Shown one piece after another: positions 1-64,000 of a DNA stretch of 64,000 nucleotides (the first letter of the stretch is position 1; the number at the start of each line of letters is the position of its first letter). The position numbers and the translations under genes are program-made. The stretch comes from Candidatus Azobacteroides pseudotrichonymphae (GTDB lineage Bacteria; Bacteroidota; Bacteroidia; Bacteroidales; Azobacteroidaceae), in NCBI GenBank assembly GCA_002091395.1, contig AP017913.1, positions 488,001 through 552,000 of the forward strand, read 5' to 3'. Below the pieces are notes generated by a model. The model saw nothing but the letters and a program-made list of their open reading frames with translations, had not been told where the DNA came from and searched no databases.

Positions 1-744
1 CTCTTTAGAAAGTATATATATGTTCTTTACTTTTTCATATTCCATCAAATCAGTAAAACGTTCACGTTGTACACGAGTCATGTATAGTATGTCAGTTTGA
101 TTTATTATATCAATCAAAAAATCAGAATGATCAAAATATCGAATGCCATTTTTATCCATAAAATGCTTATAAACAACTGGTAATTTTAACTCTTCAGGAG
201 CAACAAAATGAAAAGTTGGATTAAAATGAGACATGCCATTAAGAAGAGAGTGAACTGTTCTTCCATATTTTAAATCTCCAACCACAGTAATTGTCAAGTC
301 ACAAAGTGTTCCTTGTGTCTTATATATAGAATATATATCCAATAAAGTTTGAGAAGGATGTTGGTTTGTTCCGTCGCCAGCATTAATAATTGGCACATCA
401 GTTACTTCAGAAGCATAACGAGCAGCTCCTTCAAGATAATGTCTCATAATAATAACATCAGCATAATTGCTTATTATTTTTATCGTGTCCTTTAAAATTT
501 CACCTTTAGAAATACTTGAAGTAGCAACATCAGAAAATCCAATAATTTGACCACCTAATCTACTAATAGCTATTTCAAAACTTAAACGAGTACGTGTTGA
601 TGGTTCAAAAAAAAGAGTAGCACAAATTTTGTCTTTTAATAACTGCTGATTGAAATTTTGTTCAAAATATTCTGTTCGTTCAACTAAGTGCAAAATATCT
701 TGTTTAGAACAATCAACAATAGATACAAAACCTTTATTTAACAT
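1..744 (-). CDS. pyrB: Aspartate carbamoyltransferase catalytic subunit (3' end beyond window)
   Basis: Catalyses carbamoyl phosphate + aspartate to carbamoyl aspartate, the committed step of pyrimidine synthesis, in the cytosol. The frame reads open from an ATG at 744 to the window edge, giving 248 of about 305 residues. The N-terminus [11 protein letters not shown] and the carbamoyl-phosphate motif FFEPSTRTR (STRTR at residues 49-53) are clear, followed by a [12 protein letters not shown] segment in the aspartate-binding half. The missing C-terminus is only cut by the window edge. A regulatory subunit pyrI would be expected next on this strand, outside the window. Confidence 0.95.
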
Positions 745-833
745 ATTGAAAATTGTTTAAAATCATATAAACAATCATATAAAATGATTAAGTTGTACAC
801 TTAAATTAAGCGTAACATGAACCTGTATTTTTA

Positions 834-1535
834 CTAAAAATATTTTTTGTAAAATTGTTTTTTTAAAAAAGCTAAGCCTTCGCTTGCTTTTTTTCTTATT
901 ACCTCAACATCATTAATAATAGAAACATTTATTTCTGCAGGATCTATCAAATAGATAACAGCATCGGCATGTGCATAATGGATCAAACTAGCAGCAGGAT
1001 AAACTCTCATAGATGTTCCAACTACAATAATGATATCAGCTTTCGAAATTGCAATAAAAGCTTTTTCTATTTCAGGAACATCTTCTCCAAACCAAACAAT
1101 AAACGGACGAAGCTGAGAACCATCTACAGACAAATCTCCTGGAAGAATATCATTATATCCAATATCTATTACATGTCTTTTATTTCTATCCTTAGAACTA
1201 CATGCCTTTGTTAATTCGCCATGTAAATGAATGATGTGGCTAGTTCCTGCTCGCTCATGCAGATTATCTATATTTTGTGTAATGACAACAACATTAAAAT
1301 CTTTTTCCAATTCAGCAATAATTTGATGTCCTATGTTAGGTGAAACAGATGCAAGTTGTCGACGACGATCATTATAAAATTGTAATATCAAATTTTGATT
1401 AACATACCAACTGTCAATATGCGCTACTTGCATCACATCATAACTATTCCACAATCCATTATTATCACGAAAAGTAGAAATTCCACTTTCTTCGCTCATA
1501 CCTGCTCCACTCAAAACAACAATCTGTTTTTTCAT
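834..1535 (-). CDS. cobB: Sir2-family NAD-dependent protein deacylase
   Basis: A 233-residue sirtuin that removes acyl groups from lysines using NAD+. NAD-binding GAGMSEESGISTFRD lies at the N-terminus, TQNIDNLHERAG and the catalytic-histidine motif HLHGEL in the middle, and VGTSMRVYPAA near the C-terminus. The usual two CxxC zinc pairs are absent (only one Cys in the small domain). As far as I recall this is normal for Bacteroidales members, so it is not read as damage. The gene stands between dnaB and pyrB on the same strand, with 126 bases separating it from the dnaB stop. Substrates cannot be told from sequence. Confidence 0.93.
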   Translation of the reverse strand: MKKQIVVLSGAGMSEESGISTFRDNNGLWNSYDVMQVAHIDSWYVNQNLILQFYNDRRRQLASVSPNIGHQIIAELEKDFNVVVITQNIDNLHERAGTSHIIHLHGELTKACSSKDRNKRHVIDIGYNDILPGDLSVDGSQLRPFIVWFGEDVPEIEKAFIAISKADIIIVVGTSMRVYPAASLIHYAHADAVIYLIDPAEINVSIINDVEVIRKKASEGLAFLKKQFYKKYF

Positions 1536-1613
1536 TTATTTTTAATGTATGTACTATGTTCCAAATTTTTTAATTGAATAATACTAAAATTTTTAAATTT
1601 TATTTGTATACTG

Positions 1614-1661
1614 TTAAAATGGTAAACCTTCATCGTTATTACTCAACTTAGTTTGGTTATT
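1614..1661 (-). other. In-frame 15-codon extension after the dnaB stop, ending DEGLPF
   Basis: Directly after the TAA that ends dnaB (1662-1664) the same frame stays open for 15 codons and closes with another TAA at 1614-1616. It reads NNQTKLSNNDEGLPF. The acidic, proline-phenylalanine end resembles the protein-binding tails of replication proteins such as SSB. It could be the original DnaB C-terminus cut off by a recent stop mutation, a readthrough product, or chance. Confidence 0.4.
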
Positions 1662-3107
1662 TTAGAAATAAGTTCTTTCATTTGGCAAAAAATTTTCTTG
1701 ACTATCTAAACGAGATTTGTATTCCAAAACCGATTGATCATCACTTAAATTTTGAAAACGAATGTATTCTCTTTTGAAAGAAAGCATAACACTACCAGTA
1801 GAACCATTTCGATGTTTTGCAATAACAATCTCAGCCTTACCTCTCAAATCATTGCCCATAGCATCTTCAAAAATATTATATTTTTCTGGTCGATGTATAA
1901 AACAAACAACATCTGCATCTTGTTCTATCGCTCCTGATTCTCGTAAATCTGATAATTGTGGCCGCTTAGCCTCTAAGCTATCTCTCGCGGCACGACTTTC
2001 CACATTCCGATTTAATTGAGAAAGTGCTATTATAGGAATATTAAGTTCTTTAGCTAAACTTTTCAAAGAACGAGAAATGATACTAACTTCTTGTTCTCTG
2101 TTACTGAAACTTATTCCACTAGCATTCATCAGTTGTAAATAATCTATAATAACGCACTTTACATTTTGTTCTTTAACTAATCGACGCGCTTTAGTTCGAA
2201 ATTCAAAAACTGAAAGACTTGGCGTATCGTCAACAAAAATAGGAGAATCATAAAGCACTTTTATTTTTTTTTCTAATTGAAGCCATTCATAAGGCTGCAA
2301 TTTTCCACTTTTTATTACATTACTGTCAATTTCAGTTACATCAACAATTAATCTATTAATCAGTTGAATATTTGACATTTCTAGTGAAAAAATAGCTATA
2401 GGAATATTGTAAGTTACACCAATATTCTTCATCATAGACAAAACAAAAGCAGTTTTGCCCATTGATGGTCGGCCTGCAATTATAATTAAATCAGAATTTT
2501 GCCATCCAAAAGTGATCTTATCTAAATCTATAAATCCTGAAGATAATCCAGTTAAATTATCAGAACGCTTAGCAACCTCTTTCATCACATTAATAGCATT
2601 ACGAATAATAGGAGCTACATGTGTAAAATCTTTTTTAATATTTTGCTGAGATATTTTAAAAAGTCGACCTTCAGCTTCTTGTATTAAATCATTTACATCA
2701 ATTGTTTCATCAAAAGCTTTATTTGTTATATCAGACGAAAAAGAAATTAATTGCCTTGCTAATGATTTTTGAGCAACAATTCGTGCGTGGTACTCCAAAT
2801 GAGCACTAGAAATCACTTTTTGTGACAATTCAATAATGTGAGCAACACCACCAACATCTTTTAAAGTTCCATTTTTTCGTAGTTGTTCTATTACTGTAAG
2901 TATATCAATAGGTTCTTGTTTTATAGCAAGATCTCTAATAGCTACAAATATTAATTCATGAGTTTTATCGTAAAAACTTTGAGGAATTAATATTTCATCA
3001 ACAACATCATAAGTATCTTTCTCAAGCATTAATGCGCTAAGCACTGCTTCTTCCAACTCACATGCTTGCGGTTGAATACGCCCACTTTCTTTAATTGAAA
3101 CTGTCAT
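1662..3107 (-). CDS. dnaB: Replicative DNA helicase DnaB
   Basis: Hexameric 5'-3' helicase that unwinds the replication fork. The N-terminal DnaB domain spans about residues 10-115 and the RecA-like motor runs from about 180. Walker A GRPSMGKT is at residues 212-219, a Walker B-type segment CVIIDYLQLM follows, and the QLNRNVE and DLRESGAIEQDAD motifs of the helicase core are intact. The product is 481 residues, slightly short at the C-terminus; a same-frame extension after the stop is listed separately. The ATG at 3107 is 64 bases below the trpA stop, so the gene may be read with the trp operon. No intein is present. Confidence 0.97.
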   Translation of the reverse strand: MTVSIKESGRIQPQACELEEAVLSALMLEKDTYDVVDEILIPQSFYDKTHELIFVAIRDLAIKQEPIDILTVIEQLRKNGTLKDVGGVAHIIELSQKVISSAHLEYHARIVAQKSLARQLISFSSDITNKAFDETIDVNDLIQEAEGRLFKISQQNIKKDFTHVAPIIRNAINVMKEVAKRSDNLTGLSSGFIDLDKITFGWQNSDLIIIAGRPSMGKTAFVLSMMKNIGVTYNIPIAIFSLEMSNIQLINRLIVDVTEIDSNVIKSGKLQPYEWLQLEKKIKVLYDSPIFVDDTPSLSVFEFRTKARRLVKEQNVKCVIIDYLQLMNASGISFSNREQEVSIISRSLKSLAKELNIPIIALSQLNRNVESRAARDSLEAKRPQLSDLRESGAIEQDADVVCFIHRPEKYNIFEDAMGNDLRGKAEIVIAKHRNGSTGSVMLSFKREYIRFQNLSDDQSVLEYKSRLDSQENFLPNERTYF

Positions 3108-3171
3108 TTTTAATAAAAATTTATTTTTATTATTTTTAATTATTTAAATTCTAGCTCACAATGAATAACCA

Positions 3172-3942
3172 TTATTCTAATTCCATCATAAGCCTTCTTA
3201 TTGCTTCTTTAGGATTATTTGAGTTTGCTAAAAGATTAACAAATTTACTTCCGATAATTGCTCCAGAAGCATTTTCAAAAGCAGAAATCAGCATTTTTTT
3301 ATTTGAAATTCCAAAACCAATCAATCGTGGATTTTTTAATTTCATGTTTTTTACTTTATTAAAATAATTTTGTTTTTGTTTATCAAATTTTTTTTGCATC
3401 CCAGTCGTCGCTACAGTGGAAACCATGTAAATAAACCCATTTGTATTACTATCTATAAGACGCATTCGTTTTTCAGAAGTCCTTGGAGTTATCAACATAA
3501 TCATTTTTAAATCATAAATATCTACAGTGAATTTATATACATTGATATATTCTTCGAATGGCAAATCTGGAATAATTATACCAGAAATATTTACTTTTTT
3601 ACAAGTTTTACAAAAATTCTCAAATCCATATTGTATAATTGGATTTAAATAACTCATTATAATCAATGGAATATAAACATAATTTTTAATACTATCTAAT
3701 TGTTCAAAAAGCACATTTAGATTCATTCCATTTTGAATTGCTTTATAACTACTTTTTTGAATCACTTTTCCATCTGCTATAGGATCTGAAAATGGCACTC
3801 CAATCTCTATCATATCAACACCATTTGCTTGTAATTCTTTTATTATTTCTACAGTATCACTCAATTGTGGAAATCCAGCTGTAAAATAAATAGAAATAAT
3901 ATTTCGTTGTTTCTGTTGTAGTAAAGTTATTATTTTGTTCAT
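3172..3942 (-). CDS. trpA: Tryptophan synthase alpha chain
   Basis: Splits indole-3-glycerol phosphate into indole and glyceraldehyde 3-phosphate. The alpha-chain signature [18 protein letters not shown] carries the catalytic Glu46 and Asp57; the glycine-rich phosphate site appears as GFGISN and [10 protein letters not shown]. At 256 residues it is slightly shorter than the roughly 268-residue E. coli protein. It is the last gene of the trpGDCFA run, 21 bases after trpF. Its beta-chain partner TrpB is not encoded in the window, although in free-living Bacteroides trpB belongs to the same operon. Confidence 0.96.
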
Positions 3943-3963
3943 AAAATTCGTTAAACTTATACT

Positions 3964-4578
3964 CTATACAAAATTCAAAATAAATGATCTAATCTTATCA
4001 ATGTCTTTTAATCCTGGTTCAATTTCAAACTTACTATTTAAATCAATACCAAACAATCTAATATTATTTAATTGTTTAATAGCATCCACATCATCTTCAC
4101 TAATACCTCCACTTAAAAAAAAAGGAATTTTTCTACAATAAAAAGAAAGTATTTTCCAATCAAATTTGTTACCAGATCCACCATATTGAGAAGTTTTTGT
4201 ATCAAAAAGAAAATAATTACAAATATTTTCATACGGAATACAAAAATTTAAATCTTCGATTTTACCTATTTGAAAAGATTTTATAACTATTAATCCATAT
4301 TTTTTTAATTTTTTACATAATTCAGGAGATTCAATGCCATGCAATTGTACAATATTTATAGAATATTTGTTAATTATATCTAAAATATTTTTTAAAGTTT
4401 CATCTACAAAAACACCAACTAATTGAATAAATGGAGGAAGTTTAACAGTTTCCATATTTAATTTTTCAACATAACGGATTGATTTTTTATAAAAAATCAA
4501 TCCTATCATTTGAATAGATAAATTCCCCAATTTTGTTATGTTTTCTGGATATTTCATTCCACAAACTTTTATAATCAT
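3964..4578 (-). CDS. trpF: Phosphoribosylanthranilate isomerase
   Basis: Amadori isomerisation of N-(5-phosphoribosyl)anthranilate, third step after anthranilate. The TIM-barrel protein of 204 residues starts with IKVCGMKYPENI, giving the catalytic Cys; the general-acid Asp is in YFLFDTKTSQYGGSG, and VQLHG and FLSGGISEDD line the phosphate site. It overlaps trpC by 4 bases, indicating translational coupling. It is a stand-alone enzyme, not fused to TrpC as in E. coli. Confidence 0.95.
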   Translation of the reverse strand: MIIKVCGMKYPENITKLGNLSIQMIGLIFYKKSIRYVEKLNMETVKLPPFIQLVGVFVDETLKNILDIINKYSINIVQLHGIESPELCKKLKKYGLIVIKSFQIGKIEDLNFCIPYENICNYFLFDTKTSQYGGSGNKFDWKILSFYCRKIPFFLSGGISEDDVDAIKQLNNIRLFGIDLNSKFEIEPGLKDIDKIRSFILNFV

Positions 4579-5369
4579 AACTGATCAATAAATTTTTTAA
4601 GTGCCTGTGCTGGATTATGTGTTTGCATAAAATGCTCTCCTATAAGAAATCCATTAAATCCTAATTCTTTCAAAAGAATTACAATTTTTGGATCCAAAAG
4701 TCCACTTTCTGAAATTTTTACATATTCTTTTGGAATATTATTCGATAATTCAATAGAATTGTGAATATTTGTAACAAATGTCTTCAAATTGCGATTGTTA
4801 ACGCCTACTACGTCTATATTAGGATGAATATAGTTCAATTCTTCTTCACTATGTATTTCTAGTAATACTTCCATGTCTAATTTATGAGCTATTTCAGCAA
4901 ATCTAAATGATTCTTCAGTTGAAAGACAAGCAGCTATTAAAAGAATCATGTCTGCCCCAATTATTTTAGATTGATAAATTTGATATTCATCTATAATAAA
5001 ATCCTTTCTCAAAATAGGAATATTTATGATATTAGAATGAGCTATAGTGAAATCATTTGAATAAGCTCCAAAATATACTTCATCAGTAAGTACCGAAATA
5101 GCAGCAGCTCCCATTTTTTCATACTCTTTAACAATAGGTACAACTTCAGCATTCTTGTATATCCACCCTTTAGACGGAGAACGCCTCTTAAATTCAGCGA
5201 TAATACCTGTGTTAGATTGTACTAAAGCTTGTTTAAAAGATGTTTTTCTATGAAAATTAACTTCCAAATTCTTCTTTAAAGAATCAAATGAAACTATTGA
5301 TTTTTGTTTAGAAACATTAGAACGTTTATTATTACAAATAATTTCAAGAATATTTGAATTCTTAATCAT
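4575..5369 (-). CDS. trpC: Indole-3-glycerol phosphate synthase
   Basis: Decarboxylating ring closure that makes indole-3-glycerol phosphate. The 264-residue TIM barrel shows EFKRRSPSKGWI (catalytic Glu and Lys), LRKDFIIDEYQI (catalytic Lys), VGVNNRNLKTF and SESGLL. It is full length for the monofunctional enzyme. It sits between trpD, 16 bases upstream, and trpF, with a 4-base overlap. Start ATG at 5369. Confidence 0.96.
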   Translation of the reverse strand: MIKNSNILEIICNNKRSNVSKQKSIVSFDSLKKNLEVNFHRKTSFKQALVQSNTGIIAEFKRRSPSKGWIYKNAEVVPIVKEYEKMGAAAISVLTDEVYFGAYSNDFTIAHSNIINIPILRKDFIIDEYQIYQSKIIGADMILLIAACLSTEESFRFAEIAHKLDMEVLLEIHSEEELNYIHPNIDVVGVNNRNLKTFVTNIHNSIELSNNIPKEYVKISESGLLDPKIVILLKELGFNGFLIGEHFMQTHNPAQALKKFIDQL

Positions 5370-5385
5370 AGAGAATATCGTGTGA

Positions 5386-6411
5386 TTAATGATTTATTTT
5401 CAAAAATTTTACTAATGATTCTTGTGCTTTTCCAGATTCTATAGATTCTTTAGCTTTATCTATGCACATTTGAATGTTCAAATGTGGTTCAATTGTATGA
5501 ATAGCTATCGCCGCATTAATTAATACAACATTTTTTTGTGCCTCTGTAGATGTATTATTCAGTACATTATCAAATATTTTTGCAGCTTTATAAATAGTAT
5601 CACCACCACAAAGCTCAAAAGGATGAATTTTTTGGAACCCTAAACTTTCTGGAGTATAAATATTTTCTTCAAACGAAGAAATAACTTTAAAAGCATCAGT
5701 TAATGAAATTTCATCATATCCATCTAAACTATGTATAATTGAAAAATCATTCCCATTTTCCTGATAAATATAATTATACAAACGTGCCATTTTCAAATCA
5801 TATACACCCAATACTTGACGCTTAGGCATAAGTGGATTAACTATTGGACCTAATACATTAAAAAATGTACGAACTGCTAAAGCTTTACGGATAGGAATAA
5901 CAGTTTTCAACGCTGGATTGAACAAAGGAGCATGCAAATAAGCAATATTACTTTCTTCTAAAGAACGTACATGTAAATCTACATTATTAGAAAATCGTAC
6001 ACCATGCTCTTCTATCACATTAGAAGCTCCACTTACAGATGTAGACCCGTAATTCCCATGTTTTACTACTTTATATCCAGCTCCTGCCGTCACAAAACAA
6101 GCAGCTGTTGAAATATTAAAAGTATTTTTCCCATCTCCACCAGTACCTACAATATCTATCGGATTGTAATCTCTTAATTTATCCATATTTACACGCATTT
6201 CTAACAAAGCTTCACGAAATCCAAGTATTTCATCAACACTAATATTTCGCATAAAATAGACAGTTATGAAAGAAGCTATTTGACTTTCGTTATATTCTCC
6301 TGTTGCTATACGAGTTAAGATTTCCTTAGCTTCAATACGAGTTAAATATTGATGCCCAAATAAACGAGTTAAAATCGTACTAAATCCTTTAAAAATAGAT
6401 TTACTTTCCAT
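5386..6411 (-). CDS. trpD: Anthranilate phosphoribosyltransferase
   Basis: Transfers phosphoribose from PRPP to anthranilate. In this 341-residue protein GTGGD (residues 89-93) binds PRPP, NISTAA follows, and KHGN (117-120) is the second diagnostic motif. An N-terminal helical domain with LTRIEAKEIL precedes the catalytic alpha/beta domain. It is full length and not fused to TrpG. It lies 13 bases below trpG and is presumably co-transcribed. Confidence 0.96.
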   Translation of the reverse strand: MESKSIFKGFSTILTRLFGHQYLTRIEAKEILTRIATGEYNESQIASFITVYFMRNISVDEILGFREALLEMRVNMDKLRDYNPIDIVGTGGDGKNTFNISTAACFVTAGAGYKVVKHGNYGSTSVSGASNVIEEHGVRFSNNVDLHVRSLEESNIAYLHAPLFNPALKTVIPIRKALAVRTFFNVLGPIVNPLMPKRQVLGVYDLKMARLYNYIYQENGNDFSIIHSLDGYDEISLTDAFKVISSFEENIYTPESLGFQKIHPFELCGGDTIYKAAKIFDNVLNNTSTEAQKNVVLINAAIAIHTIEPHLNIQMCIDKAKESIESGKAQESLVKFLKINH

Positions 6412-6424
6412 TTTTACTTAGTTA

Positions 6425-6994
6425 TTACTTCATAGAAAGAAACTGTGCAATGATTTCTTTGCCGTTCGGAGTTAATATAGATTCTGGGTGAAACTGTACT
6501 CCATAAACATTCCATATATTGTGTCTCAACGCCATAATATACCCATTATCATCTTTTGCTAGAATCCGTAATTCCCTAGGAAAATTATTCTCATCAACTA
6601 TCCATGAATGGTATCTACCTGCTAATATTTCATTTGGTAAATTTACAAATATTCCTTCATTAACAACAATATGAATTGAAGTTGAAACTCCATGGTAAAC
6701 GTTAGTCAAATTAACTAACTTTCCACCAAATGATTCTGCTATAGCTTGATGTCCTAAACAAACACCTAAAATGGGTTTGACATGAGCAAAACATTTTATC
6801 AAAGGCAATAATATACCGGCTTCAGCTGGTATTCCAGGACCTGGAGAAAGAATAATTCGATCAAATTTTCTTACATCATCTAAACTGATTTTATCATTAC
6901 GATGAACTTCTATATCACTATATCCCAATTCTTTAACTAAATGAACTAAATTGAAAGTGAAAGAATCATAGTTATCAAATAATAATATCTTCAC
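6425..6994 (-). CDS. trpG: Anthranilate synthase glutamine amidotransferase component (TrpG/PabA type)
   Basis: Class I glutamine amidotransferase supplying ammonia to TrpE. The 189-residue protein has the oxyanion segment SPGPGIP, nucleophile Cys79 in GVCLGHQA, and His169/Glu171 in QFHPES, so the triad is complete. The start is GTG at 6994: an in-frame TAA lies immediately before it and no earlier start exists, while MKILLFDNYDSF is the canonical N-terminus. TrpE, its obligate partner, is not upstream as it is in Bacteroides; a 608-base non-coding stretch is there instead. Use for p-aminobenzoate synthesis is also possible. Confidence 0.93.
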   Translation of the reverse strand: MKILLFDNYDSFTFNLVHLVKELGYSDIEVHRNDKISLDDVRKFDRIILSPGPGIPAEAGILLPLIKCFAHVKPILGVCLGHQAIAESFGGKLVNLTNVYHGVSTSIHIVVNEGIFVNLPNEILAGRYHSWIVDENNFPRELRILAKDDNGYIMALRHNIWNVYGVQFHPESILTPNGKEIIAQFLSMK

Positions 6995-7602
6995 TTATGA
7001 TCTTTTAAAAATTAATAAATGAATAATCTTACGAGCACATAATAAAATAACTAGGGAACAAATATAATATTTTTAATCAACATGGATATAAGATTTTTTC
7101 ACTACCAGGCCAATTTTATAATATAAACAGAATTAAGAAAAATATTTTGTACGAAAAACTATCATTTATGTAGAAATTAAAATTAGAATTTAAATATTCA
7201 GTAACTACTTTAACAATTTTTAACTAATCCACATAAAAACATCATTTAAAATAAAAATTATTAAAAATTCACATTCATTATAATAGCTCACAATTTGCAA
7301 TTAAAAAAGAAGTAAAATTACTTACTTTTAACTTTTTAGTTGACATCTTTTGTCAAAAAAAAATCATTAAAAAAAATTAACAATTATATGTATATTTGGT
7401 TAAACAAAAAGTTTTGATAATAAATTTTTAGTTTTTTATACTTAAATGTTATGGAAAATTAAAAGATGAGAATTGTAGTTACAATTTAAGTAAATTGTGC
7501 TGTTAATATATATTTGAAATATAAATGAAAAAACAATACTTTTGTATTGGTAGAGATTTTTATATGATTTTTGTTTAAACTAAACAACAAATTATTTTTC
7601 TG
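6995..7602. other. Intergenic region between divergent trpG and pckA
   Basis: This 608-base, very AT-rich stretch is the shared upstream region of trpG (minus) and pckA (plus). It holds the pckA promoter listed separately and a minus-strand TAnnTTTG box (7059-7066) that could serve trpG but lacks a good -33 box. A 6-bp inverted repeat, TTGACA (7340-7345) / TGTCAA (7351-7356), upstream of the pckA promoter could be an operator. No remnant of trpE was recognised in any frame. Confidence 0.5.
7513..7544 (+). promoter_or_regulatory. Bacteroidetes-type promoter for pckA
   Basis: A -33 element TTTG at 7513-7516 and a -7 element TACTTTTG at 7537-7544 are separated by 20 bases, matching the Bacteroidetes primary-sigma consensus (TTTG / TAnnTTTG). 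Transcription would begin near 7551, giving a leader of about 50 bases before the pckA ATG at 7603. It is the best-matching promoter seen in the window. Confidence 0.7.
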
Positions 7603-9192
7603 ATGACAACTATAAATTTAAACAAGTACGGCATTAGTAGTGATATTGCAGTCGTTTATAATCCTTCTTACGAAGAGTTATATAAAGCAGAAACAGATTC
7701 CCAAAATAAAGGATTTGAAAAAGGAATGTTAACTAATACAGGTGCTGTATCAGTGTACACAGGAAAATTCACTGGACGTTCTCCGAAAGATCGTTATATA
7801 GTAAAAGATAAAACAACTGAGAATACAATATGGTGGGATGGAAACATTAATAAGCCAGTCTCTCAAGCTATTTGGCATGATTTAGAAGCTTTAACTATTA
7901 AACAACTTAACACAGCAAAAAAATTATATGTCGTAGATACTTTTTGTGGAGCAAATAAAAATGCTCGTATGAAAGTGCGATTTATTGTAGAAGTGGCATG
8001 GCAAGCACATTTTGTAACAAATATGTTTATTCGCCCTTCACATTATGAATTAGAACACTACGGATCCCCAGATTTTGTAGTTTTTAACGGTTCTAAAGCA
8101 ATTAATTCAAAATGGAAAGATCAAGGGTTGAATTCAGAAATATATGTTCTATTTAATCTTACAGAAAAAAAGCAAATTATTGGGGGAACATGGTATGGTG
8201 GAGAAATGAAAAAGGGCATATTTTCAATGCAAAATTATTACCTTCCGTTAAAAGGAATTGCATCTATGCACTGTTCGGCAAATGTAGGCGAAAATAACGA
8301 TGTTGTTGTTTTTTTTGGATTATCTGGAACAGGTAAAACTACTCTTAGTGCAGACCCAAAACGTTATTTAATTGGTGATGATGAACATGGTTGGGATGAC
8401 AATGGAGTATTTAACTACGAAGGAGGTTGTTATGCAAAAGTAATTGATTTGGATCAAGAAAATGAACCAGATATTTGGAGAGCTATTCGTCGTGATTCAT
8501 TATTAGAAAATGTTACTATAAAAGTTGATGGAGATCCAGATTATACTAAATTAAAGTCGAAAACAGAAAATACACGTGTTTCATATCCAATTTATCATAT
8601 TAACAAAATAGTACTACCTTCTTGTTCAGGGCATGCAAAGAAGATTATCTATTTATCAGCAGATGCTTTTGGTGTACTTCCTCCTGTTTCAATATTAGAT
8701 GAAGGATCTGCTCAATATCATTTTTTATGTGGTTATACATCAAAATTAGCAGGAACAGAGCGCGGAATTACTGATCCAATTCCTTCTTTTTCTCCAGCTT
8801 TCGGAGAGGCTTTCCTTACCCTTCATCCAACAATATATGCTAATGTGCTATCAAGAAAAATGAGAGAGCATAACGCTAAAGCATATTTAGTAAATACTGG
8901 ATGGAACGGCACAGGTAATCGTATATCTATTAAGGATACGCGCGCGATCATAGACTCCATTATTGACGGATCCATTGAAAAAGTAGAAAAAATACACATT
9001 CCTATTCTAAATTTATACGCTCCAAAATCATTAAGTAACGTGTCAAGCAATATTCTTGATCCAAGGAATACATATACTAATTATAAAAAATGGGAAGAAA
9101 AAGCAAGATCTCTTGCATCTAAATACATTAAGAACTTTACACAATATCTACCTGAAGGAAAAAATTTAGTACCTTCTGGTCCACAATTGTAA
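7603..9192 (+). CDS. pckA: Phosphoenolpyruvate carboxykinase (ATP type)
   Basis: Interconverts oxaloacetate + ATP and PEP + CO2 + ADP. In fermenting Bacteroidales it usually works in the carboxylating direction, giving ATP and feeding fumarate/succinate formation. The 529-residue protein carries [10 protein letters not shown], the kinase-1a P-loop [11 protein letters not shown] (residues 239-249), the metal-binding segment [11 protein letters not shown], and SAKLAGTE-like YTSKLAGTE. It is full length for the ATP-dependent family and unlike the larger GTP family. It is a single-gene unit with its own promoter and a hairpin terminator downstream. Confidence 0.97.
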
Positions 9193-9209
9193 CAACAAAA
9201 CAATAAACA

Positions 9210-9250
9210 AGTTACTTTTCAAAGTAAAATCAGTAACTGTTTTATTTTTT
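9210..9250 (+). terminator. Hairpin terminator between convergent pckA and leu operon
   Basis: AGTTAC (9210-9215) pairs with GTAACT (9233-9238), extended inward by TTTT/AAAA pairing, and is followed by a T-rich run GTTTTATTTTTTG. It lies 17 bases after the pckA stop and suits intrinsic termination on the plus strand. On the other strand the stem is followed by a weaker T-rich run, so it may also stop the leu operon. Confidence 0.55.
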
Positions 9251-9353
9251 GTCATTTAACATACTGCTTATATTGCTTGCACATTTCACTTGATGTTGTT
9301 CGATTTACTTATTTATGACATTAATGAAGCAGTTCCGAAAACAATTTTAATTT

Positions 9354-10871
9354 TCATATCATCATACACTCTATTTTATTCAACATTCGAATAGTTGCCT
9401 TAATAGCAGCTTTTGTTTGATCAACATCTATAGCACAAATTTTAAAATCTTTTCCTTTAAAATTCCAGACAATAATTGTTTGAACTAAAGCATCAGTACG
9501 TCCACCAGGAGGAATAGACACATTGTAATCCTTTAAAATTGGTAACGATTTATTTAACTTGGCATATATTTTCCGAATGGCTTGATAAAAAGCATGATAC
9601 TGCCCATCACCAAAAGATGTTTGTTCATATTCTCGCTCATTAATTTCAATTTTTACAGCAGCAATTGTTAATAAATCATATGTCAAAGATAAAGAATAAT
9701 TAATAATCCGTATTTTATCTGTATTACTAGAATGTAAAATATCAGAAATAATATAAGGCAAATCATCTTGAGTAACTATTTCTTTTTTATCTCCTAATTC
9801 TACAATACGTTCAGTCAATTTTTTCATAGACCATTCATCTAATTCAATTCCAGCTACTTCTAAATTTTTACGGATATTTGATATTCCAGAAGTTTTCCCA
9901 AGCGCATATTCTCTTGATCTTCCAAAACGCTCTGGCAACAAATCATTACAATAAAGATTATTTTTACTATCACCATCAACGTGAATGCCAGCACATTGAG
10001 TAAACACATTATCTCCAATAATTGGTTTATTCTGAGGCACACGAATTCCTGAATAAGATTCTACTATGCGACTTACTTGATTTAAATATTTTTCAGAAAT
10101 ATTTGTTTTTATTTTTAACTGATCATGAACTATAGCAACAACACTTGCCAATGGAGCATTTCCAGCTCTTTCACCCAATCCATTAACAGTTGTATGAATT
10201 CCTGTAATTCCTGCATTAATAGCTGATAAAACATTTCCTACCGCTAAATCATAATCATTATGTGCATGAAAATCTAAACAAATATCAGGGTATTTTTCGT
10301 GAATTTTTTTACAAAAAACATTAGTATTAACTGGATTAAGAATTCCTAATGTATCTGAAAGCATGAATTTTCGAATATTTGTATTTTTCAAATTATCTAT
10401 CAAGAAAAAAACATAATCCTGACTACTTAACATTCCATTTGACCAATCTTCTAAATAAATATTAACCATGACATCCATTTTTTCAGCATTATTTAATACT
10501 TTTTTTATATCAGTAAGATGCTGTTCTGGTGTTTTTTTTAATTGTTCAATACAATGTTTAAGCGAACCCTTGCAAAGTAAATTCATCACTTTACATCCAG
10601 CACTTTTTATCCAGTTTAACGATATTTCGCCATCTACGAAACCTAATACTTCGATACGATCGATATAACCATTAGGAACAGCCCACCGAGCAATTTTTTT
10701 TACTGTTTCATATTCTCCATCTGACACCTTTGCTGAAGCAACTTCAATACGGTCAACTTTTAAATCTACTAACAATATACGTGCAATATGCAATTTTTCA
10801 CTACTTGCAAAAGAAACACCACAAGTTTGCTCTCCATCACGTAAAGTTGTATCTAATATTTCAATATTCAC
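9354..10871 (-). CDS. LeuA-family acyltransferase, probably (R)-citramalate synthase
   Basis: HMGL-like TIM barrel with a C-terminal LeuA allosteric (dimerisation) domain, 505 residues. The catalytic segment is LDTTLRDGEQT; DFHAHNDYDLAVGN and TVNGLGERAGN supply metal and substrate ligands, and the C-terminal half ends in a PPGGRTDALVQT-type regulatory region. It sits after leuD, overlapping it by 11 bases, with a GTG start at 10871 (an in-frame TAG lies just upstream). Membership of the leu operon beside a true LeuA suggests condensation of pyruvate with acetyl-CoA to citramalate, so LeuCD and LeuB could make 2-oxobutyrate for isoleucine. Substrate choice is inferred; homocitrate or isopropylmalate synthesis cannot be excluded. 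Confidence 0.8.
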   Translation of the reverse strand: MNIEILDTTLRDGEQTCGVSFASSEKLHIARILLVDLKVDRIEVASAKVSDGEYETVKKIARWAVPNGYIDRIEVLGFVDGEISLNWIKSAGCKVMNLLCKGSLKHCIEQLKKTPEQHLTDIKKVLNNAEKMDVMVNIYLEDWSNGMLSSQDYVFFLIDNLKNTNIRKFMLSDTLGILNPVNTNVFCKKIHEKYPDICLDFHAHNDYDLAVGNVLSAINAGITGIHTTVNGLGERAGNAPLASVVAIVHDQLKIKTNISEKYLNQVSRIVESYSGIRVPQNKPIIGDNVFTQCAGIHVDGDSKNNLYCNDLLPERFGRSREYALGKTSGISNIRKNLEVAGIELDEWSMKKLTERIVELGDKKEIVTQDDLPYIISDILHSSNTDKIRIINYSLSLTYDLLTIAAVKIEINEREYEQTSFGDGQYHAFYQAIRKIYAKLNKSLPILKDYNVSIPPGGRTDALVQTIIVWNFKGKDFKICAIDVDQTKAAIKATIRMLNKIECMMI

Positions 10872-11454
10872 ATCTATGTTCGTATTCTATTATTTTATTT
10901 TTTTTACTTAATAAGTAATCAATATTATCAAAGCCATTCAAAAAACATTCTTTTTTAAATGGCTTAATTACAAAATTTTTTGATTGCTTAGTAAAATTGT
11001 TAATGATTAATTGGTTTTTTAGATCGACAGTTAATGTCATTTTTGAATCTTGATTAATACTTACAAATATTTTTGAAAGAAAATCTTTAGAAACAACTAT
11101 AGGAAGAACGAAATTATTCATTGCATTATTTTTAAATATATCTGCAAAAAAACTAGATATTATTACCTTAAATCCATAATCAGCGATTGCCCATACTGCA
11201 TGCTCCCTACTAGACCCACTTCCAAAATTTTCACCAACTACTAATATTTTACTTTTTTTATGAAAAGCATCGTTTAGTACAAACGAAGATATCAAACGAC
11301 CATTATTGTCATAACGCCAATCATAAAAAAGCTTCTTTCCAAAATTTTCTCTAGAAATAGATTTTAAAAAACGTGCGGGAATTATTTGATCAGTATCAAT
11401 ATTTTGAATTGGTAATGGCACAACTGTGCTTGTCAGTGTTACAAATTTTTCCAT
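10861..11454 (-). CDS. leuD: 3-isopropylmalate dehydratase small subunit
   Basis: Swivelling domain of isopropylmalate isomerase; pairs with LeuC to convert 2- to 3-isopropylmalate. In 197 residues it shows QNIDTDQIIPARFLK near the N-terminus and the GENFGSGSSREHAVWA substrate-recognition loop. Full length. It lies 105 bases after leuC and overlaps the following synthase gene by 11 bases. Confidence 0.95.
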   Translation of the reverse strand: MEKFVTLTSTVVPLPIQNIDTDQIIPARFLKSISRENFGKKLFYDWRYDNNGRLISSFVLNDAFHKKSKILVVGENFGSGSSREHAVWAIADYGFKVIISSFFADIFKNNAMNNFVLPIVVSKDFLSKIFVSINQDSKMTLTVDLKNQLIINNFTKQSKNFVIKPFKKECFLNGFDNIDYLLSKKNKIIEYEHRCEY

Positions 11455-11559
11455 ATAATAAAAACTTGAAATATTAAATTTTTATTTTGTATTTTATCTA
11501 CTTAAAATAGAGTATTTATCACTATAACTCACATAATTTAATCTATCTATTTTTGTTAA

Positions 11560-12957
11560 CTAAATTGTCCTCGGATCTGTTATTTCCCCAGTTACAGATG
11601 CTGCAGCAGCAACTAATACCCCAGAAAGAATCGTTCTTGCCCCTTCTCCCTGTCTTCCTTCAAAATTACGATTAGAAGTAGATACAACATATTTCCCATT
11701 TGGAATTTTATCTTCATTCATTGCCAAACATGCAGAACATCCTGGTTGACGAACCTCAAATCCAGAATCATTTAATATTTTATTCAACCCCTCTTCTCTA
11801 ATTTGTTTTTCTACTTTCCATGACCCAGGAACAAGCCATGCAACAACATTTTTTGACTTTTTTTTCCCTTTCACAAAATTAGAAAATGTTCTAAAATCTT
11901 CTATTCGTCCGTTAGTACAACTACCTAAAAAAATATAATCAACAGGTTTTCCTAAAATCCTTTCACCTGGTTTAAAATTCATATATTTTAACGCTTTAAA
12001 AAAAGAAATTTGACTTGCTTTTTTCACATTTTCTATTGTAGGTATAGCATCATTAATACCTATACCCATACCTGGATTCGTACCATAAGTCACCATAGGT
12101 TCAATTTTACTAGCATCAAAGACAATTTCTTTATCAAAATATGCGCCATCATCAGTTTTCAATTTAGTCCAAATGTTTAAATATTTTTCTAAATCTTTTC
12201 CTTTTGGCGCAAACTGACAATTTTTTATATATTCAAAAGTTATTTCGTCTGGCGCGATTATTCCTCCTATAGCTCCCATTTCAATAGAAAGATTACAAAG
12301 AGTTAAACGTGATTCCATAGATAAATTTTTAATTGTCTCTCCAGCATATTCTACAAAATATCCGGTTGCCCATCCGGTAGTTACTTTAGAAATAATATAT
12401 AAAGCTACATCTTTCGATGTAACACCTGGATTCAGTCGCCCATTAACTACAATCCTCATTGTTTTAGGGTGAGAAAAAAACATACATTGTGTAGCCAATA
12501 CCATTTCAACATCACTCGTTCCTATTCCAAAAGCCATTGCGCCTAAAGCTCCATGTGTAGATGTGTGAGAGTCTCCACATACTATTGTCATTCCTGGTAA
12601 AGAAAATCCCAACTCAGGGCCAACAACGTGCGTAATTCCATTAAAATCATGGCACATCGGATAATAATGTTTAATACCAAACTCATTAACATTTTTATCA
12701 AGAATATCAATTTGTTTTTTTGAAATAGTGTCTTTAACAAATAAATTTTGACCTTGAGTCGGAATATTATGATCTGGAATACAAACAATTTTATCTGGAC
12801 GAAAAACATTTAACCCCCTTTTTCTTAATCCATCGAATGCCTGTGGGCTAGTTACTTCATGACAATACATACGGTCTATATACAATTGCGAAAGATCATC
12901 TTCTATATTAGTAACTATATGTTTATTTAAAATTTTCTCAAATAGAGTTTGTCCCAT
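11560..12957 (-). CDS. leuC: 3-isopropylmalate dehydratase large subunit
   Basis: Aconitase-family catalytic subunit of isopropylmalate isomerase carrying a [4Fe-4S] cluster. In this 465-residue protein the cluster ligands are Cys347 ([11 protein letters not shown]) and Cys407/Cys410 (GCSACLAMN), at the same numbers as in E. coli Leu[15 protein letters not shown] is the substrate-binding motif. It lies 17 bases after leuA; with leuD it may also act on citramalate if the neighbouring synthase makes it. Confidence 0.97.
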
Positions 12958-12974
12958 AACACAAAATAGTTTGA

Positions 12975-14486
12975 TTATTTTATAAATTTATTTATTGCGT
13001 TTATAAATGCTTCCACTGAAGCTGCAACAATATCAGTATTAGACGCAAATCCATAGTAATAGACATCACAATGTTTTACTTGCATATGAACCTTACAAAC
13101 ATCATCGCTTCCTTTATTTATGGCTTGAATTAAAAATTCTTGAATAGCCATTTGTTTGTGAATAATTTGTTTTACTGCTTTAATAGCTGCATCTACAGGA
13201 CCATTTCCAGAAGCAGCTGCTGCAATTTTTTTCCCATCTATATTCAAAAATATAGAAGCTACTGGCAAAATGCCTATTCCAGAAGTAACTTGCAAGTATT
13301 CTATTGCTACCCTATGTGATTCTTGATCTTTTCCTGCAAGCATTAATATATCAGCATCACTAATATCCTTTTTACGATCTGCTAATTTGAGAAAATTTTC
13401 ATAAATGGAGTTTAATTTTTCTTGAGACAATTCGATTCCTAAAACATTCAATCTATATTTTAAGGCGGCACGCCCACTTCTAGCAGTCAGAGCAATAATA
13501 TTATCATCGATTCCAACATCCTTAGGATCTATAATTTCGTAATTTTCACGATTTTTTAACACACCATCTTGATGAATACCTGAAGAATGAGCAAAAGCGT
13601 TCCTTCCAACAATTGCTTTATTAGCTTGAACAGGCATATTCATCAAATTAGAAATCATACGACTAATAGGATAAATATGTTTAGTATTAATATTTGTTTT
13701 TTTATTTAACTCTTTATGACTTTTAATAATCATTACTACTTCTTCTAGAGAAGTATTCCCAGCTCTTTCACCTATACCGTTAATTGTCACTTCTATTTGT
13801 CTAGCTCCATTTGCAATTCCTGAAACAGTATTAGCTGTTGCCATACCTAGATCATTATGACAATGTGTAGAAAGAATAGCATTATGGATGCCTTTTACAT
13901 TCTCTACTAAAAATTTAATTTTCATCCCATATTCTTCTGGAAGGCAATATCCTGTCGTATCTGGAATATTTACTACTGTTGCACCAGCTTTAATAACTGC
14001 TTCTACTATTGTTGCCAAATAAAAATTATCCGTTCTTCCAGCATCTTCACAATAAAATTCTATGTCTTCAATATATTTCTTCGCATACTTTACAGATGCG
14101 ACTGCCCTTTCTATAATTTCATTTTGTGTCGAATTAAATTTATACTTAATATGATATGAAGATGTTCCTATTCCAGTATGAATTCTTTTATTTTTAGCAT
14201 ATTTCAATGCCTCTACCGCTATATCTATATCATTTTTAACTGCGCGAGTCAATGCACATACTGTAGCACATGTTACAGATTTAGAAATTTCAACTACTGA
14301 ATTAAAATCTCCTGGACTTGAAACAGGAAATCCAGATTCAATAACATCTACTCCAAGATTTTCTAAAGATTTAGCAATCTGAATCTTTTCAATAGTATTT
14401 AATTGACAACCTCGAACTTGTTCACCATCACGTAAAGAAGTATCAAAAACAAATATCCTATCTTTTTTACTTATCTCTTCAATCAT
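12975..14486 (-). CDS. leuA: 2-isopropylmalate synthase
   Basis: Condenses acetyl-CoA with 2-oxoisovalerate, the first committed step to leucine. The 503-residue protein starts with [16 protein letters not shown], has [15 protein letters not shown] and [11 protein letters not shown] in the barrel, and a C-terminal regulatory domain with [14 protein letters not shown] that in the family binds leucine for feedback inhibition. It is first in leuA-leuC-leuD-synthase. A minus-strand TAnnTTTG-like box (14506-14513) lies 20 bases upstream, but no -33 box fits. leuB is not in this operon; it is at 48552-49643. Confidence 0.95.
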
Positions 14487-14565
14487 TTTACTTTGTTTTG
14501 TACAACAAAGATATAAATATTTTCCATACTAGTAATAGTAGATATTTTAATAAAAAAATTAAATA

Positions 14566-15381
14566 CTACTTAACAACCAATTTCATATAAAAAAGTAAAG
14601 CATAAACAGCAAACAATAAACTATCAAAACGGTCAAGAAAACCACCATGCCCTGGAATTACAACCCCTGAATCCTTAACTCCACAAATTCGTTTTATAAG
14701 AGATTCAACTAAATCTCCAAATGTTCCAAATATTGCTATAGAAATAGCCATCCCAATCCAATGGTAAAAAGGTATTTTTTTGAAAAAATAAGCAAAAACA
14801 AAAGAAAAAATAAAAGAAAAAATAATACCTCCTATAAATCCTTCAAACGATTTTTTAGGAGAAATACTTTTAAGTAATTGATGTTTGCCGAAATTAATCC
14901 CTACAATATAAGCAATAGAATCATTTATCCAAATAAATACAAATAAAACTAATAATAATATACATGAATAAGTTTTTTGAGAGAAAGCTATAACATTTAG
15001 TAAAGACAAAGGAAGTGCTACATAAAATTGGCCAAAAAAAATAAATACCACTTGCATAACAAAATTTTTATGATTCCTATACAACTCTAAAATGAATACA
15101 AATACAACATATAGCAAATAAATAAAAAAAATATAACGATCTAGAAAAATACCAGAATTGTATAAATAAAACAAAGTAAACAATAATACTCCAGCTAAAC
15201 AGTGTAAATAATGAATGCCAATTTTTTGCTTTGTGCTAATCAATTTATAGAACTCGTGCAAACAAAGGAAAGTTACTATAGAAAATGTAACAAAAAACGT
15301 ATAAGAACAAAAAATTCCAATTATAATTAATAAAACATATATAATGCTAGAAATGGTTCGAACAAAAAAATTACCATTCAC
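14566..15381 (-). CDS. cdsA: Phosphatidate cytidylyltransferase
   Basis: Makes CDP-diacylglycerol from phosphatidate and CTP for phospholipid synthesis, in the inner membrane. The 271-residue protein is strongly hydrophobic with about eight membrane segments. The C-terminal signature SGVVIPGHGGFLDRFDSL is complete and includes the catalytic aspartates. The start is GTG at 15381, just after the ftsH stop; the N-terminus NGNFFVRTISS resembles other Bacteroidales CdsA proteins. It forms a two-gene unit with ftsH. Confidence 0.93.
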   Translation of the reverse strand: MNGNFFVRTISSIIYVLLIIIGIFCSYTFFVTFSIVTFLCLHEFYKLISTKQKIGIHYLHCLAGVLLFTLFYLYNSGIFLDRYIFFIYLLYVVFVFILELYRNHKNFVMQVVFIFFGQFYVALPLSLLNVIAFSQKTYSCILLLVLFVFIWINDSIAYIVGINFGKHQLLKSISPKKSFEGFIGGIIFSFIFSFVFAYFFKKIPFYHWIGMAISIAIFGTFGDLVESLIKRICGVKDSGVVIPGHGGFLDRFDSLLFAVYALLFYMKLVVK

Positions 15382-15387
15382 AAATTT

Positions 15388-17379
15388 TTATTCTTTACTT
15401 TTATTGTTAGATTGATTTAAAACGCTCTGTTGCTCTAGTATTTCTTGTGACCGAGATAGCCACTTGCGTTTGCCAAATATTTGTTCTAAATCACCTGCAT
15501 AAATTACTTCACGTTCCAGTAAAATATTTGTCAATTGTTGGTGTTGTTTTCTATATTCAATAAGAATTATTTTAGCTCTATCGTATTGTTCTTTTATTAT
15601 TCGTTGTACTTCCTTATCTATCAAACGAGCTGTACCATCACTATAAGGTTTCTGTAAACCCCAATCTTGACCTGTAATATCATAGTAATTCATATTTGGT
15701 AAAAGCTCACTCATTCCATAATAAACGACCATAGCATATGCTTGTTTAGTTATTCGTTCCAAATCATTTGCTGCGCCAGTAGAAATTTTTTCTAAAAATA
15801 ATTCTTCAGCAGCACGTCCTCCTAAAGTAGAACATAATTCATCTTGTAATTGTTGATATGTAGTTATCTGCCGTTCTTCTGGCATATACCATGCAGCCCC
15901 CAAAGCCTTGCTTCGCGGAACAATAGTTACCTTTATCAAAGGATTAGCATATTTCAAAATCCAACTTAAAGTTGCATGCCCAGCCTCATGTAAAGCAACA
16001 GTTTGACGTTCTTCCGTTGTCATCACTTTGGATTTTTTTTCTAACCCTCCAATAATACGATCCAAAGCATTTGTAAAATCTTCTACTTGAACAAGCTCTT
16101 TTCCACTACGAGCTGCGATTAATGCAGCTTCATTACAAACATTAGCGATATCAGCTCCTGAAAATCCAGGTGATTGACGTGCTAAAACCTCCATATTTAC
16201 AGAACTATCTACTTTTATATTTCGTAAATGTACCACAAATATCTCCATACGATCCCTAAATTCAGGTAAATCTACACTGATTTGTCTATCAAAACGACCA
16301 GCACGCAATAGTGCTTTATCTAAAATATCAACACGATTAGTCGCTGCTAAAACAATCACACCAGTATTTGAACCAAATCCATCCATTTCGGTTAATAATT
16401 GATTTAATGTATTTTCTCGTTCATCATTAGCTCCTATGTTTGGATTCCTACCACGTGCTCTTCCAACAGCATCTATTTCATCAATAAATACAATACAAGG
16501 GGATTTATCTTTAGCTTGACTAAATAAATCTCGAACACGAGAAGCTCCAACTCCTACGAACATTTCGACAAAATCAGACCCAGACATAGAAAAAAAAGGA
16601 ACGTTAGCTTCACCTGCTACAGCTTTTGCTAAAAGAGTTTTTCCTGTTCCAGGAGGTCCTACTAATAAAACTCCTTTAGGAATTTTCGCTCCTAACCCAG
16701 TATATTTGTCAGATTTTTTTAAAAAATCTACAATTTCTTCTACCTCTTGCTTAGCTTCTGATAACCCTGCTACATCTTTAAATGTAATTTTTTCAACATT
16801 AATTGAATTCTTATCATAAATCTGTGCCTTATTTTTCCCAACATTAAACACTCCCTTCCCAGCTCCAGACATTCTTCTCATAATTAACATCCAAATTCCA
16901 GCAAAAAAAAGTATTGGGAAAAGATTCCCAAATACATACCACAATAAATTATGACCTTCTTCATATCTCAATACAGTACTTACTCCATACTTAGTTATTG
17001 CTTTTTTGTAAAAATCAGCAAATTCAGAATAAGGAACAGTGGTGCAAAAAAATTCTTCTTCAGAAAGTGTGCCATAATAACCATTATCAAAATATTTTTT
17101 TCTTAAATCACTAACATATTTCTCTTTAAAAAAATTAACAGTAATTCTTGCTGTTACTTTATTATCATGTAAATTTACTACTACATCGTCGAATATGTTT
17201 TGATTAAAAAGGCACTGGAATTCACTCCAGTTAACACTTTTGCTGCTAAATGAATTTTTATTAGAAAAAATGATTAAACCAAACAAAATTGATATCAAAA
17301 AAAACAACCAATTTGTTCCAATTTTAATTGGTTTATGATTCCAATCAAATATACCCTTATTGTTTTTTAATTTACCCAT
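15388..17379 (-). CDS. ftsH: ATP-dependent zinc metalloprotease FtsH
   Basis: Membrane-anchored AAA protease that removes misfolded membrane proteins and regulators. Of 663 residues, TM1 is about 24-38 and TM2 about 147-167, with a periplasmic domain between. Walker A GPPGTGKT is at 241-248, Walker B reads [10 protein letters not shown], and the second region of homology has [20 protein letters not shown]. The zinc site HEAGH is near residue 460, and the M41 helix GGRAAEELF follows. The gene lies in front of cdsA with its own promoter; rsfS, which I recall as a common neighbour, was not recognised here. Confidence 0.97.
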
Positions 17380-17901
17380 AGACCAGCAGCTCTCATAAAC
17401 ATTGTTTTATAGACATTAAAAATTTCTATACTTATAGAAGTACATAAGAATTTGAATTCTAAAAACATTAAAAGTTAACCAAACAAATATAGTTATTATT
17501 ATCTTCACTTTCAATTTTCGAATTCTATTATCTCTGAAAAAGATTAAAACAATACACAATTTTTTATGTAAATACCAAAATCATTTTTTAATAAACTATT
17601 ATAAACAAAACTTACATTTATCTTAAATTTTTAATATTAATTAACTCAAAACATCATCAAATTCAACTAAACACTAAAATTACATTATTTAACAAAAGTT
17701 GTAATTTAGTCCTAGATACGTTAACAAACGTCACACAAAATACTTGAAATTATGATTTTGAATCATTTTATATAACTTTACTTCGCTCGACTCTTAAGTA
17801 TTTTTAATTCTAGAGTTAATAGCAAAATCATGTGCAACTTTCAATACACCATAGCTACAAAACAATGAAATAATTTTCACACTATAAATTAAATAAAACA
17901 A
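17380..17901. other. Intergenic region between divergent ftsH and tadA
   Basis: This 522-base AT-rich stretch holds the ftsH promoter at 17484-17515. On the minus strand about 17880-17794 reads as a 28-codon frame from GTG (ending SRIKNT), then continues in frame after one TAA for about 19 more codons. This could be the trace of a lost gene, but it is not identifiable. No promoter with both boxes was found for tadA. Confidence 0.4.
17484..17515 (-). promoter_or_regulatory. Bacteroidetes-type promoter for ftsH-cdsA
   Basis: Read on the minus strand, ATTG (17512-17515) lies 20 bases upstream of TATATTTG (17484-17491), matching the Bacteroidetes -33/-7 arrangement. Transcription would start near 17477, about 100 bases before the ftsH ATG. 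Confidence 0.6.
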
Positions 17902-18345
17902 ATGTTACAAAAAGATAGGTATTACATGAAACAAGCTCTACTAGAAGCACAAAAAGCTTTTAACAAAAAAGAAGTTCCTATTGGTGCAGTAATTATTTTT
18001 GAAGAAAAAATCATAGCTCGTTCATATAATCTCACAAAAACACTCAATGATGTAACTGCACATGCAGAAATGCAAGCAATAACTGCTGCATCAACCGCTT
18101 TAGGTGGAAAATATTTAATAAATTGTACTATTTATGTTACTGTCGAACCTTGCATAATGTGTGCAGGGGCTCTAGCATTATCTCAAATAAAACGTATTGT
18201 CTATGGCATGAATAACAAAAAACAAGGATACCACAGAGTATCTCATTCTTTTTTTCATTCTAAAACAACAGTTACAAACGGAATATTAGCTGAAGAATCA
18301 TTAGCACTAATGAAATATTTTTTTCAAAACAAAAGACAAAAATAA
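17902..18345 (+). CDS. tadA: tRNA-specific adenosine deaminase TadA (cytidine/deoxycytidylate deaminase family)
   Basis: Zinc deaminase that converts the wobble adenosine of tRNA-Arg(ACG) to inosine. The 147-residue protein has HAE at residues 54-56 (zinc His and catalytic Glu) and PCIMC with zinc ligands Cys84 and Cys87. The C-terminal helix FFQNKRQK is compatible with tRNA binding. A second ATG eight codons in is possible, but the first fits the usual N-terminal helix. It is a lone plus-strand gene between divergent ftsH and convergent miaA. Confidence 0.92.
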   Translation: MLQKDRYYMKQALLEAQKAFNKKEVPIGAVIIFEEKIIARSYNLTKTLNDVTAHAEMQAITAASTALGGKYLINCTIYVTVEPCIMCAGALALSQIKRIVYGMNNKKQGYHRVSHSFFHSKTTVTNGILAEESLALMKYFFQNKRQK

Positions 18346-18853
18346 AAAATTAATTGTTGCTTTACACATCTGTAATCATTTTAATTGGATTATTATTAAT
18401 TAAATTTAAATTAAAAATTATCACAGTGGTATATGTTTAATTAACTTCACAACATGATAAATACAAAAAAACACCAAAAACTGATTGATTTTTAGTTTAA
18501 ATAAAACTAATATAATTAAACTCATAAAATTAAATTTACTGTTACAAGCATATTAAAAAATTATTTATTTTTTTACAATTTCCTATGATTAGAAAATTCT
18601 TACGAATATAATAAACATAATTGTTTATTAATTTTATCGACACCCAGTTTCATCTTAATATTTTAGTTATAATATTTTTAAATAATCTGTTATGGTATTT
18701 CTATATAAATTTTTTCGTTCAGAATATTTTTAAATAAAAACAATGACTACCATCATTGGATATACTAAAATCTATAAAATTTGAATAACTCAAAAATATT
18801 CCAACTAATAGTTAGATTTTTGTATAAATCTAAAATTTTGAGTCAAAAATATA
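18346..18853. other. Intergenic region between convergent tadA and miaA
   Basis: This 508-base AT-rich spacer has no gene of credible composition. Its miaA-proximal end contains the nested hairpin at 18788-18843. The remainder shows nothing recognisable. Confidence 0.5.
18788..18843 (-). terminator. Nested hairpin just downstream of miaA
   Basis: An outer 8-bp stem ACTCAAAA (18788-18795) / TTTTGAGT (18836-18843) encloses an inner 7-bp stem TAGATTT (18813-18819) / AAATCTA (18826-18832). It starts about 10 bases after the miaA stop on the minus strand. The following bases are AT-rich but not a clean T run, so it could be a terminator or a 3'-end stabilising structure. Confidence 0.35.
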
Positions 18854-19756
18854 TTATGGAATGATACGTAGTAGTTTACTAATTATAAATTCACCAGAAT
18901 TACTAGGATAAATCCAATTGATTTTTTTATCCTTTCTAAACCAAGACATTTGTTTACGAGAATAAATTCTCGTATTCTGTTTGATTTTTTCAATAGCAAA
19001 ATTTAATGTATATTCTCCATCAAAAAATCGAAAAAGTTCTTTATAACCAATTGTATTTAAAGAATTAAGAAAACGATATGGATAGACCTTGTATGCTTCT
19101 TCAAGAAAGCCATTTTTTATCATTTTATCTATACGAATATTAATTCTCTTATAGAGATCTAAAGGTTCTCTAAATAATCCAATTTTAATTATATTGAATG
19201 GCCTTTTTTTTTTATTTCCACAACGAAACATAGAATAAGGTTTTCCAGTCGTAAGACAAACTTCTAGAGCATGAATTACTCTCTTATGGTTTTTCAAATC
19301 TACTACGCTATAATAAACAGGATCATGAATTTTCAATTGTTGACAAATAGGATCTATACCTTCTTTTTTGTAAAGAGAAAAAATATCTGTACGCACCAGT
19401 TGATCTATTGCGGGTATTATATCCATACCTTGGCAAAGAACATCAATATATAACATAGAACCACCACAAGCAATTACTGTTTGATGTTTTTTATGAAGAT
19501 GAGAAATAAGATCTATTGCTTCTTGTTCAAACTGACTAGCGTTATAATAATCAAAAATAGATAAATTAGATACAAAATAATGTTTTGCTTGATTAAGATC
19601 TGTAGCAGAAGGAACTGCTGTTCCGATCAACAACTCTTTATAAAATTGCCTAGAATCAACAGAAATAATTGGTGATTGAAAATGTTTTGCTAAACGAATA
19701 GCTATTTCTGTTTTCCCAACACAAGTAGCTCCAACTATAAGTACCAAATTATTCAT
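18854..19756 (-). CDS. miaA: tRNA dimethylallyltransferase
   Basis: Adds a dimethylallyl group to A37 of tRNAs reading U-initial codons. The P-loop GATCVGKT is at residues 9-16 from the chosen start; SVDSRQFYKEL and the GTAVPS segment follow, then NTRIYSRKQMSWFRKD near the C-terminus. The open frame extends to a TTG at 19777, but ATGs at 19768 and 19756 are better starts. I chose 19756 because MNNLVLIVGA places the P-loop at the usual distance from the N-terminus. A minus-strand TACTTTTG box (19789-19796) would start RNA near 19782, which argues against the TTG. Variant residues in the P-loop still satisfy GxxxxGKT. Confidence 0.92.
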   Translation of the reverse strand: MNNLVLIVGATCVGKTEIAIRLAKHFQSPIISVDSRQFYKELLIGTAVPSATDLNQAKHYFVSNLSIFDYYNASQFEQEAIDLISHLHKKHQTVIACGGSMLYIDVLCQGMDIIPAIDQLVRTDIFSLYKKEGIDPICQQLKIHDPVYYSVVDLKNHKRVIHALEVCLTTGKPYSMFRCGNKKKRPFNIIKIGLFREPLDLYKRINIRIDKMIKNGFLEEAYKVYPYRFLNSLNTIGYKELFRFFDGEYTLNFAIEKIKQNTRIYSRKQMSWFRKDKKINWIYPSNSGEFIISKLLRIIP

Positions 19757-19777
19757 ACCATATTTCATAAAAAACAA

Positions 19778-20458
19778 CTAGGAATATACAAAAGTATAAT
19801 TTGAATTCTTTGCTTGAAATTTCCATTTCAATAATTTTTACTTCTGTTTAAAATTTTATTTTAACCTTATAAAATACTTCAATTTTTGATTTTTTACTTA
19901 AAATCTTAAATATTCTAATACTAACAAAATAGTTTAACTAAAGATTCACTATCATCACATAAATTTTTAATGATTTTAGAACAACATCCAAAAAATCTTA
20001 ATAGTAGTACTCAAAATATTTATGATTTGAAAATTTTAAAAATATTTTTAAAAAATTTGTGTATAAAATGAGTGTTTTTATTCTTTGAAATTGTAAAAAG
20101 CACACCAAAAACAATTTTTATTTGTTTTTATATGCTGAAATACTCACAAATTACTGTCGTAAAAAATGTTTAACAAATTTTATTAGCATAATCTTGTTAA
20201 CTTAACTATGTAATTTTTATCTAATCATAACGTCAAACAAAAAGTATCAGTTTAAATAACTGAAACATGTTAAATATAAATAAAATTCTTAATTCCCATA
20301 ACACATTTAATTTAATCGTTAGAATATACATTTATTGAAATGCTTAGATTTTTCTAATAAAATGGTAATAAATTCACATTATTTTATTTAAGTTTTTAAA
20401 ATTAAAATGTAATTGAAATCGCTTATATTTGCAATATCTTTTTTAAAATTTAATGTAA
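19778..20458. other. Intergenic region between divergent miaA and the nfnA-like gene
   Basis: This 681-base AT-rich stretch has a TACTTTTG box for miaA (19789-19796, minus) and TATATTTG (20424-20431, plus) 28 bases before the next gene; neither has a convincing -33 box. A 33-codon plus-strand frame from 19970 to 20071 has no recognisable content. No structured RNA was recognised. Confidence 0.45.
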
Positions 20459-21241
20459 ATGAATAAGATTATTAAAAAAGAAATTCTTTCTGACAATGTA
20501 GTTAAATTAAAAATAAAAGCTCCTTTAATTGCTAAAGCAAGAAAAACTGGACAGTTTGTAATTGTAAAATTAGGAAAAAATGGAGAACGTATTCCACTTA
20601 CTATAGTAGATGCAAATGTTCGAAGTGGAACTATTACTATTATTGTTCAAGACGTAGGAAAATCATCTAAAGGAATTTGTGCTCTAAATGAAGGAGATGA
20701 AATTGATGATTTAGTTGGGCCATTAGGAAAAGCAACACATATAGCTAATTATGGAACAATTGTCTGTGCTTGTGGAGGAGTTGGAACTGCTCCAATGCTA
20801 CCAATTATAAAAGCAATGAAAAAAGTAGGAAATAAAATAATCACTATTTTAGCTGCAAAAACTAAAGATTTAATTATTTTAGAAAAAGAAATAAAAAAAT
20901 TTTCAAACAAAATAATAATTACAACTAATGATGGTTCGTATGGAATAAAAGGGCTAGTAACAGATGGGACAGAGATGGTTATAAAAGAAGAAAAGATAGA
21001 TCTATGTATAACAATTGGTCCAGCTATTATGATGAAATACGTTTCTATTTTAACAAAAAAATACAAAATTCCCACTATAGCTTCACTAAATACTATTATG
21101 ATAGATGGAACAGGGATGTGTGGAGCTTGTCGCGTATCTGTCGAAGGTGAAAATAAATTTGTATGTGTAGATGGTCCTGAGTTCGACGCTCACAAAGTTA
21201 ATTTTGATGAAATGATAATAAGATTAAATGCTTACAAATAA
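20459..21241 (+). CDS. NfnA/SudB-like ferredoxin:NAD(P) reductase subunit (FAD, [2Fe-2S])
   Basis: Small subunit of the NfnAB-type transhydrogenase (also called sulfide dehydrogenase beta), which with the next gene couples NADH, NADP and ferredoxin by flavin-based electron bifurcation. The 260-residue protein has an FAD-binding domain with RIPLTIVD (45-51), an NAD-binding domain with CGGVGTAPMLP (105-115), and the [2Fe-2S] ligands Asp216, Cys221, Cys224 and Cys236, the three-Cys-plus-Asp pattern of NfnA. The family also includes PyrK-like and FlxA-like subunits. It lies 24 bases before its partner. The family is certain; the physiological direction is unknown. Confidence 0.9.
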   Translation: MNKIIKKEILSDNVVKLKIKAPLIAKARKTGQFVIVKLGKNGERIPLTIVDANVRSGTITIIVQDVGKSSKGICALNEGDEIDDLVGPLGKATHIANYGTIVCACGGVGTAPMLPIIKAMKKVGNKIITILAAKTKDLIILEKEIKKFSNKIIITTNDGSYGIKGLVTDGTEMVIKEEKIDLCITIGPAIMMKYVSILTKKYKIPTIASLNTIMIDGTGMCGACRVSVEGENKFVCVDGPEFDAHKVNFDEMIIRLNAYK

Positions 21242-21265
21242 TAAATATACAATTATATAGCATTA

Positions 21266-22735
21266 ATGATAAAAAAAAAATATTTAAAATTTCAACAAGA
21301 CGAATCTTGGAGAGATGACTTACGTAAAAGTATGAAAAACCAAGATCGGATTAGGATACCGCGTGTAAAAATGAAAGAACTGGACCCAAACTATAGAGTT
21401 CATAATCACAGTGAAGTAAATTTAGGACTAACATTAGAACAAGCATTATTAGAATCTAAACGCTGTTTAGATTGTAATAATCCACAATGCATCACAGGAT
21501 GTCCTATAAAAATTAATATTCCAAAATTTATTAAAAATATCGAACGAAATAATATATTAGAAGCAGCTAAGATATTGAAACAAACATCTGCATTACCTGC
21601 AGTTTGCGGAAGAGTTTGCCCTCAGGAAAAACAATGTGAAAGTAAGTGTATTCATCTAAAAATCAAAAATGATCCTGTAGCTATTGGTTATTTAGAACGA
21701 TTTGCTGCAGACTTTGAACGAGAAAACAATTCAATATCAATTCCAAAAATAAATAAAAATAAAAAAATTAAAATTGCTGTAATTGGTTCAGGACCTGCTG
21801 GATTGTCTTTTGCAGGAAATATGGCTAAATTAGGGTACAAAATAACCGTTTTTGAAGCTTTACATGAAATTGGCGGAGTGTTAAAATACGGAATTCCAGA
21901 ATTTCGATTGCCTAATTATGTTATAGATGCAGAAATTGATGTATTGAAAAAGAATGGGATTAAATTTATTAAAAATATAATTATAGGCAAAACTGTTTCA
22001 TACCAAGATTTACATAATGAAGGATATAAAGGAATCTTCGTTGCAGTAGGTGCTGGAGCCCCTAATTTTATGAACATTCCTGGGGAAAATCTTGCTGGAA
22101 TTTTATCTTCAAATGAATATTTAACTCGCGTTAATTTAATGGGAGCTAGCAAAAAAGGAAGTGATACTCCTGTTTTTTTAGTGAAAAAAGTAGCGGTTAT
22201 TGGCGGAGGGAACACGGCAATTGATTCTGTAAGAACAGCGCGACGCTTAGGAGCTGAAAAAGCAATGATTATCTATCGTCGTTCAAAAGAAGAAATGCCA
22301 GCTCGTACAGAAGAAATAAGACATGCTGAAGCAGAAAAAATTATTTTCATGAATCTTTACACACCAATTAAATATATTGGAGATGAAAAAGGACAAGTAA
22401 AGCAAGTATGTCTTCAGAAAATGAAATTAGGTGATCTAGATTCTTCTGGAAGAAGAAGAGCCATACCAGTTCCTAATTTAACTAAAATTTTAGATGTAGA
22501 TATGATCATTGTGGCTGTTGGAGTTTCTCCAAATCCAATGATTATTAATTCTTTTAAAGGATTGGATATAAGTAAATCTGGAACAATTCTAGTAAATCAA
22601 AATACTTTACAAACTAATTTGCTTAATATTTATGCAGGTGGTGATATAATAAGAGGTGGTTCAACTGTAATTTTAGCAATGGGAGATGGATTTAAGGCAG
22701 CAGACTCAATGCATAAAATACTTAACCAAAATTAA
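21266..22735 (+). CDS. NfnB/SudA-like NADPH oxidoreductase, GltD family
   Basis: Large subunit of the NfnAB pair: two FADs, two [4Fe-4S] clusters and an NADPH site. The 489-residue protein has N-terminal cluster ligands Cys67, 70, 75, 79 and Cys114, 118, 124, 128. A first dinucleotide fold VIGSGPAGLSFAG starts at 172 and a second, VIGGGNTAIDSVRTARRLGA, is in the middle. The family is often labelled gltA/gltD, but the immediately upstream NfnA-like gene and the absence of a large glutamate synthase subunit favour Nfn. NADPH formed could supply the many biosyntheses encoded nearby. Confidence 0.9.
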   Translation: MIKKKYLKFQQDESWRDDLRKSMKNQDRIRIPRVKMKELDPNYRVHNHSEVNLGLTLEQALLESKRCLDCNNPQCITGCPIKINIPKFIKNIERNNILEAAKILKQTSALPAVCGRVCPQEKQCESKCIHLKIKNDPVAIGYLERFAADFERENNSISIPKINKNKKIKIAVIGSGPAGLSFAGNMAKLGYKITVFEALHEIGGVLKYGIPEFRLPNYVIDAEIDVLKKNGIKFIKNIIIGKTVSYQDLHNEGYKGIFVAVGAGAPNFMNIPGENLAGILSSNEYLTRVNLMGASKKGSDTPVFLVKKVAVIGGGNTAIDSVRTARRLGAEKAMIIYRRSKEEMPARTEEIRHAEAEKIIFMNLYTPIKYIGDEKGQVKQVCLQKMKLGDLDSSGRRRAIPVPNLTKILDVDMIIVAVGVSPNPMIINSFKGLDISKSGTILVNQNTLQTNLLNIYAGGDIIRGGSTVILAMGDGFKAADSMHKILNQN

Positions 22736-22772
22736 AATTTTAATTTTTAAGTAAACCTAATGATTAAGATAA

Positions 22773-24314
22773 ATGAGATTTACAATAAGTAGAAAAATAT
22801 TATTAATTATTCTTGATGGATGGGGATGTGGTGATCATACAAAAAAAGACGCGATATATAATACATCGACTCCTTATTGGGACTATTTATTAGAAAATTA
22901 TCCAAATTCACAATTACGCGCATCAGGCGAAAGCGTTGGACTCCCAGCTGGACAAATTGGCAATTCAGAAGTCGGTCATCTAAATATTGGAGCTGGCCGC
23001 GTAGTTTATCAAGATTTGATGAAAATAAACACAGCAATACAAAATAATTGCATATTTAAAAATTTATCTTTAAAAAAAGCTTACTCGTATGCAAAAAAAA
23101 ATGACAAAAAAATTCATATTATTGGTTTAGTATCTAATGGGGGCGTTCATAGCAGCTTAGAACATTTATTCAAATTGATAGATATAAGTAAATTTTATAA
23201 TATAAAAAAAACTTTCATACATTGTTTCATGGATGGAAGGGATACAGATCCAAAAAGTGGAGTCAATTTTATTCAAAAATTAGAAATTTATTTAAAACAA
23301 GCTACAGGACAAATTGCATCTATTATTGGACGTTACTATTCTATGGATAGAGACCAAAGATGGGAGCGAATAAAAAAAGCGTATGACCTATTAACAAAAG
23401 GAATTGGAATTCCTAGCGAAGATTTAATAAAATCTATAAAAGAATCGTATTCCAAAGGAATTACAGATGAATTTATCGAACCAGTCGTACATATAAAAAA
23501 TAAAAAACCAGTTGCTATAATAGAAAAAGGTGATGTTGTAATTTTTTTTAATTATCGAAATGATAGAGCTAAAGAATTAACCATTGCACTTACTCAGAAA
23601 AACATGCACGAACAAGGAATGACGATGATATCAGATCTTCAATATTTTACAATGACTCCTTATGATTCTACATTTAAGAATATTCACGTTCTTTTTGATA
23701 AAGAAAACGTAAATAATACTTTATGTGAGTTTCTTTCAAATTTAGGACTCAAACAACTACATATCGCAGAGACAGAAAAATATGCACATGTCACTTTTTT
23801 TCTTAATGGAGGTAAAGAAACTCCATACAAAAATGAAGAACGAATTTTAGTGCCATCACCAAAAATAGCCACATACGATTTAAAACCAGAAATGTCAGCA
23901 TACAAAATTAAAAATAAATTAGTAGAAGCTATCAAATCTAAACAATTTGATTTTATTGTAGCTAATTATGCTAACGGAGATATGGTTGGACATACAGGAA
24001 TTTATACAGCTATTGAAAAAGCAATAATAACTATAGACAATTGCCTAAAAGATACAGTTGAATGTGCTAAATATAATGGATACGAAACTATTATAATTTC
24101 TGATCATGGAAATGCAGATTATGTTTTTAATGAAAACGGAACACCAAACACAACACACTCATTGAATCCAGTGCCATTTATTTTTATATCTAAAAATAAA
24201 AATATAAAAATAAAATCAGGTATACTAGCTGATGTAGCACCTTCTATTCTTTATATTTTAGGAATAAAACAGCCAAAAGAAATGACAGGTGAAAGCCTCA
24301 TAAAGGAAAAATAA
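22773..24314 (+). CDS. gpmI: Phosphoglycerate mutase, 2,3-bisphosphoglycerate-independent
   Basis: Interconverts 3- and 2-phosphoglycerate in glycolysis; two-Mn2+ alkaline-phosphatase-superfamily enzyme. In 513 residues, LIILDGWG carries metal ligand Asp15 and [13 protein letters not shown] the phosphoserine Ser65. [22 protein letters not shown] and ISDHGNADY complete the metal sites. It follows the nfn-like pair by 37 bases on the same strand and is likely co-transcribed. Confidence 0.97.
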
Positions 24315-24614
24315 AAACATAAATAAATTACTCATCTCAAATATACATTAGTTACGATTAATAAAACATGATTATTTAAATTTTTCATAAATGATTTTTA
24401 GCATGCATTTTCTAATAGTTACATAAAACCTTCACGCACTATTAAATTAATTATGAGTATTATCTACAATACTCATTTGAATTTTATCAACGCTAACTAA
24501 AACTAATTATTTCAATTACAAAATAATACATTACAACATGCAACATAAAATATGATAAATAAACGGGTAAAAATAAATTAAAATTCTACATCACTAATCA
24601 CTATATAATTTTTG
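24315..24614. other. Intergenic region between convergent gpmI and pheT
   Basis: A 300-base AT-rich spacer containing a strong hairpin at 24453-24476 and no gene. Confidence 0.5.
24453..24476. terminator. Bidirectional hairpin between gpmI and pheT
   Basis: A perfect 9-bp stem ATGAGTATT (24453-24461) / AATACTCAT (24468-24476) with a 6-base loop lies midway between the two convergent stops. AT-rich tails follow on both strands. Its position supports a shared terminator, although neither tail is a pure T run. Confidence 0.5.
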
Positions 24615-27086
24615 TTAAAAACATCTTAATTTTATTCCAAGTTCTGACTCTAATTTTTTTTGAATACGATTCATTGCACTATCTATTTGTTTATCATTTA
24701 ATGTCTTTTCATTGTCTTGCAAAAGAAAACTTACTGTATATGACTTTTTACCTTCAGGTAGATTTTCTCCTTCATATACATCAAACAATTTTACTTCTTT
24801 TAAAATTGTTTTTTCTGCCTGGTAAGAAATTTTTTCAATTTCTATAAAAAGTATTTGCTTATCAAGCAATAAGGAAAGATCTCTTCTAACAAATGGAACA
24901 TTTGGAACAGAGACACGATTTATTTTTATATCTACTAGTTCTTTTACTATTGAATTCCAATTCAATTCAGCAAAATAAACTTCTTTGTTAAGAGCAAATT
25001 TTTTACAAATTTTTTTCTGTATTATTCCAAAGCAACCTAATTTTTTACCAGAAAATGTTTCAACGAATAAACCAGACGAAAAAATATCATTATTACACAA
25101 ATTATATGTTATTTTTTTTTGAAAAATACCTAAACGTAAAAAAATACTTTCCACATACGATTTTAATTCATATACAGAAGATCTACTAGTAGCGCACGAC
25201 CAGTTACCAACAATTGAATCTCCAGTAATCCATAGAGATAAATGTAATTCTTCTTTAATAGTTTCAAGAAAACTACTTGTATTTTCTCTATTTTTTTGAA
25301 AAGGAATGTGAAAGTAAATGTTTCCGAATTCATAAAACTTTAAATTTTGACTCTTACGATTATAATTATATTTAATAGACTCCAATCCTCCAAACAATAA
25401 TGTTTGCCTCATCACATTTAAATCTAAACTATGAGGATTATATAAAGACACACATTTTTTTGAGTGAAAAAAAATTAAATCTTCATAATATGTACTAGCA
25501 GTGAGAGAATTATTTAAAATTTCACTAAAACCTGCTCCTGTAAGTTGCTCTGATACAATGTTTTGCAATTCATAATCTCTATCATAGAAAGTTTGTGGAG
25601 AAAATATTGATTTCACTTCCTCTTTTGTATCTATCTTATCATATCCATATATACGAAGGATCTCTTCGATAACATCTACATCACGTGTAACATCTACACG
25701 ATAAGTTGGAACACTTAATTTCCATTTATTATCATTTTTATCCAAAACAGATATTTCAAGACTTTTTAAAATAATTCTTATATCATTTTCGGAAATGTTT
25801 ACGCCAACCAATGCGTCAATTTTACTTATATCCAATTCTACTATTTGATCAGTAATTTTATTTGGATAAATATCCTGTATCTCACCAACAATAACCCCAC
25901 CTGCAATTTCTTTGATTAATAATGAAGCTCGTTTCAATGCATATAAAGTGATATTAGGGTCAGTACCTCGCTCAAAACGAAATGAAGCATCTGTATTCAA
26001 TCCATGAAAACAAGCAGTTTTACGAATACAAGTTGGATTAAAATAAGCTGACTCGAGAAAAATATCTTTTGTAAATTCTGTCACAGAAGATTCTAACCCT
26101 CCCAAAATTCCACCAATGCACATTCCTTTTTCTTCATTACAAATCATCAAATCTTTATCAGATAAATTCCTTTCTATTCCGTCCAATGTTGTAAAAGATG
26201 TGCCATTTTGCAATGTTTTAACAAAAATTTTCATTCCATTAACCGCTTTCAAATCAAAAACATGAATAGGTTGCCCAATATCATACAAAATATAATTAGA
26301 CACATCCACAATGTTATTGATAGAACGTACTCCAACAGTTTCTAAACGTTTTTTTAGCCACATAGGACTTTCTTTTACTTGTACATTTTTAATAGTAACT
26401 CCAGTATAACGAGGACAGGCTAATTTATTTTCAACTTCAACAACGACTACCGGAGTAGATATATCTTCTATTTTAAAACTATCAACACTGAATCTACTAG
26501 CAACAACTGGAGAGTAACGAAAAGATAGATAAGCAGCCAAATCACGAGCAACTCCATAATGAGAAAATGCATCTATACGATTAGGAGTGATATCTATTTC
26601 AAAAATGTAATCATCTTTTATTTGATAAAATTCACTAGCAAGCATACCAATTTTAGTATTTTTTGGTAGAACAACAATGTTATTATGATTTGTTCCGACA
26701 CCTATTTCATCTTCTGAACAAATCATTCCATTAGATTCAACTCCTCTAATTTTCGATTTTTTAATTGTAAAATCTTTACCTTTATAATGTATAGTTGCCC
26801 CTATAGTGGCGACTATAACTTTTTGGCCAACAGCTACATTAGTAGCTCCACATACAATTTGCCTAAAATCACCATCTCCTAAATTTACTGTTGTAATATA
26901 TAAACGTTCAGAGTTAGAATGTTTTTTACATGCAATCACTTCTCCAACAATTAATTTGTCCATGCCACCCTTAATCATCTCTATTCTGCCTGTTTCAATG
27001 CCAATTGAATTCAAAACATTTGACAATTTTTCAGGAGACAAATCAAATTGTAGATAATCTTTTAACCAATTATACGAAATATTCAT
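24615..27086 (-). CDS. pheT: Phenylalanyl-tRNA synthetase beta subunit
   Basis: Tetrameric PheRS subunit that binds tRNA and houses editing. In 823 residues, an EMAP-type tRNA-binding domain covers about 40-150 (VGEVIACKKHSNSERL). B3/B4 editing, the B5 domain and a catalytic-like core follow, and the C-terminal anticodon-binding FDX-ACB domain is seen from FVRRDLSLLL to the end. Full length. It lies 11 bases below ffh. The alpha subunit pheS is not in the window. Confidence 0.97.
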   Translation of the reverse strand: MNISYNWLKDYLQFDLSPEKLSNVLNSIGIETGRIEMIKGGMDKLIVGEVIACKKHSNSERLYITTVNLGDGDFRQIVCGATNVAVGQKVIVATIGATIHYKGKDFTIKKSKIRGVESNGMICSEDEIGVGTNHNNIVVLPKNTKIGMLASEFYQIKDDYIFEIDITPNRIDAFSHYGVARDLAAYLSFRYSPVVASRFSVDSFKIEDISTPVVVVEVENKLACPRYTGVTIKNVQVKESPMWLKKRLETVGVRSINNIVDVSNYILYDIGQPIHVFDLKAVNGMKIFVKTLQNGTSFTTLDGIERNLSDKDLMICNEEKGMCIGGILGGLESSVTEFTKDIFLESAYFNPTCIRKTACFHGLNTDASFRFERGTDPNITLYALKRASLLIKEIAGGVIVGEIQDIYPNKITDQIVELDISKIDALVGVNISENDIRIILKSLEISVLDKNDNKWKLSVPTYRVDVTRDVDVIEEILRIYGYDKIDTKEEVKSIFSPQTFYDRDYELQNIVSEQLTGAGFSEILNNSLTASTYYEDLIFFHSKKCVSLYNPHSLDLNVMRQTLLFGGLESIKYNYNRKSQNLKFYEFGNIYFHIPFQKNRENTSSFLETIKEELHLSLWITGDSIVGNWSCATSRSSVYELKSYVESIFLRLGIFQKKITYNLCNNDIFSSGLFVETFSGKKLGCFGIIQKKICKKFALNKEVYFAELNWNSIVKELVDIKINRVSVPNVPFVRRDLSLLLDKQILFIEIEKISYQAEKTILKEVKLFDVYEGENLPEGKKSYTVSFLLQDNEKTLNDKQIDSAMNRIQKKLESELGIKLRCF

Positions 27087-27097
27087 TACACTATAAT

Positions 27098-28423
27098 TTA
27101 TTTTAATTTGCCACTAATCATTCTATGCAATGACTTATTCATAATTGTCATTTTCGTCATTTTGCGAATTTGTTCAAATTGTTTAATTAATTGATTAACA
27201 TCATATATTTCCTTCCCACTACCATGAGCTATACGCATTTTACGACTAGAATTCAAAATGGATGGATTAGATCTTTCAGATGGTGTCATAGACTGAATAA
27301 TTGCTTCAATTTTTTTAAAAGAATCAGTATCAATCTCTACATTCTTTACCATTTTTCTCATTCCTGGAATCATAGAAGCTAAGTCTTTTAAATTACCAAT
27401 TTTTTTAATTTGTCGTATTTGAAGAAGAAAATCATTCAAATCAAATTGATTTTTAATGATTTTCTTCTTCAAACTTTTAACAATACTTTCATCATATTGT
27501 TCTTGAGCCTTCTCAACAAAAGAAACAATATCACCCATCCCTAAAATGCGGTCAGCCATACGTCTCGGATGAAAAACATCAATTGCTTCAATTTTTTCGC
27601 CTTCACCTATAAATTTAATTGGCTTATTAACAATTGAACGTATAGACAAAGCTACTCCTCCTCTTGCATCACCATCAAGTTTTGTAATAACAACTCCGCT
27701 AAAATTTAACTGATTATTAAACTCCTTTGCTGTATTTACTGCATCTTGTCCAGTCATAGAATCTACAATGAATAAAATTTCATGTGGGTCAACAGCTTCT
27801 TTAATGGATATAATTTCTTTCATCATCTGTTTATCAACTGCCAAATACCCTGCAGTATCTATAATTATCACATCATTTCCATTTTGTTTTGCCCACACAA
27901 CGGCATTCTGTACAATTTGTACAGTATTTTTATTTTCAAATTCTGAATAAACAGTTACATCAATTTTTTTACCTAAAATTTTAAGTTGATCAATTGCTGC
28001 TGGACGATATATATCTCCAGCAACTAAAATCGGATTTTTATTTTTTTTGTCTTTCAACATTTTTGCTAACTTAGCTGAAAAAGTTGTTTTACCAGATCCT
28101 TGTACCCCAGATATTAAAATAATGGTTAATTTATGATATAAATCTAACTTAGAAGTTTTGTTCCCCATTAATTCAACTAATTCATCATGAACAATTTTAA
28201 CCATTAACTCACCTGGCCGTACTGAAGTTAGAACATTTCTGCCCAAAGCTTTAGTTTTAACTGTATCAGTGAACAATTTGGCAACTTTATAATTGACATC
28301 CGCATCTAATAAAGCTTTACGAATGCTCTTGAGAGTTTCTGCTACATTAATCTCGGTAATTTTCCCCTCACCTTTTAACAACTTTAAGGCGCGCTCTATA
28401 CTATCATTTAAATTTTCAAACAT
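27098..28423 (-). CDS. ffh: Signal recognition particle protein Ffh
   Basis: SRP54 GTPase that delivers nascent membrane proteins to FtsY. Of 441 residues the N domain is about 1-90, the GTPase has GVQGSGKTT (106-114), DTAGYL, TKLDGDARGG, and the M domain carries the PGMRKM motif and RIAHGSG for 4.5S RNA binding. The M domain lacks a long methionine-rich tail but is otherwise complete. No 4.5S RNA gene was recognised in the window. Confidence 0.97.
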   Translation of the reverse strand: MFENLNDSIERALKLLKGEGKITEINVAETLKSIRKALLDADVNYKVAKLFTDTVKTKALGRNVLTSVRPGELMVKIVHDELVELMGNKTSKLDLYHKLTIILISGVQGSGKTTFSAKLAKMLKDKKNKNPILVAGDIYRPAAIDQLKILGKKIDVTVYSEFENKNTVQIVQNAVVWAKQNGNDVIIIDTAGYLAVDKQMMKEIISIKEAVDPHEILFIVDSMTGQDAVNTAKEFNNQLNFSGVVITKLDGDARGGVALSIRSIVNKPIKFIGEGEKIEAIDVFHPRRMADRILGMGDIVSFVEKAQEQYDESIVKSLKKKIIKNQFDLNDFLLQIRQIKKIGNLKDLASMIPGMRKMVKNVEIDTDSFKKIEAIIQSMTPSERSNPSILNSSRKMRIAHGSGKEIYDVNQLIKQFEQIRKMTKMTIMNKSLHRMISGKLK

Positions 28424-28544
28424 AGTTTACACGTTTTTAAAAAGATGAAATATCTCTTTAAACAGAAATATATTAATCATAATTAATTCAAATATCAAAG
28501 AATAAAATTCAAAAAAATCAATTAAAGTTAAGTTTAATAAGGAT

Positions 28545-28904
28545 TTATTTATAAAAATTTTTATTGACTTTTTTTAATTGATTTATCATAAAATAATATC
28601 TGATATATAACTGTCTATTTATTTTGATAAAATTTTCTAAATGTGAATTATACCATTCAAGTGATCTATTGAATGTTTGTTCTGAAACACGATGTTTGTT
28701 CAATACTGAATAAAATAGATTTTTTCTTTTTACTCCTACTGAATCAACATAATAATCAATTTTTTTGTTTTTTACAACTGCTTTTGCAATATAAAGATCA
28801 AATAAAACATCTTCCATTTTTTTATCGGATAATACACTGAACGGACGAATATTACACCCGTATACAGTAAACAAAAACAATATAAAGATTGAATAAATTT
28901 TCAT
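28545..28904 (-). CDS. DUF4296-type lipoprotein
   Basis: A 119-residue secreted lipoprotein of unknown function. A hydrophobic signal segment (about 3-15) ends in a lipobox-like TVYGC, so Cys17 would be lipidated. The conserved DUF4296 region starts at KKMEDVLFDLYIAKAVV and is followed by a basic helical part. DUF4296 proteins are Bacteroidetes-specific, and position next to lspA is, from memory, a usual arrangement. It lies 7 bases after lspA. Confidence 0.8.
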   Translation of the reverse strand: MKIYSIFILFLFTVYGCNIRPFSVLSDKKMEDVLFDLYIAKAVVKNKKIDYYVDSVGVKRKNLFYSVLNKHRVSEQTFNRSLEWYNSHLENFIKINRQLYIRYYFMINQLKKVNKNFYK

Positions 28905-28911
28905 TTTTACA

Positions 28912-29526
28912 TTACATTTTAAAGAGAAAACTTTTAGAAAATGTTTTTCGGTAAAAAATTAATAAAACAATGATCCCAGTTGTAATAGAAGCATCTGCAA
29001 CATTAAAAATATAACTAAAAAACATAAAATTTTTTCCACCAATTAAAGGAATCCATTTAGGCAGAAAGAAACTGAACAAGGGAAAGTAAAACATATCGAC
29101 TACCTTCCCGTGTAACCATGTTGAATATCCTTTTATTGGATTAAAAACTGATATAACTGTAGATGTACTATTGCTAAAAATAACTCCATAAAAAATACTA
29201 TCTATAATATTTCCAATGGCTCCAGCAAAAATCATAGATACACACAAAATATACCCAAATTTAAAATTATTTTTTATTAATCTGCTAATGTAAAAAATAA
29301 CTATACAAGAAAAAATAATACGAAAAATAGATAAAAATAATTTTCCTATTATCTCTATTCCCATAGCCATACCATTATTTTCTAAAAAATAAATATGGAA
29401 CCAACTAGTAATCGGTATATCTCCATACAAAGGCAAATGAATTTTTACCCAAATTTTAATAGATTGATCTGCTACAAGTATAAATATAATAAACATAATA
29501 GCCAAAAACCATTTCAGTAATTTCAT
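28912..29526 (-). CDS. lspA: Lipoprotein signal peptidase (signal peptidase II)
   Basis: Inner-membrane aspartic protease that cleaves prolipoprotein signal peptides. In 204 residues, four membrane segments are visible. VADQSIKIWV and FLENNGMAMG are family motifs, and the catalytic aspartates are in GNIIDSIFYG and FNVADASI. It is longer than E. coli LspA (164) because of an insertion before the last helix, as is common in Bacteroidales. It overlaps the DksA-like gene by 4 bases. Confidence 0.95.
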   Translation of the reverse strand: MKLLKWFLAIMFIIFILVADQSIKIWVKIHLPLYGDIPITSWFHIYFLENNGMAMGIEIIGKLFLSIFRIIFSCIVIFYISRLIKNNFKFGYILCVSMIFAGAIGNIIDSIFYGVIFSNSTSTVISVFNPIKGYSTWLHGKVVDMFYFPLFSFFLPKWIPLIGGKNFMFFSYIFNVADASITTGIIVLLIFYRKTFSKSFLFKM

Positions 29527-29906
29527 TTTTTTTTGCCTTTTAAATTTTTAGCTTCAATACTCAGAGTTGCATGAGGAACTGCTCGTAATCTTTCTTTAGG
29601 AATTAATTTCCCTGTAATTCTACATATACCGTATGTTTTATTTTCTATGCGTTTTAGCGCAGATTTTAAATTTTGAATAAATTGGAATTGTCTCTGTAAC
29701 AAACGCGTATTTTCTTCTCTAGATAAAAAATGTTCCCCTTCATTTAAAGGACTTTTAGATGATGAGTCAATTACATCAAATTCACTTTTTTCAGCTGTAG
29801 TAGATTTTAATAAATCATAATTCCGCTCTGCTACAATTAGTTTATTCAGTACTAAAACACGAAATTCCTCTAAATCTTTATCAGAATATCTTTCTATTTT
29901 ATTCAT
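29523..29906 (-). CDS. DksA/TraR-family protein without zinc cysteines
   Basis: Predicted to bind RNA polymerase near its secondary channel, like DksA. The 127-residue protein has a coiled-coil N-terminal half and a C-terminal motif YGICRITGKLIPKERLRA where only one of four zinc cysteines remains, a pattern I recall as normal for Bacteroidetes. The frame extends to a TTG at 29912, but the ATG at 29906 (MNKIERYSD) matches relatives better. It lies between ileS and lspA with an ATGA overlap. Confidence 0.85.
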   Translation of the reverse strand: MNKIERYSDKDLEEFRVLVLNKLIVAERNYDLLKSTTAEKSEFDVIDSSSKSPLNEGEHFLSREENTRLLQRQFQFIQNLKSALKRIENKTYGICRITGKLIPKERLRAVPHATLSIEAKNLKGKKK

Positions 29907-29981
29907 AAACAATATTGATTTAATTTAAGTTTTTTGATTTTTTACTAAAAACGACTATTCTTTAAAGATTTATATCATTAA

Positions 29982-32900
29982 TTATAAATCTTTAACCATA
30001 CTAAGCAACAAATCAGAATTATTTAATTTAAATTTTGTTCCATTGATTAAATCATCAGATACAACAATATTAGTAGCAAGCGTTTGTTCAGCAATATATT
30101 GTCTATTTTCCTCTATTACTTCACTAATATAATTATCAGATTTAATAATTAACTTAATTCTGTCTGTAATTTTAAATTCATTGATTTTTCGTACACCTTG
30201 AATGCGATTAACCAATTCACGAGCAATACCTGCTTTTTTTAATCTATCAGTAATAGTAATATCTAAAGCTACTATCCATTTTCTATTATTAGCAACTAAC
30301 CATCCAGGCATATCTTCAGATACAATTTCAACGTCATCAATTGTGATTTCAATTAATTGTCCAGACACTGGAACAAAAATTTTACCATTTTGTTCTAATT
30401 GAAGAATAACCTCTTGTGATATATTTTTTATAAATTTTACCAACTCTTTCACTGCATTTTTGTATCGAGGACCTAATTTTTTGAAATTAAGCTTAATTTT
30501 TCTTTTTAAAATACTATTTGTATTATCGACATAACTAATTTTCTCTACATTCACTTCATTTAAAATCAATGATTCTACAGATTTAACTATTTCCTTTTGT
30601 CGTTCATTTAAAACAGCAACAATAATAGCAAATAATGGTTGCCGAATTTTTATATTGACCCTTTTTCGTAATGCTAACACCATTGAAGAAATATCTTGAG
30701 CTATTTGCATTTTTTCTTCTAGCAATTTATCTATCAAAAATTCATTAACAATAGGAAAATCCGTTAAATGGACAGAAATTTTGACACTTTGCAACAAATC
30801 AGTATATAATTTATCTGCATAAAATGGAGCAATTGGAGATATTAACTGAGCTATAGTTTTCAAACAAATATACAGTGTTTGATAAGCAGAACGTTTATTA
30901 ATATCAATATTATTTTTCCAAAAACGTTTACGATTAATGCGTACATACCAATTACTCAAGTTGTCATTAACAAAATGACTAATAGAACGAACAGCACGAG
31001 TAGGCTCATACAAAGATAAATGTTCATCAACTTTTTTTACAAGTGAATTTAGAAGAGAAAGAATCCAACAATCTATTTCTGGCCGTTCTTCAAAATTAAC
31101 CTCAGGGTCCCTATAATTAAAATTATCTACATTAGCATACAAAGCAAAAAAAGAGTAAATATTGTGCAGTGTCCCAAAAAATTTGCGACAAATTTCTTCC
31201 ATACTTTTTACAGTAAATTTCAAATTTTCCCAAGGTGACGAATTAATAACCATATACCAACGTAAATAATCTGAGCCATAAATTTCAATAAGTTCAAGCG
31301 GATCTATTGAATTTCCAATGTGCTTTGACATTTTATTTCCATTTTCATCTAATACTAACCCAGTTGATATTACATTGCGAAATGCTATTGAATCCTTTAC
31401 CATTACACTAATTGCATGTAAAGCAAAAAACCACCCACGAGTTTGATCTACTCCTTCAGCAACAAAATCAGCCGGAAAAAAAAAATTGTCATCTATAAGC
31501 TCAGGAGTATCAAAAGGGTAATGCAACTGAGCGTATGGCATTGCTCCAGAATCAAACCAAACATCAATTAAATCCAATTCTCGTTTCATCGGTTTGCCAG
31601 ATTCAGAAATTAATACGATTTCATCTATATATGGACGATGTAAATCGAGGTGTTTTATAATTTTGGAAGAACTTTTTGACATTATTCCAGCCTTAATCGC
31701 TTTTTGAATTTCTTCCATTAATTCTTTTATTGAACCAATACACTTTTCCTCCATACAATCTTCAGTACGCCAAATTGGAAGAGGTGTCCCCCAATAGCGA
31801 GAACGTGATAGATTCCAATCTTGAAGATTTTCTAACCACTTATTAAATCGCCCATCCCCAGTAGTTTTAGGTATCCATTTGATAAGTTTGTTCAATTCAA
31901 TCATACGATCTTTAACTGCTGTTGTCCTAATAAACCAACTATCTAATGGATAATAGAGTATTGGTTTATTTGTACGCCAACAATGTGGATAATTATGAAC
32001 ATATTTTTCTATTTTAAACACACGATTTTGTCGCTTTAATATGAGACTAATGTCAATATCAACAGGCGAATGATCTACATTTATTGAATTATTACCATAT
32101 ACACATTTTACAAATCTACCAGCAAATTTACTGTACAATGAAATATCCATATTTTTTTTTACAAAATCTTCATCTAAATCATCAAAACGAAAAAATTTAC
32201 CTCTACTATCTACTATTGGACAATAAATTTTATCTTTGTTCAGTACCACTAAAAGAGGAATTTTATTGATTTTTGACACCCTATAATCATCTACTCCAAA
32301 AGTAGGTGCTATATGTACAATTCCTGTTCCAGTATCTACAGTTACAAAATCGTCACCAATAACATAGAAAGCTTTTCCGACATTAAGTTTAACCCAAGGA
32401 ATCAATTGTTCATATTTCATACCTACTAACATCGAACCCTTCCATGAACCAATTATTTTAAAAGGAATTAATTTATCTCCATAATTATACGATTCTAAAT
32501 TAAGTTTTAATGCTTTTTCATTAAAATAAGAGAAAATCAAATCCTTTGCTAGAATAACTGTAATAGGACTCCCTGTATAGGGATTATACGATTGAACAGC
32601 TACATATTCAATATTTACATTCACACATAGAGCAGTATTTGATGGAAGAGTCCAAGGAGTAGTTGTCCAAACTAAAAAAAAAACATCACCAAACCCTAAC
32701 ATCTCAATAAATGGATTTACAATTTTAAATTGAACAGTACATGATGTATCCTCTACATCATGATAACACCCTGGTTGATTTAATTCATGTGTACTTAATC
32801 CAGTTCCTGCTGCAGGAGAATAAGGCTGAATAGCATATCCCTTGTACAATAATCCTTTTTTATAAAGCTCTTTTAATAGCCACCAAAGTGTTTCAATATA

Positions 32901-33380
32901 TTTATTATCACAAGTAACATATGGATCACTTATATCTACCCAATAGCCAATTTTTTTAGTCAATTGTTCCCATTTTTCTTTATATTTAGTTACTGATTTT
33001 CGACAAGCATTGTTATACTCTTTTATAGAAATTTTTTCTCCAATATCTTCTTTCATAATACTCAAACTTTTTTCTACTTCTAGTTCTACAGGTAGTCCAT
33101 GAGTATCCCATCCGGCTTTCCTTATTACTTGATACCCTTTCATTGTTTTATAACGACAAAAAATATCCTTTATACTCCTTGCTATAACATGATGAATACC
33201 AGGTTTTCCATTTGCAGAAGGAGGACCTTCATAAAAAATAAATTGTGGACCACCTTCTCTAATTTTTATAGTACGTTGAAAAACATCGTTTACTTCCCAA
33301 TACTTCAATATTTCTTTGCTAATTTTAGATAAATCTAAATTTTTATATTCAGCAAATTTTTTGTTTTTATTATTGTCCAT
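29982..33380 (-). CDS. ileS: Isoleucyl-tRNA synthetase
   Basis: Class I synthetase charging tRNA-Ile, 1132 residues. The HIGH-type motif GIHH is at 61-64 after EGPPSANGKP; the CP1 editing domain has TWTTPWTLPSN-like VWTTTPWTLPSNTA. The signature loop NKMSKHIGN lies near residue 700, and an anticodon-binding domain follows. The length is as expected for the long clade. It begins the ileS-dksA-lspA-DUF4296 run. A minus-strand TATTTTTG box (33425-33432) lies 45 bases upstream, without a fitting -33 box. Confidence 0.97.
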   Translation of the reverse strand: MDNNKNKKFAEYKNLDLSKISKEILKYWEVNDVFQRTIKIREGGPQFIFYEGPPSANGKPGIHHVIARSIKDIFCRYKTMKGYQVIRKAGWDTHGLPVELEVEKSLSIMKEDIGEKISIKEYNNACRKSVTKYKEKWEQLTKKIGYWVDISDPYVTCDNKYIETLWWLLKELYKKGLLYKGYAIQPYSPAAGTGLSTHELNQPGCYHDVEDTSCTVQFKIVNPFIEMLGFGDVFFLVWTTTPWTLPSNTALCVNVNIEYVAVQSYNPYTGSPITVILAKDLIFSYFNEKALKLNLESYNYGDKLIPFKIIGSWKGSMLVGMKYEQLIPWVKLNVGKAFYVIGDDFVTVDTGTGIVHIAPTFGVDDYRVSKINKIPLLVVLNKDKIYCPIVDSRGKFFRFDDLDEDFVKKNMDISLYSKFAGRFVKCVYGNNSINVDHSPVDIDISLILKRQNRVFKIEKYVHNYPHCWRTNKPILYYPLDSWFIRTTAVKDRMIELNKLIKWIPKTTGDGRFNKWLENLQDWNLSRSRYWGTPLPIWRTEDCMEEKCIGSIKELMEEIQKAIKAGIMSKSSSKIIKHLDLHRPYIDEIVLISESGKPMKRELDLIDVWFDSGAMPYAQLHYPFDTPELIDDNFFFPADFVAEGVDQTRGWFFALHAISVMVKDSIAFRNVISTGLVLDENGNKMSKHIGNSIDPLELIEIYGSDYLRWYMVINSSPWENLKFTVKSMEEICRKFFGTLHNIYSFFALYANVDNFNYRDPEVNFEERPEIDCWILSLLNSLVKKVDEHLSLYEPTRAVRSISHFVNDNLSNWYVRINRKRFWKNNIDINKRSAYQTLYICLKTIAQLISPIAPFYADKLYTDLLQSVKISVHLTDFPIVNEFLIDKLLEEKMQIAQDISSMVLALRKRVNIKIRQPLFAIIVAVLNERQKEIVKSVESLILNEVNVEKISYVDNTNSILKRKIKLNFKKLGPRYKNAVKELVKFIKNISQEVILQLEQNGKIFVPVSGQLIEITIDDVEIVSEDMPGWLVANNRKWIVALDITITDRLKKAGIARELVNRIQGVRKINEFKITDRIKLIIKSDNYISEVIEENRQYIAEQTLATNIVVSDDLINGTKFKLNNSDLLLSMVKDL

Positions 33381-33464
33381 AACATTTATGATAACACTTA
33401 CGATAATTTAAAACCTCAAGAATGCAAAAATATAATAATTTTATTTATTAAATCTTATGGCAAA

Positions 33465-33495
33465 AGTGTGTTATTGTATATTTTAAATATATTTG
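33465..33495 (+). promoter_or_regulatory. Possible promoter for eno
   Basis: A good -7 box TATATTTG lies at 33488-33495. A weak -33 match (GTG at 33466-33468) lies 19 bases upstream. RNA would start near 33502, about 58 bases before the enolase ATG. Confidence 0.4.
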
Positions 33496-33559
33496 TCAAA
33501 ATAATGAAATTACAAAGTAATTACTTTACAAGGTTTTTAATTAACAATAATAAAATTTT

Positions 33560-34852
33560 ATGAAAATTACTAAAATTATTGGGAGAGAAATTTTGGACTC
33601 TAGAGGAAATCCTACAGTAGAGGTAGATGTACATTTGGCATCAGGAGTTTTTGGACGAGCAGCAGTTCCATCAGGTGCTTCTACAGGCGAAAATGAAGCT
33701 TTAGAATTACGTGATGGAAATGAAAAACGCTATCTAGGAAAAGGTGTGCTGAAAGTAGTTGATAATATTAACAAAGTGATTACTCCTACCTTACTTGGCC
33801 AAAGTGTCTTTAATCAACGAGAAATAGATGAATCTATGCAATTACTTGATGGGACTCCAACAAAATCAAAATTAGGAGCTAATGCCATCTTAGGGGTATC
33901 ATTAGCTGTATCACGTGCTGCTAGTAGATATTTAAAAGTACCTTTGTATAGATATATTGGAGGTGTAAATACATACACTTTACCTATTCCAATGATGAAT
34001 ATAATCAACGGAGGCAGCCACTCTGATGCCCCAATTTCATTTCAAGAATTTATGATTCGTCCTATAGGAGCCTCTTCTTTTAGAGAAGGGTTACGTATGG
34101 GGTCAGAAGTATTCCATTCATTGAAAAAATTATTGCATAAAAGAGGATTAAGTACTGCAGTAGGTGACGAAGGAGGATTTGCTCCACCACTAAAAGGAAT
34201 AGAAGACGCATTGGAATCTATTCTTCAAGCAATTAGCATTAGTGGATATAAAGTTGGTGAAGATATAACTATTGCACTAGATTGTGCATCTTCAGAGTTT
34301 TATAATGGCAATACTTACGATTATACTAAATTTGAAGGAAATAATGGAATTAAAAGAACATCTATTCAACAAATTGAATATTTGTCTGACTTAGTAAATA
34401 AATATCCGATTGATTCTATTGAAGATGGCATGAGTGAAATCGATTGGGAAGGATGGAAATTACTTACTAATGCAATTGGAAATAAAGTTCAATTAGTAGG
34501 GGACGATTTATTTGTCACTAATGTGAATTTTTTAAAAAAAGGAATTAAACAAGGCTGTGCAAATTCTATTCTCATTAAAGTCAACCAAATAGGAACATTA
34601 ACTGAAACACTAGATACTATTGAAATGGCACATCGAGCTGGTTATACATCTGTTACTTCTCATCGTTCCGGAGAAACTGAAGATACCATTATTTCCGATA
34701 TTGCTGTTGCAACTAATTCTGGGCAAATTAAAACAGGTTCATTAAGTCGTTCAGAACGCATATCTAAGTACAATCAATTACTTCGTATAGAAGAAGAATT
34801 AGGTAATAAAGCTATTTATGGATACAAAAACATGAAAAATATTAACAAGTAA
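33560..34852 (+). CDS. eno: Enolase
   Basis: Converts 2-phosphoglycerate to PEP in glycolysis. The 430-residue protein has the N-terminal [16 protein letters not shown] and [15 protein letters not shown]; the catalytic region shows [10 protein letters not shown], the metal ligands in LDCASSEF and SIEDGM, and [10 protein letters not shown]. It is full length with its own upstream region divergent from ileS. Together with gpmI and pckA it forms the PEP node. Confidence 0.98.
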
Positions 34853-34930
34853 TTTTTGACACTATAGTATAGATATTAAAATTGTATTTTTGCAGCATTT
34901 GATTCTTTAATTAAGATAGGAAAAATCTAT

Positions 34931-35917
34931 ATGCTTTATCCATTAAAATTTGAACCTATTCTAAAATCTGTCATTTGGGGAGGAAAAAGAATTTGCAGGT
35001 ATAAAAATATTTATCCTTTGTTAGATAAAATTGGAGAGAGTTGGGAAATATCTGGACTCAAAGAAAACATTTCTATAGTAAATAATGGATTTCTTAGCGG
35101 AAATCCATTAAATGAATTGATAAAAATATATAAAGAAAAATTATTAGGAAAGTTTATTTATGAAAATGTTGGCGCTATTTTCCCTTTGTTAGTTAAATTC
35201 ATCGATGCTAAGCAATCTCTTTCTGTTCAAGTGCACCCAAATGATATTATTGCTAGAGAAAGACATAATTCTTTCGGAAAAACTGAAATGTGGTATATAA
35301 TAAAAGCAAGCAAAGGAGCTTTTTTGTATTCTGGATTTCAAAAAAAAATGAATGCTCAGAAATATTTGCAAATTTTAAAAAAAAACACGTTCATTGATTC
35401 ACTTAAAAAATATATTGTTAAGCCAGGAGATGTGTTTTTTATACCTGCTGGTTGTGTACACGCAATAGGAGCTGGTTGTTTTATTGTAGAAGTTCATCAA
35501 ACTTCCAATATAACTTATCGTATTTACGATTACAATAGAAAAGATTTAAATGGAAACCTTAGACAACTTCATACAGAATTGGCTAAAGATGCTATAAATT
35601 ATAAAGCATTTTATAGCTATCAACAAAAATTTTTACTTCAAAAACAAAAAACAAACAACATTCTAATAAATTGTTCTTTTTTTACTATAAAAAAAATTGA
35701 AAATAGAAAAAATAGTCAGATTTGGACACGACATATAGATAGGTTTGTTATTTATATTTGTTTACAAGGGAAAGTACATTTTTTAGATAAATTAAACAAT
35801 ACAATAGATCTAAAAAGAGGAGAAACAGTATTAATACCGGCAAATAATAGTGAAATAATATGTCTTACATTTAAAGAAAAAAGTATTTTGTTGGAAATTT
35901 ATATCAGAAATGTATAA
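34931..35917 (+). CDS. manA: Mannose-6-phosphate isomerase, class I
   Basis: Zinc enzyme that interconverts mannose 6-phosphate and fructose 6-phosphate. The 328-residue cupin protein shows VQVHPND and KTEMWYII (zinc ligands His and Glu) and VHAIGAGCFIVEVHQTSNITYRIYD, with the catalytic Arg. It is a short class I form like those of Bacteroidetes and Firmicutes. A TATTTTTG box at 34885-34892 may give it its own promoter, since 78 bases separate it from eno. It converges with the last gene of the hdr cluster across a 31-base gap. Confidence 0.94.
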   Translation: MLYPLKFEPILKSVIWGGKRICRYKNIYPLLDKIGESWEISGLKENISIVNNGFLSGNPLNELIKIYKEKLLGKFIYENVGAIFPLLVKFIDAKQSLSVQVHPNDIIARERHNSFGKTEMWYIIKASKGAFLYSGFQKKMNAQKYLQILKKNTFIDSLKKYIVKPGDVFFIPAGCVHAIGAGCFIVEVHQTSNITYRIYDYNRKDLNGNLRQLHTELAKDAINYKAFYSYQQKFLLQKQKTNNILINCSFFTIKKIENRKNSQIWTRHIDRFVIYICLQGKVHFLDKLNNTIDLKRGETVLIPANNSEIICLTFKEKSILLEIYIRNV

Positions 35918-35948
35918 AATCTATTGATTTTCAATATAAATTTTGATA

Positions 35949-36986
35949 TTACTCAATAACTTTGTTTTTCTGTTTGTTTATAACAATATTAGTTAATTGT
36001 TCAATTATGTTCATATCTACAGGACAATATCTCGAACAACGACCACATCCTACACACCCATTTAATTTTATTTGTTTAGGCATATAAAAAAATTTATGCA
36101 TTAACCGCTGTTTCCATCGACTGCCTTGAGTTGGACGATTATTATGCCCAGAAGCATGAAGTGTAAATGATTTGCTTGCACAACTATCCCAACAACGCAA
36201 ACGATGACCTCTACTCCCATTCATCTCATCTTGAATATCAAAACAAGTACAAACTGGACAAACAAATGCACAAATATTACAACCTATACACCGCATAGCA
36301 TACTCATCAAATATAGATGTAGAAGACAATTCATCAAAAATTCCTACTAAATCAACATTATCAAACTGAGTGGGAACAACATTTGCTAAATAATTTTCTT
36401 TTTGTAAATCAATTGTAATTTCTTCAAATAATTCTGAAACAACGGATATGACTGACGCTCCTTTAGTTGTTATAATTTCCGTAATATAATCCCCTGTAGA
36501 TGTCTTAGTAAGCACAATATCACTACCTTGCACATTGCCAGGACTTCCACCCATAGATGTACAAAAACAATAATTATCCGATTTATTGCAAGAATAAGTA
36601 ATAATTATTGTTTTCTCAACACGTTTCATAAAAAAAGAATCTTCAGGTGAAATTTTAAAAATAGATTCTAAATTCTTAAAACCTACAGCATCACAAGGGC
36701 GTATTCCAATTATTATCATATTTGGAATAGCATCAAAATTTACATTTTTGATATGAATTTTGTCTTTATTTTTAACAAAAGAAAATAATTTTTCTATGGC
36801 TGGAAAAACATATGATTTTACTGACATGTCTGGTACAATAAAATCATCTGTTAATTCTTTTGCAGATTTGATCTTTTGATAAAAAATTCTACCTTTTTCT
36901 AAAACAACACCATATACTTCTTTAAATTTTAACAATTGTTCAATAAATTCAAAATGAACCTCTTTACGTAATAATTTAATTTCCAT
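35949..36986 (-). CDS. FlxB/HydB-like 4Fe-4S dicluster electron-transfer subunit
   Basis: A 345-residue cytosolic iron-sulfur protein of the family that includes FlxB, hydrogenase subunit HydB and AsrA. The N-terminal domain has the diagnostic IIGIRPCDAVGFKNLE (92-107) and a Cys cluster YCFCTSMGG near 139-147. The C-terminal half holds two [4Fe-4S] sites, Cys233/236/239/243 and Cys311/314/317/321. It is last in the hdr operon, 5 bases after the preceding ferredoxin gene. In Flx complexes this type of subunit passes electrons between a NAD(P)H-oxidising flavoprotein and the HdrA side. That flavoprotein (FlxA) is not encoded next to it. The exact subunit name is inferred. Confidence 0.8.
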   Translation of the reverse strand: MEIKLLRKEVHFEFIEQLLKFKEVYGVVLEKGRIFYQKIKSAKELTDDFIVPDMSVKSYVFPAIEKLFSFVKNKDKIHIKNVNFDAIPNMIIIGIRPCDAVGFKNLESIFKISPEDSFFMKRVEKTIIITYSCNKSDNYCFCTSMGGSPGNVQGSDIVLTKTSTGDYITEIITTKGASVISVVSELFEEITIDLQKENYLANVVPTQFDNVDLVGIFDELSSTSIFDEYAMRCIGCNICAFVCPVCTCFDIQDEMNGSRGHRLRCWDSCASKSFTLHASGHNNRPTQGSRWKQRLMHKFFYMPKQIKLNGCVGCGRCSRYCPVDMNIIEQLTNIVINKQKNKVIE

Positions 36987-36991
36987 ATTTT

Positions 36992-37795
36992 TTATTTAAA
37001 GAAATTTTCTTTATCATCAGACTTATATACAGCCATTTCACAAATTTCATCTTTATTTAGCCCAGTTATAGAGCCATATAAATTTTTTATTTCTTCTGCC
37101 AATCGTATTGATAAAAGATGAACAGGTATGTTCTTAGGACAAGCTCTTCCACATTCACCACATTCTATACAACGCCCTGCTAAATGCATTGCCCTCATAA
37201 TATGCCACTCTGTATTGCCTAATATATTAGCAGTCACAGGAATCCACTGTGGTTGATTTAATTCTACTACACATTGTGAACAATAACAAAGTGGGCACAC
37301 CTGACGACAAGCGTAACATCTAATACAATTTTTCATCTCATTTTCCCAAAAAGTCCAACGATCATGAAGATTCATAGAGTTCAATTTGCCAAATAAAACT
37401 TCATCTGATTTATTTAAATAAAGGACTTGATTAGACAAATAATTCTCTATTTGTTCAAATGTACGAAATTCGAATAATTGTTTTTCATTAGCTGTAATTA
37501 CAATCAAATTGTCCTCACTAAGCTGTTTCTCAGAGGCTAGTCGAATAATTCCTCTTAATGTGTGAACATTAGACACAATAGCCTGTTTTCTACTGAATAG
37601 TAATACCTCTTTTTTAATAAGATAAATTGCTAGATTTTGTGTACAAAATTTATTAAAAATCAATTTTTCACATTCTTTTTCAGTTTTAGCAAAAAAAGGG
37701 CGGATTCGTTCCATACTTCCATTTGTATAACCAATAATAATTTGTACTTCTTTTGTTTTCAACAATTTAATAGCAATTTCATTCATTTTATTCAT
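36992..37795 (-). CDS. FlxC-like 4Fe-4S dicluster protein
   Basis: A 267-residue iron-sulfur protein. An N-terminal domain of about 150 residues without obvious motifs is followed by CIRCYACRQVCPLCYC (Cys157/160/163/167 plus further Cys at 170, 172, 175) and CIECGECGRACP (Cys209/212/215/219), giving two [4Fe-4S] clusters. Position between the MvhD-like and FlxB-like genes fits FlxC in Flx-Hdr clusters known from sulfate reducers. An electron-carrying role between these subunits is inferred. ATGs at 37795 and 37786 are both possible; the mvhD stop is 7 bases upstream of the first. Confidence 0.75.
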   Translation of the reverse strand: MNKMNEIAIKLLKTKEVQIIIGYTNGSMERIRPFFAKTEKECEKLIFNKFCTQNLAIYLIKKEVLLFSRKQAIVSNVHTLRGIIRLASEKQLSEDNLIVITANEKQLFEFRTFEQIENYLSNQVLYLNKSDEVLFGKLNSMNLHDRWTFWENEMKNCIRCYACRQVCPLCYCSQCVVELNQPQWIPVTANILGNTEWHIMRAMHLAGRCIECGECGRACPKNIPVHLLSIRLAEEIKNLYGSITGLNKDEICEMAVYKSDDKENFFK

Positions 37796-37801
37796 AAACT
37801 A

Positions 37802-38248
37802 TTAATCCTCCTCCCAAATTTCATTAGAAATTTTTTTATATGCTACATAAGGACCTAATTCTTTAATTTTATCAGTTGTTTTATTAACAACATTAACCCA
37901 TTTATCACTCTCAGCGGCAGAAATCCAAGTAAAAATTATACGTTCAACATCAATTCCTAAAAAATCAAGAAGTGTACGAAAAATTATCCAACGTCGACGT
38001 GCATGAAAATTACCAGATGTATAATGACAATCATTTGGATGACATCCGGAAACAATAACCCCGTCTGCTCCATTAGAAAAAGCTTTCAATAAAAACATAA
38101 AATCAATTCTACCAGTACAAGGATAACGAATTATTTCTACATTATGAGAATATTTGATGCGATTTGTTCCTGCAAGATCCGCTCCAGCATATGTACACCA
38201 ATTGCAAACAAATGCTAATATTTTTGGTTCAAAATCGTTATTAACCAT
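37802..38248 (-). CDS. mvhD: MvhD/FlxD-like [2Fe-2S] subunit (hydrogenase iron-sulfur subunit family)
   Basis: Small adaptor that carries electrons to HdrA. It has the conserved Cys pattern FVCNWCTYAGADLAG, RYPCTGRID and GCHPNDCHY (two, one and two Cys), characteristic of MvhD/FlxD. The frame is open to a TTG at 38266 and contains ATGs at 38263 and 38248. I chose 38248 because MVNNDFEPKILAF puts the first Cys pair at the usual distance. It directly follows hdrA and precedes two ferredoxin-like subunits. The usual NiFe-hydrogenase partners MvhA and MvhG are not here. Confidence 0.92.
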   Translation of the reverse strand: MVNNDFEPKILAFVCNWCTYAGADLAGTNRIKYSHNVEIIRYPCTGRIDFMFLLKAFSNGADGVIVSGCHPNDCHYTSGNFHARRRWIIFRTLLDFLGIDVERIIFTWISAAESDKWVNVVNKTTDKIKELGPYVAYKKISNEIWEED

Positions 38249-38268
38249 AGTATATAAAAACATCAAAA

Positions 38269-40266
38269 CTAATTCAATAAAGCTATCACTTCTTCATAAA
38301 TCTGTTTGTTAGAATACCCTTCCAAATCAATAGATTTAGATTTGCAAAATGCTACACATGTTCCACACCCCTGACAAAGAGTAGAATTAATATGAGCAAT
38401 ACTCTTTATTACATATCCATTGTCATCTTTTATTTCTTCTTTACTTATTGCTTTGTACGGACATATCCCTATACACAACTCACATCCCATACAAGTTGAA
38501 AATAAAGGAGGAGGCATTTTATTGATTTTAGCTACTATTGGTTCACGTACCAATTCATCACTAGAAAACAAACATAAGACTTTAGCTGCAGCACCAGAAG
38601 CAGATACTACTGACTCAGGAATGTCTTTTGGAAACTGACAAGATCCAGCAAGGAAAATTCCAGCAGTATTAGTTTCTACAGGTTTCAATTTCGGATGTGC
38701 TTCTGTAAAAAACCCATATATATCATAAGGAATATGAAGTTTTTGAGCTAAAATTTCTGAATATTTACACGATACAGCTGCTGTAGCCAATACAACTAAA
38801 TCAGCTAGTATTTCAATTGGCTTACCATTTAATAATGTATCAACACCTCTAACAATTAATTTTTCATTTTTTAACAGAATATTAGAAACTCGTCCACGAA
38901 CATATTTAATCCCATATTCCTCAACAGCTCTTCTAGTAAATTCTTCATAATTTTTCCCAGCTGCTCGAATATCCATGTAAAATATATAAGAAATCCCTTC
39001 AGGAACTTTATTTTTATAAAGCATTGCATGTTTTACAGTATACATACAACATATTTTAGAACAATACGAAATACCTTTTGCACAATCACGAGAACCTGCA
39101 CATGAAATAAAAACAACTTTTTTTGGAACTTTACAATCTGACGGACGACGAATTTCACCAATAGTCGGTCCTGATGCTGAAGCCAATCGTTCGAATTGCA
39201 TCCCAGTGATAATATCTTTACACTTACCGTATCCATACTCAGGGAAAAAATCAACATTTTTTATATCAAACCCTGTTGATAATATGATCGCTCCTGCTTT
39301 TATTTCAATAATCTCATCTATTTGTTCAAAATCAATTGCTCCAGTAGGACAAAATTTTTGACAAATTTTACATTTGCCTTTTTGAAAAAAAATACAATTA
39401 TTACGATCTATAACTGGATTATTAGGAATAGCTTGTGGAAAAGGAACATAAATAGCTGGTCTATATGACAACCCTTGATTGAATTCACTTAAGTTTTTTT
39501 TCATTGGACATTTTGTATAACAAAGTCCACATGTAGTACATTTTTTTTCATCTATACTTTTAGCTTTTTTACGCACTTGTACACTGAAATTTCCAATAAA
39601 CCCATCTACACTTTCTATTTCAGAATATGTATAAAGCATAATATTTGGATGTTGCGCAACTTCTACCATGCGTGGAGTAAGAATACATTGAGAACAATCT
39701 AGCGTAGGAAAAGTTTCCGACAGTTGAGCCATACGGCCACCTATAGATGGTTCTCGTTCTATCAAAATAACTTTATAGCCACCATTAGCAATATCAATTG
39801 ATGACTGTATCCCCGCAATACCTCCACCAATAACAATTGCAATTTTATTTATCGGAACTTTGTAAGGATACAAAGGCAAATTATTTTTTACTTTTTCTAT
39901 TCGAGCACGTACTAAATTAAAAGCTTTTTGAGTTGCAAATTCTACTTTCTCATGTACCCAAGAACAATGTTCACGAACATTTGCTATCTCACATAAATAA
40001 GGATTTAATCCGATTTCGGCACAAACTTTACGAAAAGTATATTCATGCATACGTGGAGAACACGCTGCAATAACAACTCCAGTAAGACCATGCTTTTTGA
40101 CTGCTTCTTTTATTTTATTTTGTCCAGGATCGGAACACATATACTTATAGTCAACACTAAAAACAACACCAGATAATTTAGAAGCTCGCATCGCTACTTT
40201 TTCACAATCAACTATAGAAGCAATATTTTCTCCACAATGACACACAAACACACCGATTTTCGACAT
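38269..40266 (-). CDS. hdrA: Heterodisulfide reductase subunit A-like bifurcating flavoprotein
   Basis: Central FAD protein of Hdr complexes, 665 residues, where electrons are split between a disulfide branch (HdrBC) and ferredoxin. The N-terminal cluster domain has Cys44, 69, 82, 92, 101. The FAD fold has VIGGGIAGIQSS from residue 145 and the IEREPSIGGRMAQL segment, then LDCSQCILTP. Inserted ferredoxin motifs lie at Cys243/246/249/253 and 291/299/302/306. The C-terminal ferredoxin domain has Cys592/595/598/602 and 631/634/637/641. All expected cluster ligands are present, so the gene looks functional. It is separated from hdrB by 193 bases with a promoter candidate, and runs into mvhD. Confidence 0.95.
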   Translation of the reverse strand: MSKIGVFVCHCGENIASIVDCEKVAMRASKLSGVVFSVDYKYMCSDPGQNKIKEAVKKHGLTGVVIAACSPRMHEYTFRKVCAEIGLNPYLCEIANVREHCSWVHEKVEFATQKAFNLVRARIEKVKNNLPLYPYKVPINKIAIVIGGGIAGIQSSIDIANGGYKVILIEREPSIGGRMAQLSETFPTLDCSQCILTPRMVEVAQHPNIMLYTYSEIESVDGFIGNFSVQVRKKAKSIDEKKCTTCGLCYTKCPMKKNLSEFNQGLSYRPAIYVPFPQAIPNNPVIDRNNCIFFQKGKCKICQKFCPTGAIDFEQIDEIIEIKAGAIILSTGFDIKNVDFFPEYGYGKCKDIITGMQFERLASASGPTIGEIRRPSDCKVPKKVVFISCAGSRDCAKGISYCSKICCMYTVKHAMLYKNKVPEGISYIFYMDIRAAGKNYEEFTRRAVEEYGIKYVRGRVSNILLKNEKLIVRGVDTLLNGKPIEILADLVVLATAAVSCKYSEILAQKLHIPYDIYGFFTEAHPKLKPVETNTAGIFLAGSCQFPKDIPESVVSASGAAAKVLCLFSSDELVREPIVAKINKMPPPLFSTCMGCELCIGICPYKAISKEEIKDDNGYVIKSIAHINSTLCQGCGTCVAFCKSKSIDLEGYSNKQIYEEVIALLN

Positions 40267-40459
40267 ACTATATCAAATATATTTCTTTGTTTTTTCAACC
40301 ACAATTATTTGTTTTTAAATTCGAATATTTGTAATAATTTTCAATTAACTTTCATTAATATAAACTAAACACGCAAACTACAATTAGCATTTATTATTTT
40401 TCATCATAAACAAATATACTTTTAGTTACAAATAACAAACAACAAAATTATTTAAATAT
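40267..40459. other. Gap inside the hdr cluster between hdrB and hdrA
   Basis: This 193-base AT-rich gap breaks an otherwise tight minus-strand run. It contains the candidate hdrA promoter. No ORF or structured RNA was recognised in it. Confidence 0.5.
40274..40305 (-). promoter_or_regulatory. Candidate promoter directly before hdrA
   Basis: On the minus strand, ATTG (40302-40305) lies 20 bases upstream of TATATTTG (40274-40281), the same arrangement as at ftsH. The predicted RNA start, near 40267, coincides with the hdrA ATG at 40266, so the message would be leaderless or nearly so. A chance match in AT-rich DNA is possible. Confidence 0.4.
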
Positions 40460-41308
40460 TTAAATAAATGTTGGTTTTACAAACAACTTTTTAAACCCTA
40501 AATCCTTCTTTTTTATTCCAATTGCCAACCCAATCGCTTGGGTAATATAAATTACAGGAATATTTGTTTTTTTGTGTAAATAATTATTAATACATGAACG
40601 ACGTGTATCCAAATTTGACTGGCACATTGGACACGCGACAATAATTGCTTCTGCTCCTTTATTAATTGCATCTTTTATAATTTCCCCACATAATTTAACA
40701 ACAATATCGGTACGAGAAACTGAAAATCCTCCACCACAACATTCTGTTTTATATGCCCAATCAATTGGTAACGCTCCTATTTTTTTCATTAAATTATCCA
40801 TTGATTGTGGATCTTCTAAACGATCAAAATTTAAAATTTTATGTGGACGTACTAATAAACATCCATAATAACAAACTACAGGATATTTAAAAAAATAAAT
40901 TATTTTTTCTTTTATTTTTTCAAAAATATATTTTTCTATGTACTGAATTATATTTAATATACTAATATTATTATCAATACAAATTTGAAATGTCTCAAAT
41001 AACTGATTTCTCAAAAATTTATTAATTTTAAGTTGATGTTGTGCAATACATAATCTATTATAACACGCCGCACAAGGAGCAACAATCTCTGTTAATTTTT
41101 GTTGTTTTGCCAAAGTTAATATTCTCGCAGGCAAAGTGACAGAGAGTTTATTGTTAATATTATGAACAGTACTTGCTCCACAACAATTCCAATCTTCAAT
41201 TTCAACTAAATTAATACCAACCATTTTTGACAAAGTAAATATAGATTGAGCATATTCAGAAGAAGTTCCTTTTAAAGAACAACCTGGAAAAAATCCTATT
41301 TGAGTCAT
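40460..41308 (-). CDS. hdrB: Heterodisulfide reductase subunit B-like (two CCG domains)
   Basis: Disulfide-reducing subunit, 282 residues. Both CCG motifs are intact: the first with Cys10, Cys42-Cys43, Cys79 and Cys82, the second with about Cys146/150, Cys190-Cys191, Cys226 and Cys229. In HdrB of methanogens each motif binds a noncubane [4Fe-4S] cluster that reduces CoM-S-S-CoB; this organism is not expected to have those cofactors, so the natural disulfide or thiol-like substrate is unknown. It overlaps hdrC by 4 bases. Confidence 0.93.
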   Translation of the reverse strand: MTQIGFFPGCSLKGTSSEYAQSIFTLSKMVGINLVEIEDWNCCGASTVHNINNKLSVTLPARILTLAKQQKLTEIVAPCAACYNRLCIAQHQLKINKFLRNQLFETFQICIDNNISILNIIQYIEKYIFEKIKEKIIYFFKYPVVCYYGCLLVRPHKILNFDRLEDPQSMDNLMKKIGALPIDWAYKTECCGGGFSVSRTDIVVKLCGEIIKDAINKGAEAIIVACPMCQSNLDTRRSCINNYLHKKTNIPVIYITQAIGLAIGIKKKDLGFKKLFVKPTFI

Positions 41309-41853
41309 TTCTTATATTTTTTAAAAAAAAATGATAAATGTTTTCTATTTTTTATTATATTGGGAAATAAAGGTAATTTACCCTTTATAAACATATAAAA
41401 GGCAAGACTTAAATCTTGGAAAAAATTAAATGTTCTTAATTTATACTCTACGGCTACTCCTATTTCATAAATTCGGCCTGTATATTTAATAGAATTTAAA
41501 AATGAATAATGAAAAGGAATAATATTTCGTTCAGACTTTTTATTCTGCATTTTTTTTTCTAAAGAACATTGTCGTAAATAATCTATTATTTCAGGAATAT
41601 CAATTTCCATTGGACAACGTGATAAACATATTCCACATGATATACATACCCATATCGTCTGTGACCTAAGGATTTGTTTGTCTATAATTTCTTCTCCTAT
41701 TTGAATCATTCGCATCATAACACTAGAAGTAAAATCCATATTGCCAGACACTGGACACCCAGCAGAGCACTTGCCACATTGATAACACTTGTCAACATTT
41801 ATTCCTATACTATTAGAAACTTTAACTCTTAATATATTTTTTTTATCTACCAT
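41305..41853 (-). CDS. hdrC: Heterodisulfide reductase subunit C-like ferredoxin
   Basis: A 182-residue iron-sulfur protein carrying electrons from HdrA to HdrB. Two [4Fe-4S] motifs: CYQCGKCSAGCP (Cys23/26/29/33) and CISCGICLSRCP (Cys70/73/76/80). The C-terminal half is helical and basic, without membrane segments, so the complex is predicted to be cytosolic. It is first of the hdr genes, only 24 bases below pit, and might be transcribed with the phosphate-transport genes. Confidence 0.92.
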   Translation of the reverse strand: MVDKKNILRVKVSNSIGINVDKCYQCGKCSAGCPVSGNMDFTSSVMMRMIQIGEEIIDKQILRSQTIWVCISCGICLSRCPMEIDIPEIIDYLRQCSLEKKMQNKKSERNIIPFHYSFLNSIKYTGRIYEIGVAVEYKLRTFNFFQDLSLAFYMFIKGKLPLFPNIIKNRKHLSFFFKKYKK

Positions 41854-41877
41854 ATTTATGATGTAATTAATTTTATA

Positions 41878-42882
41878 TCATTTTATTCCAAGGAATTGAA
41901 TTAGCACTAAAACTAAACATGCTAATAAAGCACTTAATGGAATAGTAATCATCCATGCCCAAAACAAACTTATAGTAATGCCCCACCGTACGGCAGATAA
42001 TCTTTTTATAACACCTGTCCCCATAATACTCCCTATTATCGTATGAGTTGTGCTTACAGGAATTTTCAATATTTCAGTTAAAAACAAAGTCAACGCACCA
42101 GCTGTTTCTGCACACACTCCTTCAAAAGCTGTAATTTTAGTAATTTTCACACCCATTGTTTTTACAATACGCCAGCCTCCTAGCATTGTGCCAAAACCAA
42201 TCGCAGAAAAACACAGCAATGACATCCAATCCGGAACAAACTGAACAGAACTTATTTCACCAGATACAACCATAGCTGTAGCAATAATTCCAAGTACTTT
42301 CTGAGAATCATTCAACCCATGTCCTAAGCTAAATAATCCAGAAGAAAGCAGTTGCAATTTCCTAAAAAAAGAATTTGTTTTTTTTACATTTTTACTACGA
42401 AAAATCCACAAAATTCCAATAGTAGTAACAAACGACATGAGCATCCCTATGAAAGGGGCTAAAATAATAAAAGACGCTATTTTAGCAACAACACTAATAT
42501 GTATGGATCTAAATCCAAATCTATAAATAGATGCTCCAACAAAACCACCTATCAATGCATGAGACGATGATGAAGGAATTCCAAACTTCCATGTGAACAA
42601 ATTCCAAATAATCGAAGCAATCAATCCAGATAAAATAACAGGCAACGTAACAAATTCTTTAAAAACTGATTCTGATACAGTTTTAGCAATACCAAATTCA
42701 CCTATTATATATTTAGAAACAAAAAATGCTATAAAATTAAATGACGAAGCCCATAACACGGCCTGAAATGGCGTTAAAACTCGTGTTGATACAACTGTAG
42801 CAATTGAATTTGCGGCATCATGAAACCCATTGATAAAATCAAAAACAAGAGCTAAAACTACAACTAAAACAAGTATCCACAT
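41878..42882 (-). CDS. pit: PiT-family inorganic phosphate transporter
   Basis: Inner-membrane phosphate (metal-phosphate) symporter, 334 residues, with about ten membrane segments. The duplicated family signature is seen twice: FDFINGFHDAANSIATVVS near the N-terminus and PVSTTHTIIGSIMGTG in the second half; PSSSSHALIGGFVGAS is the matching repeat. The SLGHGLNDSQK segment is also typical. It lies 24 bases after its DUF47 partner. Confidence 0.94.
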   Translation of the reverse strand: MWILVLVVVLALVFDFINGFHDAANSIATVVSTRVLTPFQAVLWASSFNFIAFFVSKYIIGEFGIAKTVSESVFKEFVTLPVILSGLIASIIWNLFTWKFGIPSSSSHALIGGFVGASIYRFGFRSIHISVVAKIASFIILAPFIGMLMSFVTTIGILWIFRSKNVKKTNSFFRKLQLLSSGLFSLGHGLNDSQKVLGIIATAMVVSGEISSVQFVPDWMSLLCFSAIGFGTMLGGWRIVKTMGVKITKITAFEGVCAETAGALTLFLTEILKIPVSTTHTIIGSIMGTGVIKRLSAVRWGITISLFWAWMITIPLSALLACLVLVLIQFLGIK

Positions 42883-42906
42883 GAAAATAAAAATTATATT
42901 TTTTCT

Positions 42907-43569
42907 TTATGTATATTTAATAAAAATATTTTTTAAAATTTTCCCTACATTGTTTATTTTGTTTGTAGATTTCTCCAATTCTTGAATAATTTCCTTTAAT
43001 TTCATTATCTCAAAAGTACGTACTCGTGTTTTATTTTGGAATAATTCCACAATACCTTTTTCATAAACCACATCTGCTTCTTTTTCCATAGCGTTAACTG
43101 CTTTGTAACTTTTGCGAAACAATTTCCAATTTGCTTTCAAATTAGATAATTTATCCATGGCTATTAAAATTTCAGCTGTCTCTTTTTTTATAATTTTAGC
43201 TAAAATTAATGTAGAATTAGGAACCAGTTCCGGAACATACATTAACACTTTACGTGCTGAACTATTTATTGCATCAATTGCATTATCCATTTCATCAGCA
43301 AGAGCACCAATATCTTCCCTATCGAAAGGTGTAATAAATTCACTATTTAAAGCTTTGAATATTTGATGAGTTACTCTGTCCCCCTTTAACTCTTCTTCTT
43401 TGATTAACTTACAAAGTTCAATTCTTTCTTCTTTTACATTATCTAAATCAGAAAACAATTTAACTAAAAGGTCTCCAGACGTATTTAAAATTGTAGACAT
43501 TTCATTCAACAATGTAAAAAAAATAGTATTTTTCGGAGCAAAAATATTAAAAATCCTATTTATTCTCAT
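42907..43569 (-). CDS. DUF47 (PhoU-like) Pit accessory protein
   Basis: A 220-residue all-helical cytosolic protein of the PhoU-like DUF47 family, commonly encoded with pit and thought to control phosphate uptake. FDREDIGALADEMDNAIDAI is the conserved metal-binding helix motif (glutamate and aspartate ligands), and EKEADVVYEKG gives the second copy. It is paired with pit 24 bases downstream, which supports the role; the mechanism is unknown. Confidence 0.9.
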   Translation of the reverse strand: MRINRIFNIFAPKNTIFFTLLNEMSTILNTSGDLLVKLFSDLDNVKEERIELCKLIKEEELKGDRVTHQIFKALNSEFITPFDREDIGALADEMDNAIDAINSSARKVLMYVPELVPNSTLILAKIIKKETAEILIAMDKLSNLKANWKLFRKSYKAVNAMEKEADVVYEKGIVELFQNKTRVRTFEIMKLKEIIQELEKSTNKINNVGKILKNIFIKYT

Positions 43570-43605
43570 TTTACATAACTTTAAATACTACGTCTTAAAA
43601 AATTA

Positions 43606-45015
43606 TCAAAATTCAAAATAATTCTTTGCATTATAATAAGATACATTTTCTATTAATTTCCCTATGAAAGATAACTCAGAAGCAGGTAATAAACCTTGTT
43701 CTATATCACTTCCTACTAAATTACAAAGTATTCTTCTAAAATATTCATGTCTAGTATAAGAAAGGATACTACGAGAATCAGTCAGCATTCCTATAAACCG
43801 ACTCAAAAGACCAAATACTGATAAAGTATTAATTTGATTTTCTATCCCTATTTTTTGATCTAAAAACCACCACCCAGAACCAAATTGTATTTTCCCAGGC
43901 CACAAACAATCTTGAAAATTACCAGTCATTGCTGCAACCATTTCGTTATCACGAGGATTAAGATTATATAAAATCGTCCTGGCAAGCTTACTCTCTTTAT
44001 CTAACTGATCTAAAAACTTCGACATAGATTCAGCCGTGTTCCAATCTCCGATAGAATCATACCCACTATCCACACCTATCTGAAGAAACATTCTAGTATT
44101 ATTGTTACGAAGAGCACCATAATGAAACTGTTGTACCCATCCTTTTCCCCAATCCATTTTCGCTAACTCTATTAGCAAACATGATTTAAATTTTGCTATT
44201 TCATTAGTATTTAACACACTACTTTCATTATATATTTTATTAAAAATAATATCTATATCAGATAGTTTATAATTTTCAGCATAAAACACATCTAATCCAT
44301 GATCAGATGATTTACAACCTACAGAAGAAAAAAAATCATGCCTAACTTTTAAAGCTTCCAATAAATCATCAAAACAATTAATTGCAACTCCAGAAATATA
44401 AGATAACTTTTCTATATACTCTCGATATTTTAACGGATTTTCTACTGACAAAACGTTATCTGGCCTCCACGTCGGTAAAATTTTAATTTCAAAACCAGTT
44501 TTTTGTAAAAAAATATGATACTCTAGTGAATCTGCAGGATCATCAGTAGTACAAACCACATCTACATTATAACGTTTCATTATATTACGAAAACTAAACG
44601 CTGGAGTTCTAAGTAAATCTGTACAATAATTATAAACTTCTAAAGCTATTTCAGGTTTTAAAATTTCATTAATCCCAAATACCGTTTTTAATTCCATATG
44701 TGCCCAATGGTAAAGCGGATTCCTCATTGTGTACGGAATTGTTTCAATCCATTTTTCAAATTTTTCAAAATCAGAAGTGCTTTCCCCTGTAATATAACAC
44801 TCTTCTACTCCATTCGCGCGCATAGCTCGCCATTTATAATGATCTTTTTCCAACAAAACTTGCCCTAAATTATCAAACTGTCTATCATTAGCTATCATTT
44901 TAGGTGAAATATGGCAGTGGTAATCTATTATTGGAAGATGAGCCGCAAATTCATGATAAAGTTGCCTAGCCATATCTGTCTGGAGAAGAAAATTATCATC
45001 CATAAATACTCTCAT
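43606..45015 (-). CDS. uxaC: Glucuronate (uronate) isomerase
   Basis: Isomerises D-glucuronate to D-fructuronate and D-galacturonate to D-tagaturonate, the entry to uronate catabolism. TIM-barrel amidohydrolase-like protein; IIDYHCHISPK near residue 30 gives metal-binding His-x-His, and TDDPADSLEYH and GRFDSRS-like LTDSRSILSYTRHEYFRR are family motifs. The frame reaches a TTG at 45024, but the ATG at 45015 (MRVFMDDNF) is the likely start. No other uronate gene (uxaB, uxuA, kdgK) is nearby, which is unusual for this pathway. It is co-directional with trpS. Confidence 0.94.
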   Translation of the reverse strand: MRVFMDDNFLLQTDMARQLYHEFAAHLPIIDYHCHISPKMIANDRQFDNLGQVLLEKDHYKWRAMRANGVEECYITGESTSDFEKFEKWIETIPYTMRNPLYHWAHMELKTVFGINEILKPEIALEVYNYCTDLLRTPAFSFRNIMKRYNVDVVCTTDDPADSLEYHIFLQKTGFEIKILPTWRPDNVLSVENPLKYREYIEKLSYISGVAINCFDDLLEALKVRHDFFSSVGCKSSDHGLDVFYAENYKLSDIDIIFNKIYNESSVLNTNEIAKFKSCLLIELAKMDWGKGWVQQFHYGALRNNNTRMFLQIGVDSGYDSIGDWNTAESMSKFLDQLDKESKLARTILYNLNPRDNEMVAAMTGNFQDCLWPGKIQFGSGWWFLDQKIGIENQINTLSVFGLLSRFIGMLTDSRSILSYTRHEYFRRILCNLVGSDIEQGLLPASELSFIGKLIENVSYYNAKNYFEF

Positions 45016-45037
45016 AAGAATCAACCTTTCATTAATG

Positions 45038-46036
45038 CTAAAAATATTTAAATCCCATTAATTCTTTAACTTTTCTCAATGTTTTTTTTGCAATCTCCCT
45101 AGCTTTTTCAGCTCCATCCTTAATCACTTTGCACAAAAAAGCATCATTATCACGGATATCATTAATACGTTTACAAATTGGATCTGTTACTTTAACAATA
45201 TCTTCCACTAACTGACCTTTTAAATCACTATACCATTTAGTAGCTCCAGTTACCCAAAGATTATCATAATAAGCAAACACATCAGGACTTGAAACCGCTT
45301 GTAAAATAGCAAAAAGATTTTTTATACATTTAGTTTTAGGCGTGTTTTCTCCAATTGGTCCATTGTCAGTTATGGCACTTCTTATTTTTTTTTCAACTAT
45401 TTCATGTCTATCTATCAAATAAATACAATTTTTATCAGATTTACCCATTTTTTGACTACCATCCAATCCAGGAATTTTAATCAGTTTTTCATTATTTAAA
45501 ATACATGTGGGTTGTTTAAAAAATTTTACATTATATCTACTATTAAAACGACTTGCATAATTGCGAGTAAGTTCTAAGTGCTGCTTTTGGTCTTCTCCAA
45601 CTGGAACATAATCAGCATTTAAAATTAAAATATCAGATGCCATTAAAACAGGATAAGTAAATAATCCAGCATTGATATTATCAGGATTTTTTCTTATCTT
45701 CTCTTTAAATGATACAGTTTTTTTCAATTCTGAAATAGGTGCAAGCATATTAAGTAAAAGATATAACTGTGTAATTTCAGGAATATCACTCTGTACATAA
45801 ATAACAACTTTTTCATGATCTAATCCACAAGCAATGCACTCAGAAATTACATTTCGTACATTAGAATACAATATTTTCGGATCAGTATGTGTAGTCAATG
45901 AATGTAAATCAGCAATAAAAAAGTAACAATTATATTCTTTTTTTTGCATTTTAAGAAAACTAATTATGGTTCCATAATAATTCCCTAAATGTAAATTACC
46001 AGTTGGCCGAATTCCGCTTACTATTGTTTGCACCAT
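45038..46036 (-). CDS. trpS: Tryptophanyl-tRNA synthetase
   Basis: Class I synthetase charging tRNA-Trp. With the ATG at 46036 the protein is 332 residues: SGIRPTGNLHLGNYYG carries the HIGH-like motif, and KMGKSDKN is the KMSKS loop. The open frame extends six codons further to a TTG, which is less likely because MVQTIVSGIRPTG is the typical start. It heads a long minus-strand run continuing through uxaC, DUF47, pit and hdrCB. Confidence 0.96.
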   Translation of the reverse strand: MVQTIVSGIRPTGNLHLGNYYGTIISFLKMQKKEYNCYFFIADLHSLTTHTDPKILYSNVRNVISECIACGLDHEKVVIYVQSDIPEITQLYLLLNMLAPISELKKTVSFKEKIRKNPDNINAGLFTYPVLMASDILILNADYVPVGEDQKQHLELTRNYASRFNSRYNVKFFKQPTCILNNEKLIKIPGLDGSQKMGKSDKNCIYLIDRHEIVEKKIRSAITDNGPIGENTPKTKCIKNLFAILQAVSSPDVFAYYDNLWVTGATKWYSDLKGQLVEDIVKVTDPICKRINDIRDNDAFLCKVIKDGAEKAREIAKKTLRKVKELMGFKYF

Positions 46037-46054
46037 TTGACAATAATTTTTCAA

Positions 46055-46860
46055 TTAAACATTTCTCTTATGAAAAATATATTTATTCTTAATAAGAAAT
46101 TTAATCATTTAACAAAATTTTTGAAATTCAAACATATTATTTTAAACATATTTCTCAATCTATTCCAACTATAAGTAAAATTGAAGTTCAAGTTAATTCT
46201 AGTATATATTCGAAATATTGAGCTTGAACCAACTTTCACATATTCTAAATTCCATAACACTATATAAATCTATACAATTTTTTATTTAAGATCAAAACAA
46301 TATGCAATGTATAAATGCAACAACTCACCAGAATTAAATTTTATAATTGCAAACCGTAAATAAAAAAACTTTTTATTGAAAAATTCAAAAATAGAAACAT
46401 AATTAAAATCAGCAATTCATTCTTAAATATTTTTGTGCCAAAATAAAAAACTGACATAGAGCTATTTAAAAATTTTCATATGTCAATTTCATTCATAAAA
46501 ATTTTTAATAAAATTAAGTTTTTTTAAAAAACACAATTCAGAAATTAATTTTATAATGATTTCTATTTTTAATTTTTAATCAAAACAAAAACAATATGAC
46601 TATCATATATATATTTTAATTCTTAAATTATTCATTTATAAAATCATTCATATAATATATTAGAAATTAAAAAATTTCAACTAAAAATTAAAACATGAAA
46701 TTTAACACTATTAATACTTTTTAAATTTCTAATATAAAATATAGCACAATGCTACTGCTATCATTAAACATACTTAACATGAGTGTTTCAATTCAAAATA
46801 TTTACTACAAATATTAAATAATTATCAAAAATCAATCTATAAATATTAAATTTTCAATAT
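46055..46860. other. 806-base intergenic region upstream of trpS
   Basis: This AT-rich stretch, between aroE and trpS on the same strand, holds the trpS promoter candidate. A 7-bp inverted repeat, TGACATA / TATGTCA, near 46456-46489 is present but has no T run. No gene, tRNA or repeat family was recognised. Confidence 0.5.
46129..46159 (-). promoter_or_regulatory. Bacteroidetes-type promoter for trpS
   Basis: On the minus strand, ATTG (46156-46159) lies 19 bases upstream of TATGTTTG (46129-46136). RNA would start near 46122, about 86 bases before the trpS ATG. It may drive the long trpS-uxaC-DUF47-pit-hdr run. Confidence 0.55.
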
Positions 46861-47607
46861 TCAATTTAATATGTCACTTTTCCAAAAATTCCAACTTGCA
46901 ATAGCTTGTAACAGTAACATTTCTAATCCATTTTTGACAGTTGCTTTCATCTCTTTCCCAAATCTCATAAATAACGTTTCATCAGGATTGTAAATCAAAT
47001 CATATAATAAATGTTTATTGCTTAAAAATTCATACGGTATTTTTGGACATTCATCTACACGTGGATACATCCCAACTGGTGTACAGTTAATAATAATTGT
47101 ATGAGATTTTATAATTTCAGAATTCAATTCTTCATATGTTATACTACCTATTTTTTTCTTACGAGACACACAAGTTAAAGTAAGTCCTAACTGTTTTAAA
47201 CTGTAAAAAATCGCTTTAGCCGCACCACCTGTGCCTAATATCAATGCAAGTTTGTGATGAGGTCGTATCAACCCACTAATAGAATTTTTAAAACCAATAA
47301 TATCAGAATTAAACCCTATTAAGTATTTACCATTATTTTCTATTTTTATTACATTAACTGCTCTAACTTTTTCTACATCATCATGCAATTTGTCTAAATA
47401 AGGTATGACTTGCTCTTTATACGGAATAGTTACATTCAAACCTTTTAAATCTGGATTCTCTTTAATAATACTCTTTAATTCTTTAATAGTAGAAATTTCA
47501 AAATTCATATATTCAGCATCAATATTCTCAGATTTAAATTTATCATTGAAAAAATTCATAGAAAAAGAGTGTTTTAATTGATAACCAACTAACCCATATT
47601 TTTCCAT
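46861..47607 (-). CDS. aroE: Shikimate dehydrogenase
   Basis: NADPH-dependent reduction of 3-dehydroshikimate in the pathway to chorismate, which the trp genes also need. The 248-residue protein has the substrate-site segment GYQLKHSFS, catalytic Lys64 in NVTIPYKEQV, the NADP fold LILGTGGAAKAIFYSL, and NCTPVGMYP. It is last in leuB-purC-aroE, 3 bases after purC. Confidence 0.95.
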   Translation of the reverse strand: MEKYGLVGYQLKHSFSMNFFNDKFKSENIDAEYMNFEISTIKELKSIIKENPDLKGLNVTIPYKEQVIPYLDKLHDDVEKVRAVNVIKIENNGKYLIGFNSDIIGFKNSISGLIRPHHKLALILGTGGAAKAIFYSLKQLGLTLTCVSRKKKIGSITYEELNSEIIKSHTIIINCTPVGMYPRVDECPKIPYEFLSNKHLLYDLIYNPDETLFMRFGKEMKATVKNGLEMLLLQAIASWNFWKSDILN

Positions 47608-47610
47608 ATT

Positions 47611-48555
47611 CTACATTAATTTGTTTTTATCTAAAAAATCTTTTATGTTTTTTTCAATTCGATCGGAAACATTATGTATATCAGATTTTATAAATTTTTC
47701 TCCTGTTATTATTTCATATAATTCTATATATCTTTGAGAAATACTTTGACAATATTCATGAGTCATATTTGGAATAGGCTGACAATCTTTCCCTTGAAAT
47801 CCTTGTTCTACTAACCATTGTCGAACAAATTCCTTGGAAAGTTGTTTTTGATTTTCTCCTTTTTCAAATAGTTCTTGGTAATTTCCTGCATAAAAATATC
47901 GTGAAGAATCAGGAGTATGAATTTCATCTATCAAATAAATTTTCCCATCTCTTTTCCCAAATTCATATTTAGTATCGACTAAAATTAATCCCTTAGAAAT
48001 AGCAATATCTGACCCACGTTTAAATAAAGCCAGTGTATAATATTCCAATTGTTCATATTCATCTTTACTAACTAAACCACAATCAATAATTTTTTCTTTA
48101 GAAATATTCTCATCATGCCCTTTATTTGTCTTGGTAGTTGGTGTGATAATTGGGTTTTTAAATTTTTCATTCTCTCTTAATCCTTCAGGCAAAATAACTG
48201 AACATATAGACCTTCTGCCAGATTTATATTCTCTCCATGCACTTCCAGCTAAATAGCCTCTGATTATCATTTCTATTTTAAACGGCTCACATTTCAACCC
48301 AACTGTAACCATTGGATCTGGCATCGCTAATTTCCAATTAGGAATAATATCAACTGTAGCATCTAAAAATTTTGACGCAATTTGATTTAAGATTTGCCCT
48401 TTATATGGAATAGTGTAAGGGAAAACTATATCAAAAGCTGAAATGCGATCAGTAACTATCATTACAAGCACATCATTACCAATTGTATACACATCTCGTA
48501 TCTTTCCACAAAAGAAATCAGTTTGGCCTATAAAATAATAATTAGTGCTTATCAT
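47611..48555 (-). CDS. purC: Phosphoribosylaminoimidazole-succinocarboxamide synthase
   Basis: Joins aspartate to CAIR in purine synthesis (SAICAR synthetase). The 314-residue protein is the longer form, compared with about 237 in E. coli. [26 protein letters not shown] is split across the ATP site; [19 protein letters not shown] and [12 protein letters not shown] are the signature motifs. It overlaps leuB by 4 bases and is followed by aroE. Confidence 0.96.
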
Positions 48556-49643
48556 AAATTTTTTTTAAGCATATATCTTTTAGAGATATAATTTACAATC
48601 CACTGCCCAACTTCAGAAGTTTTATAAAATTTTTTATTTTTTGCTATATCTTCTGTTACAACACTTGCCATTATCGAAGCATTTACAGCTTCTCGAATTA
48701 ATTTTCCTTCATGATAAAGTTTAAAAGCATATTCAAACATTAAAGCGGCAGAAAGAATAGCTCCCAAAGGATTTGCTATATTTTTACCTGCTGCCTGCGG
48801 ATATGAACCATGAATAGGCTCAAAAACGGATGTATGTGTACCTATAGAAGCAGAAGGTAACACTCCTAATGACCCAGTAATAACAGCAGCTTCATCAGTA
48901 AGAATATCTCCAAACATATTTTCTGTAACTATTACATCAAAATATTTTGGTGTTTGTAAAATTTTCATAGCAGCATTATCTACAAACATGTATTCAGTTT
49001 CAACTTCTGGATACTCTTCTTCTATTTTTCTAGAAACTTGCCTCCAAAGACGAGAAGTTGCTAATACATTTGCTTTATCTACAATAGTCAACTTTTTTTT
49101 CCGCTGCATGGCATAATCATAAGCCAATCTAACAATACGATTTATTTCAATCGTCGTATATATACAAGTATCATACGCAGTCTTTCCATCTTCACTTCTT
49201 CCCTGCGGAACACCAAAATAGATTCCTCCTGTCAACTCTCTAATACATATAAAATCAACATTATCTATAAAATTAGCACGTAAAGGAGATTTGAATAACA
49301 AATAAGGAGAAGTTACGACAGGACGAATATTAGCATATAACCCCAACTTTTTTCGCATCTCTAAAAGCCCTTGTTCTGGACGCATTTCAGATGTAGGATT
49401 AGTATCGTACTTTGGATGCCCAATTGCACCAAAAAGAACAGCGTCTGACTCCATACAAATGGCATGAGTAGTATCAGGATACGGATTACCAACTGCTTCT
49501 ATAGCAGAAGCACCTATTAATGCCTTATTATAACTTAAATCATGTCCAAATTTTTCACAAACAACTTTAATTACTCCAAGGGCTTGCTCAGTAATTTCAC
49601 ATCCAATTCCATCACCAGGTAAAACAGCAATTTTTAATTTCAT
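48552..49643 (-). CDS. leuB: 3-isopropylmalate dehydrogenase
   Basis: Oxidative decarboxylation of 3-isopropylmalate to 2-oxoisocaproate with NAD+. In 363 residues, [17 protein letters not shown] is at the N-terminus and substrate arginines are in [16 protein letters not shown] and [32 protein letters not shown] provides metal-binding aspartates, and [13 protein letters not shown] the NAD site. It heads leuB-purC-aroE rather than the leu operon 35 kb away. It could also act on citramalate-derived methylmalate. Confidence 0.96.
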
Positions 49644-50005
49644 ACTTCTAAAGTAATATACAAGACAATCCTATTGAAAATTTATAATAAAAAGAAGTAC
49701 TAAACTAACTGTATAAACAGACACCGACACAATTTTTAACACGCAACTGTAAAAATTAGACATATTATAATCTAACAACTCTAATATTTTTGTACATAAA
49801 TTTTTTTTAAAAAAACCTTAAGACGTGAAGTTACAACAAAATTATAAATAAATATATAAAAATATATTTTTCAAAATCATTTACACTGTAAAAAAAAACT
49901 TTAAATTAAACTCTAAAAATACACTTATCAGTAAAATTAAAACATTTCAAATCAAAAAATAATACGCAATATGTATTACAATACAAAACATTTATAGACT
50001 AATAT
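49644..50005. other. Intergenic region between prmC and leuB
   Basis: A 362-base AT-rich spacer upstream of leuB on the minus strand. A TAATTTTG box (49837-49844) is present about 190 bases from leuB, without a clear -33 box. Nothing else was recognised. Confidence 0.4.
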
Positions 50006-50857
50006 TTATTCTTTTTTTGCACATATCATACGATCTTTACCAGAAATATCTTTAAATAATTCTATATCCTGATATCCTTTTTTTTTTAACATCGAAATAA
50101 TAGATTGCCCAAAAGATGCGTCAATTTCAAAAAAAATAAATCCTCCATGAGATAAATACTGATTCCCTATATTTGCAATTCGATCATAAAAAATTAACGG
50201 ATTCTCTTCTGATACAAAGATAGCTTGATGAGGTTCATAGTTCAGAACATTTGGCAGCATTTTTTGTTTTTCTGAAAAAACTACATACGGAGGATTACTA
50301 ACAATAACGGAAAAAGACATTGAATGAATATATGGAGAAAAAGAAAAAATATCTTGCTGGAAAAATGATATGTTCACTTTATTTATGCAAGCATTTCGAC
50401 GAGCAATTTTTAAAGCTTCTTCAGAAATATCAAAAGCATAAATTTTTGTTCCTGGCAAATACTTTGCTAAAGCAATAGCAATACACCCAGAACCGGTTCC
50501 AATATCAAGTACGGAATAATAAAAATTATTCAGAATATTTTTTTTTACTATTAAATCTACTAATTCTTCTGTTTCTGGTCTAGGAATCAAAACGGATTCG
50601 TTCACAAACATTTTCATTCCATAAAATTCTATTTCACCAAGTATGTATTGAATTGGCCGAAATTTTTTTAGATCTTTTACTATAATTCTAATAAACATAA
50701 TTTCACTTTTTGTCAATCGTTTATTTCTCTCTTGTAAAAGAATTTGTTTGTCTTTACGGCAAACAAATTCGAGAATCAGCCATCTAAATGATTGAATTTC
50801 TTCGAACGTATACAACCCATTCAATTGTTTTTGTATATAATAAGAAGCCTGCTTCAC
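50006..50857 (-). CDS. prmC: Peptide chain release factor N5-glutamine methyltransferase
   Basis: Methylates the GGQ glutamine of RF1/RF2. The 283-residue protein has an N-terminal helical domain (1-75) that binds the release factor and an AdoMet domain with LDIGTGSGCIAI (118-128) and catalytic SNPPYV (187-192). The start is GTG at 50857: an in-frame TAA directly precedes it and the N-terminal domain would be lost with the next ATG. It is a single gene, divergent from uppS. Confidence 0.93.
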   Translation of the reverse strand: MKQASYYIQKQLNGLYTFEEIQSFRWLILEFVCRKDKQILLQERNKRLTKSEIMFIRIIVKDLKKFRPIQYILGEIEFYGMKMFVNESVLIPRPETEELVDLIVKKNILNNFYYSVLDIGTGSGCIAIALAKYLPGTKIYAFDISEEALKIARRNACINKVNISFFQQDIFSFSPYIHSMSFSVIVSNPPYVVFSEKQKMLPNVLNYEPHQAIFVSEENPLIFYDRIANIGNQYLSHGGFIFFEIDASFGQSIISMLKKKGYQDIELFKDISGKDRMICAKKE

Positions 50858-51230
50858 TTAATTATAATAAATATGAAAAATCAATGCTAAATTTTGAAAA
50901 ATATTCCCATTTTAATTTTTAGTAGTCACACATGAACTAAAAATCAAAAAACGACAAAAATAAAAAAGTTTATGTTAAAACTGAACAAATAATCTTTCTA
51001 TAAATTTTTTACAAAAAACTTTTAAAACAAAACATCTTCAAAAGAATTTGTTTATGTTTACATCGTTATTAACACTAATAATTTAAATTAAACATCACAA
51101 AGTTAACTGTAAAGTAGTATGTTACATTTATTTAAATTTAATGTTTCTTATAAAGAAAATAAAAAACTTTTTCAAAATCATTTTTGCCGTTCAAATCAAA
51201 TACAATACAATAAATATTAAAAATTAAAAA
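50858..51230. other. Intergenic region between divergent prmC and uppS
   Basis: A 373-base AT-rich stretch. A minus-strand TATTTTTG box (50955-50962) could serve prmC, with a TTTG-type -33 match only at 23 bases spacing. No clear promoter for uppS was found and no RNA gene is visible. Confidence 0.4.
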
Positions 51231-51992
51231 ATGCTCAAAATCAAATCAAATAAAATTTTAATTGATACAATGAGAATTCCGAAACACATTGCAATTATTA
51301 TGGATGGTAATGGACGATGGGCTAAAAAAAATGGAATGAATCGCCATCAAGGACATAAAGAAGGAGTCATATCTGTACATGAAATTATAAAAGCTGCTTG
51401 TGAAATTGGTGTTAAATATTTAACTATTTATGCTTTTTCAATTGAAAATTGGAATCGTCCTGTTGAAGAAGTTAATATATTAATGAATCTAATAACTACA
51501 ATAATTAAACATGAAGCAGACGAATTGATAAAAAACAATATTCGTCTTCAAATAATTGGTGATATTTCACGTTTATCTCAAACATTCCAAAATAATGTAA
51601 ATGATTGTATTAAAAAAACAGCTAAAAACAATGGATTAATATTACTTCTAGCACTTAGCTATTCATCTCGTTGGGAAATAATAGAAGCTGTTCGACATAT
51701 TGTTAATGATGTAAAAAACAATCAATTAAACGTTAAAGACATTAACGAAAATGTTTTTTCTTCCTATTTAGCGACAAAAAACATTCCAGATCCAGATTTA
51801 TTAATCCGTACAGGTGGAGAATGCCGAATTAGTAATTATCTGTTATGGCAAATAGCTTATACAGAACTCTATTTTAGTAACGTATATTGGCCAGAATTTG
51901 GAAAAGAAAATTTTTATGAAGCTATTTATAATTTCCAAAGAAGGGAAAGACGCTTTGGTAAAACTAGCGACCAAATACAAAACAAACACTGA
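51231..51992 (+). CDS. uppS: Undecaprenyl diphosphate synthase (cis-prenyltransferase)
   Basis: Extends farnesyl diphosphate to the C55 carrier lipid for cell-wall synthesis. The 253-residue protein has IAIIMDGNGRWAK with catalytic Asp25, GHKEGV, and the C-terminal RTGGECRISNYLLWQIAYTE plus the conserved RRERRFG. An internal ATG at codon 14 (MRIPKHIAI) is an alternative start. Its TGA stop abuts the ftsZ stop on the other strand with no base between. Confidence 0.95.
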   Translation: MLKIKSNKILIDTMRIPKHIAIIMDGNGRWAKKNGMNRHQGHKEGVISVHEIIKAACEIGVKYLTIYAFSIENWNRPVEEVNILMNLITTIIKHEADELIKNNIRLQIIGDISRLSQTFQNNVNDCIKKTAKNNGLILLLALSYSSRWEIIEAVRHIVNDVKNNQLNVKDINENVFSSYLATKNIPDPDLLIRTGGECRISNYLLWQIAYTELYFSNVYWPEFGKENFYEAIYNFQRRERRFGKTSDQIQNKH

Positions 51993-53237
51993 TCACAAAG
52001 AGCTAAATGTACGACGCTTCTTTGCTTTTTGAATAACTTCAAAAATCAAATTTGGATTACGATTATATGCTGGATTTTTTATTAATACTTCCACAATTTC
52101 ATCGTCTTCCATTTGTTCAACTGAAGTAAATATAAACGGTTGAACTTTTGTTTTTTTCCCTAAACTACGAGCAATTCCCTTACCATAGTACTCATCTATC
52201 AATTGGATTTCTTCAACATTTTTCGCTTCTATTTCTTCAGAAAGCATATCTATCATTGGAATACTTTCTTTACCGAAACCAGCAGCCAATATAGTCACTT
52301 TTACCTGATCATTCAATGTATCATCTATAGCGTATCCCCAGATTACTTCTATCCTTTTATCAAATCTATTCATAAAATCAGTAACTTCATTCATTTCATT
52401 CATTTGCAATTCTTGTGTAGAACTACAATAAAAATTAAACAGAATTTTTCTTGCATGAAATATATCAGCATTATTAAGCAACGGAGAGTTCAGAGCACTT
52501 TCACACGCTTTACTTACACGACCTTCTCCAACTCCAAATCCGTTACTCATAACAGCAACTCCACCATCTTTCAATGTTGCTTTTACATCAGCAAAATCAA
52601 GATTTATATGACCTGGAATAGTTATGACTTCAGCAATGCCTCGCGCTGCTGTAGTCAAAGTACTATCTGCCTTTTCAAATGCCTCTCGAACACTCATTTT
52701 CCCATGAATATCCAACAGTTTTTCATTATTAAGAACTAGTAAAGCATCTACATTATTTCGTAATTCTTCTACACCCTTCAATGCTTGAAGTATTTTTGGA
52801 ATTCTCTCAAACAAAAAAGGAATTGTCACAATTCCTACTGTAAGAATGTCCATTTCCTTTGCTTCTTTTGCAATAATAGGAGCTGCTCCAGTTCCAGTCC
52901 CTCCACCCATTCCAGCAGTAACAAATACCATTTGGGTCTCATCGCTCAATAACTTATGTATATCCAAGATACTTTCTTCTGCAGCTTGTTTTGCTATAAA
53001 TGGATTATTACCTGCTCCTAATCCTTTAGTAATCGCTTTCCCTAATTGAATTTTAACTGGAACTTCACTTTTTATTAATGCTTGATTATCAGTATTGCAT
53101 AATGCGAACGTTACATCCTGAATCCCTTCTTTGTACATATGACTAACAGCATTTCCACCTCCTCCACCAACACCTATTACTTTAATTATTGCAGGCTGTT
53201 CTCTAGGAAAATCAAAACCTACCAAAACATCTTCCAT
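51993..53237 (-). CDS. ftsZ: Cell division protein FtsZ
   Basis: Tubulin-like GTPase that forms the division ring. In 414 residues, VIGVGGGGGNAVSHM is at the N-terminus, the GTP signature GGGTGTGAAP is at 111-120, and the synergy loop NLDFADVKATL is present. The C-terminal linker is short and ends KAKKRRTFSSL. It is the last gene of ftsQ-ftsA-ftsZ, 17 bases after ftsA. Confidence 0.97.
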   Translation of the reverse strand: MEDVLVGFDFPREQPAIIKVIGVGGGGGNAVSHMYKEGIQDVTFALCNTDNQALIKSEVPVKIQLGKAITKGLGAGNNPFIAKQAAEESILDIHKLLSDETQMVFVTAGMGGGTGTGAAPIIAKEAKEMDILTVGIVTIPFLFERIPKILQALKGVEELRNNVDALLVLNNEKLLDIHGKMSVREAFEKADSTLTTAARGIAEVITIPGHINLDFADVKATLKDGGVAVMSNGFGVGEGRVSKACESALNSPLLNNADIFHARKILFNFYCSSTQELQMNEMNEVTDFMNRFDKRIEVIWGYAIDDTLNDQVKVTILAAGFGKESIPMIDMLSEEIEAKNVEEIQLIDEYYGKGIARSLGKKTKVQPFIFTSVEQMEDDEIVEVLIKNPAYNRNPNLIFEVIQKAKKRRTFSSL

Positions 53238-53254
53238 AAATAGTATTAAATAAT

Positions 53255-54451
53255 TTAATCGTCAAAAATTGTTCTAGATAATTTGCCAAACAAACTCTCT
53301 TTACGCTTTTGAATAGAAATATTTCTTTTTTCTTTCTTACCATATTCTTCTTTCAATTGTTCATTAGACTTCCATCTAATACAATTACTTTTACCTAAAG
53401 TTAACATCCCTAAAATACAAGCATACTCAGGATTTTTATTTGATTGACGAACTTGCTTTCCTGTTTGTTGAGAAAGTAGTTTGTCTAAATTTCTTAACAA
53501 AGATGCCCCACCTGTAGTAACTATTCCCTCTTTTAAATCAGATGAGTATCCAGATTCATTGATTTGAGCAGAAATATTAGCAACTATTTCACTAGCTCTA
53601 GCGCCAATTATAGTATCTAATAATTGTTCTTCCTCATCATTCCCAATTAAAGCATTCCCATCGCTAATTTTCAATGATTCAGCTTCCAATTTTAAAATAT
53701 TTAAACAACAAATGTCTTTAGTAATAACATCTCCTCCTAAAGGAATAGTTACTAAGTATTTTAATCTATTATTTTTATAAATAGAAAGATAGGTTACACC
53801 TGCACCAAACTCAACTAATGCACATCCATTTTTTTTATCTTTATTCGTAAGAACTGCCTCAGCAGTAGCTAAAGGGGAAATGAAAAACCCAGCAATTTTT
53901 AAGTTTGCTTTTTCTTCTATACTTTTTTTTAGAAAATTTTTTAATGACGGCGAACCTACTATTAACTGATATTTTACTTCTAATTCTTTACAATACATTC
54001 CTTCCGGATCTGTCTCCAATTTATCATCTAAATAATATTCTGTAGATACAATTTCTAACACTTCTACTAAATTTAGCAATTTATCGTCAGAATATTTTTT
54101 TTCAATGCTCAAAAGCATATCATATGAAACTAATCCATTTACTTCTTTTTTTACTGAACAATGCACAGTTTTTAAAGACTGACCACCAATACCAACATAT
54201 ATCCTTTCTATGATTTGATTTAAACTACTGTTCAAATCATTAACCACAATTCTAACAGCATTGGCTGCATCATCAATTTTATAAATACAACCTCTACGTA
54301 TACATATTCCCGAAGAAATTTGTTTTGAATCCAAAACTAAAATACCTTCGGGTGTCTTTTGTGCAACCATAGCAAGTATTTTGGAAGTCCCTAAATCTAA
54401 TGCTGCAATATAAGGAAACCGTTCTGAATTGTTTAATTTGCTTTCGTACAT
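53255..54451 (-). CDS. ftsA: Cell division protein FtsA
   Basis: Actin-fold protein that anchors FtsZ to the membrane. In 398 residues, ALDLGTSKILAMVA is the phosphate-1 motif, VEFGAGVTYLSIY the phosphate-2 motif, and VTTGGASLLRNLD the adenosine motif. The C-terminal basic stretch KRKESLFGKLSRTIFDD looks like the amphipathic membrane-targeting helix. It overlaps ftsQ by 19 bases. Confidence 0.95.
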   Translation of the reverse strand: MYESKLNNSERFPYIAALDLGTSKILAMVAQKTPEGILVLDSKQISSGICIRRGCIYKIDDAANAVRIVVNDLNSSLNQIIERIYVGIGGQSLKTVHCSVKKEVNGLVSYDMLLSIEKKYSDDKLLNLVEVLEIVSTEYYLDDKLETDPEGMYCKELEVKYQLIVGSPSLKNFLKKSIEEKANLKIAGFFISPLATAEAVLTNKDKKNGCALVEFGAGVTYLSIYKNNRLKYLVTIPLGGDVITKDICCLNILKLEAESLKISDGNALIGNDEEEQLLDTIIGARASEIVANISAQINESGYSSDLKEGIVTTGGASLLRNLDKLLSQQTGKQVRQSNKNPEYACILGMLTLGKSNCIRWKSNEQLKEEYGKKEKRNISIQKRKESLFGKLSRTIFDD

Positions 54452-55176
54452 ATTACTTGATTATTATATTTCAAATTAATAATAGAATAACGATTCCACC
54501 CAATTTTATTTAATATTTTTTTGTAAAAAAATTCCAAATTATTCAATTTTTTTTCAAAATTTTCTACTCCACCTAACAAAATACGATGTGTACCAACAAG
54601 AGGAATTAATTCCATTTCTAAATCATTATTTACATAAATTTGCTCTATTTGAGAGTTCCAAAATTCATTTTTCAATAAAAAAACTGCCAAAGGATACAAT
54701 TGTTCTCTGACATATCTAAAATTATTAATCATTCCACTTGCTAACGGAACATAAACAACTAATCCGACCATTGCAGGAAATATGTTTTTTTCACTATCTA
54801 TATAACAATCAATTTTATCAGTAATAATTCGTAAAATAGGCGTTCTTTGATATATTTTTATACGTATTGAGCAGTCAACAGTTTTATATACTATTACTTT
54901 TTTTATTAATTCACATTTTCTCAAAGTCTTCTCTATAACTTCAGTCTTTACATCTGATATATTCTTTTTCAAAGGATTTATACCAAATCTATCAAGATAA
55001 GAATAAACATGATATTTTCTAACATATAAGAATTTATCATTCTTTACCATATCTAATAATACTCTAGTACATTTTTTATTTAGATTTAGATTCGTACTAT
55101 TTATACAAATAAATACAAATATAGAATAAACTAATAAAAGAAAAACAATACTAATATGTACAATTGTTTTTAACAC
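54433..55176 (-). CDS. ftsQ: Cell division protein FtsQ (DivIB)
   Basis: Bitopic divisome protein, 247 residues. One N-terminal membrane segment (about 7-27) is followed by a POTRA-like region with YSYLDRFGINPLKKN and RTPILRIITDK. Identification rests on topology and on position directly before ftsA and ftsZ. The start is GTG at 55176, with an in-frame TAA just before it; the next ATG would remove the membrane anchor. murC, its usual upstream neighbour, is absent and a 1.36 kb gene desert takes its place. Confidence 0.88.
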   Translation of the reverse strand: MLKTIVHISIVFLLLVYSIFVFICINSTNLNLNKKCTRVLLDMVKNDKFLYVRKYHVYSYLDRFGINPLKKNISDVKTEVIEKTLRKCELIKKVIVYKTVDCSIRIKIYQRTPILRIITDKIDCYIDSEKNIFPAMVGLVVYVPLASGMINNFRYVREQLYPLAVFLLKNEFWNSQIEQIYVNNDLEMELIPLVGTHRILLGGVENFEKKLNNLEFFYKKILNKIGWNRYSIINLKYNNQVICTKAN

Positions 55177-56539
55177 TTAGCAAATAAAAAACAAATAATA
55201 AAAATTAATTGAACAAAAATTCACACTTATAATAATCAAAAATCTACATCAAAAACAAAAGCAACACATTTTATTCATTATAAATTTCTTTGTTTTAATT
55301 CATTAACCTAAAAATATATACAACTAAATTTAACTACTTCATAAACCACTATTAATGTAAAGAATACAAAATTCTTTATTCCAATCATATTTTGTACACT
55401 AAAATTGTGTAATATGCTGAACAAACTAATTATAGTAATTTACATAGAAAATTATTCTGATATAGTAAAATAAAAGTTGAATCTACATTTAATATTAGGA
55501 ATTATTATGATGTTTTACATAATTTATCAAAAAAAACTCATTCTTTTATGAATATTTTAATTATTAGTAAATGAACTATTATTACCATAATGCTGCATTA
55601 TATTATGAATTTTGTTGTAAATCAAATACAGCAGAACAATATTTTACTAATATGAAAAACAAAACATATTATGATAATATCAAATATGATGCTCAAGTAT
55701 ATAATTTAATCTTCGTAATAATTTTTTTTTAAATATTAAAATAATCTTTTCTATTATACAAAATTCTATATTTACAATAGTCAAAATAATTTCCATAGTT
55801 AACTCCTGCTAAAGAAACTTGTAATGATTGTTTTATCCTAAATCTAAATCAAAATACTAGTATATAAACTAATATATGAAACGAATTATTCAAATAATTG
55901 CAAAAACTATTGAATTCTATTTCTTATACGTGAAAATAAAATGTTAGATATACTATTTTTTTAATCAAAAAAAGCAATCAATAGATTTTACATTTATACT
56001 TGTCAAAAATTAAACAAAATTCAATATAAAATATTAAATTTTTTGTAAAATTATGACAAACGATATAGTATTATTTCTTATTCTTTTCAAATTTGACAAT
56101 GTAAAAAACATGCTTGGATTAATCGCATAAACAACTGTTAATAAAACTATTTTACAAAGTTTACTTTAGACAAAACTAGATGAAAATGAATAATGAAAAA
56201 TTAGCAAATTAAATTTGGGGAGATACAATTTTTAATAATAAATGACATAAACATTTAGACACAAAACATAAAAAACAACAATATAAATAATATATTGTGA
56301 CTATACAATAAAAACTAGGATGTGAGTAATTTATTTTTAATTTGATATATATATTAATGAATGTTTTGCCAAACAATATGCTTATCTAAGTTGTAAATGA
56401 AATTGCTATTAATAATTGCCAACTTTGATTATGAAAGTACAAAAATTTGAATTTTTATATTAACACGAGCTATTTAATCATCAAAAATAAAATAAATTAT
56501 CCATTATATTCAAAATATAATAAACTACAAATCATTAAC
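55177..56539. other. 1.36 kb gene desert between purF and ftsQ
   Basis: The longest non-coding stretch of the window, very AT-rich. It contains a 53-codon plus-strand frame (listed separately) and a plus-strand TAAATTTG promoter-like box near 56207 with nothing downstream. No murC remnant such as a GTHGKT motif was seen on the minus strand, although erosion of murC is the obvious hypothesis from dcw gene order. Confidence 0.5.
55571..55732 (+). CDS. Small unrecognised ORF, 53 residues
   Basis: An ATG frame, preceded immediately by an in-frame TAA, encodes a tyrosine-rich peptide (about nine Tyr) beginning MNYYYHNAALYYE and ending in a hydrophobic LIFVIIFF. The middle part, with a TAEQYF segment, faintly resembles a tetratricopeptide helix pair, so it could be a gene fragment. 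There is no promoter, relative or conserved neighbour to support expression. It may be chance in AT-rich DNA. Confidence 0.2.
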   Translation: MNYYYHNAALYYEFCCKSNTAEQYFTNMKNKTYYDNIKYDAQVYNLIFVIIFF

Positions 56540-58384
56540 TTATTTATTCCTTTCATAATAATTAACAAATGAACGAATAACAAACATACTACCTCCATAT
56601 GTTGGATAATCACCAGAAAAATACCAATCACCTTTGTGGTTTGGACAAGCTTGATGTAATCCATCTAGCGTTTGATAAACAATAATAACGTCGGTATTTA
56701 TATTTTTAGGTTTGAGAATTTTAGCAATCTTACTAGTTAGATCTTCATAGTTAAATGGATAATAGATGTTTTTTACGTAATTAACCACTTGTTTATCAGA
56801 TGTCGAAAGTTGTTCTTTACACTTTCGATATGTTTCATCAATAATATTTTGCATACCTCTCTCTCTTAGTAGAGAAATAGCAGCTCTAAAAGCTACAAAT
56901 TCATCCATTTGACTCATATCGATACCATAGCAATCTGGATAACGTACTTGTGGAGAAGAAGAAACTATTACAATCTTTTTTGGTTCTAATCTATCAAGTA
57001 TCTTGATAATACTTTGCTTTAAAGTAGTTCCACGAACTATACTATCATCTATAATAACCAAATTATCTTGTTTTGGACGAATTGACCCATATGTAATATC
57101 ATAAATATGAGCTGCTAAACTATCTCTACTATTACCTTCAGTAATAAAAGTTCGTAACTTAATATCCTTAATTGCTACTTTTTCTTGACGAACTTTCAAA
57201 GATAAAATTTTATCTAAATCTTCATCAGTTATGTTATTTGTATTTTTTATTAACTGTTTCTTCTTTTTATTTAGGTAAGTATCAAAACTTTCCATCATAC
57301 CATAAAAAGCAATTTCAGCAGTATTTGGAATAAATGAAAAAACTGTATTTTCCAAATCATTATCTATCGCTTTAAGAATAGGAGTTAAAAGCAATTTGCC
57401 CAACGTTTTTCGCTCTTGATAAATATCTTTGTCTGATCCACGAGAAAAATAAATACGTTCAAAAGAACAAGGTAGTATGTTTGAAGTACGTTGGATTTGC
57501 TCAAGGTAAATCTTACAGTCCCGTCTTATAATAAGAGCCTGACCAGGTAAGATTTCTTTTATATTCTCTGCTTTTACATTCATTACTGTTTGAATTACAG
57601 GTCTTTCTGATGCAACTACTACTATTTCTTCATTTTTATAATAAAAAGCAGAACGAATACCATGTGGATCTCGAAGAAGAAATGCATCAACATTTCCAGT
57701 TGCTCCACAAACAATATACCCTCCATCCCATTTTTTTACTGAATTTCGTAACACATTTCCAAGATTTATATTATCAGCAATTTTTTTATTAATATCTTTT
57801 TCAAATTTAAAATATTCATATAGCACTTGGACTTCATAATCAAGATGACTCCCAATCATTTCCAACATAATTAAAGTATCAGAATAAAAACGCGGATGTT
57901 GTCCTGTAGAAACAAGATCTTCAAATAATTCATCCATATTTGTAAGATTAAAATTTCCACATAACATTAAACTTCTAGAACGTAAATTATTCCGTCTCAA
58001 AAATGGATGAATATATGAAATTCCATAACGTCCTGTAGTACTATAGCGTAAATGTCCTATATAAAGTTCTCCACAAAAAGGCACTTCATTATAAAAAGAA
58101 TTTGTAGAAATTTTATCAATAGATTTATACACATTGTAAAAAATTTTTTTTATAGCATTGCTCCCTGTAGCTCTTTCCCGAAAAATATATTCTACACCAG
58201 GTTTTACAGAAACATTTATGCAACCAATTCCTGCGCCTTCTTGTCCTCTATTGTGCTGTTTTTCTAATAAAAGATAAAGCTTATCCAACCCATATTTCCA
58301 TGTGCCATATTTTTCAATATAATATTCTATTGGTTTTAACAAACGTATTAAAGCAATTCCACATTCATGTTTAAAATATTCCAT
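56540..58384 (-). CDS. purF: Amidophosphoribosyltransferase
   Basis: First committed purine enzyme: PRPP + glutamine to 5-phosphoribosylamine. The 614-residue protein is the long Bacteroidales form. The N-terminal nucleophile is Cys8 in HECGIALIRL, implying removal of a seven-residue propeptide; KQHNRGQEGAG and GHLRYSTTG follow. The PRPP loop VIIDDSIVRGTT is in the C-terminal domain. It is about 100 residues longer than E. coli PurF. A TACATTTG box (58492-58499) lies upstream without a fitting -33 box. Confidence 0.95.
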   Translation of the reverse strand: MEYFKHECGIALIRLLKPIEYYIEKYGTWKYGLDKLYLLLEKQHNRGQEGAGIGCINVSVKPGVEYIFRERATGSNAIKKIFYNVYKSIDKISTNSFYNEVPFCGELYIGHLRYSTTGRYGISYIHPFLRRNNLRSRSLMLCGNFNLTNMDELFEDLVSTGQHPRFYSDTLIMLEMIGSHLDYEVQVLYEYFKFEKDINKKIADNINLGNVLRNSVKKWDGGYIVCGATGNVDAFLLRDPHGIRSAFYYKNEEIVVVASERPVIQTVMNVKAENIKEILPGQALIIRRDCKIYLEQIQRTSNILPCSFERIYFSRGSDKDIYQERKTLGKLLLTPILKAIDNDLENTVFSFIPNTAEIAFYGMMESFDTYLNKKKKQLIKNTNNITDEDLDKILSLKVRQEKVAIKDIKLRTFITEGNSRDSLAAHIYDITYGSIRPKQDNLVIIDDSIVRGTTLKQSIIKILDRLEPKKIVIVSSSPQVRYPDCYGIDMSQMDEFVAFRAAISLLRERGMQNIIDETYRKCKEQLSTSDKQVVNYVKNIYYPFNYEDLTSKIAKILKPKNINTDVIIVYQTLDGLHQACPNHKGDWYFSGDYPTYGGSMFVIRSFVNYYERNK

Positions 58385-58533
58385 ATAATTTTCCTATATA
58401 AAATTCACATTGTTTAATTGCAACAACATAATAAAAAATAGTGAAATTGGTAAATAATGTTAACTTAAAAGATGGCATATTAAAGATACTACAAATGTAA
58501 CATATGTTCTGATCAAAAAATTAATTAAAAATA

Positions 58534-60063
58534 TCATTCCCACTCAATAGTAGAAGGTGGTTTAGAACTAATATCATAAACTACTCTGTTCACTTTTTTA
58601 ACTTTATTAATTATTTCATTAGACATTTTTGCCAAAAAATCATACGGCAAACGTGCCCAATCAGCAGTCATTGCATCTACTGAAGTAACTACTCTCAAAA
58701 CAATAGTATCTTCGTAAGTTCTTTCGTCTCCCATCACTCCAATTGATTTTACAGGTAATAGAACAACACCTGCTTGCCAGAATTTGTTATATAGATTCCA
58801 TTCACGAAGTCCAGAAATAAAAATATCATCCGCTTCTTGAAGAGTATGTACTCTTTCAGGAGTAATTTCTCCTATAATACGAACTCCCAACCCAGGCCCA
58901 GGGAAAGGATGTCTTTCTATGAAACATTTTTTCATTCCTAATTCATACCCTATACGACGTACCTCATCTTTAAATAAAAGGCGCAACGGTTCAATTAACT
59001 TAAAATTCATTTTATTTGGGAGCCCACCAACATTATGGTGCGATTTAATTATTACACCTCTGATAGAAAGCGATTCTATGACATCTGGATAAATAGTTCC
59101 CTGAGCTAACCATTGAATGCCTTTTATTTTCCTTGCTTCTTGTTCAAAAATATCAATAAATCCACCACCTATAATTTTTCGCTTTTTTTCTGGTTCTTTT
59201 ACTCCAGCAAGTTTTTTATAAAAAAAATTCTGTGCATCAACCCCATACACATTCAATCCAAACGATTCATAATCTTTTAAAACTTTCAGGAATTCACCTT
59301 TTCTTAAAAGTCCATTATCTACAAATATACAAATAAGATTTTTACCAATAGCCTTATTCAACAAAACAGCACATACTGACGAATCGACTCCTCCAGAAAC
59401 AGCTGAGATCACTTTGTCATTGCCCAAATTCATTCGTAATTGATCTATAGTAGAATCAATAAAATTTTTCGATGTCCAATTTCTTCTTGCATTGCAAATA
59501 GTTAAAAAATTATCTAGAAGTCTCATGCCGTCTTCTGTATGAGATACTTCAGGATGAAATTGAACTCCCCAAGTTTTTTCGCCTTCAATACGATAAGCAG
59601 CATATTTTACATCTTCTGTATTTGCAATTGGTATAAAATATTTTGGAAGACTAACTATTGTATCTCCATGCGACATCCACACTTGTGAACAATTAGAAAT
59701 ATTTTTCATTAATGGATCCATTTTTTTTACTGAAGTAAGTATAGCACGCCCGTATTCACGAATCCCACTTTTCTCTACTTTTCCACCAGACATATATACT
59801 AAATATTGTGCTCCATAACAAATACCTAATAATGGATATTTACCCCTAATGAAAGATAAATCTGATTTAAATGCATCAGTATCATTCACAGAAAAAGGAC
59901 CACCAGACAAAATAACTCCAATTATAAATTTTTTTTCTTTTGGAAATTTATCATAAGGAAATATTTCACAATAAACATTTAGTTCTCGCACACGACGACA
60001 TATTAACTGAGTCGTCTGAGATCCAAAATCAAGAACAATAATACTTTCTAAATCTTTTTCCAT
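58534..60063 (-). CDS. guaA: GMP synthase (glutamine-hydrolysing)
   Basis: Converts XMP to GMP. In 509 residues, the class I amidotransferase domain has Cys82 in GICYGAQ and the HPEVSH motif. The ATP-pyrophosphatase domain has [10 protein letters not shown] near residue 220, and the C-terminal dimerisation domain ends [17 protein letters not shown] as is typical. Full length. It is 149 bases upstream of purF on the same strand, so both are probably purine-controlled. Confidence 0.97.
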
Positions 60064-60231
60064 AAAAACTATTTACCATTCTGATAATTTTTTCTTTTGT
60101 CATAAAAAATATTCAATATATATATTTATTCAGACTAAAAATCTATCATATTTTTGCTTCTAAAACTAACCTTAAAGACATCAGATAATCATGTAATAAC
60201 TATTCACTAAACATTAAGTTAAATTTATAGG

Positions 60232-61437
60232 TCAATAAAATTCTGACAACTTTTTCATTCGGAACATAGCTTCTAAAATATTATCTCTATTACCAAAAGC
60301 AGTAAAGCGGAAAAACCCCTCTCCTGCTTCACCAAACCCAGAACCAGGCGTTCCTACTATTTGAACTTGATTAAGTAACAAATCAAAAAAATCCCATGAA
60401 GTCATAGTATTTGGCGTTTTTATCCAAATATAAGGAGCATTTATTCCACCGTAAGTAGTCAACCCTAATAACTCTAAATTAGTTTTTATAATTCTAGCAT
60501 TTTCCATATAATAATCTATCACTGCACGAATTTGTTTTTGACCATCAGAAGAATAAATCGCTTCTGCTCCGCGTTGAACAATATAAGCTGTTCCATTGAA
60601 CTTAGTAGATTGCCTACGCTTCCACATTGTATTTAAAGAAACTTTTTCTCCAAAAGAAGTTTTGGTAATTAATTCCTTTGGAACAATAGTATAACCTGCA
60701 CGTAACCCTGTAAACCCAGCCGTTTTAGAAAAACTACGGAATTCTATAGCCACTTTTTTCGCGTTAAGTATTTCATAAATGCTGTGTGGAATATTTGACT
60801 GAGAAATATAAGCTTCGTAAGCAGCATCAAAAAGAATTAATGACTTATTCTCCAACGCATAATCAACCCATTTTTTTAATTGCTCTGAATTCAAAGTTGT
60901 TCCAGTAGGATTATTTGGATAACATAAATAAATTACATCAGCTTTTTTTTTAGGAAACATAGGCACAAAACAATTTTCTGGTGAACAAGTAAGCAGTTCT
61001 ACCGTCCTGCCAGCCATCTTGTTAGTGTCTACATATACTGGATACGCCGGATCCACAATCGCAACATGATTATTATGCCCTAAAATATCTCCAATATTAC
61101 CAGTATCACTTTTTGCACCATCATTAATAAATATTTCATCAGATTCAACAAAAATACCCCTATTTATGAAATCATTTTTTAAAATAGCTTGTATAAGAAA
61201 ATCATAGCCCTCGTATGGCGCGTACCCTCTAAAAGTTTCCGTCTTTGCCATTTCATCCGTAGCCTTATGAATTGCATCAATTACAACTTTAACAACTGCT
61301 TGTGTTACATCACCTATTCCTAAACTAATAATATTTTTATCTTTATTACAATTTTTGTACTCGTTTACCTTTTTTGATATTTCAGAGAATAAATAATTAT
61401 TCTTTATTCTTATATAATTCTCGTTTATTTTTATCAT
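60232..61437 (-). CDS. dapL: LL-diaminopimelate aminotransferase
   Basis: Transaminates tetrahydrodipicolinate directly to LL-diaminopimelate, giving lysine and the peptidoglycan cross-linking residue without succinyl or acetyl intermediates. The fold-type I PLP enzyme has 401 residues: LGIGDVTQ near 39-46, CYPNNPTGTT for the cofactor, and PLP Lys238 in SFSKTAGFTGLRAGY. It is full length with its own promoter candidate. Confidence 0.94.
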   Translation of the reverse strand: MIKINENYIRIKNNYLFSEISKKVNEYKNCNKDKNIISLGIGDVTQAVVKVVIDAIHKATDEMAKTETFRGYAPYEGYDFLIQAILKNDFINRGIFVESDEIFINDGAKSDTGNIGDILGHNNHVAIVDPAYPVYVDTNKMAGRTVELLTCSPENCFVPMFPKKKADVIYLCYPNNPTGTTLNSEQLKKWVDYALENKSLILFDAAYEAYISQSNIPHSIYEILNAKKVAIEFRSFSKTAGFTGLRAGYTIVPKELITKTSFGEKVSLNTMWKRRQSTKFNGTAYIVQRGAEAIYSSDGQKQIRAVIDYYMENARIIKTNLELLGLTTYGGINAPYIWIKTPNTMTSWDFFDLLLNQVQIVGTPGSGFGEAGEGFFRFTAFGNRDNILEAMFRMKKLSEFY

Positions 61438-61722
61438 ACCTACAATTTCTTCTTAAAGCTATAATTTCAATCTGACCAAATATACAATTTTTTAAATCGT
61501 AACAATATAAAAAATAGTTGAATAAGTCATTTTTCAATCATTATCTTGCAAATTCGGTATTATACATTAGTTCGTCATACATATAAAAACTTTCAAATGC
61601 TTAAGTTACTATAACATTTTAAAAAAAATTAATTTAAATCAAAAAAGCAAATGTATAATTATTTAAAAATCTACTTAAACAAGAATACAGTATAATTAAT
61701 AAAAACTTCTAAAACACTAAAC
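61438..61722. other. Intergenic region between dapL and asnS
   Basis: 285 AT-rich bases upstream of dapL holding the promoter candidate at 61477-61506 and a second TACATTTG box (61648-61655, minus) without a -33 match. No gene is visible. Confidence 0.4.
61477..61506 (-). promoter_or_regulatory. Possible promoter for dapL
   Basis: On the minus strand, ATTG (61503-61506) lies 18 bases upstream of TATATTTG (61477-61484). The spacing is one to two bases short of the best examples. RNA would start near 61470, about 33 bases before the ATG. Confidence 0.42.
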
Positions 61723-63120
61723 TTAAAATTTGGTATTTTTAGGAGTGCGCGGAAAAGGTATTACATCTCGAACATTTTGCATGCCAGTAACAAATAATAC
61801 TAATCTTTCAAATCCTAGTCCAAATCCAGAATGAGGAGCTGTCCCAAACCGTCGCGTATCTAAATACCACCATAAACTATTTGTTGACATATGCAATTCC
61901 TCCATACGATCTAACAATTTTTGATAATCAGATTCACGTTCTGACCCACCAATGATTTCTCCAATATATGGGAATAAAATATCCATTCCCTTAACTGTTT
62001 TCCCATCATCATTTTGCTTCATATAGAATGATTTAATTACTTTTGGATAATCAATAATAATTATTGGGCACTTAAAATACTCTTCCACTAAGTAACGTTC
62101 ATGTTCAAATTGCAAATCAGCACCCCAATAAATAGGGTATTCAAAATTTTTATTGCTCTGCTCAAGAATTTTTACACTTTCAGTATAAGTTAATCTTATA
62201 AATTGCTTATTAAGTACAAAATTCAAACGACTAATCAATTCATTATCATAAGTTTTATTCAAAAATTCTATATCATTCTTACAATTCTTTACCACATAAA
62301 AAATAATATATTTTAAAAAATCTTCAGCTAAATCCATATTATCATTTATATCATAAAAAGCAACTTCTGGTTCAATCATCCAAAATTCTGCCAAATGACG
62401 AGATGTATTAGAATTTTCAGAACGGAAAATCGGTCCAAAAGTATAAATTTTGCTCAACGCCATAGCCCCTAATTCACCTTCTAATTGCCCAGATACAGTT
62501 AAATTGGTTGAACATCCAAAAAAATCTTGAGAATAATCTACTTCGCCATCTTTTATTTTTGAACAATTCGCAATATCTAAAGTAGTCACTTGAAACATGG
62601 AACCAGCTCCTTCAGCATTTGAACTAGTGATAATCGGTGTATGAAAATAAAAGAAACCTTTTTTATTAAAATATTTATGAATAGCATATGCCAAATGATG
62701 TCGAATTCTAAATATAGAGCCAAAAGTATTAGTACGAAGACGTAAATGTGCGATTTCTCTTAAAAAACTTAATGAATGCGATTTTTTTTGTAAAGGATAA
62801 ATAGTTGGATCCGCTATCCCATAAATTTTTATTTTATCAGCTTGAATTTCGATAGATTGATTACTCCCTTGTGACTCCACCAAAAGACCATTCACTGCTA
62901 TACAAGATCCTGTAGTTATTAGTTTTAAAAAATCTTCTCCTAAAGAAGTGACATCTGCTACAATCTGAATATTAAATATAGTAGAACCATCATTTAATTC
63001 TATAAAAACAATATTTTTATTTCCACGACGAGTCCTTACCCACCCTTTCACACATACAACTCTTTTGGTAAAAGAAAGTGTATCAAATAAATCTACTATT
63101 CTTGTTGTCTTTTCACTCAT
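61723..63120 (-). CDS. asnS: Asparaginyl-tRNA synthetase
   Basis: Class IIb synthetase charging tRNA-Asn. In 465 residues, an N-terminal OB-fold anticodon domain ([13 protein letters not shown], about 24-36) precedes the catalytic core. Motif 2 is [20 protein letters not shown] and motif 3 reads [23 protein letters not shown] at the end is typical. The motif 2 context fits AsnRS rather than AspRS. It lies 9 bases after the pseudouridine synthase gene. Confidence 0.95.
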
Positions 63121-63129
63121 TTTGAAATA

Positions 63130-63873
63130 TTAATAATTTTTATATAAAAGCATAGTAATCTCTTTTTTACTGAGAAAACGCCATTCACCTTTTTTTAAAT
63201 TTTTTTTGGTAAGCCCATCAAAATAAACGCGATCTAATGACAATACACGATAATCTAAGTTTCCAAATATGCGACGAACAATATGACTCTGTCCAGAATG
63301 AATTTCAATGCATACCTTAGTTTTATCTTCATTATTATTTATATAACTGATACTATCAACATAAAATATTCCATCGTTTAATTTAATACATTTAGATAAT
63401 TTATTCATATCTGCTATACTTATTTTTCTATTTAACCAAACATGATAAATTTTTTTTTTTTTATATTTTGGATGTGTTAATTTTTCTGATAATACACCAT
63501 CATTAGTCAGTAACAAAACTCCAGTTGTATTACGGTCTAATCTGCCAACTGGGAAAATTCTCTCTTTACATTTTTTTTTAAAAAAATCCATTACAGTAAA
63601 TCTTCCTTGCGGATCATAAGTCGTAGTTATACAATTTTTTGGCTTATTCAATATAATATATACTTTTTTTTCAAAACGAATAGGAGAATTACAAAATGTT
63701 ATGTTGTCAGTACAACTTATTTTCTCTCCTAATTTAGTAACAGTTACTCCATTCATCTTTATTAAACCCAATTGAATATACGCATCTGCTTTACGTCGAG
63801 AACAAAATCCAGCATTAGCTAAATATTTATTCAAACGAATTAAATTACTATAATCAGAATTTTTTTTATACAT
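63130..63873 (-). CDS. rRNA pseudouridine synthase, RluB/RsuA family
   Basis: Isomerises uridines in rRNA. In 247 residues, an S4 RNA-binding domain (IRLNKYLANAGFCSRRKADAYI) is at the N-terminus. The catalytic motif GRLDRNTTGVLLLTNDG contains the active Asp, and a C-terminal SGQSHIVRRIFG region matches RsuA/RluB/RluE. RluB (23S U2605-type) is most likely from gene context in other bacteria, but the target cannot be proven here. Confidence 0.9.
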   Translation of the reverse strand: MYKKNSDYSNLIRLNKYLANAGFCSRRKADAYIQLGLIKMNGVTVTKLGEKISCTDNITFCNSPIRFEKKVYIILNKPKNCITTTYDPQGRFTVMDFFKKKCKERIFPVGRLDRNTTGVLLLTNDGVLSEKLTHPKYKKKKIYHVWLNRKISIADMNKLSKCIKLNDGIFYVDSISYINNNEDKTKVCIEIHSGQSHIVRRIFGNLDYRVLSLDRVYFDGLTKKNLKKGEWRFLSKKEITMLLYKNY

Positions 63874-64000
63874 ATATTTTTTAAAAAATCTAATTTACAA
63901 TTATAATTTTCCACTAATAATAAATACCCCAAAAAAATATTTTAAAAATCATTTTAGCCATAAAAGCAAATTTTAATCAGTTTTTAATGTATATACAATA

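Follow-up and report, generated by a model that had tools for sequence, protein, structure and literature searches.

In Bilophila and Desulfovibrio, hdrCBA-flxDCBA encodes an NADH dehydrogenase/bifurcating complex (PMC12125255), for which DsrC has been postulated as the disulfide acceptor in Desulfovibrio (PMC5296606). Flavin-based bifurcation by HdrA has been tied to residues K409 and E356 of the Methanothermococcus thermolithotrophicus protein (PMC12054007). Here we describe a gene set of this kind in Candidatus Azobacteroides pseudotrichonymphae ProJPt-1. This bacterium lives as a symbiont inside cells of Pseudotrichonympha, a gut protist of the termite Prorhinotermes japonicus; its chromosome 1 measures 774,998 bp and its seven replicons sum to 1,016,909 bp (PMC5478533). 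The window, i.e., the whole stretch of DNA analysed, comprises 64,000 nucleotides (positions 488001-552000 of chromosome 1, contig C1 of genome G000), and the sister genome CFP2 (phylotype CfPt1-2, relative G003), with a chromosome of 1,114,206 bp (PMC5478533), was used for comparison. A literature search, which the original CFP2 genome paper lay outside, returned no Azobacteroides genome paper naming Hdr.

The hdr-flx operon and its subunits

Examination of window positions 35949-41853 showed six uninterrupted minus-strand ORFs, as a preliminary description of this DNA had reported, encoding HdrC, HdrB, HdrA, MvhD/FlxD, FlxC, and FlxB. The resulting order, hdrC-hdrB-hdrA-flxD-flxC-flxB, is the usual (not strictly defining) order of FlxABCD-HdrABC gene sets, in which flxA normally comes next. 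The hdrC gene (41305..41853, 182 aa) overlaps the start of hdrB (40460..41308, 282 aa) by 4 nt, and gaps of 2-6 nt separate the genes from hdrA (38269..40266, 665 aa) through mvhD/flxD (37802..38266, 154 aa as listed from a TTG), flxC (36992..37795, 267 aa), and flxB (35949..36986, 345 aa), all on the minus strand; the overlap and short gaps are as in an operon. Homologues suggest that flxD translation starts at codon 7, an ATG (about 38248), rather than at the listed TTG. The space between hdrB and hdrA on the same strand (40267..40459) is AT-rich, holds no ORF, and is 193 nt long in ProJPt-1 versus 433 nt in CFP2, with relatives mostly below about 110 nt; inspection by eye of the ProJPt-1 and CFP2 gaps made no conserved element evident.

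The HdrABC-FlxBCD identities assigned earlier were borne out by matches to Pfam, NCBIfam, and PDB entries. In the Pfam/NCBIfam search HdrC was recognized, HdrA matched the HdrA2 model (E 2.5e-224), and HdrB matched with two CCG domains (E 2e-20), while the PDB matches were 5odc for HdrA (E 1.5e-195) and 9sfi for HdrB (E 8e-34). MvhD/FlxD matched the FlpD family (E 1.7e-50) and carries C21, C24, C50, C75, and C80. On the HdrA2 model, which describes the HdrA2B2C2-type fusion, HdrA covers positions 1-640 and MvhD positions 644-773. FlxC is a Fer4 dicluster protein with two 4Fe-4S sites whose C-terminal half resembles the ferredoxin part of FdhB (7bkb_E), and FlxB, with a Fer4_22 domain, resembles the beta subunit of sulfhydrogenase 1 (9nez_B, E 9e-44) and AsrA.

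The cluster ligands, which had been described as complete, including both CCG motifs of HdrB and four ferredoxin-type sites in HdrA, were all found. HdrC carries two CxxCxxCxxxC motifs (C23-33 and C70-80) for two [4Fe-4S] sites, and the two CCG domains of HdrB provide the full set of non-cubane [4Fe-4S] ligands (C10/42/43/79/82 and C146 or C150/190/191/226/229). The four ferredoxin-type sites of HdrA lie at residues 243-253, 291-306, 592-602, and 631-641, the second with an insertion between its first two cysteines, and the core cysteines 389, 402, 406, and 407 are present. In an alignment of 101 homologues each canonical cluster cysteine of HdrA is kept in at least 99 sequences, and Cys 349, 378, and 395 are nearly private to this lineage. 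Within the FAD core, E359 and K412 align with E356 and K409 of the M. thermolithotrophicus protein and are invariant in the 101 homologues, and thus the bifurcating-type flavin residues on which the preliminary description had made its reading depend are in place.

A displaced flxA and the retention of the gene set

No gene for FlxA, the subunit that binds NAD(P)H and on which any case for NADH oxidation depends, lies in the window, but one is present elsewhere in the genome. A PF00175 search of the genome returned three proteins. One NAD_binding_1 protein (L004) adjoins a PyrD-like dihydroorotate dehydrogenase and was therefore rejected as PyrK, and a second (L005, window 20459-21241) adjoins a GltD-type protein and was likewise rejected, as NfnA. 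The third is FlxA, an intact 278-aa protein with Pfam NAD_binding_1 and DHODB Fe-S domains, encoded 109 kb from the operon (G000:C1:639041-639877). It is 57-73% identical to the products of the genes that immediately follow flxB in many operons of Bacteroidales, including 72% to its counterpart in locus L006, where it is the seventh operon gene. Its closest PDB match is the gamma subunit of sulfhydrogenase 1 (9nez_C, E 4e-58), from whose homology FlxA would be expected to bind flavin; since the closest matches of FlxA and FlxB are the gamma and beta subunits of the same sulfhydrogenase, the two appear to form a single NAD(P)H module. The set in the window is thus incomplete, a point that the preliminary description did not make, the missing subunit being supplied from a distance. 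Because flxA is unlinked, its co-expression with the operon is not assured.

Among about 80 database loci with a close HdrA, mostly from Bacteroidota, hdrC-hdrB-hdrA-mvhD-flxC-flxB-flxA is the commonest arrangement, the same order as that named in Bilophila (PMC12125255). The gene set had been rated as unusual, and its being common in Bacteroidales makes it less so. The flxA gene adjoins the operon in most other loci, and closes it in the same-genus genome G017, but lies elsewhere in both ProJPt-1 and CFP2, where the same PdxA-like gene directly follows it. This shared displacement indicates that the move predates the ProJPt-1/CFP2 split; the simplest reading is that flxA moved once, before the two Azobacteroides lineages separated, and that the new position persisted despite the massive rearrangements reported between the two chromosomes (PMC5478533). 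In the HdrA tree the window sequence pairs with that of CFP2 (support 99), and the pair falls in a clade formed by its own GTDB family (support 100), a placement consistent with vertical inheritance.

Three further observations concern these neighbourhoods and lineages. The PdxA-like gene (L163:6175-7035 and L166:7511-8491) is fast-evolving (48% identity, dN/dS 0.42), and its product scores low against the PdxA family, as would a protein that is decaying or changed in function. Four Prevotellaceae MAGs (L048, L054, L077, and L079) carry a solitary intact hdrA, with no hdrB, hdrC, mvhD, or flx detectable in the available flanks; their HdrA proteins keep the E and K residues and form one clade in the tree (support 99). 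Additionally, HdrA falls into two separate lineages in a single GTDB genus, represented by L095-L102, L104, and L105 versus L088, L090, and L091. One is Dysgonomonas-like (about 68% identity to the window protein) and the other is shared with Azobacteroides (75-79%), which hints at transfer or loss of paralogues.

The departure of flxA from the operon, together with the enlarged hdrB-hdrA gap, might be taken as signs of a decaying or non-bifurcating relic on its way out. The flxA gene is nevertheless intact elsewhere in both species, and all flx-hdr ORFs are intact in both, with no frameshift in CFP2, at 60-79% protein identity. Values of dN/dS against CFP2 range from 0.12 to 0.23 for the seven flx-hdr genes, next to 0.05 for NifH, 0.11 for enolase, 0.29 for the sulfite reductase Sir, and 0.42 for the PdxA-like neighbour of flxA, all of them rough ratios as dS is near 1 in this comparison. 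As judged from these ratios the seven genes are under purifying selection, and decay is largely refuted, with very little probability left to it. The retention of an intact operon in a reduced genome, to which the preliminary description had attached importance, accordingly holds for a genome of about 1 Mb.

Redox setting and proposed electron flow

Both ProJPt-1 and CFP2 carry nifH, two glnB-like genes, nifDKENB, and a ferredoxin gene, an arrangement that has also been described for Bacteroidetes (PMC4356463). Nitrogenase and hydrogenase had both been guessed to lie outside the window; the former guess was right, and the latter was not, as genome searches of ProJPt-1 and CFP2 found neither an [FeFe] hydrogenase nor a [NiFe] hydrogenase (MvhA large subunit, PF00374). 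Rnf/Nqr was also not found in the searches of the two genomes, and positive controls matched in each of the hydrogenase and Rnf/Nqr searches. Hydrogenases of these two types as electron donor or sink, and Rnf/Nqr as a competing ferredoxin:NAD route, were rejected on these grounds. Three POR-family enzymes are present in both genomes, one of them being a complete PFOR with a length of about 1180 aa (1184 aa).

The window also contains, outside the operon and on the plus strand, an NfnAB-like pair (20459-22735), which is likely to be another bifurcating enzyme linking NAD(P)H and ferredoxin. It consists of nfnA-like (20459..21241, 260 aa) and nfnB-like (21266..22735, 489 aa), the latter a GltD-type subunit assigned by sequence reading. 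Flx-Hdr and NfnAB were the NAD(P)H-ferredoxin links found in these searches, which covered the POR family, [FeFe] and [NiFe] hydrogenases, and Rnf/Nqr.

We consider it likely, from gene content and sequence, that Flx-Hdr is of the same kind as the FlxABCD-HdrABC complex of Desulfovibrio, a bifurcating NADH:ferredoxin/disulfide enzyme, and that it contributes to the supply of ferredoxin, probably for nitrogenase. The products of the six operon genes and the distant flxA would form a soluble FlxABCD-HdrABC complex in which FlxA, with its FAD and 2Fe-2S cluster, would take hydride from NADH, and FlxB, FlxC, and FlxD/MvhD would relay the electrons to the flavin of HdrA. At this flavin each electron pair would be split, one electron passing via the ferredoxin-type clusters of HdrA to ferredoxin or flavodoxin, and the other via HdrC to HdrB, whose two non-cubane clusters would reduce a disulfide. 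The likely benefit would be that glycolytic NADH is reoxidised and extra reduced ferredoxin gained, mainly for nitrogenase, in the cell of a nitrogen-fixing endosymbiont that has to do without Rnf, Nqr, and hydrogenases. We infer that the complex assembles, that it runs in this direction, and that a disulfide acceptor exists; nitrogenase as consumer can likewise only be inferred, because PFOR and NfnAB already join ferredoxin to other redox pools.

The same inventory bears on the opposite direction of flow, in which the complex would work mainly by confurcation, with ferredoxin from pyruvate oxidation and a dithiol together reducing NAD+ and ferredoxin thereby being disposed of. The three POR-family enzymes, a full PFOR among them, would supply ferredoxin that neither Rnf nor hydrogenase drains, and a lesser reverse role is reported for Desulfovibrio during fermentation (PMC12125255), but with nitrogenase as a strong ferredoxin sink and no dithiol donor pathway known in Azobacteroides we regard confurcation as an unlikely main mode.

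For the bifurcating direction preferred here, the acceptor of HdrB cannot be the one postulated in Desulfovibrio. DsrC (PF04358) was absent from the ProJPt-1 genome and from all 47 relatives in its family, which excludes it as acceptor in Azobacteroides, and among 100 relatives it was found in none of the 20 genomes with a close HdrA.

ProJPt-1 also encodes a 781-aa sulfite reductase that carries a TusA domain fused at its C-terminus (L162:6461-8806; G000:C1, about 68.5-70.8 kb), whose gene adjoins that of a ThiF-family protein. Proteins of similar length occur in CFP2 and several same-genus relatives, the TusA domain being shown in ProJPt-1. If this TusA domain were the disulfide or persulfide partner of HdrB, the complex would serve assimilatory sulfite reduction. 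The retention of the 781-786 aa enzyme in both Azobacteroides genomes would fit such a role, as would the pairing of Sir with HdrABC-FlxABCD proposed for a Deferribacterota termite symbiont (PMC12887300). Yet by dN/dS Sir has been conserved less strongly than the Hdr genes, and HdrA and Sir were not significantly linked, either over 100 relatives (6/20 vs 11/80, p = 0.10) or within the family (5/16 vs 8/32, p = 0.74), although many of the relatives' genomes are incomplete and the co-occurrence tests are weaker for it in both directions. The fused enzyme was rejected as a general partner on this basis, and a dedicated role in sulfite reduction seems quite improbable to us.

We tentatively propose, as a possibility that goes beyond the bifurcating assignment itself, that HdrB in Azobacteroides, and perhaps in Bacteroidales generally, may pass electrons to a disulfide or persulfide acceptor other than DsrC or CoM-S-S-CoB (a small-molecule thiol, for instance, or a TusA domain), and that in this symbiont the complex might couple the reoxidation of NADH to N2 fixation as a major additional supplier of low-potential electrons to nitrogenase.

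Comparison with known Flx-Hdr and Hdr systems

Taken together, these results show a real, intact, and conserved FlxABCD-HdrABC system with one gene displaced, of a kind that, like the genome itself, has already been published. What makes it interesting is not the genes as such but the acceptor question and their occurrence in a reduced diazotroph that has neither Rnf nor either of the two main hydrogenase types. A genome of about 1 Mb keeps an NADH-driven bifurcating set under selection in the absence of Rnf, Nqr, and those hydrogenases, and to our knowledge the source of nitrogenase-strength electrons in endosymbiotic diazotrophs is not settled. Furthermore, the absence of DsrC means that Flx-Hdr complexes cannot all use the acceptor put forward on the basis of sulfate reducers, and this makes the HdrB substrate in Bacteroidales a testable question.

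Like ProJPt-1, CFP2 has the six-gene operon with the same neighbours (Pit, PhoU-like, UxaC, and enolase) and flxA displaced beside the same PdxA-like gene; it differs by its 60-79% protein identity and its larger hdrB-hdrA gap (433 nt). The hdrCBA-mvhD-flxCBA loci of other Bacteroidales (Dysgonamonadaceae Fux382_bin49, Bacteroides oleiciplenus, and Dysgonomonas) are orthologous, with HdrA 68-77% identical and genes in the same order, but flxA is adjacent in most of them and their genomes are larger. With the FlxABCD-HdrABC systems of Desulfovibrio/Nitratidesulfovibrio vulgaris and Bilophila wadsworthia (hdrCBA-flxDCBA) the Azobacteroides set shares all seven subunits, six of them in the same order, and the same proposed electron path from NADH; it differs in its unlinked flxA, in the lack of DsrC, and in a host that is a nitrogen-fixing symbiont rather than a sulfite-respiring bacterium. 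The HdrABC core and MvhD are also shared with the methanogen MvhADG-HdrABC complex, whereas Azobacteroides has an NAD(P)H module in place of hydrogenase subunits and CoM-S-S-CoB is not expected as its substrate. Finally, HdrA2 of the F420H2-type HdrA2B2C2 complex is fused to MvhD, while in Azobacteroides the two are encoded by separate genes.
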